From the NCBI GenBank assembly GCA_015060885.1, contig SUXO01000001.1:62001-126000 (forward strand): a DNA stretch of 64,000 nucleotides. Reading direction: 5' to 3'. How positions within the stretch are numbered: the first letter of the stretch is position 1; each line of letters opens with the position of its first letter. Made by a program: the position numbers and the translations under genes. Below, piece by piece: positions 1-64,000 of the stretch. A model generated the notes under the pieces. It searched no databases. It worked only from the letters and a program-made list of their open reading frames with translations, and was not told the DNA's origin. This stretch comes from Bacteroidales bacterium. GTDB lineage: Bacteria; Bacteroidota; Bacteroidia; Bacteroidales; Bacteroidaceae.

Positions 1-693
1 GAATTCACCGAGAAGGTCAACAAGTTCGGTAAGGAGTTCCCCGACCTCGACAATGTTGCCGCAATATGCGTCTACCCCAACTTCGCTCAAATAGTGAGCC
101 AGACGCTGGAAGAGGACTATGTGGGCATAGCCTGCGTATCGGGCGGTTTCCCCTCGTCACAGACATTCCAGGAGATTAAGGTGGCCGAAACAGCAATGGC
201 AATACACGATGGTGCTACCGAGATTGACATTGTTTTGAGCGTTGGCAAGTTCCTTTCGGGCGACTACGAAGGAGTGTGCGACGAGATACAGGAACTCAAA
301 AACGTATGTGGCGACAAGCACCTCAAAGTGATACTCGAAACAGGAGCCTTGAAGAGTGCCGAAAACATTAAAAAAGCATCGATTTTATCGATATATTCGG
401 GTGCCGACTTCATAAAGACATCGACAGGCAAGGAGTCACCTGCCGCCACCCCCGAGGCAGCATATGTAATGTGCAGCACCATCAAGGAGTACTACCAGAA
501 GACAGGCCGCAAAATCGGTTTCAAGCCCGCCGGCGGCATAAATACCGTGCACGATGCACTCGTGTACTATACAATAGTAAAAGAATTGCTGGGCGAGGAG
601 TGGCTCACAAACAAACTGTTCCGCCTGGGAACAAGCCGCCTTGCAAACTTGTGTTTGAGTGAGATTGTGGGCAAGGAGATGAAATTCTTCTAA
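1..693 (+). CDS. deoC: deoxyribose-phosphate aldolase, 5' truncated by window edge
   Basis: Frame is open from base 1 (EFTEKVNKFGKEFPDLDNVAAICVYPNF...). Class I aldolase motifs EIDIVLSVGKFLSGDY, KVILETGAL and DFIKTSTGK. Confidence 0.95.
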   Translation, partial: EFTEKVNKFGKEFPDLDNVAAICVYPNFAQIVSQTLEEDYVGIACVSGGFPSSQTFQEIKVAETAMAIHDGATEIDIVLSVGKFLSGDYEGVCDEIQELKNVCGDKHLKVILETGALKSAENIKKASILSIYSGADFIKTSTGKESPAATPEAAYVMCSTIKEYYQKTGRKIGFKPAGGINTVHDALVYYTIVKELLGEEWLTNKLFRLGTSRLANLCLSEIVGKEMKFF

Positions 694-712
694 AAAAGAA
701 TAATCACCAAAT

Positions 713-746
713 AAAAAATCCAATCACTTTTGTGATTGGATTTTTT
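713..746. terminator. bidirectional intrinsic terminator between convergent deoC and polyprenyl synthetase
   Basis: aaaaaatccaatcac-tttt-gtgattggatttttt, 15-bp perfect stem with A-run and T-run. Confidence 0.85.
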
Positions 747-1719
747 ATTTGACACGGGATATTACATAATCGAGATAAGCCACAAGTGCATCACGGCAAT
801 CGTCCGGAATAGCCTGCGGCAAACAAGCAAGAGCCTGGGTGCGCAATTGCTCTATTTTGTCGAGGGCATACTGTACCCCACCCTCCTTTTTCGACAGCTC
901 AATAAGCGATTCTATCTCCATTTCACCGAGCTCTTTTCCTTCTGTAAGCTTACGGTTTATTGCAGCGACAAAAGGCTCCGACGATGTGCGTAGGACATAC
1001 AAAGCAGGCAGTGTTATTTTACCCTCACGCATATCACTGCCTGTGGGCTTGCCTATATCGGATGTATAATAGTCGAAGATATCGTCTTTTATCTGGAAAC
1101 AGATGCCGAGCAATTCGCCGAACTTGCGGAACGCAGCTGCAACAGCCTCGCTTGCACCTGCCGACAGAGCTCCTATAAAAGCACAGGATGCAAAAAGGGA
1201 TGCTGTCTTACCCTTTATTATATTAAGATAGTTTTCTTCGTCATAAACGCCGTTCCGTTGCACCTGCAACTGCATTATTTCGCCGCTTGAAAGAGCGCAA
1301 CCAAGTTGCGATAATTGCTCGATGATTTCGATGTTTTTTGTCTTTGCAGCATTGCTCAAAGAGAGCGAAAACAGGTAGTCGCCGGTGAGAATTGCAATGC
1401 GGTTACCGTAAAGGGCGTTCAACGATGGGAGGCTGCGACGCATGGCACTTTCATCGACCACATCATCGTGCAAGAGACTTGCCGTGTGCAACAGCTCCAA
1501 CGAAGCCGCAGCAGCGTGTGTCACGGACGAAACAGCACCGCAACTCTTTGCTGCAAGCAACAGCAACATAGGCCTCATCATTTTGCCCACAGACGACGAC
1601 ACACTGCACAATGTCGAATTCAACAGCGGTATTTCACTATTGAATTGGGCATTGTAATACTCCTTAAAAACTTCAAATTCCTGTTTTATAGGAGCCTGTA
1701 TGACCGTCTTTAAATCCAT
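745..1719 (-). CDS. polyprenyl synthetase family protein (octaprenyl diphosphate synthase-like)
   Basis: LLHDDVVDESAMRR (first Asp-rich motif) and QIKDDIFDY (second Asp-rich motif), GKPTGSDMREGKITLP. Confidence 0.93.
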   Translation of the reverse strand: MDLKTVIQAPIKQEFEVFKEYYNAQFNSEIPLLNSTLCSVSSSVGKMMRPMLLLLAAKSCGAVSSVTHAAAASLELLHTASLLHDDVVDESAMRRSLPSLNALYGNRIAILTGDYLFSLSLSNAAKTKNIEIIEQLSQLGCALSSGEIMQLQVQRNGVYDEENYLNIIKGKTASLFASCAFIGALSAGASEAVAAAFRKFGELLGICFQIKDDIFDYYTSDIGKPTGSDMREGKITLPALYVLRTSSEPFVAAINRKLTEGKELGEMEIESLIELSKKEGGVQYALDKIEQLRTQALACLPQAIPDDCRDALVAYLDYVISRVK

Positions 1720-1986
1720 TTATGAGATTTATGGGTTATTTATACAGCACAACAACCCGGTAGCGACACGAGCAGTTGCAGCTATTTTAACATCGTTGCC
1801 ACAAAAGTAATAAAAAAGAATATGGATAGTAGCATAATTTTTGTATTTTTACACTCGGTTATGGTTTATTGGGAACTATATTCACGTTGTTTTTTAAATT
1901 ATGCCTGCACCGTGACAGGCGGGAGAGAATTATTTTTACGTAATTTAAAAGAACCTGCCTTTTAAAGGTTCAAAACAGTTTCTCGA

Positions 1987-4818
1987 ATGGAAAAACTCTT
2001 TTTACTCGATGCATACGCACTTATTTACCGTGCATATTACGCATTCATAAAGAACCCCAGGATAAACTCGAAAGGGTTCAACACATCGGCAATTCTGGGC
2101 TTTGTAAACACCCTTGAAGATGTTATAAAAAAGGAACATCCAACACATTTGGGAGTTGCCTTTGACCCACGCGGAAAAACATTCCGCCACGAAGCTTATG
2201 AGCTTTATAAGGCGCAACGTGAGGAGACACCGGAGGTTATACGCGAGTCGGTGCCTGTAATAAAGGAGATACTTAAAGCATATAACATACCGGTATTCGA
2301 AGTGCCGGGTTTTGAGGCCGATGATGTTGTGGGAACACTGGCAAAACAGGCGGAAAAAAGGGGAATTATTACATATATGATGACTCCCGACAAGGACTAC
2401 GGGCAACTGGTTTCGGAACACGTATTCATTTACAGGCCGAAATATGGTGACAAGGAGTTCGAAGTGATGGGTGTGGAACGTGTAAAGGAAAAATTCGGCA
2501 TTGAGCAGACCTGCCAGGTAATAGACCTGTTGGGGCTTATGGGCGACGCAAGCGATAACATACCAGGCTGCCCGGGAGTAGGTGAAAAGACCGCACAAAA
2601 ACTCATTACTGAATTCGGCAGCATTGAGAACCTTCTCGACAACACAGACAAATTGAAAGGCGCACTCAAAAGCAAGGTCGAAGAGAACCGCGAAAAAATT
2701 CTGTTCAGCAAATTCCTTGCAACCATAAAGACCGATGTTCCCATAGAACTTGATATGGAACTTTTAAAACGCAAGCCGGCTAACGAAGAGGAACTCACTC
2801 GCCTACTCGACTTTTACGAATTGCGTGCACTCAAAGAGAGAGTGAAGAAAACAAACTTCGCCCCCTCACTCTTCGGCGATACCTTGCAACCCACTGAAAA
2901 TGCCGGCACCGATGAAAAAGGTAAAAAGGTAAAAAACGAGCCGCAACAAGGCTTTCTCTTTGATTTTTTTGCCGACGAAGGTACGGGCGAAGAAAAAAAA
3001 TCGAGCCATTTGAGCTTAAAAGATACCCCGCACAGCTATAAACTCATTGACACAGAAGAGGATATATATAGTTTTCTTTCTGCTATAAAAAATTACAAAA
3101 CTGTGTGCATAGACACCGAAACCACAAGCACCAACGCTTTGGAGGCCGAACTTGTGGGAATTTCCATTTCGGTAAAAGAGGGCGAGGCTGTCTACATACC
3201 ATTTTCACAAAACAGGACAGCAGCCACTACCCGACTCGAAATTCTGCGCCCGCTCATAGAAGACGAAACAATATGCAAGGTGGGACAGAATATAAAATAT
3301 GACCTTACCGTTCTTGCCAACTACGGAGTTGAACTGCGTGGAAAACTTTTCGATACAATGATTGCACACTATGTGCTGCAACCCGAACTTTACCACGGGA
3401 TGGACTACCTTGCCGAAATTTATCTCAACTATGAAACAATAAAGATAACGGAGCTCATCGGCGCAAAGGGCAAGAACCAGAAAAATATGCGCGACCTCTC
3501 CCCTGCCGAAGTTTGCGATTACGCTTGTGAAGATGCCGACATTACCCTGCGACTGAAAAACATCCTGGAACAGGAGATTAAGAACGAAGGCATAGAGGAA
3601 CTATTCTATAATATTGAAATGCCGCTTATCCCCGTGCTTGCATATATGGAACGCAACGGGGCACGCATAGACAGCAACGCACTGCGCGAGACCTCTACCC
3701 TGCTTGGCAAACGTTTGGAGGAGATTGAAAACGGAATTTTTGAACAGGCCGGCGAGGTATTCAACATTGCATCGCCCAAACAGGTGGGCGACATACTCTT
3801 TGGCAAGCTCAAAATTGTTGAGAAACCCAAAAAGACAAAAACGGGACAATTTGTAACATCGGAAGAGGTTCTTGCGCAGTTACAGAACCGCCACCCTATT
3901 GTTAAAAATATTTTACAATACCGAGGGCTTAAAAAGCTGTTGAGCACCTATATCGACAGCCTCCCTTCACTTGTAAACCCACGCACAGGGAAGATACACA
4001 CATCGTACAACCAGACAGTGACAGCCACCGGACGATTGAGTTCGAGCAACCCCAACCTGCAAAACATTCCAATACGCGACGAGGAGGGCAAAGAGGTGCG
4101 CAAAGCCTTCATTCCCGACGATGGATGCCTGTTCCTGTCGGCCGACTACTCACAGATTGAATTGCGTATTATGGCCCACCTGAGCGGTGACAAGAATATG
4201 ATTGAGGACTTTTGCAGCGGTCACGACATACACGCTGCAACAGCAGCAAAGATATACAGAAAACCAATTGAGGAGGTTACAAAAGACGAACGCCGCAAAG
4301 CAAAAGTGGCCAATTTCGGCATCATTTACGGTATTTCGGTATTTGGCCTTGCCGAGAGAATGAACGTGAGCCGCCCCGAAGCAAAAGTACTTATCGACAA
4401 CTATTTCGAAACATATAAAGGAGTGGCCGAATACATTGAAAAATGTAAACAAACAGCCAAACTCAACGGCTATGTTGAAACCATATTCCACCGCAAGCGT
4501 TTCCTGCCCGATATAAACTCGCACAATGCCGTTGTGCGCGGATATGCCGAACGAAACGCAGTGAACGCACCCATACAGGGAAGTGCAGCCGATATAATAA
4601 AGGTTGCAATGATAAACATTTACCGCCGTATGAAGGAGCAACAGATGCGCTCCACAATGATATTGCAGGTACACGACGAACTTAACTTCAACGTGGTGCC
4701 AAGCGAAAAAGAGGCCCTGCAAACACTTGTGGTCGAGGAGATGCAACGTGCCTTCACAATGCGTGTTCCCCTTGTTGCCGACTATGGTTGGGGCGCAAAC
4801 TGGTTAGAGGCACACTGA
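1987..4818 (+). CDS. polA: DNA polymerase I
   Basis: 5' nuclease N-terminus (LFLLDAYALIYRAYYAF), 3'-5' exonuclease DTETTS, polymerase motifs DYSQIELRIMAHLSGD and QVHDELNF. Confidence 0.98.
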   Translation: MEKLFLLDAYALIYRAYYAFIKNPRINSKGFNTSAILGFVNTLEDVIKKEHPTHLGVAFDPRGKTFRHEAYELYKAQREETPEVIRESVPVIKEILKAYNIPVFEVPGFEADDVVGTLAKQAEKRGIITYMMTPDKDYGQLVSEHVFIYRPKYGDKEFEVMGVERVKEKFGIEQTCQVIDLLGLMGDASDNIPGCPGVGEKTAQKLITEFGSIENLLDNTDKLKGALKSKVEENREKILFSKFLATIKTDVPIELDMELLKRKPANEEELTRLLDFYELRALKERVKKTNFAPSLFGDTLQPTENAGTDEKGKKVKNEPQQGFLFDFFADEGTGEEKKSSHLSLKDTPHSYKLIDTEEDIYSFLSAIKNYKTVCIDTETTSTNALEAELVGISISVKEGEAVYIPFSQNRTAATTRLEILRPLIEDETICKVGQNIKYDLTVLANYGVELRGKLFDTMIAHYVLQPELYHGMDYLAEIYLNYETIKITELIGAKGKNQKNMRDLSPAEVCDYACEDADITLRLKNILEQEIKNEGIEELFYNIEMPLIPVLAYMERNGARIDSNALRETSTLLGKRLEEIENGIFEQAGEVFNIASPKQVGDILFGKLKIVEKPKKTKTGQFVTSEEVLAQLQNRHPIVKNILQYRGLKKLLSTYIDSLPSLVNPRTGKIHTSYNQTVTATGRLSSSNPNLQNIPIRDEEGKEVRKAFIPDDGCLFLSADYSQIELRIMAHLSGDKNMIEDFCSGHDIHAATAAKIYRKPIEEVTKDERRKAKVANFGIIYGISVFGLAERMNVSRPEAKVLIDNYFETYKGVAEYIEKCKQTAKLNGYVETIFHRKRFLPDINSHNAVVRGYAERNAVNAPIQGSAADIIKVAMINIYRRMKEQQMRSTMILQVHDELNFNVVPSEKEALQTLVVEEMQRAFTMRVPLVADYGWGANWLEAH

Positions 4819-4891
4819 TTTATACAACCCCTATAAGATAACGGTTATATAAAGAGGTTATTGGCAATTTTTTACTTACAAAATTATTCGC

Positions 4892-4899
4892 TATTTTTG
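4892..4899 (+). promoter_or_regulatory. Bacteroidetes-type -7 element (TATTTTTG) upstream of ychF
   Basis: Matches TAnnTTTG. Lies 60 bp upstream of the ychF ATG. Confidence 0.5.
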
Positions 4900-4959
4900 C
4901 ACTGCCTTTCGCAAAGAGGGCAGTGCAAAAAATTTAATAACGGAATAAGATACAAGAAT

Positions 4960-6063
4960 ATGGCTTTGAAAGCAGGAATTGTGGGCTTGCCCAATGTAGG
5001 AAAATCGACACTTTTCAACTGCCTGTCGAGTGCAAAAGCACAGGCAGCAAACTTCCCCTTCTGTACCATCGATGCACAGCTGGGACAAATAACAGTACCC
5101 GATGAGCGACTCAACAAACTCGCCGAGATTGTTCACCCCGGCCGCATAGTACCCGCCACATGCGACATTGTGGACATTGCAGGCCTTGTAAAAGGCGCAA
5201 GCAAAGGCGAGGGACTGGGCAACCAATTCCTGGGCAACATACGTGAAACCGATGCCATAATACACGTTCTGCGCTGTTTCGACAACGACAACATTGTACA
5301 CGTCGACGGTTCTGTTAACCCTGTGCGCGACAAGGAGATTATCGACATTGAGTTACAGTTGAAAGACCTTGAAACCATTGAAAACCGCATAAAACGTGTA
5401 GAGAAACAGGCACGTGTGGGCGGCGACAAGCAGGCAAAACTCGAATACGATGTACTAATGCGGTACAAGGATGCTCTGGAAGCGGGAAAATCGGCCCGTA
5501 CAGTGGTTTTTGAGACCGAAGACGAGCAGAACATAGCAAAGAATCTCTTCCTTCTCACATCGAAGCCGGTTCTCTATGTGTGCAATGTCGATGAAACATC
5601 GGCTGCCAAAGGCAACAAATACGTAGATGCAGTGCGCGAAGCTGTGAAAGATGAGAATGCCGAACTGCTAATAATTTCGGCACAGACCGAAGCCGACATT
5701 GCCGAACTCGAAAGCTACGAGGAGAAGCAGATGTTCTTGGAGGATATGGGGCTTACAGAGTCGGGCTGCGACCGACTTATAAAGGCCATATACTCTCTTT
5801 TGAACCTGCAAACATTCATCACCGCCGGCGAAATGGAGGTAAAGGCATGGACATTCCGCAAGGGATGGAAAGCACCCCAGTGCGCAGGTGTCATACACAC
5901 CGATTTCGAGAAAGGATTCATTCGCGCCGAGGTGATAAAGTATGACGATTATATAAACTATGGTTCCGAAGCAGCAGTGAAAGAGGCCGGAAAGATGGGT
6001 GTCGAGGGCAAGGAGTATGTGGTACAGGACGGCGATATAATGCACTTCCGCTTTAATGTATAA
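4960..6063 (+). CDS. ychF: redox-regulated ATPase / Obg-like GTPase YchF
   Basis: MALKAGIVGLPNVGKSTLFNCL..., DIVDIAGLVKGASKGEGLGN, C-terminal TGS domain. ATG at 4960 preferred over the upstream TTG in the ORF track. Confidence 0.96.
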   Translation: MALKAGIVGLPNVGKSTLFNCLSSAKAQAANFPFCTIDAQLGQITVPDERLNKLAEIVHPGRIVPATCDIVDIAGLVKGASKGEGLGNQFLGNIRETDAIIHVLRCFDNDNIVHVDGSVNPVRDKEIIDIELQLKDLETIENRIKRVEKQARVGGDKQAKLEYDVLMRYKDALEAGKSARTVVFETEDEQNIAKNLFLLTSKPVLYVCNVDETSAAKGNKYVDAVREAVKDENAELLIISAQTEADIAELESYEEKQMFLEDMGLTESGCDRLIKAIYSLLNLQTFITAGEMEVKAWTFRKGWKAPQCAGVIHTDFEKGFIRAEVIKYDDYINYGSEAAVKEAGKMGVEGKEYVVQDGDIMHFRFNV

Positions 6064-6069
6064 AGAATT

Positions 6070-6906
6070 ATGGACACCCTCTGCCACATAGTATGGAACC
6101 CCTCGACAAGCCCGTTCTCTATATTCGGGTTCGAGGTGCGTTATTACTCATTATGTTGGGTAATGGCTTTAATGACAGGTTATTACATTGTACATTACCT
6201 GTACAGGAAACAGAATGTAAAGGATGAACTTTTTGAGCCGCTCTTTATGTACTGTTTCATTGGTATCCTTGTGGGCGCACGTCTGGGACACTGCCTTTTT
6301 TACGAGCCCGATTATTACCTTAATAACATAACGGAGATGTTCCTCCCCATAAAGATTACAGCCGACGGATGGAAATTCATCGGTTATCAGGGACTCGCGA
6401 GCCACGGAGGAACCATAGGAATTATAATAGCACTTATCCTTTACCGTTATAAAACGAAATTGTCCATAAGATGGGTGTTCGACATTATATGTATTGCCAC
6501 ACCCCTTGCAGTGTCGTTCATACGAATAGGAAATTTTATGAACTCCGAAATTCTGGGCCGCGCAACCGACAGCCCGTTGGGTATAATTTTTGCACAGGTC
6601 GACAATGTTCCACGCCACCCGGCACAGCTATATGAGGCTATCGCCTACATAATAATAGGTATCGGCGGATGGTTGCTGTACAAGAAATTCCCGCAGTTGA
6701 TAGGTAGCGGATTCTTTTTCGGCTACTGCCTCTTGACGGTTTTCACATTCCGCTTCTTTGTCGAATTCTTAAAGGAGGTGCAAGTGGAATTTGAACAGAA
6801 TATGACACTCGATATGGGACAGTGGTTGAGTATTCCGTTCATTATAATTGGCGCAGCAGGCGTTGCAAACGGAATAAGGATATTGTCAAAAAAAGGTGAC
6901 GCATAA
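6070..6906 (+). CDS. lgt: prolipoprotein diacylglyceryl transferase
   Basis: GLASHGGTIGIIIAL, RIGNFMNSEILGRATDSP and RHPAQLYEA signatures. Confidence 0.95.
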   Translation: MDTLCHIVWNPSTSPFSIFGFEVRYYSLCWVMALMTGYYIVHYLYRKQNVKDELFEPLFMYCFIGILVGARLGHCLFYEPDYYLNNITEMFLPIKITADGWKFIGYQGLASHGGTIGIIIALILYRYKTKLSIRWVFDIICIATPLAVSFIRIGNFMNSEILGRATDSPLGIIFAQVDNVPRHPAQLYEAIAYIIIGIGGWLLYKKFPQLIGSGFFFGYCLLTVFTFRFFVEFLKEVQVEFEQNMTLDMGQWLSIPFIIIGAAGVANGIRILSKKGDA

Positions 6907-6946
6907 AGTAAACCCCAAAGTTTGGAAAAACTTTGGGGTTTACTTT
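6905..6946. terminator. intrinsic terminator between convergent lgt and katA
   Basis: aaagtaaaccccaaagttt-ggaa-aaactttggggtttacttt, 19-bp perfect stem. Confidence 0.85.
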
Positions 6947-6995
6947 ATTTTTGGTAATAATATAGATGTTGACCATAAATGTTTTTTCGCGTCTT

Positions 6996-7052
6996 TGTCA
7001 TCTCGAACCTTGTGTGAGAGATCCCTCGTCGCTTTGCTCTGTCGGGATGACA
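6996..7052. repeat. possible dispersed intergenic repeat with inverted ends
   Basis: tgtcatctcgaaccttgtgtgagagatccctcgtcgctttgctctgtcgggatgaca. Inverted termini TGTCATC/GATGACA; resembles widespread intergenic repeats of the form 'GTCAT..GATCCCTCG..GGGATGACA'. Confidence 0.4.
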
Positions 7053-7107
7053 TTGACATAAAGGGCGTAGGTCAACTGCAATATTCTCTCTTTATTTTTT
7101 TATGGTA

Positions 7108-8616
7108 CTATATGCTACGTGTGGCATCCAAACGCTCCTTTATGCCCAACGATGCAAGGTGTTTAACCTTGTCGGGTGAAAGGTTCAGTGCATCGGCTAT
7201 GCGCAGGCCATACTCGGCATCGGCAAGGTAACAATGCGCTGCGTGGCGATATTTTATATTATCGGTTACAGGCATCATATCCTCGGCGGTGTTGCTTATC
7301 AACAGTTTGCGTTTCTCCTCGGTGAGCAGACGATAAAGATTGCCGGGTTGGCAGAAACAGTCATCGGTGCGGTCATCGTGGTAGTCGTAACGGCCGGCAT
7401 CGGCACCGATAGGGGAGTGCGCACCGGGATAATCCTTCACCTGCCACTCACCTATACTGTTGGGCGAATAACCTTTTGTTGCACCGTTGTTATCGTCGAC
7501 ACGCATAAGGCCGTCGCGGTGGAAACTATGCATAGGGCAGCGGGGACGGTTAACCGGTATCTGGTCGTGATTTACACCAAGCCTGTAACGCTGGGCATCG
7601 CCATAGGAGAAGAGCCTGCCCTGCAACATCTTATCGGGCGAGAGGCCAATACCGGGAACAATGTGGGCAGGGTTAAATGCAGCCTGTTCTATCTGGGCAA
7701 AATAGTTATCGGGATTTCTGTTGAGTTCCATTATACCCACCTCGATGAGTGGAAAATCCTTGTGGCTCCATACTTTGGTGAGGTCGAACGGGTTTTCCTT
7801 ATGATTGCGTGCCTGCTCCTCGGTCATTATCTGGAAACAGAGTTTCCAGCGTGGATAGTCGCCCGTTGCAATTGCATTGAAGAGGTCGCGGCCGTGGCTT
7901 TCACGGTCTTTTGCTATGACAGCGGCAGCCTCCTCGTTGCTTAAATTCTTTATTCCTTGCAGAGTTATAAAATGGAATTTCACCCACACACGCACTCCCT
8001 GTGCGTTAATAAGACTGAATGTGTGTGAACCGAAACCGTGCATATGACGGTAGGTTGCAGGTATGCCACGGTCGGACATTACAATGGTCACCTGGTGAAG
8101 TGCTTCGGGAAGCATTGTCCAGAAATCCCAATTACTCTGCGGAGAGCGAAGATTGGTCTGCGGGTCACGTTTTATGGCGTGGTTAAGGTCGGGAAACTGT
8201 AAAGGGTCGCGCAAAAAGAATACAGGAGTGTTGTTTCCCACAAGATCCCAGTTACCCTCTTCGGTGTAGAAACGCACTGCGAAGCCTCTTATGTCGCGCT
8301 CGGCATCGGCTGCACCCCGCTCGCCGGCCACGGTTGAGAAGCGTACAAGCACATCGGTTTTCTTGCCCACTTGCGAGAATAGCGATGCACAGGTGTAGCG
8401 CGTGACATCGTTCGTTACTGTAAAGGTACCGAAAGCACCGCTCCCTTTTGCATGCATACGGCGTTCAGGGATTACCTCACGGTCGAAGTGGGCAAGTTTC
8501 TCTATGAGCCAGTTGTCTTCGAGCAATACCGGCCCGCGGCTGCCGGCTGTCAAGGAATTGGTATTGTCGCTCACAGGAGCCCCGGACTCATTTGTAAGAT
8601 GTTTTTTATTATCCAT
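7108..8616 (-). CDS. katA: heme catalase (clade 3-like)
   Basis: [75 protein letters not shown]. Confidence 0.97.
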
Positions 8617-8724
8617 AATATATTCTGTTTAGTTATAACATTTTATAAACCGAACAATTTGGATAAAAGTTTGTAAATGAGAATAAAAAATAAATATTCC
8701 ATCTTTTTGATTGGAAACAAATAA

Positions 8725-8764
8725 AATGTGGGTGACCCAAAAGTGAAATGGGTCACCCACGTTT
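8725..8764. terminator. hairpin between mutS (-) and katA (-)
   Basis: gtgggtgaccca-aaagtgaaa-tgggtcacccac, 12-bp perfect core stem. Confidence 0.5.
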
Positions 8765-8915
8765 GTAGGGAGGTTGGATAAAAAGAGCTATTTTTAGGCT
8801 TGCGAAGCCCGAAAAAACGCAGTTTACTAAGCGTAAATGAGTATTTTTCGGTCAAGCGTAACAACAAAAGAGCCTTTTTAGTCAGCCTCATTTCAGTAAT
8901 CTCCGGAGCAGGGAT

Positions 8916-11537
8916 TTATTTTACAATCTTCTGTATCTCATTAAGTTTATTCAACGCTTCGAGCGGAGTGAGGTTATTCACGTCTATGCCCAGAATTTCG
9001 TCACGCACTTGTGAGAGGACAGGGTCGTCGAGCTGGAAGAAATTAAGCTGAACACCTTCGCGGCTCTCGGCAATTTCGGTTGCAGGGGCCTTTTTAAGGT
9101 CGCCACGGTTGTCATTGGCTTCGAGTTTGCTCAATATCTGTTCCGAGCGTCTTATTACACTCTTGGGCATACCTGCGAGCTTTGCAACGTGGATACCGAA
9201 AGAGTGTTCGCTGCCGCCCACCATTAGCTTGCGCAGGAATATTACGCGACCATCGATTTCACGTACCGATACATTGTAGTTCTTTATGCGCGGGAAACTC
9301 TTCTCCATTTCGTTGAGTTCGTGATAATGGGTGGCAAAGAGTGTGCGGGCACGGCCGCGTGCATTTTCGTGTATATGCTCAACAATGGCCCAGGCAATGG
9401 ACATACCGTCGTATGTCGATGTTCCGCGGCCAAGCTCGTCGAAGAGCACAAGGCTACGCCCCGAAAGGTTGTTGAGAATGCTTGCAGCCTCGGTCATTTC
9501 GACCATAAAGGTTGACTCGCCGGCCGATATATTGTCGCTTGCACCGACACGTGTGAATATCTTGTCGACAAGGCCTATGTGGGCACTCTCGGCCGGAACA
9601 AAACAACCTATCTGCGCAAGCAGTGTTATGAGGGCTGTCTGTCGCAGAAGAGCCGACTTACCTGCCATATTTGGACCGGTGACAATTATTATCTGCTGCT
9701 TGTCGCTGTCGAGGTAGAGGTCATTGGGGATATAATCCTCGCCAACCGGCATCTGACGCTCTATAACAGGGTGGCGGCCCTGCTTTATATCGAGAATATT
9801 TTCCTCGCTTATCACAGGCCTTATGTATTTATAGGCGCGTGACACGTTGGCAAACGAGAGCAGGGTGTCGAGGCGGGCCAGGAGGGTAGCGTTCTGCTGT
9901 ATCGAGGGTATGTACGATGCAAGGTCCGTTACAATCTCACCGAAAATGCGCCCTTCGAGCGCAAGAATCTTCTCTTCGGCACCAAGTATCTTTTCTTCAT
10001 ACTCTTTGAGTTCTTGTGTAATGTATCGCTCGGCATTTACAAGTGTCTGCTTGCGTATCCACTCTTCGGGAACATTATCCTTGTATGTGTTGCGCACTTC
10101 AATATAATAACCGAACACGTTGTTGAACGATATTTTAAGGCTTGGTATTCCTGTGCGCTCACTCTCGCGCTGCTGCAACTGCATAAGGTAATCCTTGCCG
10201 TGATAGGCTATGGCACGCAATTCGTCGAGCTGCTCATTGACACCGTCGGCCACAACACCTCCCTTGTTCAGCAGAAGAGGCGGTTCGGGAACAATCTCAC
10301 GGGCTATACGGCTGCTTATGTCGGCACAACAATCGAGGCGGGCACCAATACTCTTTATAACCTCGTTCGACGACTCTTCACACGCCTTTTTTATAGGTTC
10401 TATGGCTTGCAGGGCTATCTTCAACTGCACAAGCTCGCGTGGTGACACTCGCGCAGCCGCCACCTTTGAGATTATTCGTTCAAGGTCGCCTATCCTGTGA
10501 AGCTGCTCATCGACGATGTCGCGGAATTCGGGCTCGCGGAAGTAATATTCCACAATATCAAGACGCTCATCGATTGGTTTCTTGTCTTTTAGGGGGAATA
10601 CCAGCCAGCGTTTGAGCAGACGGGCTCCCATAGGTGTAATGGTCTTGTCTATCACAGAGAGCAACGAGGAACCGCCGTCGTGCATACTTCCCATAAGTTC
10701 AAGACTGCGGATGGTAAACTTGTCGAGCCTCACATAACGCTCCTCTTCAATGCGTGAAATGGTGCGTATGTGCGATATCTGGTTATGCAGTGTCACGCCA
10801 AGATAGTGCAGAATGGCACCGGCTGCTACTATTCCACTGCGCAAGTGGCTTATGCCGTAACCTTTGAGATTCTTCGTTTCGAAATGCTTTGTAAGTTTCT
10901 CATTGGCAAATTCGTCGGTAAAAACCCAGTCGTCGAGTTCAAAGGTGAGCAGCTTGCTGCCGAAACACTCCTCGAAACGTTTTTTGTTTCCACGCTCGAA
11001 AAGTACCTCTTTGGGACGGAAATTGACAAGGAGTTTATCTATGTAATCGAATGTTCCTTCGGCCACAAGGAACTCGCCGGTTGAAATATCGAGGAACGAT
11101 ACACCGCACATAGGCTTTCCAAAGTGTACTGCTGCAAGAAAGTTATTCTCCTTATAGTCGAGTATGTTGTCGTTTATTGAAACACCGGGTGTAACAAGCT
11201 CTGTTATTCCACGTTTCACCAATTTCTTGGTCATTTTGGGATCTTCGAGCTGGTCGCAAATGGCAACACGCTTGCCGGCACGCACCAGTTTAGGGAGATA
11301 AGTGTCGAGTGCGTGAAAAGGAAAACCGGCCATTTCGGTAGCCTGTGCCGAAGGGTTTTTCCCGTTGGAACGTTTTGTGAGCGTTATTCCAAGTATCTCC
11401 GACGCTATGACTGCGTCGGAACAGTATGTTTCGTAAAAATCGCCGCAACGGAACAGAAGCACTGCATCGGGGTGCTTTGCTTTAAGTTCCAAAAACTGGC
11501 GCATCATGGGGGTTACAGCTGTCTCTTTTTCGGCCAT
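8916..11537 (-). CDS. mutS: DNA mismatch repair protein MutS
   Basis: [28 protein letters not shown] (FYE mismatch motif), [22 protein letters not shown] Walker [13 protein letters not shown]. Confidence 0.98.
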
Positions 11538-11660
11538 AAGATTTATTTAAATATTATGCGAAGGTAACTTTTTTTAGCGACAATTTTACCATTGAGCAGC
11601 AAAAAAGGAAATTAAAGGACAAATTATCGGCCGAAATATTCAATTACTACTTTTTTTATA

Positions 11661-11668
11661 TATTTTTG
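11661..11668 (+). promoter_or_regulatory. Bacteroidetes-type -7 element (TATTTTTG) upstream of leuS
   Basis: TAnnTTTG match ~73 bp upstream of the leuS start. Confidence 0.5.
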
Positions 11669-11740
11669 TAGGTTATTACATCTACATAGTAGATAGTAAT
11701 AGTTTTATGAAAAGAAGACAAAATAATAAACATACAAAAA

Positions 11741-14572
11741 ATGGGATACAATTTTAACGAGATTGAACAGAAGTGGCAGAAACGCTGGAAAGATGAGAAG
11801 ACTTACCGCATTGTAGAAAACGAGGATAAGAAAAAATTCTATGTCCTCAATATGTTTCCTTATCCATCGGGAGCAGGCCTTCACGTGGGACACCCGCTCG
11901 GATACATCGCCTCCGATATTTTTGCACGCTTCAAACGCCTTAACGGTTACAACGTACTGAACCCTATGGGCTACGATGCCTACGGACTCCCGGCCGAGCA
12001 ATATGCAATACAGACAGGACAACACCCCGCAATAACCACCGAACAGAATATAAACCGCTATCGCGAACAGCTCGACAAGATTGGTTTCTGTTTCGACTGG
12101 GACCGTGAAATAAGAACCTGTGATGCCGAGTACTATCACTGGACACAGTGGGCATTCATAAAGATGTTCAACCACTATTACGACAACAAGGCAAAATGCA
12201 GCCGCCCCATAAGCGAACTTATTGAAAAACTGGGAAAAGAGGGTAGTGCCAACATAGATGCCGCCTGCACAAGAGAGATTAATATTTCGGCTGCCGAGTG
12301 GAATGCCATGAACTATAAGGAGCAGCAGGAACTGCTTATGAACTGGCGCATAGCCTTCCTCAACGAAACTATGGTGAACTGGTGTCCGCAATTGGGTACC
12401 GTGCTTGCCAACGATGAGGTTGTCGACGGAGTATCAGAACGAGGAGGTTTCCCCGTGGTACAAAAGAAGATGAAACAGTGGTGCCTGCGCGTATCGGCCT
12501 ATGCACAACGCCTGCTCGACGGGCTCGACAGAATAGACTGGACTGACTCACTCAAAGAGACACAACGCAACTGGATAGGCCGCAGCGAAGGAACCGAAAT
12601 GCAGTTCCACATAAAGGACAGCGATATTGAATTTACTATATTCACAACCCGTGCCGACACAGTGTTCGGAGTAACATTTATGGTACTTGCACCCGAAAGC
12701 GAACTTGTGGCACAACTCACGACTGCTGAACAGAAAGAGGCTGTCGATGCATACCTCGACCGCACAAAGAAACGTACCGAGCGCGAACGTATGATTGACC
12801 GCAATGTAACAGGCGTGTTCACCGGTTCCTACGCAGTAAACCCGCTCACAGGTGAAGATATTCCTGTGTGGGTGAGTGATTATGTACTTGCGGGATATGG
12901 AACAGGAGCCATTATGGCTGTGCCTGCACACGACAGCCGCGACTATGCCTTCGCAAAGCATTTCGGTATTGAGATACGCCCCCTTATAGAGGGTTGTGAT
13001 GTGAGCGAAGAGAGCTTCGATGCAAAAGAGGGTATAATGACCAACTCACCCACCGCCGCATTTGCCGACTGCAAACTAAACCTCAACGGGCTCACTGTGA
13101 AAGAGGCCATTGCAGCCACAAAACAGTATGTTACCGAAAATAAACTCGGACGCGTAAAAGTAAACTACCGCTTGCGCGATGCAATATTCAGCCGCCAGCG
13201 TTACTGGGGCGAACCCTTCCCCATATATTACAACAACGGAATACCCACACCCATACCCGAAGAGTGCCTGCCTCTTGAACTTCCCGAAGTGGAGAAATTC
13301 CTCCCCACAGAGAGTGGAGAACCGCCATTGGGACACGCTAAAATATGGGCTTGGGATACCATAAACAACCGTGTTACAAGCAAAGAGAATATAGACAACA
13401 AAACAATATTCCCTCTCGAACTCAACACTATGCCTGGTTTTGCAGGTTCCAGCGCATACTATCTGCGTTATATGGACCCCCGCAACAACAAAGCACTTGT
13501 GTCGGAAGATGCCAATAAATACTGGCAGAATGTAGACCTCTATGTGGGTGGAACAGAACACGCCACAGGTCACCTCATATATTCACGTTTCTGGAATATG
13601 TTCCTTTACGACCTGGGAATAAGCGTAAAGGAAGAGCCGTTCCAGAAACTGGTGAACCAGGGTATGATTCAGGGCCGAAGCAATTTTGTATACCGCATAA
13701 AGGATACTAATAAATTTGTGTCGCTCAACCTATCGAAAGAATATGATGTAACACCCCTGCACGTGGATGTGAACATTGTATCGAACGATATACTGGACAT
13801 TGAGGCCTTCCGCGCTTGGCGTCCCGAATATGCCGATGCGGAATTTATTCTCGAAGATGGAAAATATATCTGCGGCTGGGCTGTGGAGAAGATGAGCAAG
13901 TCTATGTTCAACGTGGTAAACCCCGACACTATCGTTGAAAGATACGGTGCCGACACACTGCGTCTTTACGAAATGTTCCTGGGCCCCGTGGAACAATCGA
14001 AACCCTGGGATACAAACGGTATCGACGGTTGCCACCGCTTCCTCAAAAAATTCTGGGGAATGTTCTTCGACAAGAACGACAACTATATTGTTACCGACGA
14101 GGCTGCAACAAAAGAGGAACTCAAAGCATTGCATAAACTTATAAAAAAGACAAGTGATGACATTCCTGCATTCTCATACAACACAACCGTAAGTGCATTT
14201 ATGATATGCGTGAACGAATTGAGCGCGCTCAAATGCAACAAAAAAGAGATACTCGAAAAAATAGTCATACTGCTTGCACCATTTGCACCGCACATAAGCG
14301 AAGAGCTGTGGGAGAAGCTTGGCAACAACAGCACAGTGTGCGACGCACAATGGCCGGAATTCAACGAAGAGTATCTTAAAGAGGATACAATAAAGTACAC
14401 AATATCGTTCAACGGAAAAGCACGTTTCACAATGGAATTTGCAGCCGATGCCACAAATGCCGACATTGAAAAGGCAGTGCTTGCCGACGATAACAGCAAA
14501 CGATACATTGAAGAGAAACCCATCAAAAAAGTAATCATTGTACCAAAGAAAATTGTTAACGTGGTAATTTGA
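11741..14572 (+). CDS. leuS: leucyl-tRNA synthetase
   Basis: [18 protein letters not shown] (HIGH), [13 protein letters not shown] (KMSKS), CP1 editing domain. Confidence 0.98.
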
Positions 14573-14622
14573 CATACCATTACACGGTATAAGCATTTGT
14601 AAATTACTTAAATTTTAAAGTT

Positions 14623-15576
14623 ATGAGGAAATTTTCTTTTCCAAGACCAAGTATAATGTCAGAGATTAAAAACTATCTGATGATTACATTAGGGCTTGCA
14701 TTATACTCATTTGTATGGAACTTCTTTATGAGTCCTTATGAATTTCTTATCGGCGGTATAACCGGTGTGGGAGCCATAGTGCAATACTCAGTGGGTATAT
14801 CGATGCAGTATGTATATTTTGCTCTCAATTTAATACTCATAATAATAGCCATTAAGATATTGGGTTGGAAATTTTGCATAAAGACAATTTATGCAATAAT
14901 AACAATGACAATAATGTTGAGTATAACCGAAATTCTTTTTGAAAATTTCAACGCTTATACAATTCTTGGTGCCGACAAAGAGCTGGAAGCCTGTCTTGTG
15001 GGGTCGATATTCATTGGTATAGCAATAGCAATATGCTTTTTGAATAATGGTTCCACAGGTGGAGTTGATATAATTGCAGCAATTGTAAACAAATATAAAG
15101 ATGTCAGCTTTGGCCGTGCAATGCTCTATGTCGATACTATTATAGTAACAAGCAGTTTCTTTATCATTCCATCGGATAATATAACAGTGAGTTTGTCGAG
15201 AATGTTTTATGGCTATATAACACTTGTGGTTGTGAACCTGGCACTTGATTATATGGTGAACAGCAACCGTCAAATGGTACAATTCTTTATATTCTCAAAC
15301 AAATATGAAGAGATTGGCTATTATATAACCCGCCACCTTAAACGTGGTGTCACATTACTCGATTCTGTTGGTTTCTATTCAAAAAAAGAGGGTAAAGTCA
15401 TAACTACACTTACACGTGCCAACCAGTCGAACCAATTGTTCAGTATGGTTAAGCAGATAGACCCCAACGCTCTTATTTCACAATCGAAAGTAATGGGAGT
15501 TTATGGTAACGGGTTCGACAAGATTAAAGCGAAAAAAATTAAATTGGAAGAGAATAAAACAGAGGACATTCAATGA
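14623..15576 (+). CDS. YitT family membrane protein (DUF2179 C-terminus)
   Basis: Multiple TM segments, [18 protein letters not shown] motif, C-terminal [28 protein letters not shown]. Confidence 0.85.
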
Positions 15577-16151
15577 AACTTGTTTTTGCCACAAACAACA
15601 GACACAAACTGCAAGAGGTAAGGGATATTCTTGGTGAGAGGGTAGAGGTGCTGTCGCTTAAAGATATCGATTGCAACGACGAAATACCCGAAACCGGTAC
15701 AACACTCGAAGAGAATGCCCTTATAAAAGCACGCTGGGTTAAGGAGAAATATGGTTACAACTGCTTTGCCGACGATACCGGGCTCGAAGTAGAGGCACTT
15801 GGCGGAGCTCCCGGTGTATATTCGGCACGCTATGCAGGTGAAGAGTGTGACTCACAGGCCAATATGCTTAAATTATTGGAAAATTTAACAGGCAAAAGTA
15901 ACCGTAATGCACAATTTCGTACAGTTATTGCGTTAATTATAGAGAATAAGGAAATTTTGTTCGATGGGGTGGTGAAAGGAGTCATAAGTGAAAAGAAAAT
16001 GGGGGATGCCGGTTTTGGTTACGACCCTATATTTATCCCCGATGGCTACGGAATGAGTTTTGCCCAAATGGAAAGCACGTTGAAAAACTCAATAAGCCAC
16101 AGATACAGAGCTACTGAAAAATTGAACGATTATATAAACAACAATATTTAG
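15573..16151 (+). CDS. rdgB: non-canonical purine NTP pyrophosphatase (RdgB/HAM1)
   Basis: [61 protein letters not shown] overlap with upstream ORF. Confidence 0.95.
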
Positions 16152-16193
16152 AGTTCTACAAAAGAACCTGTAAGTTGTTCAAACTTTATTATT

Positions 16194-18497
16194 ATGAATA
16201 TGATTAAGAGATTTTTTATTATAGCTTTTACGCTATTCCTACCAATAAGTATGAATGCCGGTATTGGCGACTGGACACTTCATACTTCGTACTGTAATAC
16301 CACAAGCTGCCAGGTTGCAGGTGATAAAGTATATGTATTGGCATCGGGGTCACTGTTTGTTTACGACAAAAAGGATAATTCCGTATACACCTATGACAAA
16401 CAGAACAGTTTAAGCGATTTCAATATAGCATACATTAATTATTGTAAAGGAATTGATGCATTGCTGATTGTATACAAGAATGCAAATATAGATATTCTAT
16501 ATTCAAATGGCTATGTATACAATATATCGGATTTCAAGAATAAGATAATATCCAATAAGAATATAAACGGAGTAAACATATATGGCAACACAGCCTATAT
16601 AAATACCAGTTTCGGTGTAGTACTGCTCGACCTTGAAAATCTCGAATTTACAAACACATACAACCTTAACCTTAATACATATTGTTCATACACAGCCGGG
16701 AGCGATATATATATAGGAACTGAAACCGGCATTTACAAGGGTTCCGTGGAAGACAACCTGCTCGACAAGGCAAACTGGACTAAAATTAACAGCTATAAGA
16801 CATATGTTATAAACAGTATAAACGGAAAACTTATTGCAGTAATCAATGGAAAAGGTGCCTGCACACTTAAAAGCGATGGTTCGATAGAAAAAACCATTGT
16901 AGCCAATACAAAGCAGAACAAATATTCATATAACTATAATAACAGCCTTTATATAGGGTGGAATAACCAGCTTGCCATAATAAACAGCGATACCGATTAC
17001 AAAACCTACACGCCTGCAACAGAAAGTGAATTCATTATGGCCGATGGAAATGGTTTTTGGAGCTGTAAAGGGGAAAAAGGAGTAGTGGAGAGCAAAATTG
17101 CCGATACTAAAATTGTAGACGGAGAAAATTATATAATTCCCAACAGCCCCATACGCAACTATTGCGAATTTATTAAATTCTCTCAAAACAATAAACTGCT
17201 TGTTGCCGGTGGAACACTAAACTATTTCGATGTTACATTCTACCCTGGAACACTTATGGAATATGATTATTCCAGCAACAAATGGATAAACTTCCCCGAA
17301 GAAGAGATTAAAACCACAACAGGAATACAATATGTCAACCTTTGCTCAATTGACGAGGACCCGACTGAACCCGGACACTATTTTGCAAGCTCTTTCGGAC
17401 AGGGTATATATGAGTTCCGCAATGGAAAATTTGTGGCACACTACAACCATAAGAACAGCCCACTTGAATCTCCTGTACCGGCATCGATGAATTATGTCAG
17501 AATTCCGAGAGTGCAATTCGATGCAGCCGGTAACCTATGGGTTGTAAACACCAATTGCAAAGATATTGTAAAGGTACTTAAAAAAGATGGTTCCTGGGTT
17601 ATATTACCATACGATGATATTACAGATTTTCCCACAATGGTCGATATGATAATAGATTCAAGAGGATGGTTGTGGATAACATCGTACCAGGCTATTCCGG
17701 GAGTGTTCTGTGCAAAGATGAACAACACACCGTTCGATATAGCCGATGACCGAACGAAATTGGTTATAAACAACTTTATAAACCAGGATGGTACAAGTTA
17801 TAAAATAGACCAGGTATATTGCATAAAAGAGGATAAGAACGGACAGATATGGGTGGGTACCAACAATGGATTATTTGTTGTTACAGATGCCGAAAAATTC
17901 TTTAAGGATGGTGTTTTAACCCAAATAAAGGTTCCCCGCAACGATGGAACCGGCCTTGCCGACTACCTGTTTGGCGGAGCCCAGATTTCGGCCATTGAGA
18001 TAGATGGTGCCAACAGAAAATGGATAGGCACCAAGAACAACGGAATATACCTTGTGAGCAGCGACGGACTGGAAACCATACACCACTTCACAAAAGATAA
18101 TTCAATGCTGCCATCGAACGATATTACAAGCATTGCTGTAAACAAGAACAGTGGTGAAGTATTTATAGGAACAAGTGAGGGTATCGCAAGTTATGTGAGT
18201 GATGCCACCGAACCTTCACCCACCTTGCAAGAGAGTGCCGTACACGCTTATCCAAACCCCGTAAAAGCCCTGTACAACGGAGTTATTTCAATAGTTGGAC
18301 TGACACACGGTTGTGAGGTCAAAATAGTCGACACGGCCGGATATTTGATTACAGAGGGTATTTCCATTGGTGGACAGTTCACTTGGAACGGACGCAACGC
18401 ACAGGGCGAGAAGGTTTCAAGTGGAGTCTACTATGTTCTTATGTATGATGAGAACGGCGATGAAAGCCTCGCTACCAAAATACTTATTACACGATAA
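16194..18497 (+). CDS. PorZ-like two-component-regulator-type beta-propeller protein with C-terminal sorting-like domain
   Basis: N-terminal signal peptide and GIGDWTLHTSY, repeated propeller motifs (GQIWVGTNNGLFV, RKWIGTKNNGIYLV), C-terminal AYPNPVK...GVYYVLMYDENGDESLATKILITR. Confidence 0.75.
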   Translation: MNMIKRFFIIAFTLFLPISMNAGIGDWTLHTSYCNTTSCQVAGDKVYVLASGSLFVYDKKDNSVYTYDKQNSLSDFNIAYINYCKGIDALLIVYKNANIDILYSNGYVYNISDFKNKIISNKNINGVNIYGNTAYINTSFGVVLLDLENLEFTNTYNLNLNTYCSYTAGSDIYIGTETGIYKGSVEDNLLDKANWTKINSYKTYVINSINGKLIAVINGKGACTLKSDGSIEKTIVANTKQNKYSYNYNNSLYIGWNNQLAIINSDTDYKTYTPATESEFIMADGNGFWSCKGEKGVVESKIADTKIVDGENYIIPNSPIRNYCEFIKFSQNNKLLVAGGTLNYFDVTFYPGTLMEYDYSSNKWINFPEEEIKTTTGIQYVNLCSIDEDPTEPGHYFASSFGQGIYEFRNGKFVAHYNHKNSPLESPVPASMNYVRIPRVQFDAAGNLWVVNTNCKDIVKVLKKDGSWVILPYDDITDFPTMVDMIIDSRGWLWITSYQAIPGVFCAKMNNTPFDIADDRTKLVINNFINQDGTSYKIDQVYCIKEDKNGQIWVGTNNGLFVVTDAEKFFKDGVLTQIKVPRNDGTGLADYLFGGAQISAIEIDGANRKWIGTKNNGIYLVSSDGLETIHHFTKDNSMLPSNDITSIAVNKNSGEVFIGTSEGIASYVSDATEPSPTLQESAVHAYPNPVKALYNGVISIVGLTHGCEVKIVDTAGYLITEGISIGGQFTWNGRNAQGEKVSSGVYYVLMYDENGDESLATKILITR

Positions 18498-18530
18498 AAG
18501 CAAAGACTAAAATCATATATTGTATACTTG

Positions 18531-18554
18531 AACAGCCGGCGTTTGCCGGCTGTT
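18531..18554 (+). terminator. intrinsic terminator of PorZ-like gene
   Basis: aacagccggc-gttt-gccggctgtt then tgtatttt. Confidence 0.75.
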
Positions 18555-19030
18555 TGTATTTTGAACGATGTTTAGGTTGCACATTATTGAACCGGCCGCT
18601 CCTTTTCAACCGTTATTATTATATATCTTTCCTTTTTTAAATAATTAAATAAATCAACAACAATAACAAAATCGGTTAATATTGTGGATATCTTTTTCGA
18701 AAAGTGGTTTTTAATGCATTTAAATAGTTGAATATAGGTTTATTTATAGAATATAAATTCTGTAACCACTTGTTTTATAATAATATATTTAAATGTATAT
18801 TTGTATCGAAATTAAATATATACATATAACCTATTGTTAAAAACCTGTTAAAAAACTATTGATAAATGGATGTAAAAAAGTGGCAAAATAATTTGGCTTT
18901 TTAATTCAGTTCACGGCTTAATTTTTAAGTTTGTTTTTCAAAGAGAAATTGCCATTATTTTCAACCTATTTATCCCACTCTTTTCAACAACATATCAACA
19001 ATTATAAACAATGTTTTGAACAGTTTTGAA
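18555..19030. other. AT-rich gene-free region, candidate chromosomal replication origin (oriC)
   Basis: No ORF. One near-consensus DnaA box (atatccaca, read on -, ~18682-18690), repeated ttttcaac/ttttgaac and (c)tgttaaaaaac motifs, strong AT runs, and an apparent change in strand composition of same-sense genes across it. See findings. Confidence 0.4.
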
Positions 19031-19038
19031 CCTTTGTT

Positions 19039-19087
19039 CATATAAATCACAAAAGCCACCGGCAAGGTGGCTTTTGTGATTTATATG
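19039..19087 (-). terminator. intrinsic terminator of aspartate aminotransferase gene
   Basis: catataaatcacaaaagccacc-ggcaa-ggtggcttttgtgatttatatg, 22-bp perfect stem. Confidence 0.85.
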
Positions 19088-19105
19088 TGAAGTATGCTAT
19101 GTTTG

Positions 19106-20299
19106 TTATTTGAGTTTTGCAAGTGCCTCTTTAATGCGGCGCATAGCCTCTATAATGTTTTCGTCGCTTGTTGCATAGCTCATTCTGAAACATTCGGGAG
19201 AACCGAACGATGAACCTCCTACCGCTGCAACGTGTGCTTCTGTAAGCAGGTACATTGCCAAGTCATCGGAATTGTTTATAACCTGTCCGTTGTAGCTCTT
19301 GCCATAGAAAGAACTGCATTTAGGGAAGAGGTAGAATGCTCCTTCGGGTGTGTTTACTTCCAACCCCGGAATCTCTTTTGCAAGCTTTACAATGAGGTCG
19401 CGGCGGCGTTGGAAGGCTTTACGCATCTCCTCCACAGGTTCTTGTGAGCCGTTGTAGGCCTCTATTGAGGCTATTTGCGAAACAGAGCAGGGGCCGCTTG
19501 TATATTGTCCTTGCAGTTTATTGCATCCTTTCACAATCCAGTCGGCAGCGGCAAGGAAGCCAATTCTCCAACCTGTCATTGCATAAGCTTTTGATACACC
19601 GTTTATAATTATTACGCGGTCGCGTATTTCGCTGAACTGCGCAATGCTTTCGTGCTTGCCCACATAGTTTATGTGTTCATATATTTCGTCGGCAACAACG
19701 AATACGTCGGGGTGTTTAGCAAGTACATCGGCAAGCTCTTTGAGTTCCTCTTTTGTATACACCGAACCGGTGGGGTTCGAGGGTGAACAGAGAATCAGCA
19801 TCTTTGTTTTGGGTGTAATGGCTGCTTCGAGCTGTGCACCTGTTATCTTGAAGTTCTGTTCAATACCTGCACTTATTATTACAGGAGTACCGTCGGCCAT
19901 TTTTACCATTTCGGGATAGCTCACCCAGTAGGGGGCGGGTATAATAACCTCATCACCCTCATTCACAAGTGCCATAACAGCGTTGCACACCGATTGTTTT
20001 GCTCCGTTCGATACAGATATCTGTGCTTCGGTGTATTCGAGTCCATTCTCCTTTTTAAGCTTTTCTACAATAGCTTTGCGCAACGCAGGGTAGCCGGGAA
20101 CGGGTGAGTAGCGCGACCAGTTATCGTCAACTGCCTGTTTTGCTGCTGTCTTAATGGCATCGGGAGTGTTAAAGTCGGGTTCTCCCACACTCATATTTAT
20201 TACATCTACGCCTTGTGCTTTGAGCTCTTGGCTTTTTTGTGACATTGCCAATGTAGCCGATGGGGCTAATCTGTTGACACGGTTTGATAGTTTGTTCAT
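19106..20299 (-). CDS. pyridoxal-phosphate aminotransferase class I/II (aspartate aminotransferase-like)
   Basis: MNKLSNRVNRLAPSATLAMSQKSQELKAQGVDVINMSVGEPDFNTP, PSNPTGSVY, NGVSKAYAMTGWRIGF. Start placed at internal Met (20299). Confidence 0.93.
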   Translation of the reverse strand: MNKLSNRVNRLAPSATLAMSQKSQELKAQGVDVINMSVGEPDFNTPDAIKTAAKQAVDDNWSRYSPVPGYPALRKAIVEKLKKENGLEYTEAQISVSNGAKQSVCNAVMALVNEGDEVIIPAPYWVSYPEMVKMADGTPVIISAGIEQNFKITGAQLEAAITPKTKMLILCSPSNPTGSVYTKEELKELADVLAKHPDVFVVADEIYEHINYVGKHESIAQFSEIRDRVIIINGVSKAYAMTGWRIGFLAAADWIVKGCNKLQGQYTSGPCSVSQIASIEAYNGSQEPVEEMRKAFQRRRDLIVKLAKEIPGLEVNTPEGAFYLFPKCSSFYGKSYNGQVINNSDDLAMYLLTEAHVAAVGGSSFGSPECFRMSYATSDENIIEAMRRIKEALAKLK

Positions 20300-20315
20300 A
20301 TTGTTATATAGTTCT

Positions 20316-21533
20316 TTATTTTTTATCGAAATGCAGTGTGTGTCCCATTCTCTCGGCCTTTGTATGCAGATATCGCGAGTTGAAATCATTGGGTTCTATC
20401 TCTATGCTTACATTTTCCATTACTTCGAGCCCGTAACTTTCGAGTCCTATTCGTTTTACAGGGTTATTTGTAATGAGGCGCATTTTATGGACACCTATTT
20501 TTCTTAGAATTTCGGCACCCACACCGTAATCCCTTTCGTCGGCTTTGAATCCAAGGCATAGGTTGGCATCCACAGTGTCCATTCCCTCTTCTTGCAATTT
20601 GTAAGCCTTCATTTTGTTCATAAGACCAATTCCGCGGCCCTCCTGGTTAAGGTATACAATAACTCCCTTTCCGGTCTTGTCGATAAGTTCCATAGCTTTG
20701 TGAAGTTGTGAACCGCAGTCACAACGTTGCGAACCGAATATGTCACCTGTCATACACGATGAATGTACTCTCACAAGAATTGGTTCATCATCTTCCCATT
20801 CCCCTTTTATAAGAGCAATATGTTCAAGTCCGTTTGATTTCTGCTTGAATGGTATGAGGCGGAAGTGGCCGTGTTCTGTGGGCATATTGACCTCTTCACC
20901 CATCTCCACAAGTGATTCCTGTTGCAGACGATACTGTATGAGGTCGCTGATGGATATTATTTTCAGGTTATGTTTTGCAGCAATTTCAATGAGCTGTGGC
21001 ATACGTGCCATAGTGCCGTCTTCGTTCATTATTTCAATAAGTGCAGCAGCGGGGTAGAGGCCTGCAAGGCGTGCAAGGTCAATACTTGCTTCGGTGTGTC
21101 CGGCACGGCGCAGCACGCCGTTATCCTGGGCATATAGGGGGTTTATGTGTCCGGGGCGTGCAAATGTATCGGCTGTGCTTGCAGGGTCGGAAAGAGCCTT
21201 TATTGTCGCCGCTCTGTCGGCTGCCGATACGCCTGTACTGCAACCATCTATTTTATCTATTGTTACAGTAAAAGGAGTTCCCAAAAGGCTGGTGTTGGTA
21301 TTAACCTGCGGGTCGAGCTGCAACTCCTTGCAACGCGACATTGTTATAGGTGCACATAGTACCCCACGGCCGTTTTTAAGCATAAAGTTTACAGCATCGG
21401 GGGTTATCTTTTCGGCTGCTATTATAAAATCGCCTTCGTTCTCTCTGTCTTCATCATCAACCACAATAAGAAATTTACCCTCTTTGAAATCCCTTATGGC
21501 ATCTTCGATAGAACTCAGTTTAAATTTTTCCAT
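20316..21533 (-). CDS. ribBA: bifunctional 3,4-dihydroxy-2-butanone-4-phosphate synthase / GTP cyclohydrolase II
   Basis: [18 protein letters not shown] (RibB) followed by [24 protein letters not shown] (RibA). Confidence 0.96.
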
Positions 21534-21542
21534 ATATATGTT

Positions 21543-23456
21543 TTATACAAGTTTCTCCTTAATTAAAATCTCTTTCAGTTCCTGTGCATTAGTCTTTACC
21601 TTGTTAAGGTCTTTGAGCAGGCGGAATCTGAATTTTACGGCTCTCACGTATATTAAAATTCCAATGGGGAATATAATGAGCGATGCTATGTTCATCCACT
21701 TCTTTGTGAATGGCGATACAATTGTATCTACCGACAGGACAGGGAAGTAGTTTATCTTTGCTACAACCTTCTTGTTTCTGCTGTTACCAAACTCTTCTAT
21801 TACCTTTTCCAGGTTATCGTTCAATTCATCTATACTGCTGTCCTTCTCCTTGAAGAAGATATCTTTTACGGCCGGCAATCTGTTCAGTTTGTTCTTTTCA
21901 ATGAATTTATCGCCGTTGTTTATTATATGGTCGAGGCGGGCAATTCCATCGGCATAGTCGGGGTCATCTATAATAACCTCTTTGAATGCTATATTGCGTT
22001 TTTCACGTATGCAGAACAGTATTCTGAAAAACTCTTTATAGGAATCCATATTGAATATGGCCGAATCTTTGTTCGATTGGTAAGTGAACAGAATTCCAAG
22101 CGGAGCCATCACGAATGTACTCAACCAGCTGCCAATAAATGTGTGCCACTCTCCCTCGCGTGCCATTTTGAAGGCCGATGTGTTGAGCAGGTAGTAGAAT
22201 ATGAAAATAGCTACCGATATTAGCACAGGATACCCAAGCCCGCCTTTTCTTACAATGGCTCCCAGCGGTGCGCCGATAAAGAAGAAGAGTATGCAGGCAA
22301 GTGAAAGGGTTATTTTGTTCCACCAGTTTATCTTACACTTGTTTAGCTCTTTGTCGAGGCTGTGTAGCAGGTTGCTCTTAATTCCATAATCGTTCCTTAA
22401 CTGTCTAATTTTAGTGAATTGAGCCTTTTTCCACACAGTCTTGTCGGCTTTTGTGGCGGTATTGTATATACTGTCGGTGTTTATTTTATATAAATTATTC
22501 CTGCTCATATATGTGGAATCTTCCGTTGTATATTCGGTATTTATGTTGAATATACTCTTAACGGCGGCTTTCCAATATATGTGGCCCACACTGTCGTTGT
22601 AAATGTTGTATGTCCTTATAGTCTGTTGCAGTTCGAGCATATTCTGGCTCTTCGCATTCTGCTTGAACACATTGTCGTCTTTCATTTCGAATTTACCGTC
22701 GGTGGGTATCATAACAATCTTTTTGCGGAATGTTTCGCGGCGGTAGGGGACATTTCTTTTGCTTATGCTCTGGTCGGTTATGTTCGAAAACTGCTCACCG
22801 GTGTACAACTGAATCATAAGGTTCTGTTCATCGGGAGTGCTGTCAATCCTTCCCGAATCGGCAACAAGAATATTGGCATTCTCAAAACCGTTCGACATAT
22901 CGTAAATCATCAGTTTGTAGAGCATACCGGTCTCTTTGTCCTTCTTCTCCACAAAAAGGTTATAACCCTTTATCTGGTCATAGAACACTCCTTCGGGTAT
23001 TTCCACCTCTGGCGATGTCTGTTTAATGGAGTAGAGAATGGTAAACAACTTCACCTGTGCGTATGGTGCCACCACATTCTGGAAATAGAACGATATTCCT
23101 CCAAGTGTTATACATAACACCAAAATGGGCATCATAATTCTGATGAGCGGTATTCCGGCAGCTTTCATTGCAAGCAGTTCGAGTCGCTCACCGAAATTAC
23201 CGAATGTCATGAGCGATGCAAGCAGTATGGCAAGCGGGAGAGCCTCACTCACAAGAGTGATGGAGCAGAGTGAGAAAAATTGTATTATAATGGTCATATC
23301 GAGTCCTTTGCCCACAAATTCATCGACCGACCTCCACAACATCTGCATAATGAAAATAAAGAGGCATATTACGAATGTGCCCGACAAAAGTTGGATAAAA
23401 CTCTTTATAATGAATAAATCCAGCTTCTTGATAATGCGGAAATGTGGTAATTTCAT
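21543..23456 (-). CDS. LptF/LptG-family permease (YjgP/YjgQ)
   Basis: LFIIKSFIQLLSGTFVICLFIFIMQMLW...DMTIIIQFFSLCSITLVSEALPLAILLASLMTFG, IGAPLGAIVRKGGLGYPV. Confidence 0.9.
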   Translation of the reverse strand: MKLPHFRIIKKLDLFIIKSFIQLLSGTFVICLFIFIMQMLWRSVDEFVGKGLDMTIIIQFFSLCSITLVSEALPLAILLASLMTFGNFGERLELLAMKAAGIPLIRIMMPILVLCITLGGISFYFQNVVAPYAQVKLFTILYSIKQTSPEVEIPEGVFYDQIKGYNLFVEKKDKETGMLYKLMIYDMSNGFENANILVADSGRIDSTPDEQNLMIQLYTGEQFSNITDQSISKRNVPYRRETFRKKIVMIPTDGKFEMKDDNVFKQNAKSQNMLELQQTIRTYNIYNDSVGHIYWKAAVKSIFNINTEYTTEDSTYMSRNNLYKINTDSIYNTATKADKTVWKKAQFTKIRQLRNDYGIKSNLLHSLDKELNKCKINWWNKITLSLACILFFFIGAPLGAIVRKGGLGYPVLISVAIFIFYYLLNTSAFKMAREGEWHTFIGSWLSTFVMAPLGILFTYQSNKDSAIFNMDSYKEFFRILFCIREKRNIAFKEVIIDDPDYADGIARLDHIINNGDKFIEKNKLNRLPAVKDIFFKEKDSSIDELNDNLEKVIEEFGNSRNKKVVAKINYFPVLSVDTIVSPFTKKWMNIASLIIFPIGILIYVRAVKFRFRLLKDLNKVKTNAQELKEILIKEKLV

Positions 23457-23613
23457 AATAATACAATTTGTATTTCACAGCCAAAACATACTTGGCCTAA
23501 TGCTTGAAATAGAACATGCTCTACTCTTGCACTATGCAAAGATAATGCAAGGTGTGAGCAATACAAAAGATTTCACACTCTTTTTAAAATAGAGTTATAT
23601 AATATATAATAAA

Positions 23614-23641
23614 TGGGGAGTGACTTATTGGCCACTCCCCT
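23614..23641 (-). terminator. terminator of START-like gene
   Basis: ggggagtg...cactcccc inverted repeat just beyond the stop codon. Confidence 0.5.
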
Positions 23642-23661
23642 TGTTTCTGGTTAAATATTTT

Positions 23662-24045
23662 TTACATACCCGATTGTCTTCTCAAAGCCTCAATCTGTAA
23701 ATCCCATAAATCCTTCTGGTCCTCAACTTCACCCTTTTCGGCAAAGTCGGTAACTACCAGAGTATGTTCCCTTGTGAGTTCGTTGAACGAAATTCTCATT
23801 TCGAAGAATGTCTGCGGGTCCTCGTCTTCCCACCTCATTTTCACATAAACTCCGTTCCTTTGAGTTACAATATGTGCGGTTCTCTGTTCTGTTTTTCCCC
23901 AATAAAAGACAAACGATTTTCCAACGTTCTCCACTCGGTCGGCAAACCACGGCGACAAGCCTGCCGCAGTTCCAATGTAACGCCATATCATATTTGCGCT
24001 ACCTTTCATCGGGTATTCGATACTGAATTTCTCTTTATTCGTCAT
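23662..24045 (-). CDS. START-like / SRPBCC-superfamily protein
   Basis: Small protein with SPWFADRVENVGKSFVFYWGKTEQRTAHIV...KEGEVEDQKDLWD, typical of the Bacteroidetes START-like family. Confidence 0.75.
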   Translation of the reverse strand: MTNKEKFSIEYPMKGSANMIWRYIGTAAGLSPWFADRVENVGKSFVFYWGKTEQRTAHIVTQRNGVYVKMRWEDEDPQTFFEMRISFNELTREHTLVVTDFAEKGEVEDQKDLWDLQIEALRRQSGM

Positions 24046-24309
24046 TTTTTGAAGTTCAAAAATTGTTGCGAATTTTGTCTATTGCAGTCGCAAGATATAA
24101 AAAGATATTCAAAAAAACAATAAAACGCTAAATTATATTTAGTTAAATGCAGCGTATCACCCTTTTGAAATAACGGGGAGGCAATTTTTCTTCAATAAAT
24201 TTCAGTATGGAAGGTTTCCATTATACGAGCAGACAGACTTTAAATCCCTTCTAAAATAAATTTTTGACGAAAAAGGGCTAAAAAGTTTGTCTGTTTGAAT
24301 TATTAAACA

Positions 24310-24317
24310 TATCTTTG
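24310..24317 (+). promoter_or_regulatory. Bacteroidetes-type -7 element (TATCTTTG) for tRNA-Met
   Basis: TAnnTTTG match 18 bp upstream of the mature tRNA, with a TTTG-containing stretch about 20 bp further upstream. Confidence 0.6.
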
Positions 24318-24334
24318 CACCGCAAAAATGCAAT

Positions 24335-24408
24335 GGCGAGATAGCTCAGCTGGTTAGAGCGCATGATTCATAATCATGAGGTCCCCGGTTCAATCCCGGG
24401 TCTCGCTA
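24335..24408 (+). tRNA. tRNA with CAT anticodon (elongator Met, or Ile2 if lysidine-modified)
   Basis: ggcgaga acceptor, agctcagctggttagagc D-arm, catga-ttCATaa-tcatg anticodon arm, cccgg-ttcaatc-ccggg T-arm. No GGG/CCC initiator stem. Confidence 0.93.
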
Positions 24409-24413
24409 CTGAA

Positions 24414-24446
24414 ACGGAGATAGTTGAAAAACTATCTCCGTTTTTT
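24414..24446 (+). terminator. tRNA transcript terminator
   Basis: acggagatagtt-gaaa-aactatctccgt followed by a T-run. Confidence 0.85.
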
Positions 24447-24956
24447 GTTTCAACAGAAAAGGTGATTACTTGGTTCAGTAGAAATTTAGTGTGGACAAAT
24501 TAATTCTTTAATAAGTTGTACTCCCTCACGCTGCCCTTTGTATAACGAATTATCTCCTGCAATGGTAATTCTCAAAAAAGGAACCGGCACCGTTAAAATC
24601 ACAGCGGAAAGGCCTGTTGACGACAGGCCATTGTGCGAGCACTGTGTGAGCGTAGTGCGGGTATAAATTATCCTGTATAGCCGCACGGAGTGAGTTGCGC
24701 AGCACCCTGTCGGCAACAGATAGGCTTGCAGCGGCAAGCGAGGAACGAACGAGTTATATTGTGCAACAATTCACGAGCCGAGGCGTGAGCGACTGATTTT
24801 TCTCGCGTGCCGGGCGTTTGGTTCTTTGCGCGACAAAGAACGTCAAAGATATATTTCCAATGAGAGAATAACCGACAAATAACACCGAGAAGTCAAAAGC
24901 AAGAATGTTTAGTATCGTATATAGTGAGTGACCACACCTTTTTGCTACTGAGCCGA

Positions 24957-26444
24957 TTAATTCACAAACCTCTTGATGAAGGGTATCTGGTTCAGCGGCA
25001 AGTCTTTCTTTATGAAGTACCCCACAAAAACAATCAGCAACAGGGTGTTCACCGCCATTCGGGCAATGCTGTTTTCTATGGGCAGTATAATGGAAACGGT
25101 ATAAAGTACAGCAAAAAGCGCAATATAACTGAAAATTCCTTTAAGGTCATATTTTGTGGGGTTGCGGCGTTGTCCCACAAAATAGGAGAGTGTCATTGCG
25201 GTGAAATAGCCGGCAAATGAGCCCACAGCGCACGCCATATAACTATATCGTGGTACAAATATTATGTTCACGGCAAAAAGAATGGCGCACCCGATGAACG
25301 AGAATATTGCTCCCCAGTAGGTTTCATCGTTCAGTTTGTACCAGAACGACAAGTTGAAATATATGCCCATAAAAATTTCTGCTGCCATTACAATGGGCAC
25401 GACCTTCAATCCTTCCCAGTAATCGGGGTTTATGAGGTGGCGCAGAATATCCATATAGAATACCACCACAAGGAATGCCATAAGCGCAATTATTATGAAA
25501 TATTTCATAGCCTGTGCATTGAGTTCCTTGCTGTTCTTTGTGGTTGTATTGCCAAAAACAAACGGTTCGTAGGCATATCGGAAGGCCTGCATAAGCATAG
25601 CCATTATGGCTGCAACCTTCACTGCTGCTCCATATATGCTCAACTCCATTTTGCCCTGTTGCCCCGGTACCAGCTGTGTATATATTATCTTGTCGGCATT
25701 GAGGTTCAGTATGCCGGCAACGCCGAGCAGCAGAAGCGGCCACGAATATTTGAGCATGCTTTTAAGCAGGGCTGTGTCGGCTGTAAAACGGAACAACCGG
25801 TATTCGGGAACAAGGAACAGAGTGATGAATGCCGTGCAAACCAGGTTTATGAAAAAGACATAGAAAGCCTGGTTGTCGGGGGTGTAAAAATTACCCATTA
25901 CATCGGGGTTTTTTGCACATATTACAGGCAACAGCAGAAACACGAACAGGTTAAGTGCTATGTTTGTGAATATGTTAAGCAGTTTGAGTGCAGCAAATTT
26001 AATGGGGCGTTTTTGAAACCTCAACAATCCGAAGGGTATCGCTTGCAGTGCATCGAGTGCCACCACCACAGCCATAATGCCCACAAATTCAGGGTGCGCC
26101 TCGTAACCCAGCGTTTGCGATATTGAAGGCAGGAAGGCAAATACCGCAAAAAGGAATATTACGCATAGTGTGCCAATAACCTGCATCGACATTGAAAAGG
26201 TCTTCGAAACGTTGGCCCCCTCCTTGCTTGCGAAACGGAAGAAGGTGGTTTCGAACCCGAATGTCAAAATCATAAGCAGCAGAGCAGTCCAGGCATATAT
26301 ATTTGTAACTACACCATAGTTGCCGCTCTCTACACTCATCTTGGCTGTGTATAACGGCACGAGCAGATAGTTGAGGAAGCGTCCCAGAATGCTGCTCATT
26401 CCGTATATTACAGTGTCTTTTGCAAGCGATTGCAGTTTGCCCAT
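24957..26444 (-). CDS. polysaccharide/lipid flippase (MATE/MOP-type, Wzx-like)
   Basis: MGKLQSLAKDTVIYGMSSILGRFLNYLLVPLYT, ~12-14 TM segments, NADKIIYTQLVPGQQG. Start moved to internal Met (26444). Confidence 0.85.
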   Translation of the reverse strand: MGKLQSLAKDTVIYGMSSILGRFLNYLLVPLYTAKMSVESGNYGVVTNIYAWTALLLMILTFGFETTFFRFASKEGANVSKTFSMSMQVIGTLCVIFLFAVFAFLPSISQTLGYEAHPEFVGIMAVVVALDALQAIPFGLLRFQKRPIKFAALKLLNIFTNIALNLFVFLLLPVICAKNPDVMGNFYTPDNQAFYVFFINLVCTAFITLFLVPEYRLFRFTADTALLKSMLKYSWPLLLLGVAGILNLNADKIIYTQLVPGQQGKMELSIYGAAVKVAAIMAMLMQAFRYAYEPFVFGNTTTKNSKELNAQAMKYFIIIALMAFLVVVFYMDILRHLINPDYWEGLKVVPIVMAAEIFMGIYFNLSFWYKLNDETYWGAIFSFIGCAILFAVNIIFVPRYSYMACAVGSFAGYFTAMTLSYFVGQRRNPTKYDLKGIFSYIALFAVLYTVSIILPIENSIARMAVNTLLLIVFVGYFIKKDLPLNQIPFIKRFVN

Positions 26445-26484
26445 TTGTATGTTGTGTGTTTTTGTTTCTTTCTTAAACAAAGTA

Positions 26485-27504
26485 TTAAAAAAGTGTTCCC
26501 TGCTCTCCGTTGTTGAAACGGTTGCGTCCCAGGTGTTTGTAGGCAAGGTCGGTGACCTCACGCCCGCGTGGTGTGCGTTTTATGAATCCCTCTTTTATGA
26601 GGTAAGGTTCGTAGACCTCCTCAATGGTTCCGCTGTCCTCGCTCAACGCTGTGGCAATGGTGCCTATGCCCACCGGTCCACCCTTGAACTTGTCGATTAT
26701 GGTACACAGAATCTTGTTGTCAATCTCGTCGAGTCCGTAACGGTCAATATTCAAGGCTTCCAACGCAGTCTTTGCAATGGAATTCGTGATGTGTCCGTCA
26801 CCCATCACCTGGGCAAAGTCGCGCACACGGCGCAACAAGGCATTTGCAATACGCGGTGTTCCTCGGCTGCGACGTGCAATTTCGTATGCAGCCTCCTCGT
26901 CGAACGACACGCCGAGTATCTGTGCCGAACGCCCGATTATGCCTGCGAGTGTCTTGCTGTCGTAATATTCAAGGTGCATATTTATGCCGAAACGGGCGCG
27001 CAAAGGGGCTGTGAGCAAGCCACTGCGCGTGGTTGCACCTATGAGTGTGAAGGGGTTGAGGTCAATCTGTATCGAACGTGCCGAGGGCCCTTTGTCAATG
27101 AGAATATCTATCCTGTAATCCTCCATAGCCGAGTACAGGTACTCTTCGACAATGGGCGACAGGCGATGAATTTCGTCTATAAACAGCACATCGTTGGGTT
27201 CAAGCGAGGTGAGTATGCCGGCAAGGTCGCCGGGCTTGTCGAGCACGGGGCCCGATGTCACTTTGAAACCCACTCCCAGTTCATTGGCAATAATGTTGCT
27301 CAATGTTGTTTTACCAAGTCCCGGAGGGCCGTGCAGCAACACATGGTCGAGCGACTCGCCACGCATCTTTGCGGCCTGTACAAAAATTTTGAGGTTGCTC
27401 ACCACCTTCTCCTGTCCGCTGAAATCGGAAAAGGAGAGGGGGCGCAGGGCGTTCTCAAACTCTTTGTCGTTATTTTTTCCGCGAATATTGAAATCTCCGC
27501 TCAT
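26485..27504 (-). CDS. ruvB: Holliday junction branch migration ATPase RuvB
   Basis: [79 protein letters not shown]. Confidence 0.98.
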
Positions 27505-27584
27505 ACTATATCCTTTAAAAAAGTTATCAACCGCGAAGATAATTAAAATTGCAATATCGTCGTTATTTTTTTCTTTTTATTAAT

Positions 27585-27592
27585 TATCTTCG
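27585..27592 (+). promoter_or_regulatory. Bacteroidetes-type -7 element variant (TATCTTCG)
   Basis: TATCTTCGC upstream of the spmAB-like gene; same variant upstream of prfB. Confidence 0.4.
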
Positions 27593-27644
27593 CACCTGTG
27601 GAGCGGCTCTCCGTTCACATAGTTTTCACAAATAAGATAAAAGC

Positions 27645-28880
27645 ATGGTCCTTAATTACATTTGGGTAGCATTTTTCCTTATAGCATTTGCAATCGCCGT
27701 GTGCAAGCTGGTTTTTGCAGGCGATGTAACAGTTTTTCCGGCCATAATGACATCGACATTCGACACGGCCCGCACCGCTTTTGAAATATCGCTTGGCCTC
27801 ACAGGTGTCCTTTCATTGTGGATGGGAATAATGAAGATTGGCGAGCGTGGCGGCCTTGTAGCGGCCCTTGCACGGTTGTTGAGTCCTGTTCTGTGCCGTA
27901 TTTTTCCCGACATACCCAAAGGCCATCCTGCTATGGGCACAATGTTTATGAATTTTTCGGCCAATCTGCTGGGGCTCGACAACGCGGCGACACCAATGGG
28001 CTTGAAGGCTATGCAGGAGCTGCAAGACATCAACCCGCAGAAGGATGTGGCAAGCAACCCTATGATAATGTTTCTTGTGCTCAACACATCGGGGCTTACG
28101 CTCATTCCCGTGTCGGTACTTCTTTATCGTGCCCAGCTCGGTGCAGCCAACCCCACCGATGTATTCATTCCCATACTCATTGCCACCACCGTTTCCACCG
28201 TGGTGGGGCTCATTACTACAAGCATATACCAGCGCATCAATCTATTCAACCGCACGATGATGCTCTTTCTCCTTTCAATATGTATGCTTGTCGCGTTGGG
28301 CACCTGGGGAATGATGCAGCTGTCGCAAGTGCAGATAGAGATTGTATCCACCTCGCTTGCCAACATCATACTCTTCTCGGTAATAATAATATTCATTCTT
28401 GCCGGGCTGCGTGCCAAGATAAATGTCTATGATGCGTTCATCGAGGGTGCCAAGGATGGTTTCTCCACGGCTGTGCGCATAATCCCTTATCTTGTGGCAA
28501 TTCTGGTCGCAGTGGGCGTGTTCCGCGCATCGGGCGGTATGGATGTGATTATGGGTGCCGTTGCCTGGTGTGCCGAACAGGCGGGTGTGGCCAGTGATTT
28601 CGTGGGGGCTTTGCCCACTGCCATTATGAAACCATTGAGCGGCAGCGGTGCTCGCGGAATGATGATTGATGCTATGACAACCTATGGTGCCGACTCTTTT
28701 GCCGGTCGCCTGGCTTGTCTTTTCCAGGGTGCCACCGACACCACCTTTTACATTCTCGCAGTCTATTTCGGCAGTGTGGGTATAAGGAAAACCCGCCACG
28801 CCGTTGCCTGCGGCCTTATAGCCGATGCAGCAGGAATCGTAGCCGCAATAGCGGTAGGTTATATATTCTTTGGCAATTAA
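27645..28880 (+). CDS. spore maturation protein A/B fusion, nucleoside-recognition (Gate) domain protein
   Basis: MGTMFMNFSANLLGLDNAATPMGLKAMQELQ (SpmA) and SGSGARGMMIDAMTTYGADSFAGRLACLFQGATDTTFYILAVYFGSVGIRKTRHAV (SpmB). Confidence 0.88.
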   Translation: MVLNYIWVAFFLIAFAIAVCKLVFAGDVTVFPAIMTSTFDTARTAFEISLGLTGVLSLWMGIMKIGERGGLVAALARLLSPVLCRIFPDIPKGHPAMGTMFMNFSANLLGLDNAATPMGLKAMQELQDINPQKDVASNPMIMFLVLNTSGLTLIPVSVLLYRAQLGAANPTDVFIPILIATTVSTVVGLITTSIYQRINLFNRTMMLFLLSICMLVALGTWGMMQLSQVQIEIVSTSLANIILFSVIIIFILAGLRAKINVYDAFIEGAKDGFSTAVRIIPYLVAILVAVGVFRASGGMDVIMGAVAWCAEQAGVASDFVGALPTAIMKPLSGSGARGMMIDAMTTYGADSFAGRLACLFQGATDTTFYILAVYFGSVGIRKTRHAVACGLIADAAGIVAAIAVGYIFFGN

Positions 28881-28893
28881 ATAATATTAATTT

Positions 28894-29304
28894 ATGATAA
28901 GTTACCAGACCGAGGGTGTTAGGATGCCCGCAATAAAGCGTCGTGAAACAAGCGCGTGGATAAAAAGCGTTGCTGCTTCTTATGGAAAGAAGGTGGGCGA
29001 CATTGCCTACATATTCTGCAACGATGAAAAAATTTTGGAGGTGAACAAGGAGTACTTGCAACACGACTATTACACCGATATAATCACATTCGATTACTGC
29101 GAGGGCAACGTGATAAGCGGTGACCTTTTCATCTCGCTCGATACCGTCAAGAGCAATAGCGAGCTTGTGGGTGCCACATACGAGCAGGAACTCCACCGCG
29201 TTATAATACACGGAATTCTTCACTTGTGCGGAATAAACGACAAGGGTGAGGGGGAGCGTGAAATTATGGAAGCTGCCGAGAACAAGGCTCTTTCAATGCT
29301 GTAA
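28894..29304 (+). CDS. ybeY: endoribonuclease YbeY (rRNA maturation)
   Basis: HRVIIHGILHLCGINDKGEGERE, i.e. HGxLHLxGxD-type motif. Confidence 0.92.
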   Translation: MISYQTEGVRMPAIKRRETSAWIKSVAASYGKKVGDIAYIFCNDEKILEVNKEYLQHDYYTDIITFDYCEGNVISGDLFISLDTVKSNSELVGATYEQELHRVIIHGILHLCGINDKGEGEREIMEAAENKALSML

Positions 29305-29321
29305 AGTGTGCGGGCGGTCCT

Positions 29322-30395
29322 TTATAATTTAAGCCCGTCGAGCATCTTTACAAAAATTTCGAGTCCCTCGCGCAGTTCGCTTATCTTTATAAACTCGTTG
29401 GCTGTGTGCGAACGGGGCGACTCGCCCGGTCCCATCTTCAAGGTGGGGAAGTCGAGCAGTGCCTGGTTCGAAAGGGTAGGGGAACCGAAGGGCACGCGGC
29501 CAAGCCCCACGGCACGTTGTACAAGCGGGTGCTCCATGCCGATCGACGACGAATTGAGGCTTGTGGAACGCGCCTTTACATCGCACTCCACACTCTCGGT
29601 TATTATCTCCAAAAGTTCTTTGTTGGAGTAGCACTCGTTGCTGCGAATATCTACCACAAAACTGCACTCGTCGGGTATCACGTTGTGCTGTGTGCCGGCC
29701 ATTATCTGTGTCACGCTCATCTTCACATCGCCCAAAAGTTCCGATGATTTGGGGAATTTATGATTGCGGAACCATTCTATATCCTTCATTGCCTTGTAAA
29801 TGGCATTCACGCCATTGTTGCGTGCTGCGTGCCCGGCCACTCCGTGTGAAACACAGTCGAGTACCATCAAACCTTTTTCGGCAATGGCGGGTTGCATACC
29901 GGTGGGCTCGCCCACAATGGCGCAGCTTATGGGCGGCAACAGCGGAATAACTGCTTCTATGCCGTTTTTGCCGCTAACCTCCTCCTCGGCCGATGCAAGG
30001 AATACCGTGTTATACTGTTGAGGCTTTTGGCATATAAGATAAAAGAGTTGTAACATTGTGACCAGCGAACCGCCGTCGTCGTTGGTGCCAAGCCCGGTTA
30101 TTGTATCGCCCTCAACTATGGGTGTGTGAGGGTGCTTGCTCCATCCGGCAACAGGTTTCACTGTGTCTATGTGGGCATCGAGCAGCAAGGTGGGGCGCGA
30201 TGCGTCGAACCCCGGCGCAATGCACCATATATTGTTCATGTGCCGGTGGACATCGAGCATAACGGGAGTGGTATGCTCAATGAACATCTGTAACTTGTCG
30301 GCTGCATCGCTCTCTTCGCGGCTCACCGATGGGGTGCTCACAAGGAGTTTGAGCAACTCCACGGCTTGGGCTATGTTTTTATCGCTAAACTTCAT
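29322..30395 (-). CDS. M20 family metallopeptidase (ArgE/acetylornithine-deacetylase-like)
   Basis: LLLDAHIDTVKPV, GTNDDGGSLVTML, ASAEEEVSGKNG, GPGESPRSHTANEF. Confidence 0.88.
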   Translation of the reverse strand: MKFSDKNIAQAVELLKLLVSTPSVSREESDAADKLQMFIEHTTPVMLDVHRHMNNIWCIAPGFDASRPTLLLDAHIDTVKPVAGWSKHPHTPIVEGDTITGLGTNDDGGSLVTMLQLFYLICQKPQQYNTVFLASAEEEVSGKNGIEAVIPLLPPISCAIVGEPTGMQPAIAEKGLMVLDCVSHGVAGHAARNNGVNAIYKAMKDIEWFRNHKFPKSSELLGDVKMSVTQIMAGTQHNVIPDECSFVVDIRSNECYSNKELLEIITESVECDVKARSTSLNSSSIGMEHPLVQRAVGLGRVPFGSPTLSNQALLDFPTLKMGPGESPRSHTANEFIKISELREGLEIFVKMLDGLKL

Positions 30396-30509
30396 AAGGT
30401 TGTGTAGTATTGCGCAAATTTACAAGATTATTCTCTTTGCTGCAACAGTTTTTTTATCGATTATCTTTTTGTGCTCTTGTGCCGATTTTGTCAAGTGAGG
30501 TAATATTTG

Positions 30510-30517
30510 TATCTTCG
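30510..30517 (+). promoter_or_regulatory. Bacteroidetes-type -7 element variant (TATCTTCG) upstream of prfB
   Basis: tttgtatcttcgcg, 34 bp upstream of the prfB ATG. Confidence 0.4.
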
Positions 30518-30550
30518 CGAACTATTTATTCAGAAACAAAGATAAATACA

Positions 30551-31666
30551 ATGATAACAGCCGACCAATTAAAGGACATTAAGGAGCGCACCGCTGCGCT
30601 TAAACAGTATCTGTCAATCGACGAGAAGATAATTCAGGTCGAAGAGGAACAGTTGCGCACCCAGGCTCCCGGTTTCTGGGATAACGCCAAAGAGGCCGAA
30701 GCGCAAATGAAAAAGGTAAAGGGCCTGCAAGCCTGGATTGAGGGATACAAGGAGGTGAACAACCGCACCGAGGAGGTGGAGATTGCTATGGAGTTCTACC
30801 GCGACGAGATGGTTACCGAAGAGGAGGTCGATGATGCCTATGCACGTGCCCTTGCAGCCATCGAGGAGCTCGAACTAAAAAATATGCTCCGCGGCGAGGC
30901 CGACGGAATGAGTTGTGTACTCAAAATAAATTCGGGTGCGGGCGGTACCGAGAGCCAGGACTGGGCATCCATGCTTATGCGTATGTATCTCCGTTGGGCC
31001 GAAGCGAACAAATACAAGGCATCGACCATCAACTTGCAGGAGGGCGACGAGGCGGGTATAAAAACCGCTACAATACAGATTGACGGTCCGTTTGCCTATG
31101 GCTATCTGAAAGGCGAGAACGGTGTGCACCGCTTGGTGCGCGTGTCACCATATAATGCACAGGGCAAGCGTATGACCTCTTTTGCATCGGTGTTTGTAAC
31201 TCCGTTGGTCGACGACAGCATCGATGTCGTAATTGAAACCGCAAAAATATCGTGGGACACATTCCGCAGTGGCGGAGCGGGTGGCCAGAACGTGAACAAA
31301 GTGGAGTCGGGTGTTCGTTTGCGTTATATGTTTACCGACCCCGACACAGGTGAGCAGGAGGAAATCCTCATTGAAAACACCGAAACACGTGACCAACCCA
31401 AAAACAAGGAGAAGGCTCTGGCCCTGTTGCGTTCAATGCTTTACGACAAGGAACTCAAACGCCGCCAGCGCGAAAAGGACAAGATTGAGGCCGGGAAGAA
31501 AAAAATCGAGTGGGGCTCACAGATTCGCTCTTATGTCTTCGACGACCGCCGTGTGAAAGACCACCGCACCAATTTCCAGACATCCGACGTAGGTGGAGTG
31601 ATGGATGGCAAAATTGACGGTTTCATCAAATCCTATCTTATGGAGTTTGCCGAGGAGGGCGAGTAA
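30551..31666 (+). CDS. prfB: peptide chain release factor 2
   Basis: SGAGGTESQDWASMLMRMYLRWAE, FRSGGAGGQNVNKVESGVRL (GGQ). Continuous reading frame from ATG 30551. Confidence 0.96.
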   Translation: MITADQLKDIKERTAALKQYLSIDEKIIQVEEEQLRTQAPGFWDNAKEAEAQMKKVKGLQAWIEGYKEVNNRTEEVEIAMEFYRDEMVTEEEVDDAYARALAAIEELELKNMLRGEADGMSCVLKINSGAGGTESQDWASMLMRMYLRWAEANKYKASTINLQEGDEAGIKTATIQIDGPFAYGYLKGENGVHRLVRVSPYNAQGKRMTSFASVFVTPLVDDSIDVVIETAKISWDTFRSGGAGGQNVNKVESGVRLRYMFTDPDTGEQEEILIENTETRDQPKNKEKALALLRSMLYDKELKRRQREKDKIEAGKKKIEWGSQIRSYVFDDRRVKDHRTNFQTSDVGGVMDGKIDGFIKSYLMEFAEEGE

Positions 31667-31668
31667 GG

Positions 31669-31728
31669 ATGTCATTGGAGATAGAGCGCAAATTCCTTAT
31701 GTCATTGGAGATAGAGCGCAAATTCCTT
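31669..31728 (+). repeat. perfect 2 x 30-bp tandem duplication at start of CYTH gene
   Basis: atgtcattggagatagagcgcaaattcctt occurs twice back to back. Confidence 0.98.
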
Positions 31729-32175
31729 GTTACCGGTGACAGCTACAAACAGCAGGCCTACGCTTGCGACCGCATTGCGCAAGGGTACATCTGCCGCCAG
31801 GGCGGTAATTCGGTGCGCGTGCGTGTGCGTGGCGAAAAGGGCTATCTTACCATAAAAGGGCCATCGCTCGACGGCGGGTTGAGCCGTTACGAATGGGAGC
31901 GCGAGATACCTGTGGCCGAAGCCTTGGAACTTATGAAGTTATGTCACGGAGGCATAATAGATAAGTGCCGTTATCTGGTGAAATGTGGTGCGCACACCTT
32001 TGAGGTCGATGAGTTCTATGGCGATAACGAAGGCCTTGTTGTTGCCGAAGTGGAGCTTGGCAGCCTTTCCGAGCCGTTTGAATGCCCCCCGTTCTTGGGG
32101 CGCGAAGTCACAGGCGAAGCAAAGTACTACAACGGCCATCTGTCACGTTTCCCTTATAAAATGTGGGAAAAGTAA
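31669..32175 (+). CDS. CYTH domain protein (class IV adenylate cyclase / triphosphatase-like)
   Basis: EIERKFL ExExK motif (present twice), GNSVRVRVRGEKGYLTIKGPS, FEVDEFYGDNEGLVVAEVELGS. Confidence 0.92.
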   Translation: MSLEIERKFLMSLEIERKFLVTGDSYKQQAYACDRIAQGYICRQGGNSVRVRVRGEKGYLTIKGPSLDGGLSRYEWEREIPVAEALELMKLCHGGIIDKCRYLVKCGAHTFEVDEFYGDNEGLVVAEVELGSLSEPFECPPFLGREVTGEAKYYNGHLSRFPYKMWEK

Positions 32176-32177
32176 CG

Positions 32178-32603
32178 TTAGTCTATACCATTGCAATTGA
32201 GCAGGTTGCGCTTTTTAAGGATAGGCTTGGTAACGTAAATGCTGAACAGGGTAGCAAGGATAACCCCCAGCGTGTTAAAGAGAAAATCCCACCAGTCGCC
32301 GCCGCGGTGGCTGGTGGCCAGTTCTTGGAGCAGTTCTATTGCACCGCTGAAAAGAATGGGCCCGATTATTGCACCCCAGAATATGTTTGCAGCATTCGAT
32401 TTTATGTGCGAAACAAGGTATTCGAACCATAAAACAGTGCAGAAACCGCCATACATAAGAATGTGGGCAAGTTTATCAATGTTATTTATCTCGCTCAAAT
32501 TTGTCTTTGGCGGTTTAAAGAACGATAAATAGATTATAGCCGCCAGAATAACAAGCGACAGCGGGTATCTTTTTATAATTCTGTCAATGCGTTCTATGAA
32601 CAT
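32178..32603 (-). CDS. VanZ family membrane protein
   Basis: NIDKLAHILMYGGFCTVLWFEYL, GAIIGPILFSGAIELLQELATSHRGGDWWDFLFNTLGVILA. Confidence 0.88.
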   Translation of the reverse strand: MFIERIDRIIKRYPLSLVILAAIIYLSFFKPPKTNLSEINNIDKLAHILMYGGFCTVLWFEYLVSHIKSNAANIFWGAIIGPILFSGAIELLQELATSHRGGDWWDFLFNTLGVILATLFSIYVTKPILKKRNLLNCNGID

Positions 32604-32788
32604 AATTTTTTTATTTATAGATTTGTAATCCTGTGCAAATATAACGCCCGAAAAAGGCGATTTCCACAGTTTTAAATATTTTTAATATGCGGTTTTATCT
32701 TTATTTTTCAAAAGGCCAGCGCCGAGGCATAATAATTTTGCTTTTATTAATAATTGGCGTTGTTCTTTTCAGGTGGTTAGGTAAGTTT

Positions 32789-32818
32789 ATAAGTTAATTT
32801 TTGCAAAAATTAACTTAT
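32789..32818. repeat. perfect 30-bp palindrome in divergent intergenic region
   Basis: ataagttaatttttgcaaaaattaacttat is its own reverse complement. Confidence 0.95.
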
Positions 32819-32843
32819 GGGGTGATTGTTCGATTTTTTGGCT

Positions 32844-32851
32844 TATTTTTG
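32844..32851 (+). promoter_or_regulatory. Bacteroidetes-type -7 element (TATTTTTG)
   Basis: cttatttttgcaaaaatg upstream of the lipoprotein gene. Confidence 0.5.
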
Positions 32852-32877
32852 CAAAAATGTTTGTTAAAATAATTACT

Positions 32878-33243
32878 ATGAAAAAGTTAAGTTTTTTAAT
32901 GTCACTTTTAGTGGCTATGGTTCTTTTGAGCAGTTGTACACGACATTTGGCTGATTTTACAATCATTTCAACGCGAGATATAGCTGTTAGTCAGTTGGGT
33001 ACGAATTATGTAGAATCTGAATCTCGCGTAAAAGCAAGAGATACAAATTCTATAATATTAGGAACTGCAATGGGTATGCCCGACATTGGAGATGCCGTGG
33101 ATAAAGCTATTGGGAAATGTCAGGATGCTGTTGCGTTAACAGACGTGGTTATAAAGACACGTAGCTGGCATATTTTTCTATACGGGCAGAATAGTATTAT
33201 TGTAGAAGGAACTCCTGTGTGCCCCTCTAAAAAAAATGAATAG
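32878..33243 (+). CDS. small predicted lipoprotein, function unknown
   Basis: MKKLSFLMSLLVAMVLLSSCTRHLADFTIISTRDIAVSQLG, a lipobox signal peptide (LLSSC). Start moved to internal Met. Confidence 0.75.
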   Translation: MKKLSFLMSLLVAMVLLSSCTRHLADFTIISTRDIAVSQLGTNYVESESRVKARDTNSIILGTAMGMPDIGDAVDKAIGKCQDAVALTDVVIKTRSWHIFLYGQNSIIVEGTPVCPSKKNE

Positions 33244-33452
33244 TCTATAATTATATTCGCCATACACTTTGATTGTACGTTTTTAACAGGACCAAAGAAA
33301 AATGCCTTATCATACATATCTGCGTGAGAGATTTTTTTAAACCAATTTCAACATCTGTAGCAACAGATGCACTAATAGGATACTTTCAAATGTATATAGA
33401 TTCAGTTATAAATATGTTCTCGGCTATTTGTAAATAATTAAGGTATAACGAT

Positions 33453-33490
33453 AAAAAAGAGTGGCGAACATTTGTTTGCCACTCTTTTTT
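33453..33490. terminator. strong hairpin with A/T tails upstream of gmd
   Basis: aaaaaagagtggcgaac-attt-gtttgccactctttttt. Confidence 0.7.
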
Positions 33491-33574
33491 GTTGTTTCTT
33501 TGCTTTATAAAAACAAACAAGCGTTTCGCCCGTTTGCGAATAATAATGATTATAAACAAACAACTTAAAAGATT

Positions 33575-34663
33575 ATGAAAAAAGTTCTCATTACCGGTAT
33601 TACAGGACAGGATGGTTCGTTCCTCTCCGAATTCTTGTTGAGTAAAGGATACGATGTCCACGGAACAATACGCCGTTCATCGGTCGATTTCCGTGAGCGC
33701 ATTGCTCACCTCGAAGGAAACCCCCGTTTTCACCTTCATTATGCCGACCTGGGCGACTCTATGAGCCTTTTGCAGGTAATAGGCAAGGTTCGCCCCGACG
33801 AAATATACAACCTTGCTGCACAGAGCCACGTGCAGGTAAGTTTCGACTCTCCCGAATTTACTGCCAATGTCGATGCGACAGGCGTATTGCGCATTTTGGA
33901 GGCGGTGCGTCTTTCGGGCCTTGCAGAAACGTGCCGCATATACCAGGCATCGACATCGGAACTCTATGGCAAGGTCGAGGAGGTTCCGCAGAACGAAAAT
34001 ACCCCATTCCACCCTTACAGCCCCTACGCTGTGGCAAAGCTTTATGGTCATTGGATTGTGAAGGAGTACCGCGAGGCCTATAATATGTTCTGCTGTTCGG
34101 GTATTCTCTTCAACCACGAAAGCGAACGCCGTGGAGAAACCTTCGTTACACGCAAGATTACCCTTGCGGCTGCCCGCATTGCGCAGGGCAAGCAGGAGAA
34201 GCTCTACCTGGGCAACCTCTCTTCGTTGCGCGACTGGGGTTATGCAAAGGATTATGTCGAATGTATGTGGCTTATGTTGCAGAACGATAAGCCCGAAGAT
34301 TTTGTTATCGCAACAGGCGTACAACACTCAGTGCGCGATTTCTGCTACTATGCCTTCAAGCACGTGGGTATAGAGCTTGAATTTGTGGGCGAGGGTGCCG
34401 ACGAAAAGGGTATCGACAAGGCCACCGGCAAGGTACTCATTGAGGTTTCGCCCGATTTCTTCCGTCCCACCGATGTGGTGAACCTTTGGGGTGACCCTTC
34501 AAAGGCCCGCGAGAAACTCGGTTGGAACCCCCAGCGTACCACATTCGAACAGCTTGTAAAGATTATGGTCGACTCCGATATGGCAAAAGTTGCCGTGGAG
34601 CGCGCCGAAGAGCATATACGCACCAACCTTGCCGAATACCTGGAACGCGGAATTGTAAAATAA
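33575..34663 (+). CDS. gmd: GDP-mannose 4,6-dehydratase
   Basis: [56 protein letters not shown]. Confidence 0.97.
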
Positions 34664-34672
34664 CCCTTTTTT

Positions 34673-35614
34673 ATGGAAAAGAATGCAAAGATATATGTTG
34701 CAGGCCATCGTGGAATGGTAGGCTCGGCCATTGTGCGCGAGCTGCAACGTCAGGGATACACCAATATAATAACCCGTACACACGCCGAACTCGACCTCTG
34801 CCGCCAGGAACAGGTGGAACAGTTCTTCGCGGCCGAAAAGCCCGAATATGTATTCCTTGCTGCTGCAAAGGTGGGCGGTATTGTAGCCAACCACACTGCC
34901 CTTGCCGACTTTATGTACGACAATATGATGCTCGAAATGAATGTCATAAACGCTGCATGGCGCAACGGGTGCAAGAAGTTGGAGTTCCTGGGCTCTTCGT
35001 GCATCTACCCCCGTATGGCTCCGCAGCCAATGAAGGAGAGCTGCCTGCTCACGTCGGAACTCGAACCCACCAACGAGGCATACGCGCTTGCAAAGATTTC
35101 GGGCCTTAAATATTGTGAGTATCTCAACCGCCAGTATGGTACCGACTATATAAGCGTTATGCCCACAAACCTTTATGGCCCGAACGACAACTATCACCCC
35201 ACCCACAGCCACGTTCTGCCGGCTCTCATACGCCGTTTCCACGAAGCGAAGGAGGCCGGGCTGAAAGAGGTCACATGCTGGGGCGATGGAACTCCTATGC
35301 GTGAGTTCCTCTACGTTGACGACCTTGCCAACCTCTGCGTGTTCCTTATGAACAATTACAGCGGTAACGAAACGGTAAATGCCGGTACGGGCAAGGAGGT
35401 GAGTATAAAGCAATTGACCGAGCTTGTCGCAAAGGTCGTGGGCTACGAAGGGGCGATACTGTGGGATACCACAAAGCCTAATGGCACTCCCCGCAAACTG
35501 CTCGATGTGTCGAAAAGTGCGGCTTTGGGGTGGCGTTACACCACAGAACTTGAAGAGGGCATACGCCTCTCATACGAGGATTTTCTCAATAATCCAATGA
35601 GAGCCGAGCGATAG
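34673..35614 (+). CDS. fcl: GDP-L-fucose synthase
   Basis: [63 protein letters not shown]. Confidence 0.96.
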
Positions 35615-35661
35615 AGAGTTTTTATATATTCGCACAATAGCTGAACAACAAAAGAGAGAAA

Positions 35662-36453
35662 ATGAAAATAGCAATAATTGGAGCCGGAAATATGGGCGGA
35701 GCAATAGCACGAGGTCTTGCTCTCACCGCCGAAGGTACCGATATTTTTGTGTCGAACCCTTCGCTGCCCAAGCTCACCGCACTTAAAGAGGAGTTTCCAG
35801 CCATAAACACCACAACCAGCAACTGCGAGGCTGCACAAGGTGCCGATATAATATTCTTTGCGGTAAAGCCGTGGAAAATGGAAGAGGTAATAACCGGGCT
35901 TAAACCCTGCCTCGACTACAAAAAACAGACAATAGTTTCTGTGGCCGGTGGTGTGGGCAGTTGCGCGCTCGACGGCTGGTTACAGAAAGAGGGCGAGCCC
36001 TTGCCTGCGCTCTACATTGTTATCCCCAACACTGCGATATCATCGCGCGAGGGCGTTACCTTTATAAGCGGCAAACGCACCTGTGAAGCGGCCGACAAGG
36101 CTATGCTTGCACTCTTTTCGCCGCTCGGTTACGCCACAATGGTGAGCGAGGAACTTATCCCTGCCGGCACTTCGCTCGCGTCGTGCGGCATAGCATACGC
36201 CTTGCAATATATACGGGCAGCAGCCGAGGGTGGTGTGCAGCTTGGCTTTTCGGCCGGTGAGGCGCAATCCATTGTTATGCAGACAGTGCGTGGTGCGCTT
36301 GCCGTGCTTGCCGCCAATGGCACAACCCCCGAAACAGAAATCAACCGCGTGACAACCCCAGGCGGGCTCACACTCAAAGGCCTTGCAGCTATGGAGGCTG
36401 CCGGCTTCTCCGAAAGTGTTGCAGGCGGGTTGCAGGCCTCAACAACCAAATGA
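35662..36453 (+). CDS. proC: pyrroline-5-carboxylate reductase
   Basis: MKIAIIGAGNMGGAIARGL, VMQTVRGALAVLA, TTPGGLTLKGLAAMEAAGF. Confidence 0.95.
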   Translation: MKIAIIGAGNMGGAIARGLALTAEGTDIFVSNPSLPKLTALKEEFPAINTTTSNCEAAQGADIIFFAVKPWKMEEVITGLKPCLDYKKQTIVSVAGGVGSCALDGWLQKEGEPLPALYIVIPNTAISSREGVTFISGKRTCEAADKAMLALFSPLGYATMVSEELIPAGTSLASCGIAYALQYIRAAAEGGVQLGFSAGEAQSIVMQTVRGALAVLAANGTTPETEINRVTTPGGLTLKGLAAMEAAGFSESVAGGLQASTTK

Positions 36454-37550
36454 CAGACAATATGCAGACTACATATAAACGTATAGCAGTCAAGGTGGGC
36501 AGCAACGTGCTCACCCGTGCTGACGGAACGCTCGATGTAACGCGCGTGTCGGCAATAGTCGACGAAATTGCCGCCTTGCGTTCAAAAGGCGTGGAGGTGG
36601 TTCTCATATCATCGGGCGCGGTGGCAAGCGGTCGCAGTGAATTGCGTGGCCTTGTCACAAAGAACCTCGACACCGTGGGGCAGCGACAGCTCTTCTCGGC
36701 AGTGGGGCAGGCAAAACTCATAAACCGTTATTATGAGCTCTTCCGTGAGCATAACATCCCTGTGGGGCAGGTGCTCACAATGAAGGAGAGTTTTGCCACA
36801 CGCCGCCTCTATCTGAACCAGCGCAACTGCATTATGGTGATGCTCGAAAACGGGGTGTTGCCCATTGTGAACGAGAACGACACGGTGAGCGTAACAGAGC
36901 TTATGTTCACCGACAACGACGAACTTTCGGGTATGATAGCCTCAATGGTCGATGCGCAGGCACTCATAATATTGAGCAATATCGACGGTGTCTACAATGG
37001 CGTGCCCGGCAGCGAAGGTGTCGAGGTTATACGTCGTGTGGAGCCGGGCAGGGAGCTTGCCGACTATATTCAGGCAACAAAGTCGAGTTTCGGTCGCGGT
37101 GGAATGATGACGAAGTGCAACATCGCCCGCAAGGTAGCCGAAGAGGGTATTGCCGTTTACATAGCCAACGGCCGTCGCGAGGGCATTCTCACTTCGTTGG
37201 TGACGGCTCCCGACAGTGTGGTATGTACCTGTTTCGAGCCCTCGGCCGGCAGTGTGTCGCCCATAAAGAAGTGGATAGCCCACAGCACGGGTTTTGTAAA
37301 GGGCACTATATTCCTTAACGAGAAGGCGGTTGCCGCAGTGTGTGGCGACAAGGCTGTGAGCATACTTCCTGTGGGTGTTGTGAGAGCCGAAGGAACATTC
37401 TATCGCGACGACCTTGTGCAGGTGGCCGGCCCCGATGGCTCGATGCTTGGCGTGGGGCGTGTGGCCTGTGACAGCGACGAAGTGAACGAGCTTGCGGGCA
37501 AGCACGGATGCAAGCCTGTTGTGCATTACGATTATTTATATCTGGAATAG
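36450..37550 (+). CDS. proB: glutamate 5-kinase
   Basis: [58 protein letters not shown]-terminal PUA. ATGA overlap with proC. Confidence 0.96.
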
Positions 37551-37558
37551 AGGACAAA

Positions 37559-38806
37559 ATGGAACTTAACGATATTTTCAAGAGTGTGAAGAGCGCCTCG
37601 AAAGGGGTGCTTAAATTGAGTGAGGAGCGTGTGAATAAAGTGTTGTGCGCAGTTGCCGATGCGGCTGTGGAGTGTGCTCCCGAAATTCTTGCCGCCAACA
37701 ACGAGGATTTGGCCAGAATGTCGCCCGACGACCCCAAATATGACCGCCTTCGCCTCACGAAGGAGCGTATCGAAGCAATTGCAGCCGATATGCGCAAGGT
37801 GGCATCCCTTCCCTCGCCGCTTGGCCGCATCCTCAAAGAGAACACCCTGCCTAACGGCCTTCACATATCCCGTGTGAGTGTTCCTTTCGGTGTTATAGGC
37901 GTTATATATGAGGCGCGCCCCAATGTAAGTTTCGATGTCTTTGCCCTCTGCTTGAAGGCGGGCAGTGCCTGTGTGCTTAAAGGCGGCAGCGATGCCGAAA
38001 TGTCTAATAAGGCCATTGTGAAGGTTATACGCAGTGTGCTTGCAGGCTATGGCATAGATATACACACTGTGGAATTGCTCCCCGTGGAGCGCGAAGCGAC
38101 AGCAGCCCTGCTCAATGCTCGCGGTTATGTCGACCTGCTCATTCCTCGTGGCAGCAGCAACCTCATAAACTATGTACGCTCCAATGCCACAATCCCTGTC
38201 ATAGAAACGGGTGCCGGTGTGTGCCACACCTATTTCGATGCATCGGGTAACCTTGAAAAGGGAATGGCTATTGTGAACAATGCCAAGACACGCCGTGTGA
38301 GTGTGTGCAACGCGCTCGACTGCCTGCTTGTGAATACAGCAAGGCTGGGTGAGCTTGCAGCCCTCTGCGCCCCCTTGCAGAGCAGCAATGTGAAGATTTA
38401 TGCCGATGAAGCCGCTTACGGCGCACTTTCCGGCAACTACCCGGCATCCTTGCTCTTCCGCGCCACAGCCGACAGCTATGGTACCGAATTTTTGAGCTAT
38501 GCAATGGCGGTGAAAACAGTAGCTTCGGTCGATGAGGCCATTGCCCACATTTCGGAATACGGGTCGGGCCACAGCGAATGTATAATAGCCGAAGAGGAGG
38601 CAGCCGTGAATGCCTTTACCCTTCTGGTCGATGCAGCCTGTGTATATGCCAACGCACCCACATCGTTTACCGACGGCGCACAGTTCGGCTTGGGAGCCGA
38701 AATCGGCATCAGCACACAGAAACTGCACGCCCGTGGCCCTATGGCTCTCGACGAGATTGTCACCTATAAATGGATTATAAAAGGTAACGGGCAGGTGCGC
38801 GGGTAA
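37559..38806 (+). CDS. proA: glutamate-5-semialdehyde dehydrogenase
   Basis: [69 protein letters not shown]. Start at internal Met 37559. Confidence 0.96.
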
Positions 38807-38816
38807 TTTCTGCCCG

Positions 38817-39047
38817 TTGGTTCGCTTTTCTATCAGCACTCCACGCGGCAACATATTAACGTTGCTACGCGTGACTATTGCTGAAAAGCTCACCGATAAT
38901 TAGTTGTCATTGGCTCGCTTTTCTATCCGCATCCGCTGAAAAGCTCACCGATAATTAGTTGTCATTGGTTCGCTTTTCTATCAGCACTCCACGCGGCAAC
39001 ATATTAACGTTGCTACGCGTGACTATTGCTGAAAAGCTCACCGATAA
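38817..39047. repeat. three-unit structured intergenic repeat cluster (83+ bp unit, shortened 55-bp unit, 83-bp unit)
   Basis: ttggttcgcttttctatcagcactccacgcggcaacatattaacgttgctacgcgtgactattgctgaaaagctcaccgataa at 38817-38899 and, identical, at 38965-39047. Internally deleted copy at 38910-38964. Each full unit is an imperfect inverted repeat. Confidence 0.95.
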
Positions 39048-39061
39048 CAAAACAGGTTTTG

Positions 39062-42000
39062 CTATTCAAAGAAACGGAAAGTATCGTACCACTTTATCTT
39101 CTTCTTTGCAAGTTCGCTGCCCTGTTTTTCGGCAAGGCGGTACCAGCGTGCGGCGGCAAACTCGTTTTTCTTTGTTCCGCGCCCCTTTTCGTAGCAGTAT
39201 GCTACACGTTCCATTGCTTTGGGGTGCCGTTGGTTTGCAGCCTCGTGGTACCAGTGGAATGCTCTCTTACGGCTCTTTTTGACATATGTGCCCTTCTCGT
39301 GGAATTGCGCCAACTTGAACTGTGCCTCTCTGTGTCCGGCCTTTGCGGCGCGGGTGTAGTAGTCGCCGGCAGGGCTTTTGCGCATTTTTCGTTTGCTTAA
39401 TCCGGCTGCAATATCCTCCTTTTCCTTTATTTGGCCAAGTATAAAGAGGGCAACGGGCTCCTCCTGTCCGGCAGCCTTCATATACCAATTGTAAGCGACA
39501 GCGCTGTCCGGTTTCACTCCAATGCCTTTCATATAGCAGTCGGCAAGTATGGTCTGCGATGCAGCGTAACCGTTCTCGGCCGAAAGGGTGTAGTATTTTA
39601 TTGCAAGCGAGTCGTTTTTGTGCGTTCCCACTCCGTGCATATAACAGCTTGCAAGGTTGTGCAGGGCTGCCTTGTTGCCCAGGTTTGCTGCTTTGCGGAA
39701 ATTTGTGAATCCTTTGATGCTGTCCTGTTCGGTGCCCAGGCCAAGCATAATGCAGACAGCTGTGTTGAAAACCGCGTCGGGGTAGCCGAGTGCAGCAGCC
39801 TCGCTGAACAGTTTGAAGGCCTCATTATACTCTTTTTCGCGGAACAGTTTGCGCCCCTCTTCGTTTTTCAGGAAGCAGTGGGCAAGCAGTTCGGGAGTGT
39901 CTATTCCTGTTATGGGCCTGATGGTGCGTTCTGCTTCGTTCCTCTGTTTCACAAGGTCGTCTATGCGGCGTGTGAACATTGTGCTGTCGGTGCTGTAAAA
40001 TGTGCCGTCGGCATATCCCTCGACATTTACATCTATGCTCCTGGCTGTGGAGTTATTGTATAGCTCAACCTTAATTTTACCATCAATGGCTGTTGCCTGC
40101 GGAACCCACAAAAGGGTACGGCGATAGTCGCGCACGCTGCTGTCGGGGCGTAGTGTGCTGTAATCGGGGGCATAGAACTGCTTGCTTTGGGTGTAACCGT
40201 ACACAAGTGTGTAGCGGGCACTGCTGCTGTGCGACAGTTGCGGTATAAGGCTGCCGGCCCTCTCTTTTTCGCTGTTGGGTATGAAGCAGGCGACATAGTT
40301 GGGCATTTCATCGTCTTGTGCATTTTTGCTCTTCCTCTCGAAGGTTATTGCATCGGGCGCATCGTCTATATCCCAGTTTCTGGGCGGTATGCCTGTTTTT
40401 TGTGTAAACAGGTGGTAGAATGTGGAATAGTCGTAAGTCTTTATACTTTTAGTGTTTCCGCTCTGGACCCTTTTTCCGTTGTATAGTTTGCGCGTGTTTT
40501 CATCGGAGCGTATCACAATCTCCTTGAAGTCCAGCATTTTGGAAACATTCACGCCGGCGGTGTACTCTTCGTTGCTGCGTGGTATGCTGTCGGTGTGGTA
40601 TTCTCCGTCGAGAACCATACCTTGTATCCAATAACACCAGTTGAGGTTGTGCCGCCAGAATGCACTGCGCATAATGTCGACCGCGGTGAGAGTGTTGTGG
40701 TAGGCAGGGTCCTGAATGAGAAAGCTGCTCTGTCTCCTTATCTTGTTCATTCCACCAAAAACATCGACTACAATGCCATTGCCGCCGCTATTTAATCCAC
40801 CGTTGCTGCCCATAACGTACCGGTCGAACGATGAAAGAGTGGGCGCACCGAGCGAATACTCTTTTATACCATAGGGTGTGGAGTGGTCGAAAATGTGGTT
40901 TACAAAAGGGGATTCATAGTGACCGTATGAGCGGTAGCCGGTGGGGTCCCACGGGTCTATGCGGTTGGTGAGGTATGTGACATCCTGGGCATACTCCCAC
41001 TCGTCGAGGAAGTCGAGGCGCATTTCACTGCGTGGCGGGCGGTAGTTGCTGCTGCGTTTCTTTTTCGACACCACCTCGACCTGTGTGAGCAGGTATTCAA
41101 AGGGGTTTATCCTTATAATCTCCTCTCTCGCCTCTTTCAGCCTCTCCTGCGTAAGTGCTTTTCCTGTGTTGCGCTCCCAATAGTCGTACAGGCGCATGGC
41201 GGGCGAAAAATAGCGGTCGAGGTTGAATGCGAATATGCTGTCTTTGGTCGAAAGCGAGTTGAGTGCAGGGGTGAGCTTTGCCACTTTCTTACCATAGAAA
41301 TCCTTTGTGTTCAGGCGAAATTCTCCCTTTTCATCGGTCTTGAAATCATATTTGGTGACATTGCTGTCGCGGTAGGTAATCTCGAACTTTACCCTGCTGT
41401 CGGGTATGGTTGTAACAATGTATTTGTCGAGCTTGCCTATCCTGCGGTTGGGTTTCTTCTTTATGAACCTCCCGTTTACGGTTATCCCTTTTTCAATGGG
41501 CTCGGCAAGGTCGGCAAATCTGTTGCACAGTTTGCTCCAATCGTACGATGTCCAGCCGTGGGTGAGCATTACAAGGTCGAGTTCACGTATGCGGTTCCCG
41601 TTTGCGGGGTTAAAGTAGCGTGCAGCATCGGGGATGTACCCTTTTACTTCGCTGCCGAGCAGCATATAGGTGTATATGTTGTAGCTGTACGATGTTGTCA
41701 GCGGTGTGTCGGCATCGGTTACTGCGAGCGAGAAGTTGCCGCCTGTGAGGGGGGTACCATCCTCGCGTTCGATGCTCAATGTGATTTTCCCGTGCGGTGT
41801 CGCTTGCAAGTTGTCGAGCGGACGGTCATTGCTCTTCACCAACAGCCTGGCAGTGGGGCGGTCATCGACAATTGTTCCGTCGTGGGTAACGAAGAACATT
41901 CTTTCGGCAAGAGGCAAGCCTTCGCCTGCAAAGAGTATCACGCGGTTTACACCTTCGGGCAATGTGTTGCGGTCTATGGCAAAATAGACACTCTTTTCAT

Positions 42001-42988
42001 TCGATGAGAAGCGTTCGTAGAAATTGGTCTTTCCGCGGTGGACCGCAGCACAACCCAGTTCCACCGGCGATACGATGGTATTCTTCACGGAAATACCTAT
42101 GGTGCTGCTGTTGTGGTCGAGTGTTATTGCAACCCCCTCGCTCTCGGCTTCGGGGAGGCGGAATTTCTTTTTGTTGCCGTGAATGGCTGCGCTGTATTTT
42201 ACCCCTTTCTGCGGGTTCAAAAGGAATGTGCCCTTTCCCATATGTTCGGGTGTGGCGGTAAAGAGCTCGTCTCCATCGGCAAACACGGTTATGCTTTTCC
42301 CGCTGTTTATGCCGTCGGGCCCGAAGATTTCATAGGCTACACGTGTTTCCACACCTTCGAGAAGGTGTCCTCCTTCGGGGTAGAATTTGATATCCCATTC
42401 GGGCAGTTTGCCGTTCTCCCATCGCATTTTACGGTCGAGGCCTGTAACGCTGCTGTCCTTGTCGATATCGACCAGGAACGCCCTGCGTCTGTCGAGCATA
42501 TTGCGGAATGTGTAATCGCCGTTCTTCACCTTGTCGAACACGGGGAATACGCGGCTGAACACTGCATCCTTGCCGCGGTTGAGCATATATCTTGTGTAGG
42601 AACGCACCTCGTAATAACCCGACAGCAGCTGCTCGTTGAGCTCAAAGGAGCCGTCGCAGGTTCCGTTGTCGTCTATCTTGTATTTCTGTGTGCGCACCAC
42701 ATACCCTTCGGGTGCCACAAGTTCCACATACAGCACACGGCTTATAGTGGTGGGAGTGTCCTGTGTGCCGCTTGTCACGTAGGCTTTGAACCAGATGCTC
42801 TCGCCCAGGTAGTAGCTGTTATTGTCGAAATGGAGGTATACACGCTCTTCGGGGAACAGTTCCTGTTTTATAACCGACCGCACAACAAGGTTGTCGAGCG
42901 TGTTGCGCAGGGTGCTGTCCTTCTTCTCTTGTGCTGTTGCCGCCAGAGTGGCGAGCAACAGGATGTATGTAAGCAATCTCTTCATCAT
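39062..42988 (-). CDS. large secreted protein: MG2-like N-terminal region, TonB-plug-like middle segment, C-terminal Sel1 repeats
   Basis: Signal peptide MMKRLLTYILLLATLAATAQ; PEERVYLHFDNNSYYLGESIWFKAYV (MG2-like); C-terminal ~265 aa of Sel1 repeats (e.g. ALHNLASCYMHGVGTHKNDSLAIKYYTLSAENGYAASQ). Confidence 0.75.
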   Translation of the reverse strand: MMKRLLTYILLLATLAATAQEKKDSTLRNTLDNLVVRSVIKQELFPEERVYLHFDNNSYYLGESIWFKAYVTSGTQDTPTTISRVLYVELVAPEGYVVRTQKYKIDDNGTCDGSFELNEQLLSGYYEVRSYTRYMLNRGKDAVFSRVFPVFDKVKNGDYTFRNMLDRRRAFLVDIDKDSSVTGLDRKMRWENGKLPEWDIKFYPEGGHLLEGVETRVAYEIFGPDGINSGKSITVFADGDELFTATPEHMGKGTFLLNPQKGVKYSAAIHGNKKKFRLPEAESEGVAITLDHNSSTIGISVKNTIVSPVELGCAAVHRGKTNFYERFSSNEKSVYFAIDRNTLPEGVNRVILFAGEGLPLAERMFFVTHDGTIVDDRPTARLLVKSNDRPLDNLQATPHGKITLSIEREDGTPLTGGNFSLAVTDADTPLTTSYSYNIYTYMLLGSEVKGYIPDAARYFNPANGNRIRELDLVMLTHGWTSYDWSKLCNRFADLAEPIEKGITVNGRFIKKKPNRRIGKLDKYIVTTIPDSRVKFEITYRDSNVTKYDFKTDEKGEFRLNTKDFYGKKVAKLTPALNSLSTKDSIFAFNLDRYFSPAMRLYDYWERNTGKALTQERLKEAREEIIRINPFEYLLTQVEVVSKKKRSSNYRPPRSEMRLDFLDEWEYAQDVTYLTNRIDPWDPTGYRSYGHYESPFVNHIFDHSTPYGIKEYSLGAPTLSSFDRYVMGSNGGLNSGGNGIVVDVFGGMNKIRRQSSFLIQDPAYHNTLTAVDIMRSAFWRHNLNWCYWIQGMVLDGEYHTDSIPRSNEEYTAGVNVSKMLDFKEIVIRSDENTRKLYNGKRVQSGNTKSIKTYDYSTFYHLFTQKTGIPPRNWDIDDAPDAITFERKSKNAQDDEMPNYVACFIPNSEKERAGSLIPQLSHSSSARYTLVYGYTQSKQFYAPDYSTLRPDSSVRDYRRTLLWVPQATAIDGKIKVELYNNSTARSIDVNVEGYADGTFYSTDSTMFTRRIDDLVKQRNEAERTIRPITGIDTPELLAHCFLKNEEGRKLFREKEYNEAFKLFSEAAALGYPDAVFNTAVCIMLGLGTEQDSIKGFTNFRKAANLGNKAALHNLASCYMHGVGTHKNDSLAIKYYTLSAENGYAASQTILADCYMKGIGVKPDSAVAYNWYMKAAGQEEPVALFILGQIKEKEDIAAGLSKRKMRKSPAGDYYTRAAKAGHREAQFKLAQFHEKGTYVKKSRKRAFHWYHEAANQRHPKAMERVAYCYEKGRGTKKNEFAAARWYRLAEKQGSELAKKKIKWYDTFRFFE

Positions 42989-42995
42989 ATTGCTG

Positions 42996-44480
42996 TCAGT
43001 TTATGGGTGTTGAACCTACAAGCATCGGTCGTCTGCTTGTCTGCTGTGTTTCTGCTTTGCCGTGCCGGTATATTATGTGTGCATCGTATATGGTGTTGGC
43101 CTTTTCACCGTCCACTATTGCCGAAGCCCACTCTTTCTGCTTTATGTACTCCTCGGCAGAGGCTATCATAGCCGAGCGTATGAGCTCTATGTTGTCGACA
43201 ATGTTTTCGTTGCTTGTATTAAGCGATATGTCGCACCCTTTTATTGCAATGTCGCCGGCTTGTCCGTTATTGTCGGCAATGAATGATGCTCTCACGCTGC
43301 ATCTCCTAATATCGCTTTTTGCGATGCCCGGTGCTGTATCATTGTCTTGCAAGTTCATATATCCGTAATATGTTTCACTTGCATACCTAATGGCTGTTAC
43401 GCTCTCTTGCGGTGTCGTAGCCTTCTCTGTTGTAGCAGGTGCTGTGGCTGTTATGGTGTCGGTTGGCTGTTGCACTGCCTTTGTGGCAACCGTGGCTCTT
43501 TTTTTCTTTTTCGTTGGTACCGGGGGCGGGGGAACGGTTGTCCGGGCTGTTACAATTGGCGCAGTTTCTTCCTTTGTATGGGTTGCCGCAACGTCGGCTG
43601 TTACCTCTTTGTAGCTGTATATATATTGTGGCTTGGCAAACAACAACAGCAACAGCGATGTTGCGGGTATAAGGTAGAGCCACTTGGCGAGCCTGGCTCT
43701 GTCCGACTCTTTGCGTGCCATCATTGTAATTCTTTTGCGCACGCTGCTCTGGCTGAACCTGTTTATGAGTTGTGTGCCCGCGTTGCTTGCCGCCTTTTTG
43801 AGTATGAGCAACTGGTAGTCGCGTGCATTGTCGCTGTGCTCCATAACATATCGGTCGGCTTCGTATTCGTGTATCTCCTTTATGTCGTTTTCGAGCATAT
43901 ATATAAATGGGTTGAACCATTGGAACGCTTTTACTGCGGCAAGCAGCAGTATGTCCAGCGAGTGGCGGTGGAGTATGTGCCCCTCTTCGTGCAGGAGAAT
44001 CTCTTTTCCACACTCGTTATAGTCGCTTTCCGAAATTACAATATGGTTGAACCAACTGAAAGGGGCAACAGTGTCGGCGTGGCAGTGTATTATGGCTTTT
44101 CCACGCTGTTCGGTCCACAGTGTTCCGCGTCTTATGGCAGTGGCGGCCTTTGTGATACCCATTGCTGTTCCCAAAAGAGTGAAAGCTACCCCGGCAAGGT
44201 ATATTGCAAGGATAATGTTTTCCCATTCTATGGCGGTTGTGGCTCCTTGAATTGCTGTTGTTGCAATGTTGGTGCCTGCAACGATGTTTGCCGGTGCTTC
44301 CATTACAACGGTAAAGTGTATTTCGGCCCACGGCAGCAGTGCCGACACTACCACCGTGCCAAGCAACAGCAGGCGGTTGAGCGATGCAAATGTCTCCTTG
44401 CGCAGCAGCAACGTGAAAGGAATGTAAAGCACCGCAAGGCAGATGGTCCATTTGATTATATATACAAGGAATGCGCTCAT
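42996..44480 (-). CDS. M56 family metallopeptidase (BlaR1/MecR1-like antirepressor)
   Basis: N-terminal TM segments, HEEGHILHRHSLD (HExxH), EYEADRYVM; periplasmic T/A-rich C-terminal region instead of a recognisable penicillin-binding sensor. Confidence 0.88.
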   Translation of the reverse strand: MSAFLVYIIKWTICLAVLYIPFTLLLRKETFASLNRLLLLGTVVVSALLPWAEIHFTVVMEAPANIVAGTNIATTAIQGATTAIEWENIILAIYLAGVAFTLLGTAMGITKAATAIRRGTLWTEQRGKAIIHCHADTVAPFSWFNHIVISESDYNECGKEILLHEEGHILHRHSLDILLLAAVKAFQWFNPFIYMLENDIKEIHEYEADRYVMEHSDNARDYQLLILKKAASNAGTQLINRFSQSSVRKRITMMARKESDRARLAKWLYLIPATSLLLLLFAKPQYIYSYKEVTADVAATHTKEETAPIVTARTTVPPPPVPTKKKKRATVATKAVQQPTDTITATAPATTEKATTPQESVTAIRYASETYYGYMNLQDNDTAPGIAKSDIRRCSVRASFIADNNGQAGDIAIKGCDISLNTSNENIVDNIELIRSAMIASAEEYIKQKEWASAIVDGEKANTIYDAHIIYRHGKAETQQTSRRPMLVGSTPIN

Positions 44481-44501
44481 CGCTTCTCTCTTTTTCGTGG
44501 G

Positions 44502-44879
44502 TTACTGTTTTTGTATAATTTCCAACAACTCTTTTATCTCATCCTCGCTCAACTGCTCCTTTTCGACAAAGAACTTTACCAGCGAGGAGCCCGACCCTCC
44601 GAAGAACGAATCCTTAACCTCGCTCATTACCTGGTTGGTATATTGCTCCTTGCTTACAAGGGGGTAGTAAGTGTGTGTCTTGCCGGTGAGTTTGCGGAAA
44701 TCGACAAACCCTTTGTTCAGCAGTATTTTAAGGAAAGTGGATATGGTGGTGTAGGCGGGTTTGGGCGCGGGGTAACGTGCTATGATATCGTGAATACAGC
44801 CGCCTTCGGGCAATTCCCACAGGGCGTTCATTACCTGCATTTCGGCTTTTGTAAGTGTGTCGAATTTCTTTTTGCTCAT
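44502..44879 (-). CDS. BlaI/MecI/CopY family transcriptional repressor
   Basis: LTKAEMQVMNALWELPEGGCIHDIIARYPAPKPAYTTISTFLKILLNKGFVDFRKLTGKTHTYYPLVSKEQY. Confidence 0.93.
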   Translation of the reverse strand: MSKKKFDTLTKAEMQVMNALWELPEGGCIHDIIARYPAPKPAYTTISTFLKILLNKGFVDFRKLTGKTHTYYPLVSKEQYTNQVMSEVKDSFFGGSGSSLVKFFVEKEQLSEDEIKELLEIIQKQ

Positions 44880-44904
44880 ATCGTGATATATTTTCCGGTT
44901 GCGG

Positions 44905-44950
44905 CAAATATATTACGAAGTTTTTAGAAATCTAAACTTTTAGAAATTAA
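44905..44950 (-). promoter_or_regulatory. candidate promoter (-7 box 44905-44912) and BlaI-type operator (TTTAGA-AA-TCTAAA 44923-44936, partial copy 44939-44950)
   Basis: caaatata on + reads TATATTTG on -; the dyad lies just upstream of it in the spacer/-33 zone. Confidence 0.45.
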
Positions 44951-45011
44951 AAATGTGAAGAACGTGCTTTTTTAACTTTCATTATTAGTAATAGGGACTT
45001 GCCGACACAAA

Positions 45012-45068
45012 ATCATCGGAACTGTCGGCAACAGTCGCGCAGTGTAATAAGAGCCTCCGGGCCCATAT
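45012..45068. repeat. left copy of 57-bp direct repeat (att-like), duplicate of the wbqC-like 3' end
   Basis: atcatcggaactgtcggcaacagtcgcgcagtgtaataagagcctccgggcccatat; 56/57 identical to 50186-50242. Confidence 0.95.
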
Positions 45069-45078
45069 AATGTGTAAT

Positions 45079-46641
45079 TTACATATTTATAAATATAAGT
45101 TCATTTATTACATCTTTAATTATATTATCAATTTGTTTTGAAGGAACTTTAATTCTTTTGGTTAATATGATATTGCCTACATTGATTAAATTGTTTGTAT
45201 CGCAATTTATTTTGTAAATTAAAAACTGTTTATATAGTGGAATAAAGCGATTTGGACACATTTTTTGCGCTTTAGAATAATGAAGAATGGCATTATTATA
45301 TTGATGCTGTTTTTTATATATATCACCCAATAGTAGCTCTAAATCATAATCAGCCCAGTATTTCCTACATATCAACGCTGTTTCAAGAGACCTATTATAA
45401 TCTTCATAAAGATATAATTTTACAGAATAGTTATATAGAAAATATGGGTCATTTCCAAGTATTGACATCAAAGAGTCATATTTTGATATAAATGTATCCT
45501 TTTTAGAGGTTATATAGGCGATTTTACACCATTCTTTTTCTGCAGATATTCGTTCGATTATACGATATAGTACAATTGAAGAAAGACAAAATAATATAAT
45601 GATAAATGGATATTTGATTATGTTTTTTTTGATAAAACGAAATTTATACGCATTGTGAATTAAAATATAACTATTTATCGCAATTATAATCCAAGTAAAA
45701 GGATAGTATAGTGGATAAGAAAAGGCTCCTAAAACACCTATTGTTGCAATAGAAACAAGTGCATACATTCCGATACTTGATGGTGATTTTTTATAGCAAT
45801 GTATCATAAGACCGATGAAAATACATAATATAATCAATCCGATTATTCCGAAACATATACATATTGCAAAAAAATCATTGAATACGTGTTTTACATTGTC
45901 TGCTAATAAAGAAATATTATTGTTTGAATTTTTTGTCAACCATTCTGCTTGAAAATCCATATAATGCGCAGAAATGCCATTAAAGCCATAGCCTATTATC
46001 GGGTGCTTCTTAATCATTTCCCAAGCACTGCATAGTATCAATAAACGCCCATCTGCAGAATCTTTTTTTATAAAATACATTATCGGTAAAAGGACTATAC
46101 AGAAACAGAGAAACAACCATTGTAACCACTTCCTATACTTCTTATTAAAAACCCAAACGGAGCATGGAACAAATATTCCTGCAATTATTCCCGACCGAGA
46201 TCCAGAAAGTATTAAAGCGGTGCATATAATAGCAAATAAAGAAAGCGATAATAGTTTATGGAAGTTTTTTTTACTTATTTGTATGAGGTAGAGGCAATAA
46301 GGAGTACTTATGCTTAAACATGCAGCCAAACCTGCCGGATTGTCAAATCCTCCAACAATTTGAGGTGGAGTTTTAAATTGAAATAATTGAATTATAGCAT
46401 AAATAGATTGGCAAAAACAAATAAATACCACTGCTATAATCAAATATTTTTCATATATTTTTATTTGTTTCTTTAATAATACGATAATACATCCAATCAT
46501 ATTGCCAACAGTAACAAGACCTAATGTATATAACCATTTTGTCAGTATCTGCGTATCCGTCATTTGGGAGCTATATAGGAATGTTGCAAATATAGATAGG
46601 GTTAAAAAATATAACAGTTGTATTATTTGTATAACCATCAT
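45079..46641 (-). CDS. O-antigen ligase/Wzy-like membrane protein with C-terminal TPR
   Basis: Multiple TMs, SGSRSGIIAGIFVP, IIGYGFNGISAHYMDFQ; C-terminal TPR-like YNNAILHYSKAQKMCPNRFIPLYKQFLIY. Confidence 0.75.
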   Translation of the reverse strand: MMVIQIIQLLYFLTLSIFATFLYSSQMTDTQILTKWLYTLGLVTVGNMIGCIIVLLKKQIKIYEKYLIIAVVFICFCQSIYAIIQLFQFKTPPQIVGGFDNPAGLAACLSISTPYCLYLIQISKKNFHKLLSLSLFAIICTALILSGSRSGIIAGIFVPCSVWVFNKKYRKWLQWLFLCFCIVLLPIMYFIKKDSADGRLLILCSAWEMIKKHPIIGYGFNGISAHYMDFQAEWLTKNSNNNISLLADNVKHVFNDFFAICICFGIIGLIILCIFIGLMIHCYKKSPSSIGMYALVSIATIGVLGAFSYPLYYPFTWIIIAINSYILIHNAYKFRFIKKNIIKYPFIIILFCLSSIVLYRIIERISAEKEWCKIAYITSKKDTFISKYDSLMSILGNDPYFLYNYSVKLYLYEDYNRSLETALICRKYWADYDLELLLGDIYKKQHQYNNAILHYSKAQKMCPNRFIPLYKQFLIYKINCDTNNLINVGNIILTKRIKVPSKQIDNIIKDVINELIFINM

Positions 46642-46649
46642 TATTGTAT

Positions 46650-47369
46650 TTATCTTAACAGCTCATTGATTATTTTATTGTAATTTAATATAAAATATTT
46701 AGTAAAACAAAATTGTTCTGTATTTTCATAGTTGGTAAGTTCCAAACCGTAGTTTGTTATTTTGTATATTTCAGCACCAGGGTATGCAAGTAAAATTGGT
46801 GAATGTGTCGCAATTATAAATTGTGAATTGTTTTTTTCTAATTCTTTTATTTTTACAATCAATTTAAAAATACTTGATAATGATAATCCTGATTCTGGTT
46901 CATCAAAAATATATAAGCCATTGCCCGATAATCTATTTAATACAACTCCAAGAAAGCCTTCTCCATGGGAACGCTTGTGGAGTGCACCACCATAATTTTT
47001 TAATAATTTAAATCCATCTGTTATTCTATCGATTTCAGTTGCGATATTATAAAAACTTTCTGCTCTTAAAAAATACCCATCTTTATTCCTAATAGTTCCT
47101 CTCGTTAATTTAATATCGCGATACAAGGTTGAGTGAGTGTTCTGTGTTTGATAGTTTAAGAACAAACTTCCCCCCTCTGGATTAAAGCCTGCACGTATCG
47201 CAATAGCTTCAATTAAAGTGGATTTACCAGTACCATTCTCACCAATAATAAAGGTCACATTATTATTGAATTCAAATTCGTTTAAGTTTCGAATTGCAGG
47301 AATATTATATGGGTATTCCAAACGTTCTGATATCTGTTTTTCGTTGGTTATCTTTTTTATGTAAATCAT
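46650..47369 (-). CDS. AAA-family ATPase (SMC/ABC-like, COG3910-type)
   Basis: VTFIIGENGTGKSTLIEAIAIRAGFNPEGGS (Walker A), SHGEGFLGVVLNRLSGNGLYIFDEPESGLSL (signature and Walker B), FIIATHSPILLAYPGAEIY. Confidence 0.88.
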   Translation of the reverse strand: MIYIKKITNEKQISERLEYPYNIPAIRNLNEFEFNNNVTFIIGENGTGKSTLIEAIAIRAGFNPEGGSLFLNYQTQNTHSTLYRDIKLTRGTIRNKDGYFLRAESFYNIATEIDRITDGFKLLKNYGGALHKRSHGEGFLGVVLNRLSGNGLYIFDEPESGLSLSSIFKLIVKIKELEKNNSQFIIATHSPILLAYPGAEIYKITNYGLELTNYENTEQFCFTKYFILNYNKIINELLR

Positions 47370-47698
47370 TCTGAGATTAAACCCTTATCAAGTAATTCCT
47401 TTTTTAGTTTATAATATAATTCTAATTCAAGTTCTTGTTCTTGAATTGTATTATTTACATCACGAATGTTGGTAGGTGTTGAAATAACACTTTCGTCTAA
47501 TGTATCAAATGCTATTGTAATAACTTCATTGAGATTTAATTTTCTGTGCTCCCAAGAATAAAAAAGTGCATTTTCGTCCATTCCGTTAATGCTGATATTA
47601 AAATCCCCTTCTTTATTCGATATTATTATTCCAAAAGACCCGGATTTTAATGCTGCATAAATATTTTCTTCTCCGGCTTTTATTATAAAACCATTCAT
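47366..47698 (-). CDS. hypothetical protein (110 aa)
   Basis: Start/stop 4-bp overlaps with both neighbours; C-terminus LELYYKLKKELLDKGLISE similar to the next ORF. Confidence 0.7.
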   Translation of the reverse strand: MNGFIIKAGEENIYAALKSGSFGIIISNKEGDFNISINGMDENALFYSWEHRKLNLNEVITIAFDTLDESVISTPTNIRDVNNTIQEQELELELYYKLKKELLDKGLISE

Positions 47699-48030
47699 AA
47701 TAATCCTTTGCTTTTTAGCGAAGTTTCTAATGCATAAAACATTTCCAATTTTGATGGTAGTGGGGTTATATTATTATCATAAACACTTTCAATTGGTGTT
47801 GTTGTATCTTTTATATTGACAAGTCTTATTTTAATAATATCTCCTTTCTCTATCAGGTTGTATTTATGCCCAATGTGTCTGATTTTATTATCATAATCAA
47901 TGCTTGCTGAATATAAAAAAGCTCCCTTTTTATTATTTGAGTTTATAGAATTTATATGTACGATCGTTTGACCGTTCTTAACTCCAATTAGAGTTCTTTT
48001 ATTATTATAAATTATTTCTATACCATTCAT
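47695..48030 (-). CDS. hypothetical protein (111 aa), distant paralogue of 47366-47698
   Basis: 4-bp overlaps with both neighbours; C-terminus LEMFYALETSLKSKGLL. Confidence 0.7.
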   Translation of the reverse strand: MNGIEIIYNNKRTLIGVKNGQTIVHINSINSNNKKGAFLYSASIDYDNKIRHIGHKYNLIEKGDIIKIRLVNIKDTTTPIESVYDNNITPLPSKLEMFYALETSLKSKGLL

Positions 48031-48995
48031 TGTTTTTTACATTTATGTGTTGAGTATGGAGGCCAATAGCCTTGTGTTAAACAGAATTGTAAGCAAATAG
48101 AGCAACCATCAATTATTTCAGAATAACAAGATTCAAATTCTTGCTGACAGTATTCGTAGTTTTCATCTGCGGTCTTATCAAATTTTTTGCATACAAGATA
48201 TTCATATAGCATCACGCCGGCTGTGTATACCATAAATCCTGTCGCAACAGCTGTGGCAGCCCCAATAACCATAATTTCATCGCCAGGTATAGGGGTCGCT
48301 ATTGCAACTAACATTGATGTAGCTAAAACCTTATGACATAATTCACCAAAGTTTTCGTTAGATTCACTTCTTGTTTTTATCAATATGTGCTGTGTGGCTG
48401 TACGAGAGGTATGTATCATCAAACCTTGACTTTCTAGATATTGAATCTCTTTCATTCCATAGTATAGTACTGATGTTACATTAAATAACCTTTCCTGTTG
48501 TATTTGTGGTACTACTTCATAAATATCTTCATTTATTTTCAATAAAACATTGTAGTATTCCTTAATTGAGGTAGTAGAGTTGCATTCGTCAATTATTCTA
48601 TTTAAGAATTCAATTTGAATTTTTGTTAAATTTTTGACTTGTTCTACAAATCTTTTTGGGCTTATGTTGTATTCATAGATAGAGCCTTTTGTTTTACAAA
48701 TATTGGGGTTCGCATTGTAAAAATCATTATAAAAATTTTCTTTAAATTCTAACGACTCGTTAGCATTTGAATAATCGACCCCTTGTTTATGTAAGTTTCT
48801 AATTGTAATATTTAATTCTTTTGCAACTCCTTGTCCTAATTGTTTTGAAGTTTCTGGCCAATTTTCTCTGTACTCAATTTGTCTAAATCTGTTAAATTCA
48901 TCTAAATCGCTGCTACAATAGCAAAAAATAATTATCGAAAGACTTAAAAAAAGTGTTAAAATTTTGATTCTCATAAAATTATTTAACGTTTGCAT
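48027..48995 (-). CDS. predicted lipoprotein/secreted protein with Ala/Gly-rich hydrophobic segment and Cys-rich C-terminus
   Basis: LTLFLSLSIIIFCYCSSDLDEF (lipoprotein-like signal), MVIGAATAVATGFMVYTAGVMLYEYLVC, CQQEFESCYSEIIDGCSICLQFCLTQGYWPPYSTHKC. Confidence 0.65.
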   Translation of the reverse strand: MQTLNNFMRIKILTLFLSLSIIIFCYCSSDLDEFNRFRQIEYRENWPETSKQLGQGVAKELNITIRNLHKQGVDYSNANESLEFKENFYNDFYNANPNICKTKGSIYEYNISPKRFVEQVKNLTKIQIEFLNRIIDECNSTTSIKEYYNVLLKINEDIYEVVPQIQQERLFNVTSVLYYGMKEIQYLESQGLMIHTSRTATQHILIKTRSESNENFGELCHKVLATSMLVAIATPIPGDEIMVIGAATAVATGFMVYTAGVMLYEYLVCKKFDKTADENYEYCQQEFESCYSEIIDGCSICLQFCLTQGYWPPYSTHKCKKQ

Positions 48996-50019
48996 TTATT
49001 GTTATTGTATATATAGGTGTATCTAAAGAGTTAGATGCTATGTGTACCTCTCTATAAATACTGCCTTTATTTTCTGGTGTGAAATCAAATTTTAATATTA
49101 TTGATTTTCCAGGGTTTATAATGTTTTTTTTTGAACTATTTATCTTTACACAACTGCAACTCGTTAGTATATCTGAAATTTTAAGAGGATGTCCCCCGTT
49201 GTTAAATATTTCAATATTCACATTGTATGTGTGGTTTATTATGCAATTGGGTAGGTTTACTATATTTGTTGATGAGGAAATCTTTGGTGCAGAATTATTA
49301 TACATAGGATTAAGGACTTTGTTTGCTATTAATAATTCATCATAATAGTAAAATATATCTGATGCAGAATCAAATTCAAGAAGTTCCTTAGCTGTTTCTC
49401 TTGCTTCTATGGTTTTATTAAAATGTATCTGATTTTCTAATTTTAAATATAAGAGATATGGGTGTTTTCTTTTTGCAAGTAATGAGTCTATACAAATATC
49501 AGCATCTTTGTTTGTATATATTTTTGATTTTAATATTAAAGCATTATTAACCATATTTATGATATCCTTTTTATCTTTTTCATAGTTTTGGTTGTAATGA
49601 AACTCAGAGGAAGTTTCTTCTGAAAGAATTGCTTTATCAATATAATAGAAACTCTCTATTGAACTTCCAGGTACTAATTCTATTAGTTGTTTATTTGTGT
49701 TGAATACACAAGTAACAGGATAAATGTGTGGGGATAATAACTTTGAGTACCATTTGTTATCGTTGTTGTAGACATTTATAAAGTTATACAAAATACTGTG
49801 GGGCAATTTTGTATGTGTTTTTATCATTTTGAGATATTCGTTTACGGTGAAATGTGTTGAGTCTATAAGTACTATGCAGAAAGGCAGGCCTGTATTATCT
49901 GACAAACTGCGAATCTCATCTATACTTTTATTATTATATGTATAAAACTTATTTTCTTCATTAATACATGAAAGTGTAAAAAGAATACTCATAAAGTAAA
50001 AAAATAAAAAATTTTTCAT
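48979..50019 (-). CDS. thioredoxin-like + DUF1573 domain protein (predicted lipoprotein)
   Basis: MKNFLFFYFMSILFTLSCINE (lipobox); C-terminal DUF1573-like IFNNGGHPLKISDILTSCSCVKI...PGKSIILKFDFTPENKGSIYREVHIASNS. Confidence 0.75.
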   Translation of the reverse strand: MKNFLFFYFMSILFTLSCINEENKFYTYNNKSIDEIRSLSDNTGLPFCIVLIDSTHFTVNEYLKMIKTHTKLPHSILYNFINVYNNDNKWYSKLLSPHIYPVTCVFNTNKQLIELVPGSSIESFYYIDKAILSEETSSEFHYNQNYEKDKKDIINMVNNALILKSKIYTNKDADICIDSLLAKRKHPYLLYLKLENQIHFNKTIEARETAKELLEFDSASDIFYYYDELLIANKVLNPMYNNSAPKISSSTNIVNLPNCIINHTYNVNIEIFNNGGHPLKISDILTSCSCVKINSSKKNIINPGKSIILKFDFTPENKGSIYREVHIASNSLDTPIYTITINANVK

Positions 50020-50087
50020 TTTAATAAAAGCTAATTCGTCCGAATTTTAGGTATTTATGGCGGTGTAAAAATAATAAAAATTACATA

Positions 50088-50106
50088 ATGTATAATTCCT
50101 ATACAT
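50088..50106. promoter_or_regulatory. dyad upstream of island operon
   Basis: ATGTATA-attcc-TATACAT, 7-bp perfect half-sites, 69 bp upstream of the first ORF of the operon. Confidence 0.3.
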
Positions 50107-50185
50107 ATATTTTAGTAGCTTGTGTCTATATTTTTCTTTTGTAACGTTATTACAGCATTGTTTCTACAATGTATAAGGAAATATT

Positions 50186-50242
50186 ATCATCGGAACTGTC
50201 GGCAACAGTCGCGCAGTGTAATAAGAGCCTCAGGGCCCATAT
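50186..50242. repeat. right copy of 57-bp direct repeat (att-like), forming the 3' end of the wbqC-like gene
   Basis: atcatcggaactgtcggcaacagtcgcgcagtgtaataagagcctcagggcccatat. Confidence 0.95.
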
Positions 50243-50798
50243 TGAAAAGCAGGTCAATGATACTTAAATTGGGAATGAATCCGTGGCGTGCTGCAAATAC
50301 CTGGTAGTAGGGTTCGGGGGAGTAGCCCTCTATTGTGGCAAGGGCTTTGGGCTCGGCAATGTGGCGCAGTTCCTCCACTGCGCTATCGGGCGTGTCAACC
50401 GCTTTGCGGTCGAGTCCCAGAAGTTCACACACAACAGCGTGGAGCCGCATGTTGAAATCCATAAGGAACCCGTCGCGTTCTTGGTAGAAATGGGCAAAAT
50501 CGTCGGCGTAATAGTCGAAGAAAGGGCTTTTGCGGTAGGCGCTTACAATGGCGTTCCAGTGCAGGTGTCGCCAGTTTCCGTGTTCGCTTATACGCACATC
50601 GCGCATAGCCTGGTTGCCGTTGTGTACAATGGGTATGGTAAGGGCCTGTGTCCCGTTTTCCGTGGCTATGACAGCTCTGTTGCGAAAGGTCTGTTTCACA
50701 AACGGGGAGCTGCCGTCTATAATTATTCCATCGGAGGCATACAGGCGGGCATACAGCGGCACGGGTGCCAGGTAGAGCGGGTGTGCAAGTATGTTCAT
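50187..50798 (-). CDS. WbqC family protein
   Basis: PLYLAPVPLYARLYASDGIIIDGSSPFVKQTFRNRAVIATENGTQALTIPI...HWNAIVSAYRKSPFFDYYADDF. Confidence 0.88.
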   Translation of the reverse strand: MNILAHPLYLAPVPLYARLYASDGIIIDGSSPFVKQTFRNRAVIATENGTQALTIPIVHNGNQAMRDVRISEHGNWRHLHWNAIVSAYRKSPFFDYYADDFAHFYQERDGFLMDFNMRLHAVVCELLGLDRKAVDTPDSAVEELRHIAEPKALATIEGYSPEPYYQVFAARHGFIPNLSIIDLLFNMGPEALITLRDCCRQFR

Positions 50799-50804
50799 TG
50801 CCGG

Positions 50805-52226
50805 TTATTTATAGCTGTCGACAAAGCGGAAGAGGCGGTTCCAGCGTATCTTGCCGTCGAACCAGCCGCGGTCCTTGTCGAGCGATAGCCATATAAGAAT
50901 GGGCTTGCCCACAATGTGGTCTTCGGGTACAAATCCCCAGCAACGCGAGTCGGCGCTGTTGTGGCGGTTGTCGCCCATCATCCAGTAGTAATCCATCTTG
51001 AATGTATAGCTGTCGCTCTCCTTGCCGTTGATGAATATTTTTCCATCCTTCACTTGCAGGTCGTTGCCCTCGTAAACGGCGATGGGGCGTTCATACACAG
51101 GCAGGTTTTCCAGCGTGAGCTTTATGCTGTCGCCGCGTTTGGGAATCCACACCGGGCCGTAATTGTCGACAGTCCAGCCGGTGTAGCCGTTGAGCGGGTA
51201 TATGCCGCGTGTCTCGTCGTTCTCGGCAGGCTCTATGGAACTCACGAGCGTGGTGTAGCGTTGCATCCGGGCAAGTGCTTTGGGTGTGAGGGGTATGAGG
51301 TAACGGCCGTTGTAGTAGCGTTTCAGGTCGTCTTTGCTTATGTCGAGCCGGCGGCGTATGCGTTCGGTCATAGGGGCTTTGAACTTTACCCAGTAGTTGA
51401 ATTGCACGTTCTCGGGGGCAACACTCTTCTGCCCGTCAATGTATATCTCCTTATCCTTTATTTCGAGGGTTTCGCCAGGGAGGCCCACACAGCGTTTCAC
51501 GTAGTTCTCGCGACGGTCCACGGGACGCCACAGTTTTTCACCGAACTGTTCGGGATGCTGTTCCATATATTTGCGGCCGGCGGTGTAGTAGAGGTCGTAA
51601 ACGGCTCTCTGCCGCTCGGTCGTGAGGCTGTCCATAATGGGCTTGTTGGGGTAGAGGCTCTCGCCTATGTAGTAGCAGTCGCTGTAATAGTCAATGACGT
51701 TGGGGTTGGTGGTGGCGGTGTCGCCGGCAGGGTAGTTGAATACCACAATGTCGCCCCGTTCAATATCTTCCCATCCGCGCACACGTTCATAATCCCACTG
51801 TATGCAGTCGAGATAGCTTTTAGTGCCTGTAACGGGCATAGTGTGTTGTGTGAGCGGCATGCTCAAAGGTGTCTGCGGCTTACGCGGGCCGTAATTCATC
51901 TTGCTCACAAAAAGGTAGTCGCCAACCAATAACGATTTTTCCAGCGACGACGACGGGATTACATAGTTCTGGAAAAAGAAGAGGTTCACAAAGTACACTG
52001 CGACAAGTGCAAACACAATGGCATCTACCCAGCTCATAACGGTGCGCACGGCGGGGTTGCTGCTTTTCTTCCACCATCCCCAGGGGATGAAACGGGTTAT
52101 GTAGTTGTCAATGATGAACGGGATTACAATAATTCCAATCCAGCTCTTTACCCATAAGAGGAACAGTATGTACAGTGTGAGGGTTACCGCAAGGCGCAAG
52201 TAATCCTTTTTGGAAGGTTTTCTCAT
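50805..52226 (-). CDS. lepB: signal peptidase I
   Basis: NYVIPSSSLEKSLLVGDYLFVSKMNYGPRKP, NYVKRCVGLPGETLEIKD, YYWMMGDNRHNSADSRCWGFVPEDHIVGKP. Confidence 0.96.
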   Translation of the reverse strand: MRKPSKKDYLRLAVTLTLYILFLLWVKSWIGIIVIPFIIDNYITRFIPWGWWKKSSNPAVRTVMSWVDAIVFALVAVYFVNLFFFQNYVIPSSSLEKSLLVGDYLFVSKMNYGPRKPQTPLSMPLTQHTMPVTGTKSYLDCIQWDYERVRGWEDIERGDIVVFNYPAGDTATTNPNVIDYYSDCYYIGESLYPNKPIMDSLTTERQRAVYDLYYTAGRKYMEQHPEQFGEKLWRPVDRRENYVKRCVGLPGETLEIKDKEIYIDGQKSVAPENVQFNYWVKFKAPMTERIRRRLDISKDDLKRYYNGRYLIPLTPKALARMQRYTTLVSSIEPAENDETRGIYPLNGYTGWTVDNYGPVWIPKRGDSIKLTLENLPVYERPIAVYEGNDLQVKDGKIFINGKESDSYTFKMDYYWMMGDNRHNSADSRCWGFVPEDHIVGKPILIWLSLDKDRGWFDGKIRWNRLFRFVDSYK

Positions 52227-52251
52227 TTTGCGAGGTTATTAGGAAACTTCT

Positions 52252-53007
52252 TTAAAAATCGAACAGGTTGCTCATGCCCAGCAGGCCGTTGTGCTCGTTC
52301 ACATACTCGGCTGCTATGACTGCGCCAAGTGCGAAACCGCTGCGGTTTTTGGCATCGTGTGTGATTGTTATGCTGTCGGCTGCCGAGTCGTATGTTATGG
52401 TGTGTATGCCGGGCACCTCGTCGCGGCGTATGGCATCAATTTTAAGTTCGCCTTCACCGGCCTGCGCACCGGGAGTGATGCTCCCGTCGGGGTTGGTAAG
52501 GTCGCCCATAATCCATTGGCTCTTGCGGTCGAGGTTGGCGAGAATACCCTCGGCGAGGGTGATGGCTGTGCCGCTGGGTGCATCGAGCTTGTGAATGTGA
52601 TGTGTCTCCTCCATTGTCACGTCGTAGTTGGGGAAACGGTTCATAATCTTTGCAAGGTAGCGGTTTACAGCCGAGAATACCGCCACGCCCAAGCTGAAAT
52701 TGCTCGACCAGAAGAGTGTCTTGCCCTCTTTCTCGCACAACTCCTTCATTTCGGGTTCGTGCTGCTGGTACCAGCCTGTGCTGCCGCTCACCACCTTCAC
52801 ACCCGCAGCCATCGCCTCTTTGCAGTTGTCGTATGCCACGGTGGGTGCAGTGAACTCAATAGCTACATCGGCCGAACGGAACGCCTCGCTGCCGAAATCT
52901 TCGCGGTTGTCAATATCTATTATTGAAACAATTTCGTGTCCTCTCTCAATGGCAATCTTCTCAATGGTCTTTCCCATTTTGCCATATCCAATAAGTGCAA
53001 TTTTCAT
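52252..53007 (-). CDS. dapB: 4-hydroxy-tetrahydrodipicolinate reductase
   Basis: MKIALIGYGKMGKTIEKIA, VSGSTGWYQ, EETHHIHKLDAPSGTAITLAEGI. Confidence 0.96.
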   Translation of the reverse strand: MKIALIGYGKMGKTIEKIAIERGHEIVSIIDIDNREDFGSEAFRSADVAIEFTAPTVAYDNCKEAMAAGVKVVSGSTGWYQQHEPEMKELCEKEGKTLFWSSNFSLGVAVFSAVNRYLAKIMNRFPNYDVTMEETHHIHKLDAPSGTAITLAEGILANLDRKSQWIMGDLTNPDGSITPGAQAGEGELKIDAIRRDEVPGIHTITYDSAADSITITHDAKNRSGFALGAVIAAEYVNEHNGLLGMSNLFDF

Positions 53008-53120
53008 ATATGTTGTTTTTGTTTATCCGTTTTACAGCGCGAAGATAGTGAAAAATCTCTTATATTTAATACGTTTCCGCGCGCGAGTGGTTAAAAGATG
53101 TTGCGGAATATGCTTCTCCT

Positions 53121-54290
53121 CTATCTCTTCAAGAATCTTTTTGTAAGGTATCGTCGCACAGGCTCGTCATAAAGTTTCAGGCAGGCATATGCAAGCAGGA
53201 TGCTCGCTATTATGACGGTGAGCGAAATGCCCCACGTTTCGCCATGCGTGTAGAAATGCTTCTCAATGAGCCACTTGTAAAAGATGTACATTATGGGGTA
53301 GTGCACAATGTAGAGCGGGTAGGAAATGTCGCCCAGGAACTTGTTTATACGCCCTGTCACGTTGTCGCTGCAACCGCCGCAGGCACCCACCCACACTATC
53401 ACGGGGAAGAGCAGCGCAATGCAGGCAAACTCATAGAGGCTGTTGATGCTTGCCTTGCCGGTGGGGGCGATGTATGGAACCGAAAATACTGCAACGAGCA
53501 GTGTGCTGCATAGCCAGAATGCTCCTTTTACCTTGCTTGGCTTAAAGGTGCGCGAAAGCAGCATACCCACCGTGAAGGGGAACATCATGCGCACAAGGCC
53601 GCCCCAGAAGTTGACACTGTCGATGGTCCAGCCTACACCCACCATATCGTACCCCGAAATGTCGCCCACAAAGAACCAGGCGTGTACCGCACCAAGTGTC
53701 ACCGCAAGCACAGCAAGTGCTTTGGTCGGTAGGCGGCGTATGAACAGAGCGTAAAGAATGTTGCCTATATATTCGAACCACAGCGACCAGGTGGGGCCGT
53801 TCAGGGGGAACATCTCGCCATTGCCACGCACTTCGTGAGGCGCACCGGGGAGTGCCGGTACCATAAACATTGTGAGCAGTGCAGCCATCATCACCCATCC
53901 TGTCGGTGTGGTTGTGCCGTTCCACTGCCGGCACCCCTCGAAAAGGAATGCCGCAACACCAATGACCGCGCCCATTACAACCATCGGATGCAGGCGTATG
54001 AGGCGGCGTTTGAAGAAGTTGCCGAGGCTCATTCTGTCCCATCGGTCGTCATAGGCATAGCTGATTACAAACCCCGAAAGCATAAAAAAGAAATCCACGG
54101 CAATGTGTCCGTGGTTGAGTGTGGTTATGAGTCCGTCGCCCTCGCCGTTTGTAGTCCGGGCAAAGGCAAAGCCCTCGAAGATGTGATACAAAAGTACCAG
54201 CAGGGCGGCAACACCGCGCAAGCCGTCTAGCAGTTCGTAGTGGGGTTTTGTGTCGGCAAAATGTGCCGATGAAAGGGTGGTTTTTTGCAT
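53121..54290 (-). CDS. acyltransferase family 3 membrane protein
   Basis: YELLDGLRGVAALLVLLYHIFEG, HGHIAVDFFFMLSGFVISYAYD, multi-TM. Start moved to internal Met. Confidence 0.88.
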   Translation of the reverse strand: MQKTTLSSAHFADTKPHYELLDGLRGVAALLVLLYHIFEGFAFARTTNGEGDGLITTLNHGHIAVDFFFMLSGFVISYAYDDRWDRMSLGNFFKRRLIRLHPMVVMGAVIGVAAFLFEGCRQWNGTTTPTGWVMMAALLTMFMVPALPGAPHEVRGNGEMFPLNGPTWSLWFEYIGNILYALFIRRLPTKALAVLAVTLGAVHAWFFVGDISGYDMVGVGWTIDSVNFWGGLVRMMFPFTVGMLLSRTFKPSKVKGAFWLCSTLLVAVFSVPYIAPTGKASINSLYEFACIALLFPVIVWVGACGGCSDNVTGRINKFLGDISYPLYIVHYPIMYIFYKWLIEKHFYTHGETWGISLTVIIASILLAYACLKLYDEPVRRYLTKRFLKR

Positions 54291-54430
54291 TTTTCTTTCT
54301 GTTTTTCCGGTTGCAGTGTCGCAAATGTAACACATCCCGCCCAATTATGCAAATAGCGGTTTTCGCGCCCGCGTTGGCGCGCATTTTAATATTAATAATA
54401 TTTTATACCGTTAAATTGAAATTAAATGCC

Positions 54431-54438
54431 TATTTTTG
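54431..54438 (+). promoter_or_regulatory. Bacteroidetes-type -7 element (TATTTTTG) upstream of metG
   Basis: TAnnTTTG match 62 bp upstream of the ATG. Confidence 0.5.
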
Positions 54439-54499
54439 TAGGTTACTTTGTAAAATGCACCAAAAGCGCAGCAAAATAGAAAACAAAATATAATCTCTT

Positions 54500-56557
54500 A
54501 TGGAAAAGAAATTCAAAAGAACTCTGGTTACATCGGCCTTGCCCTATGCCAACGGCCCTGTACACATCGGTCACCTTGCCGGCGTATATGTACCGGCCGA
54601 CATCTACACCCGTTACCTGCGTCTTAAAGGCGAGGAGGTTTTGTTCATCGGCGGTAGCGACGAACACGGCGTTCCCGTTACACAGCGTGCCCGCAAGGAG
54701 GGCATTACTCCGCAGGATGTGGTGGACCGCTATCATAACATCATCAAGGATAGCTTTGAGGGATTTGGTATATCGTTCGATATTTATAGCCGTACAACAT
54801 CCGAGACGCATCACAAATTTGCTTCGGAGTTTTTCCGTACGCTCTACGATGATGGCAAGCTTGTGGAGCAGACATCAAAGCAATTCTACGACGTGAAGAA
54901 TGAGAAGTTCCTCACCGACCGTGATGTTGTGGGTGAATGCCCTTATTGCCACAAACAGGCCTATGGTAACCAGTGCGAGGAGGGATGTGGTCGCGCACTT
55001 GAACCCACAGAACTTATCAATCCTCGTTCAAAGGAGACCGGTGAGGCTCCTGTGCTCAAAGAGACAAAGAACTGGTATCTGCCGCTCAATGAGTACCAGC
55101 AGTGGCTCAAAGAGTGGATTTTGGAGAGCCACAAGGAGTGGCGTCCGAATGTGTATGGCCAGTGCAAGAGCTGGCTCGATATGGACTTGCAGCCCCGTGC
55201 TATGACGCGTGACCTCGATTGGGGTATTCCCGTACCGGTTGAGGGAGCCGAGGGCAAGGTGCTTTATGTATGGTTCGATGCTCCCATCGGATATATCTCG
55301 AACACAAAGGAGCTGTGCGACAAGGAGTCCGAAAAATATGGCTCGTGGGAGCAGTGGTGGCAGAGTGAGGATACACGCCTTGTACACTTCATTGGCAAGG
55401 ATAACATTGTGTTCCACTGCATCATTTTCCCTGTGATGATGAAGGCTCACGGCAAGTATGTGATGCCCGACAATGTGCCGAGCAACGAATTCCTTAACCT
55501 CGAAGACGACAAGATATCGACATCGCGCAACTGGGCGGTATGGCTCAACGAGTACCTTGTCGACTTCCCCGGCAAGCAGGATGTACTGCGTTACGTGCTC
55601 ACAGCCAATGCCCCCGAAACAAAAGACAACAACTTCACCTGGAAGGATTTTCAGGCACGCAACAACAATGAGCTTGTTGCCGTGTATGGAAACTTCGTGA
55701 ACCGCGCGCTTGTGCTCACCAAAAAATATTTCGACGGCAAGGTGCCCGCCGCAGGCGAGTTCACCGACTACGACAAGGCCATAATTGCCGAATTTGTCGA
55801 TGTAAAGGAGAAGGTAGAGCATCTGCTCGACCAGTACAAGTTCCGTGATGCACAGAAAGAGGCAATGGAGCTTGCCCGCATAGGCAACCGTTATCTTGCC
55901 GAAACCGAGCCGTGGAAAGTTGCCAAGAGCGACCTGGGCCGTGTAGCCACAATCCTTAACCTCTCTTTGCAGCTGGTAGCCAACCTCTCTATCGCTTTTG
56001 AACCCTTTATGCCGTTCAGCAGCAAGAAACTGCGCGAAATGTTGCAGATGGACTCCTGCGAGTGGGCAAGCCTCGGCAGCATCAATCTCCTCCCCGAAGG
56101 CCACGCGCTGGGCGAGGTGGGCCTGCTGTTCGAAAAGATTGAGGACGATGCAATACAGGCGCAGCTCGACAGGCTCGAAGAGATAAAGAAGGCCAATGCA
56201 GCAGCTGCATACAAGGCCAACCCCATACGCCCCGAAATTGCTTTTGAGGATTTCGCAAAGGTCGATATCCGCGTGGGTACCGTGCTTGAATGTACCAAAG
56301 TGCCCAAGGCCGACAAGCTCTTGCAGTTCAAGATAGACGACGGCCTTGAAACCCGCACCATCCTTTCGGGCATTGCCAAGCAGTTCAACCCCGAAGAGCT
56401 TGTGGGCAAACAGGTGTGCTTTGTTGCCAACCTTGCTCCCCGCACAATGCGCGGCATTGTGAGCCAGGGTATGATACTGAGTGCCGAGGACAACGAGGGC
56501 AAGCTCTCGCTGCTCACCGTTGCTCCCGCCGCAAAACCCGGTAGCGAAGTAAAATAA
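54500..56557 (+). CDS. metG: methionyl-tRNA synthetase with C-terminal tRNA-binding (EMAP-like) domain
   Basis: [27 protein letters not shown] (HIGH), [14 protein letters not shown] (KMSKS-like), C-terminal [26 protein letters not shown]. Confidence 0.97.
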
Positions 56558-56572
56558 CAAGATAACCCGCCG

Positions 56573-58030
56573 ATGAGCAGTAAAGCAACCGATACATTGA
56601 AGAACGCTGTCGCAAAGAGTTTCCTTTGGGGCGGTTTGAGCAATGTCGTCTGCCAGCTGCTCAGCGTATTCTTCGGGGTATACCTTGCCCGTCTGCTGGG
56701 CCCCGAAGACTACGGCCCCGTGGGTATGCTTGCCATCTTCAATGCCATAGCAAGCTCGTTGCAGGACAGCGGTTTTGTTTCGGCCATAGCCAACCGCAAG
56801 AAGGTGGGGCACGACGACTACAATGCCGTCTTCTGGTTCAGTGTCATAACCTCTCTGGTCATATACGCACTGCTCTATGCGGCAGCCCCTCTCATTGCAG
56901 GCTTCTTCAACCAGCCTGTCCTTTTGTGGCTGGCAAGGTTCAACTTTTTGGCATTCGTGCTCAACGGGTTCGGAGTGGCCGCATCGGCCTACCTCTTCCG
57001 TGAACTTAAAGTGAAGCAGCGTTCCATAGCGTCGGTGCTTGCGTTGCTGGTGTCGGGTGTAGCAGGCATTTTGCTTGCAATGAACGGTTACTCTTACTGG
57101 GGCATTTCGGCCCAGGCAATCATATACACCCTTGTGCGCCTTGTGGTTTATTGGTACTACACCCCGTGGCACCCTTCGTTCACAGTGAGGTTCTATCCTT
57201 TGCGCTACCTCTTTGCATTCAGCCACAAACTGCTCATAACCAATATATTCCAAAGGATAAACTGGAACGTCTTTTCCTTTATATTGGGCAAGTTTTACAG
57301 CCGTGCCGACGTGGGAAACTACTCCAAGGCGGCCGACTGGTTCCGTATGGGCAGCGATATGGTCAATGTGGTGGTGAACACCGTTGCACAGCCCGTGCTT
57401 GCCAGGGTGGTCGAGGACAATGAACGGCAGTTGCGTGTGTTCCGCAAGATGATGCGCTTCACCGCCTTCGTGTCGTTCCCTCTGCTGGCGTGGCTCTCGC
57501 TCGTGTCACACGAACTCATTGTGGTTGTGCTCACCGACAAGTGGGAGGAGAGTTCGCGCATATTGCAGATAATGTGTCTTTGGGGTGCCTTTATGCCCAT
57601 ACAGTCTATGTTTACCAACCTGCTTGTGAGCCGTGGCCGCACCGACTCCTTTATGTGGTGCACCATTGTACAGGGCTCCCTGGTGCTTGCTATGCTGCTT
57701 GCTATGCATCCGCTCGGAATAAAGCCGATGCTTGTGGCCTATTGCCTCTTCAACATAGCCTGGCTCTTTGTGTGGTGTGTGCTTGTGCGGCGCGACATAG
57801 AGCTCACCATAAGAATGTTTTTGATGGATTTTGTACCGTTCCTGCTTGTTACCCTTGTGTCGGCAGGCATTGCCGGCTATCTCACAAGGGATATCGGCAA
57901 CTATGTGCTGTTGCTTGTGCTGCGCCTTTCAATAGCATCGGTACTCTATATAATATTATCGTACTTGTGCCGCTTCGAGGAGCTGCGCGAGGCTGTGGAG
58001 TATATCTTCCGCAGGAAAAAACGTGATTGA
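56573..58030 (+). CDS. lipopolysaccharide/exopolysaccharide flippase (Wzx-like)
   Basis: AVAKSFLWGGLSNVVCQLLSVFFGVYLARLLGPEDYGPVGMLAIFNAIASSLQDSGF. Confidence 0.9.
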   Translation: MSSKATDTLKNAVAKSFLWGGLSNVVCQLLSVFFGVYLARLLGPEDYGPVGMLAIFNAIASSLQDSGFVSAIANRKKVGHDDYNAVFWFSVITSLVIYALLYAAAPLIAGFFNQPVLLWLARFNFLAFVLNGFGVAASAYLFRELKVKQRSIASVLALLVSGVAGILLAMNGYSYWGISAQAIIYTLVRLVVYWYYTPWHPSFTVRFYPLRYLFAFSHKLLITNIFQRINWNVFSFILGKFYSRADVGNYSKAADWFRMGSDMVNVVVNTVAQPVLARVVEDNERQLRVFRKMMRFTAFVSFPLLAWLSLVSHELIVVVLTDKWEESSRILQIMCLWGAFMPIQSMFTNLLVSRGRTDSFMWCTIVQGSLVLAMLLAMHPLGIKPMLVAYCLFNIAWLFVWCVLVRRDIELTIRMFLMDFVPFLLVTLVSAGIAGYLTRDIGNYVLLLVLRLSIASVLYIILSYLCRFEELREAVEYIFRRKKRD

Positions 58031-58035
58031 ATGTT

Positions 58036-59127
58036 ATGAAGAAGATATTGTTCGATAACCAGATGTTTACCTTGCAGCGTTTTGGCGGTGTAACCCGCTA
58101 TTTCGCCGACCTTGTTTACAACCTGCCTGCCGACGAGTTTGTGTCGGAGGTGCCCATGCGTTATTGCGAGAACCACTATGTGACGGAGACATACGGACAT
58201 AAATATGAAACAATAAAATTCCCGCCCAATTACAGGCTGCGTCGCAGGCTCTATCAGCTTGCCAATCGCTATTGTGCCTGGCGGGCAGTGAAGAGGGGTG
58301 ATTACGACCTTTTCCACCCCACCTATTTCAGCCCCTATTTCCTGGGTGCTGTCGAGGATAGGCAGAAACCCTTTGTGCTCACCGTACACGATATGATATT
58401 TGAGCGTTACCCGCAGGATGTACTCTTTTACGACCATACAATAGAGCACAAGAAACTGCTTGTGGAGAAAGCAACCCACATCATTGCCGTGAGCGAAAAC
58501 ACCAAGCGCGACATTGTGGAGCTGCTGGGAACATCGCCCTCAAAGATAACGGTGGTGCATCACGGCTACCGCGCTGTCACCACTGTGGCACCGCAACTGT
58601 TCGACCGCTATGTACTCTACGTGGGTGAGCGCAAGGGCTACAAGAACTTCTTCCCCTGGCTGTCGGCAGTGCGCCCTCTGTTGGTGAAGGACCCCACATT
58701 GCGCATTGTGTGCACGGGTAATCCGTTCAGCAAGGGTGAGCTGGAACTTTTTGCCCGTTGGAACATTGCCGACAGGCTTGCCCACATATCGGCCGACGAT
58801 GCGCAGATGGCATCGCTCTACCGCTATGCTCTCTGCTTTGTGTTTCCCTCACATTACGAGGGATTCGGCATTCCCATTCTCGAAGCCTTCCACAACGGCT
58901 GTCCTGTGTGCCTGAGCAATGCAAGCTGCTTTCCCGAGGTGGCCGGCGATGCGGCGGTCTATTTCAACCCTCACGACGCGCAGTCTATGCTCGATGCCCT
59001 GCAACTAGTGGTGGAGTCGCCCACATTGCGCGACGAACTGCGCCTCAAAGGGTTGCAACGTGCCGGGGAGTTCTCGCTCGAACGTATGGTGCAGAACACC
59101 TGTGACGTGTACCGTAAATTGTTATAA
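58036..59127 (+). CDS. glycosyltransferase family 4 / group 1
   Basis: FGGVTRYFADLVYNL, TVHDMIFERYPQD, ALCFVFPSHYEGFGIPILEAFHNGCPVCLSNASCFPEVAGDAAVYFNPHD. Confidence 0.92.
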   Translation: MKKILFDNQMFTLQRFGGVTRYFADLVYNLPADEFVSEVPMRYCENHYVTETYGHKYETIKFPPNYRLRRRLYQLANRYCAWRAVKRGDYDLFHPTYFSPYFLGAVEDRQKPFVLTVHDMIFERYPQDVLFYDHTIEHKKLLVEKATHIIAVSENTKRDIVELLGTSPSKITVVHHGYRAVTTVAPQLFDRYVLYVGERKGYKNFFPWLSAVRPLLVKDPTLRIVCTGNPFSKGELELFARWNIADRLAHISADDAQMASLYRYALCFVFPSHYEGFGIPILEAFHNGCPVCLSNASCFPEVAGDAAVYFNPHDAQSMLDALQLVVESPTLRDELRLKGLQRAGEFSLERMVQNTCDVYRKLL

Positions 59128-59146
59128 AGAATATAAATATAAGTAA

Positions 59147-61612
59147 ATGAAAATGAAGAAATTGGAGTTGAAGAAGATGTACCCGCACATACTTGCAGTG
59201 TTGGCCTTCTTTGTGATAACGGGTATCTATTTTGCCCCCACCCTTCAAGGGAAGGATATAATACAGGAGGATGCCATCAACTCGCGTGGCTGGGGTAACG
59301 ACCTGGTCGAGCATTACGAAAAGACAGGCGAGTATGGCCACTGGTCCAACGCAATGTTCGGCGGTATGCCGGCCAATTACACCTATATGCCAAAGTCCGA
59401 AAATGTGTTCCGTCACCTCGGTCGTCTTTTCACGCTTGCCTGGATGGGTGGTACCGGCCGTCACAACGGATACATATTCCTATCGCTTGTCTGTTTCTAC
59501 ATTTTCCTCATCTCCATAGGCTGCAATTCGTGGCTCTCCTTTATGGGGGCGGTGGCCTACACGCTCTGCTCCTACAACCTCATAATAGTGGGGGTGGGCC
59601 ACATGAACAAGGCGTTGGTGATGGCCACTATGGCACCGATTATAGGCGGTGTAATACTCTGTTACCGCGGCAAGCTGATGCTTGGCAGCTTTGTCACCCT
59701 TGTCTTTGCCGGAATGAATATCTACTGGAACCACCAGCAGATAAGCTATTACCTGCTGCTTGTGCTGCTCTTCCTTGCAGTGGTCTACCTCGTGTATGCA
59801 GTGCGCGAGAAGCAGTTGGCACGCTATTTCAAGGCAACAGGTGTGCTTGCCGTCGTGGCTGTTCTTGCCATACTCCCCTCCGTGGGGCAGCTGTGGCCCA
59901 CAATGGATTATGCCAAGGAGAGTGTCCGTGGCGAAGCCGTGCTTAAACCAAAAGGCGACACACAGCAGGCATCGGGCCTCGACATCGACTATGCCTATCA
60001 GTGGAGCTATGGCATTGAAGAGACACTCACCCTTATGATACCCAACATCTATGGCGCAAGCTCACATTACGACCTGGGAACCTCTTCCGAAACCTATCGC
60101 CTTTTCAGCCGTTCATACGGCGCGGCACAGGCCAAGAAGATTGTTAAGCAGATGCCGGCCTATTGGGGTGCCCAGCCTTTCACATCGGGCCCGGTGTACA
60201 TAGGCGCAATAGTATGTTTCCTCTTTGTACTGTCGCTCTTTGTGGTCAAGGGGCGTGAACGTTGGTGGCTGCTTGCCGCAACGGTGCTGTCGCTCATTCT
60301 CTCCTGGGGCAAGAATTTCCCTCTTCTCAACGAATTTTTCTTCTATAACCTACCTCTCTACAACAAGTTCCGTGCCCCCTCAATGGCGTTGGTCATAGCA
60401 TCGCTCACAATGGTTACATTGGGTGTGCTTGCCGTTGTGGAGTTTATGAAAGTGTGCAAGAGCGGCGATGAGGCTGCCAAGAAACGCCTCACCCGCGCAC
60501 TTGGAATATCATTTGCTGCAACAGGCGGCCTGTCGCTCCTGTTCGCACTCTTTGGCAGTGCCATTTTCAGTTTCGAGGCACCATCCGATACTGCCTACCC
60601 CTCGGTTCTTGCCGATGCCTTGCGTGCCGACCGTGCATCGATGCTTGCAAGCGATGCCTGGCGTTCATTCGCATTCATTGCAGCAACGGCCGTAGCCCTG
60701 TTTGCCTATATGCGTTTCTCGTTCAAGAGCCGTTACCTTTATATCGCACTCACGGTGCTTGTTATCTTCGATCTGTGGCCTGTGGCCTGGCGTTTCCTGT
60801 CGTGGAACGATTTTGTTCCCAAAAAGAAGGTCGAGGAGTTCCTCCCCACGGCAGCCGACAAACTCATTCTGCGCGACACCCACCCCAATTATCGTGTGCT
60901 CAACCTTGCTGCAAGCACCTTCAACGACTCGCGCACATCGTACTTCCACAAGTCGGTGGGCGGTTACAGCCCTGCCAAGTTGCGCCGTTACCAGGATGTC
61001 ATAGACAACTATTTCAACGGCAGCATAAATATGAACATACTGAATATGCTCAACGTGCGCTACATAATAGTTCCCGATGAGAACGATGTTCCCCAGGTGC
61101 AGGCCAACCCCGACGCTATGGGCAACTGCTGGTTTGTCGACAGCATTGTGTGGGTCGATACCCCCGACGAGGAGATTGCTGCTATTGGCGACGGCGACCT
61201 CCGCTCCACAGCCTTCATCGAGGATAGCTGGAAGGATAAGTTCCCTGCATACAGCGACTATTGCAACCCTGTCGATTCCACAGCCGTTATCGATATGCAG
61301 GAGTATGTGAATCCGGGAGTCATCAGGTACAGGAGCTATTCGCCCACTCCGCAGCTGGCAATCTTCTCCGAAGTCTATTACAAGACCTGGAAGGCTTATG
61401 TCGACGGCAAGGAGGTACCCCTGTTGCGTGCCGACTATCTGTTGCGTGCCCTGCCCCTTCCCGCCGGTGAGCACGAAATAGAACTTCGTTGTGTCGACGA
61501 GGTGATTATAGCGTCGTCAAAGATATCGTTTGCATCGTCGTTGGCAGTGGCACTCATTCTGCTTGCGATGCTGTCGTACATAATATACAAAAGTGTAAAA
61601 ACCGAAGAGTAA
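59147..61612 (+). CDS. YfhO-like membrane protein
   Basis: Large multi-TM protein with C-terminal VYYKTWKAYVDGKEVPLLRADYLLRALPLPAGEHEIELRC, typical of YfhO family. Confidence 0.85.
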   Translation: MKMKKLELKKMYPHILAVLAFFVITGIYFAPTLQGKDIIQEDAINSRGWGNDLVEHYEKTGEYGHWSNAMFGGMPANYTYMPKSENVFRHLGRLFTLAWMGGTGRHNGYIFLSLVCFYIFLISIGCNSWLSFMGAVAYTLCSYNLIIVGVGHMNKALVMATMAPIIGGVILCYRGKLMLGSFVTLVFAGMNIYWNHQQISYYLLLVLLFLAVVYLVYAVREKQLARYFKATGVLAVVAVLAILPSVGQLWPTMDYAKESVRGEAVLKPKGDTQQASGLDIDYAYQWSYGIEETLTLMIPNIYGASSHYDLGTSSETYRLFSRSYGAAQAKKIVKQMPAYWGAQPFTSGPVYIGAIVCFLFVLSLFVVKGRERWWLLAATVLSLILSWGKNFPLLNEFFFYNLPLYNKFRAPSMALVIASLTMVTLGVLAVVEFMKVCKSGDEAAKKRLTRALGISFAATGGLSLLFALFGSAIFSFEAPSDTAYPSVLADALRADRASMLASDAWRSFAFIAATAVALFAYMRFSFKSRYLYIALTVLVIFDLWPVAWRFLSWNDFVPKKKVEEFLPTAADKLILRDTHPNYRVLNLAASTFNDSRTSYFHKSVGGYSPAKLRRYQDVIDNYFNGSINMNILNMLNVRYIIVPDENDVPQVQANPDAMGNCWFVDSIVWVDTPDEEIAAIGDGDLRSTAFIEDSWKDKFPAYSDYCNPVDSTAVIDMQEYVNPGVIRYRSYSPTPQLAIFSEVYYKTWKAYVDGKEVPLLRADYLLRALPLPAGEHEIELRCVDEVIIASSKISFASSLAVALILLAMLSYIIYKSVKTEE

Positions 61613-62355
61613 TGGCCCTTAAACCTAAATTTTCAATAATAACAGTAACCTATAACGCCTCCTCGGTGATAGAGCCCACTCTGCGCAGTGTGGCAGTGCA
61701 GAGCTACAAGAACTTCGAGTATCTGCTCATCGACGGTGCCTCCACCGACGACACTGTGACCAAGGCAGTGGGTATGGGAATTGAGTTCGCCCACATAGTG
61801 AGCGAACACGACAGCGGCCTTTACGACGCAATGAACAAGGGCATTGAACTTGCAAAGGGCGACTATCTGTGCTTCCTTAATGCCGGCGACTCGCTCTATG
61901 CCCCCGACACCCTTGAACGTATGGTTGCCGCTCTCGAAGGCTATGACACCCTGCCCGAAGTTCTTTATGGCGAAACTGCCGAGGTCGACGAGCAACGTAA
62001 CTTCATAAGGATGCGCCGTTTGAAGGCTCCCGAAAAACTCACCTGGAAGAGTTTCAAGCGTGGGATGCTTGTGTGCCATCAGGCCTTTTTCGTGCGACGT
62101 GACATTGCTCCGCTCTACGACTTGAAGTACCGTTTTTCGGCCGATGTCGATTGGTGCATAAGGGCAATGAAGAGAGCCGGCAGACTTGTCAATACACACA
62201 CAATCATAGTGAATTATTTACAGAATGGCCTATCTTTGCAGAACCATCGCGCCTCGCTTTTGGAGCGTTTCTCCATAATGAGCAAGCACTATGGCCTGCC
62301 CGTGACAATACTCAACCATCTGTGGTTTGTTGTGCGTGCCGTGATAAAGAGATAA
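61612..62355 (+). CDS. glycosyltransferase family 2
   Basis: FSIITVTYNASSVIEPTLRSVAVQSYKNFEYLLIDGASTDDT, SEHDSGLYDAMNKGIELAKGDYLCFLNAGD. TAATG overlap with upstream gene. Confidence 0.93.
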   Translation: MALKPKFSIITVTYNASSVIEPTLRSVAVQSYKNFEYLLIDGASTDDTVTKAVGMGIEFAHIVSEHDSGLYDAMNKGIELAKGDYLCFLNAGDSLYAPDTLERMVAALEGYDTLPEVLYGETAEVDEQRNFIRMRRLKAPEKLTWKSFKRGMLVCHQAFFVRRDIAPLYDLKYRFSADVDWCIRAMKRAGRLVNTHTIIVNYLQNGLSLQNHRASLLERFSIMSKHYGLPVTILNHLWFVVRAVIKR

Positions 62356-62376
62356 AAAACCTAAAAACTTATAACT

Positions 62377-63768
62377 ATGTTCAGTAAAGAGACTTACATC
62401 AATCGCCGTTCCATTCTCAAAGAGAAGGTCGGCAGCGGCCTGTTGCTTTTTCTCGGCAACGCCGAAGTTGGCGTGAACTATGCCGACAATGCCTATCATT
62501 TCCGTCAGGACTCCACCTTCCTCTACTACTTTGCTTCGGACTATTCGGGCCTCGCAGCCATAATAGACATAGACGAGAACAAGGAGATAATCTTCGGTGA
62601 CGAACTCACGATAGACGATATTGTGTGGACAGGCGTGCAGCCCACTATCAAAGAGAAGAGCGAGCGTGTGGGAATAACCGAAACAATGCCTATGTCAGCC
62701 CTTGCCACATATATAAAGAGCGCACAGGGCAAGGGGCAGAATATACACTTCCTGCCACCCTATCGTGGCGACCACAAGGTGTGGTTGCAGGAACTCCTGG
62801 GAATAAACCCTGCCGAGCAGCAAGCTGCCGTTTCTATGGCTTTTGTAAAGGCTGTGATTTCGCAGCGTAACTACAAGAGTGCCGAAGAGATTGAGCAGAT
62901 TGAGGAGGCTGTGAACGTGTCGGTCGATATGCACTGTGCGGCAATGCGCGCCGTGCGCCCCGGAACCACCGAGGCCGAAATCGTGTCGGTGGTGCAGGCC
63001 GAAGCGGCAAAGCACAATTTCAACCTTTCGTTCCCCATTATTGCCACCATAAACGGGCAGACACTCCACAACCACGCTTACGGCACCGAGCCCTTGAAAG
63101 AGGGGCAGATGTTCCTGCTCGATTCGGGTTGCGAGAATGCTATGCACTATGCCGGCGACCTCACCACCACAATGCCTGTGGGCAAGCAGTTCACCGAACA
63201 GCAGCGTACCGTGTGCAACATTCTGCGCCGTGCCCACCTTGCAGCGACATCTATGCTCGCGCCGGGTGTGGAGTACCGCAAGGTACACGAAGTCGTACTC
63301 ACCGAAATAGCAAAGGGAATGATTGACTTGGGCCTTATGAAGGGCGATGCAGCCGAGGCTGCCCGTGTGGGTGCAGCCTGTATGTTCCTCCCCCATGGTC
63401 TTGGTCATATGATGGGCCTCGATGTCCACGATATGGAGAATTTCGGCGAACTCTATGTGGGTTACGAAGAGGGCCGTTCAAAGAGCACTCTTTTCGGTTG
63501 GAAATCGTTGCGCCTTGCCAAGGCTTTGGAACCGGGCTATGTATTCACTGTTGAGCCGGGCATCTATTTCATCCCCGACCTCATTGACAAATGGCGTGCC
63601 GAGAAACAGTTTACCGATTTCATCTGCTACGACAAGCTCGATGCCTGGCGTAATTTCGGCGGAATACGCAACGAGGAGGATTACCTCATTATCGACGGCG
63701 GAGCCCGTCGCCTGGGCAAGTATAAGCCTATGGCTCCCGAAGAGATTGAGGCCGAGCACAATAAATGA
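62377..63768 (+). CDS. pepP: Xaa-Pro aminopeptidase (M24B)
   Basis: NHAYGTEPLKEGQMFLLDSGCE, FLPHGLGHMMGLDVHDMENFGE, VFTVEPGIYFIPDL. Confidence 0.93.
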   Translation: MFSKETYINRRSILKEKVGSGLLLFLGNAEVGVNYADNAYHFRQDSTFLYYFASDYSGLAAIIDIDENKEIIFGDELTIDDIVWTGVQPTIKEKSERVGITETMPMSALATYIKSAQGKGQNIHFLPPYRGDHKVWLQELLGINPAEQQAAVSMAFVKAVISQRNYKSAEEIEQIEEAVNVSVDMHCAAMRAVRPGTTEAEIVSVVQAEAAKHNFNLSFPIIATINGQTLHNHAYGTEPLKEGQMFLLDSGCENAMHYAGDLTTTMPVGKQFTEQQRTVCNILRRAHLAATSMLAPGVEYRKVHEVVLTEIAKGMIDLGLMKGDAAEAARVGAACMFLPHGLGHMMGLDVHDMENFGELYVGYEEGRSKSTLFGWKSLRLAKALEPGYVFTVEPGIYFIPDLIDKWRAEKQFTDFICYDKLDAWRNFGGIRNEEDYLIIDGGARRLGKYKPMAPEEIEAEHNK

Positions 63769-64000
63769 TACCGGCTATGAAGTTATCGCCTGTAATAAAG
63801 AAATGTATCTATCCGGCAGGGCTGGCATTGCTTGCCCTGCTGGTGTTTGCATATATTTTTGACCCCAAGATTGATTCAAACGGCGATAACTGCCATTACT
63901 ATATTCTTGCATCGTCACTTGCTGCCGGTAATGGCTACACCGATATGCTGGGCAATCCATCGGCTCTCTTTCCACCCGGTTACCCCCTGCTTATGGTTCC
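63765..64000 (+). CDS. membrane glycosyltransferase/PMT-like protein, 3' truncated by window edge
   Basis: ATGA overlap with pepP; MIPAMKLSPVIKKCIYPAGLALLALLVFAYIFDPKIDSNGDNCHYYILASSLAAGNGYTDMLGNPSALFPPGYPLLMV, open to the end. Confidence 0.6.
   Translation, partial: MIPAMKLSPVIKKCIYPAGLALLALLVFAYIFDPKIDSNGDNCHYYILASSLAAGNGYTDMLGNPSALFPPGYPLLMV

Follow-up and report, generated by a model that had tools for sequence, protein, structure and literature searches.

The window, a stretch of 64,000 nucleotides, contains a compact AT-rich island of 5117 bp and six genes (positions 45069-50185, minus strand). The GC content drops from about 0.50 to 0.27-0.32 across 45.1-50.0 kb and returns to 0.54. 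For the island as a whole it is 28%, against about 50% for the flanks, which range from 45 to 54%. The cargo looks foreign by this composition, and the difference between the interior and its flanks that an earlier sequence-only reading had described is reproduced. On the right the island meets wbqC (50187-50798, minus strand), an intact gene for a protein of 203 amino acid residues (Pfam WbqC, E = 3e-36). This is the host gene of the duplicated 3' end. On the left lie a blaI-like repressor gene (44502-44879, minus strand), which is the ancestral downstream neighbour of wbqC, and the gene of a BlaR1-like M56 peptidase (42996-44480, minus strand), also an ancestral neighbour. Beyond the latter is the gene of an MG2/Sel1 protein of 1308 residues (39062-42988). 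Local direct repeats of 96 and 52 nt are present between proA and the MG2/Sel1 gene, just behind proA (38787-39047), and at 31669-31728 an exact 30-bp tandem repeat duplicates the start of a gene for a protein of 168 residues (MSLEIERKFLMSLEIERKFLV...).

The six cargo genes are located on a single strand, the minus strand, with ends that overlap or nearly abut, and are read as one operon. Gene 1 (48979-50019), preceded by about 166 bp of non-coding DNA on the side of the right repeat copy, encodes a lipoprotein-like protein of 346 residues with a C-terminal DUF1573 domain; a scan of 201 family genomes gave a best relative with 26% identity. Gene 2 (48027-48995) encodes an orphan lipoprotein-like protein of 322 residues with a Cys-rich C-terminus. 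It has no relatives in the 43 genus mates searched and one marginal match in 393 genomes sampled from the order, and its structure model, with a pLDDT of 36, is unusable. Genes 3 (s2, 47695-48030) and 4 (s1, 47366-47698) are paralogues coding for small proteins of 111 and 110 residues, respectively. The AlphaFold model of the gene 3 product is beta-rich with a C-terminal helix (pLDDT 77). Gene 5 (46650-47369) encodes an AAA_21-type ATPase of 239 residues, for which an anti-phage defence role was considered and rejected, the matches being to generic AAA domains only. Gene 6 (45079-46641), whose 3' end adjoins the left repeat copy, encodes a Wzy_C (O-antigen ligase) protein of 520 residues with a C-terminal TPR region; its identity to most of the other ligase/TPR proteins in the genus is about 31-33%. 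From these domains one might guess that the ligase modifies surface lipoproteins. No relatives of the cargo were found in viral contigs or in a genome-contig collection.

The island is enclosed by two copies of a 57-bp direct repeat, at 45012-45068 and 50186-50242 (both given on the minus strand). A repeat search of the window returned the coordinates, the common orientation and the single mismatch (56 of 57 positions identical) that had been noted from the sequence, and when the complete assembly was searched at the DNA level, just these two copies were found. The right copy is continuous with the gene body and provides wbqC with its functional 3' end. Read in the wbqC sense, it comprises the last 56 nt of the gene including the stop codon TGA, plus one nucleotide, at which the identity ends. 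It encodes ...MGPEALITLRDCCRQFR*, and its coding strand is ATATGGGCCC...CGATGAT. The left copy, on the blaI side, forms an orphan 3' end of wbqC and is presumed to be the original gene end, since detached: the ancestral blaI spacer adjoins it, while the right copy links the gene body to the island. The mismatch is a synonymous CCT/CCG change in a proline codon, with CCG in the left copy. In a tblastn comparison the last 17 wbqC residues recur at the left copy and the match extends no further, in agreement with the proposed assignment of the right copy as gene end with stop codon and of the left copy as an orphan. Inside the left boundary the sequence is that of the ligase gene, and the lack of further wbqC homology there excludes a decayed tandem wbqC duplication.

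A tRNA or Rfam feature as the target was likewise rejected, with the one tRNA lying far off and no Rfam match around the island. Within the 57 bp an imperfect inverted repeat, ACTGT-TGCCG-ACAGT, can be seen by eye; by a rough estimate it is unremarkable. Across some 0.69 Mb of DNA from the genus, the window included, there is no other exact direct-repeat pair of at least 32 bp, spaced 0.4-15 kb apart, that edges an AT-rich block between flanks of normal GC content. The remaining pairs of at least 32 bp, judged by spacing and GC content, fall inside AT-rich or paralogous stretches.

A search for wbqC in 61 genomes (our own and 60 relatives) showed that most genus mates have the gene. The empty site that the sequence-only reading had proposed to look for at the wbqC-blaI junction is present in three sister species (G014, G010 and G015). 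Each has one wbqC end and lacks both the block and its cargo, so that the locus is not occupied in all relatives. Their wbqC genes are about 80% identical to that of the present species, and the gene order lepB-wbqC-blaI-M56-MG2/Sel1-proA is shared. The distance from the wbqC end to blaI is 128 bp as measured in G014, compared with a spacer of 133 bp here. The latter, which lies beyond the left copy, is similar on visual comparison to the spacer of the sisters; both hold ATTACTAATAA.AAAAGTTAAA-like sequence. These empty sites indicate that the block was inserted in the present lineage, unless a precise loss took place in the sisters. In another relative (G032, locus L036) proA directly follows wbqC, and the blaI, M56 and MG2/Sel1 genes are absent from that place. 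The wbqC-proA interval is thus variable, and the surroundings of wbqC are also altered by other routes.

The insertion is genuine and lineage-specific, and there is strong evidence that it took place at the 3' end of wbqC and left the gene restored. With a repeat that runs a single base beyond the stop codon and a complete wbqC, an att-like insertion is the best-supported reading. An identity that ends at the stop codon, followed by a sister-like spacer beyond the left copy, is what would be expected if the element carried only the coding end. We propose that a cargo-only islet was inserted once at the wbqC 3' end in the lineage of this species. It would have arrived as a circle bearing a wbqC end and been joined at the resident end by a recombinase acting in trans or since lost; alternatively, RecA-independent recombination of the short repeat, of the kind seen with the microcin H47 island, may have joined the two. 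The islet would have brought along a copy of the final 57 bp of the gene, which would have kept wbqC whole and cut off the resident end in front of blaI. The case is built on one genome, and we give this reading a probability of roughly 0.55.

The searches for recombinases and attachment sites weigh against this reading. Among the six island genes no recombinase was found with Pfam or NCBIfam, nor any integrase, excisionase or mobilisation gene, as the sequence-only reading had indicated for integrases and transposases. The assembly is a draft of 64 contigs, 88.5% complete. A search of it with the PF00589 profile, which covers tyrosine recombinases, returned two proteins that look like XerD and XerC by their size and neighbours (one is close to tuf). 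The island ends show no dif-like site: compared with the E. coli and B. subtilis dif sequences, which may differ from that of the host, they score at best 17 of 28, no better than the best match elsewhere in the window (20). No orphan wbqC end that could serve as attP was confirmed in viral contigs or phage records by DNA pattern and C-terminus alignment; two phage records carry near-complete wbqC genes only. The earlier proposal of site-specific integration into a gene 3' end is therefore partly supported. It is compatible with a repeat that ends at the stop codon and with the restored gene, but no recombinase, dif-like site or phage attP accompanies them.

It is useful to compare this arrangement with known mobile elements. 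Islands with an integrase that lie in the 3' ends of protein genes, such as SGI1 in trmE and the dusA islands (PMC8409611), are similar in their 3'-end insertion, whole target gene and lineage-specific cargo. They share with the present island repeats derived from the target gene end, a restored gene and an empty attB in relatives. They differ in that the island here is without an integrase, an excisionase or a mobilisation gene, and none of its six genes encodes a tyrosine or serine recombinase. A transposon with target-site duplication was rejected, there being no transposase and no inverted repeat that pairs the two ends. An IMEX or Xer-dependent element was also rejected. The integrase-less insertion and the XerC- and XerD-like proteins of the host are similar, but the repeat is a gene end and not a dif core, and a dif-like site is absent at both ends.

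The closest precedent is the microcin H47 island of E. coli. It is integrase-less, excises and inserts via flanking repeats, and moves independently of RecA by a mechanism that has not been identified (PMC3191183, PMC5426353). Both islands are small and cargo-only, with flanking direct repeats and no recombinase gene inside. Excision and integration of the H47 island were measured, whereas mobility here is putative. In addition, the H47 repeats are extensive and imperfect, while those here are 57 bp long, nearly perfect and situated in a gene 3' end, and the cargo is unlike. Excision and insertion driven by repeats and free of an integrase, on the H47 model, could explain the same anatomy.

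The last codons of wbqC bear on the origin of the second copy. They read RDCCRQFR* in both copies here, as compared with RDCAR* in the three sister species. Given this species-specific ending, the copy of the element must derive from the present species or one very close to it; a wide-ranging attP copy would be expected to differ more from the host end. The same codons make capture from a conspecific donor the main rival explanation. A donor with an AT-rich operon naturally behind wbqC would have recombined homologously inside wbqC, and the other joint would have formed illegitimately 57 bp before the resident gene end, duplicating that end. Such capture would require neither a recombinase nor an attachment site. 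It is in keeping with the lack of a recombinase and with the downstream neighbour of wbqC, which differs widely among genus mates, and if donor and recipient differed only behind wbqC, the repeat would be expected to have one edge at its stop codon. However, in no genome was the operon found immediately after a lone wbqC, so that an unseen donor is needed, and repeats of the H47 type would give the same anatomy without any donor. We regard capture as possible though rather unlikely.

One genus mate, G002, contains a second, partial wbqC 3' end of 98 bp, 94% identical, shortly behind wbqC and separated from it by non-homologous DNA (L041, contig C16). It is the only such case found among the other family genomes. 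On contig C16 two copies of wbqC with matching surroundings lie in opposite orientation, so that the contig may be misassembled, possibly as a palindrome, and the genome is marked 7% contaminated. The second end is thus a weak hint that the wbqC end is used repeatedly. It is doubtful, in our estimate, that wbqC 3' ends in this genus repeatedly serve as targets for cargo operons that lack a recombinase and travel as circles, that these would move by recombination of a captured gene end alone as a Bacteroidales counterpart of the H47 strategy, and that the partial end in G002 would be a relative that has decayed or lost its cargo.

The 98-bp duplication in G002, at the same gene end and without large cargo, also agrees with repair of a staggered break or with template switching. 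Foreign DNA without any wbqC sequence would then have been joined at a break, with 57 bp of the host copied on both sides as a long target duplication. The near identity of the copies, including the fast-evolving last codons, fits this. On the other hand, 57 bp far exceeds the usual target duplications of transposons, and a repeat edge within 1 nt of the stop codon would be a coincidence. This explanation appears improbable to us.

Other ligase/TPR genes of the gene 6 type are found in the genus at largely AT-rich loci, of which the present genome has two (L122, 6566-17695, and L123, 6657-10089; contig C57). These two contain ligase/TPR genes together with duplicated lipoprotein or small-protein genes, and one has an exact internal duplication of 856 bp. 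No flanking repeats were found at the block edges of these other genus loci, including the two in the present genome. The presence of these two loci shows that such DNA belongs to the genome, and it speaks against the idea that a small circular replicon or a contig of a second strain was spliced in artificially via the shared 57 bp. The fragmented state of the draft would permit such an error, and at small k-mers the 57 bp in common could connect assembly graphs, but a real molecule with a wbqC end at both sides would still be needed. An assembly artefact is very improbable.

The small proteins and the ATPase are found together elsewhere in the order. Relatives of the gene 5 ATPase in other Bacteroidales are 66-70% identical. 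Two family genomes have it at 68-70%, and in one of these it lies behind polA with the rest of the cargo missing. Relatives of the small proteins occur in 7 of the 393 genomes drawn from the order, our own included. One genome (G302) has a row of eight or nine small proteins before an ATPase of 66% identity, a second (G432) has one small protein upstream of an ATPase of the same type, and a third (G251) has a pair near an MG2-type protein. The module loci are 46650-48030 in the window, 7140-11272 in L141, 6937-7598 in L142, and L146. The small-protein module gave no Pfam match, and a fold search with the small protein no match at E < 0.001.

The structure at wbqC is a clean but not unprecedented cargo-only island, another integrase-less genomic islet. 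A comparable empty site in the sister species, together with the lack of a recombinase detected on board, makes the movement of integrase-less islands directly testable. The cargo also exposes an undescribed module: the tandem paralogues of about 110 residues with an AAA ATPase are a recurrent, uncharacterised combination in other Bacteroidales.
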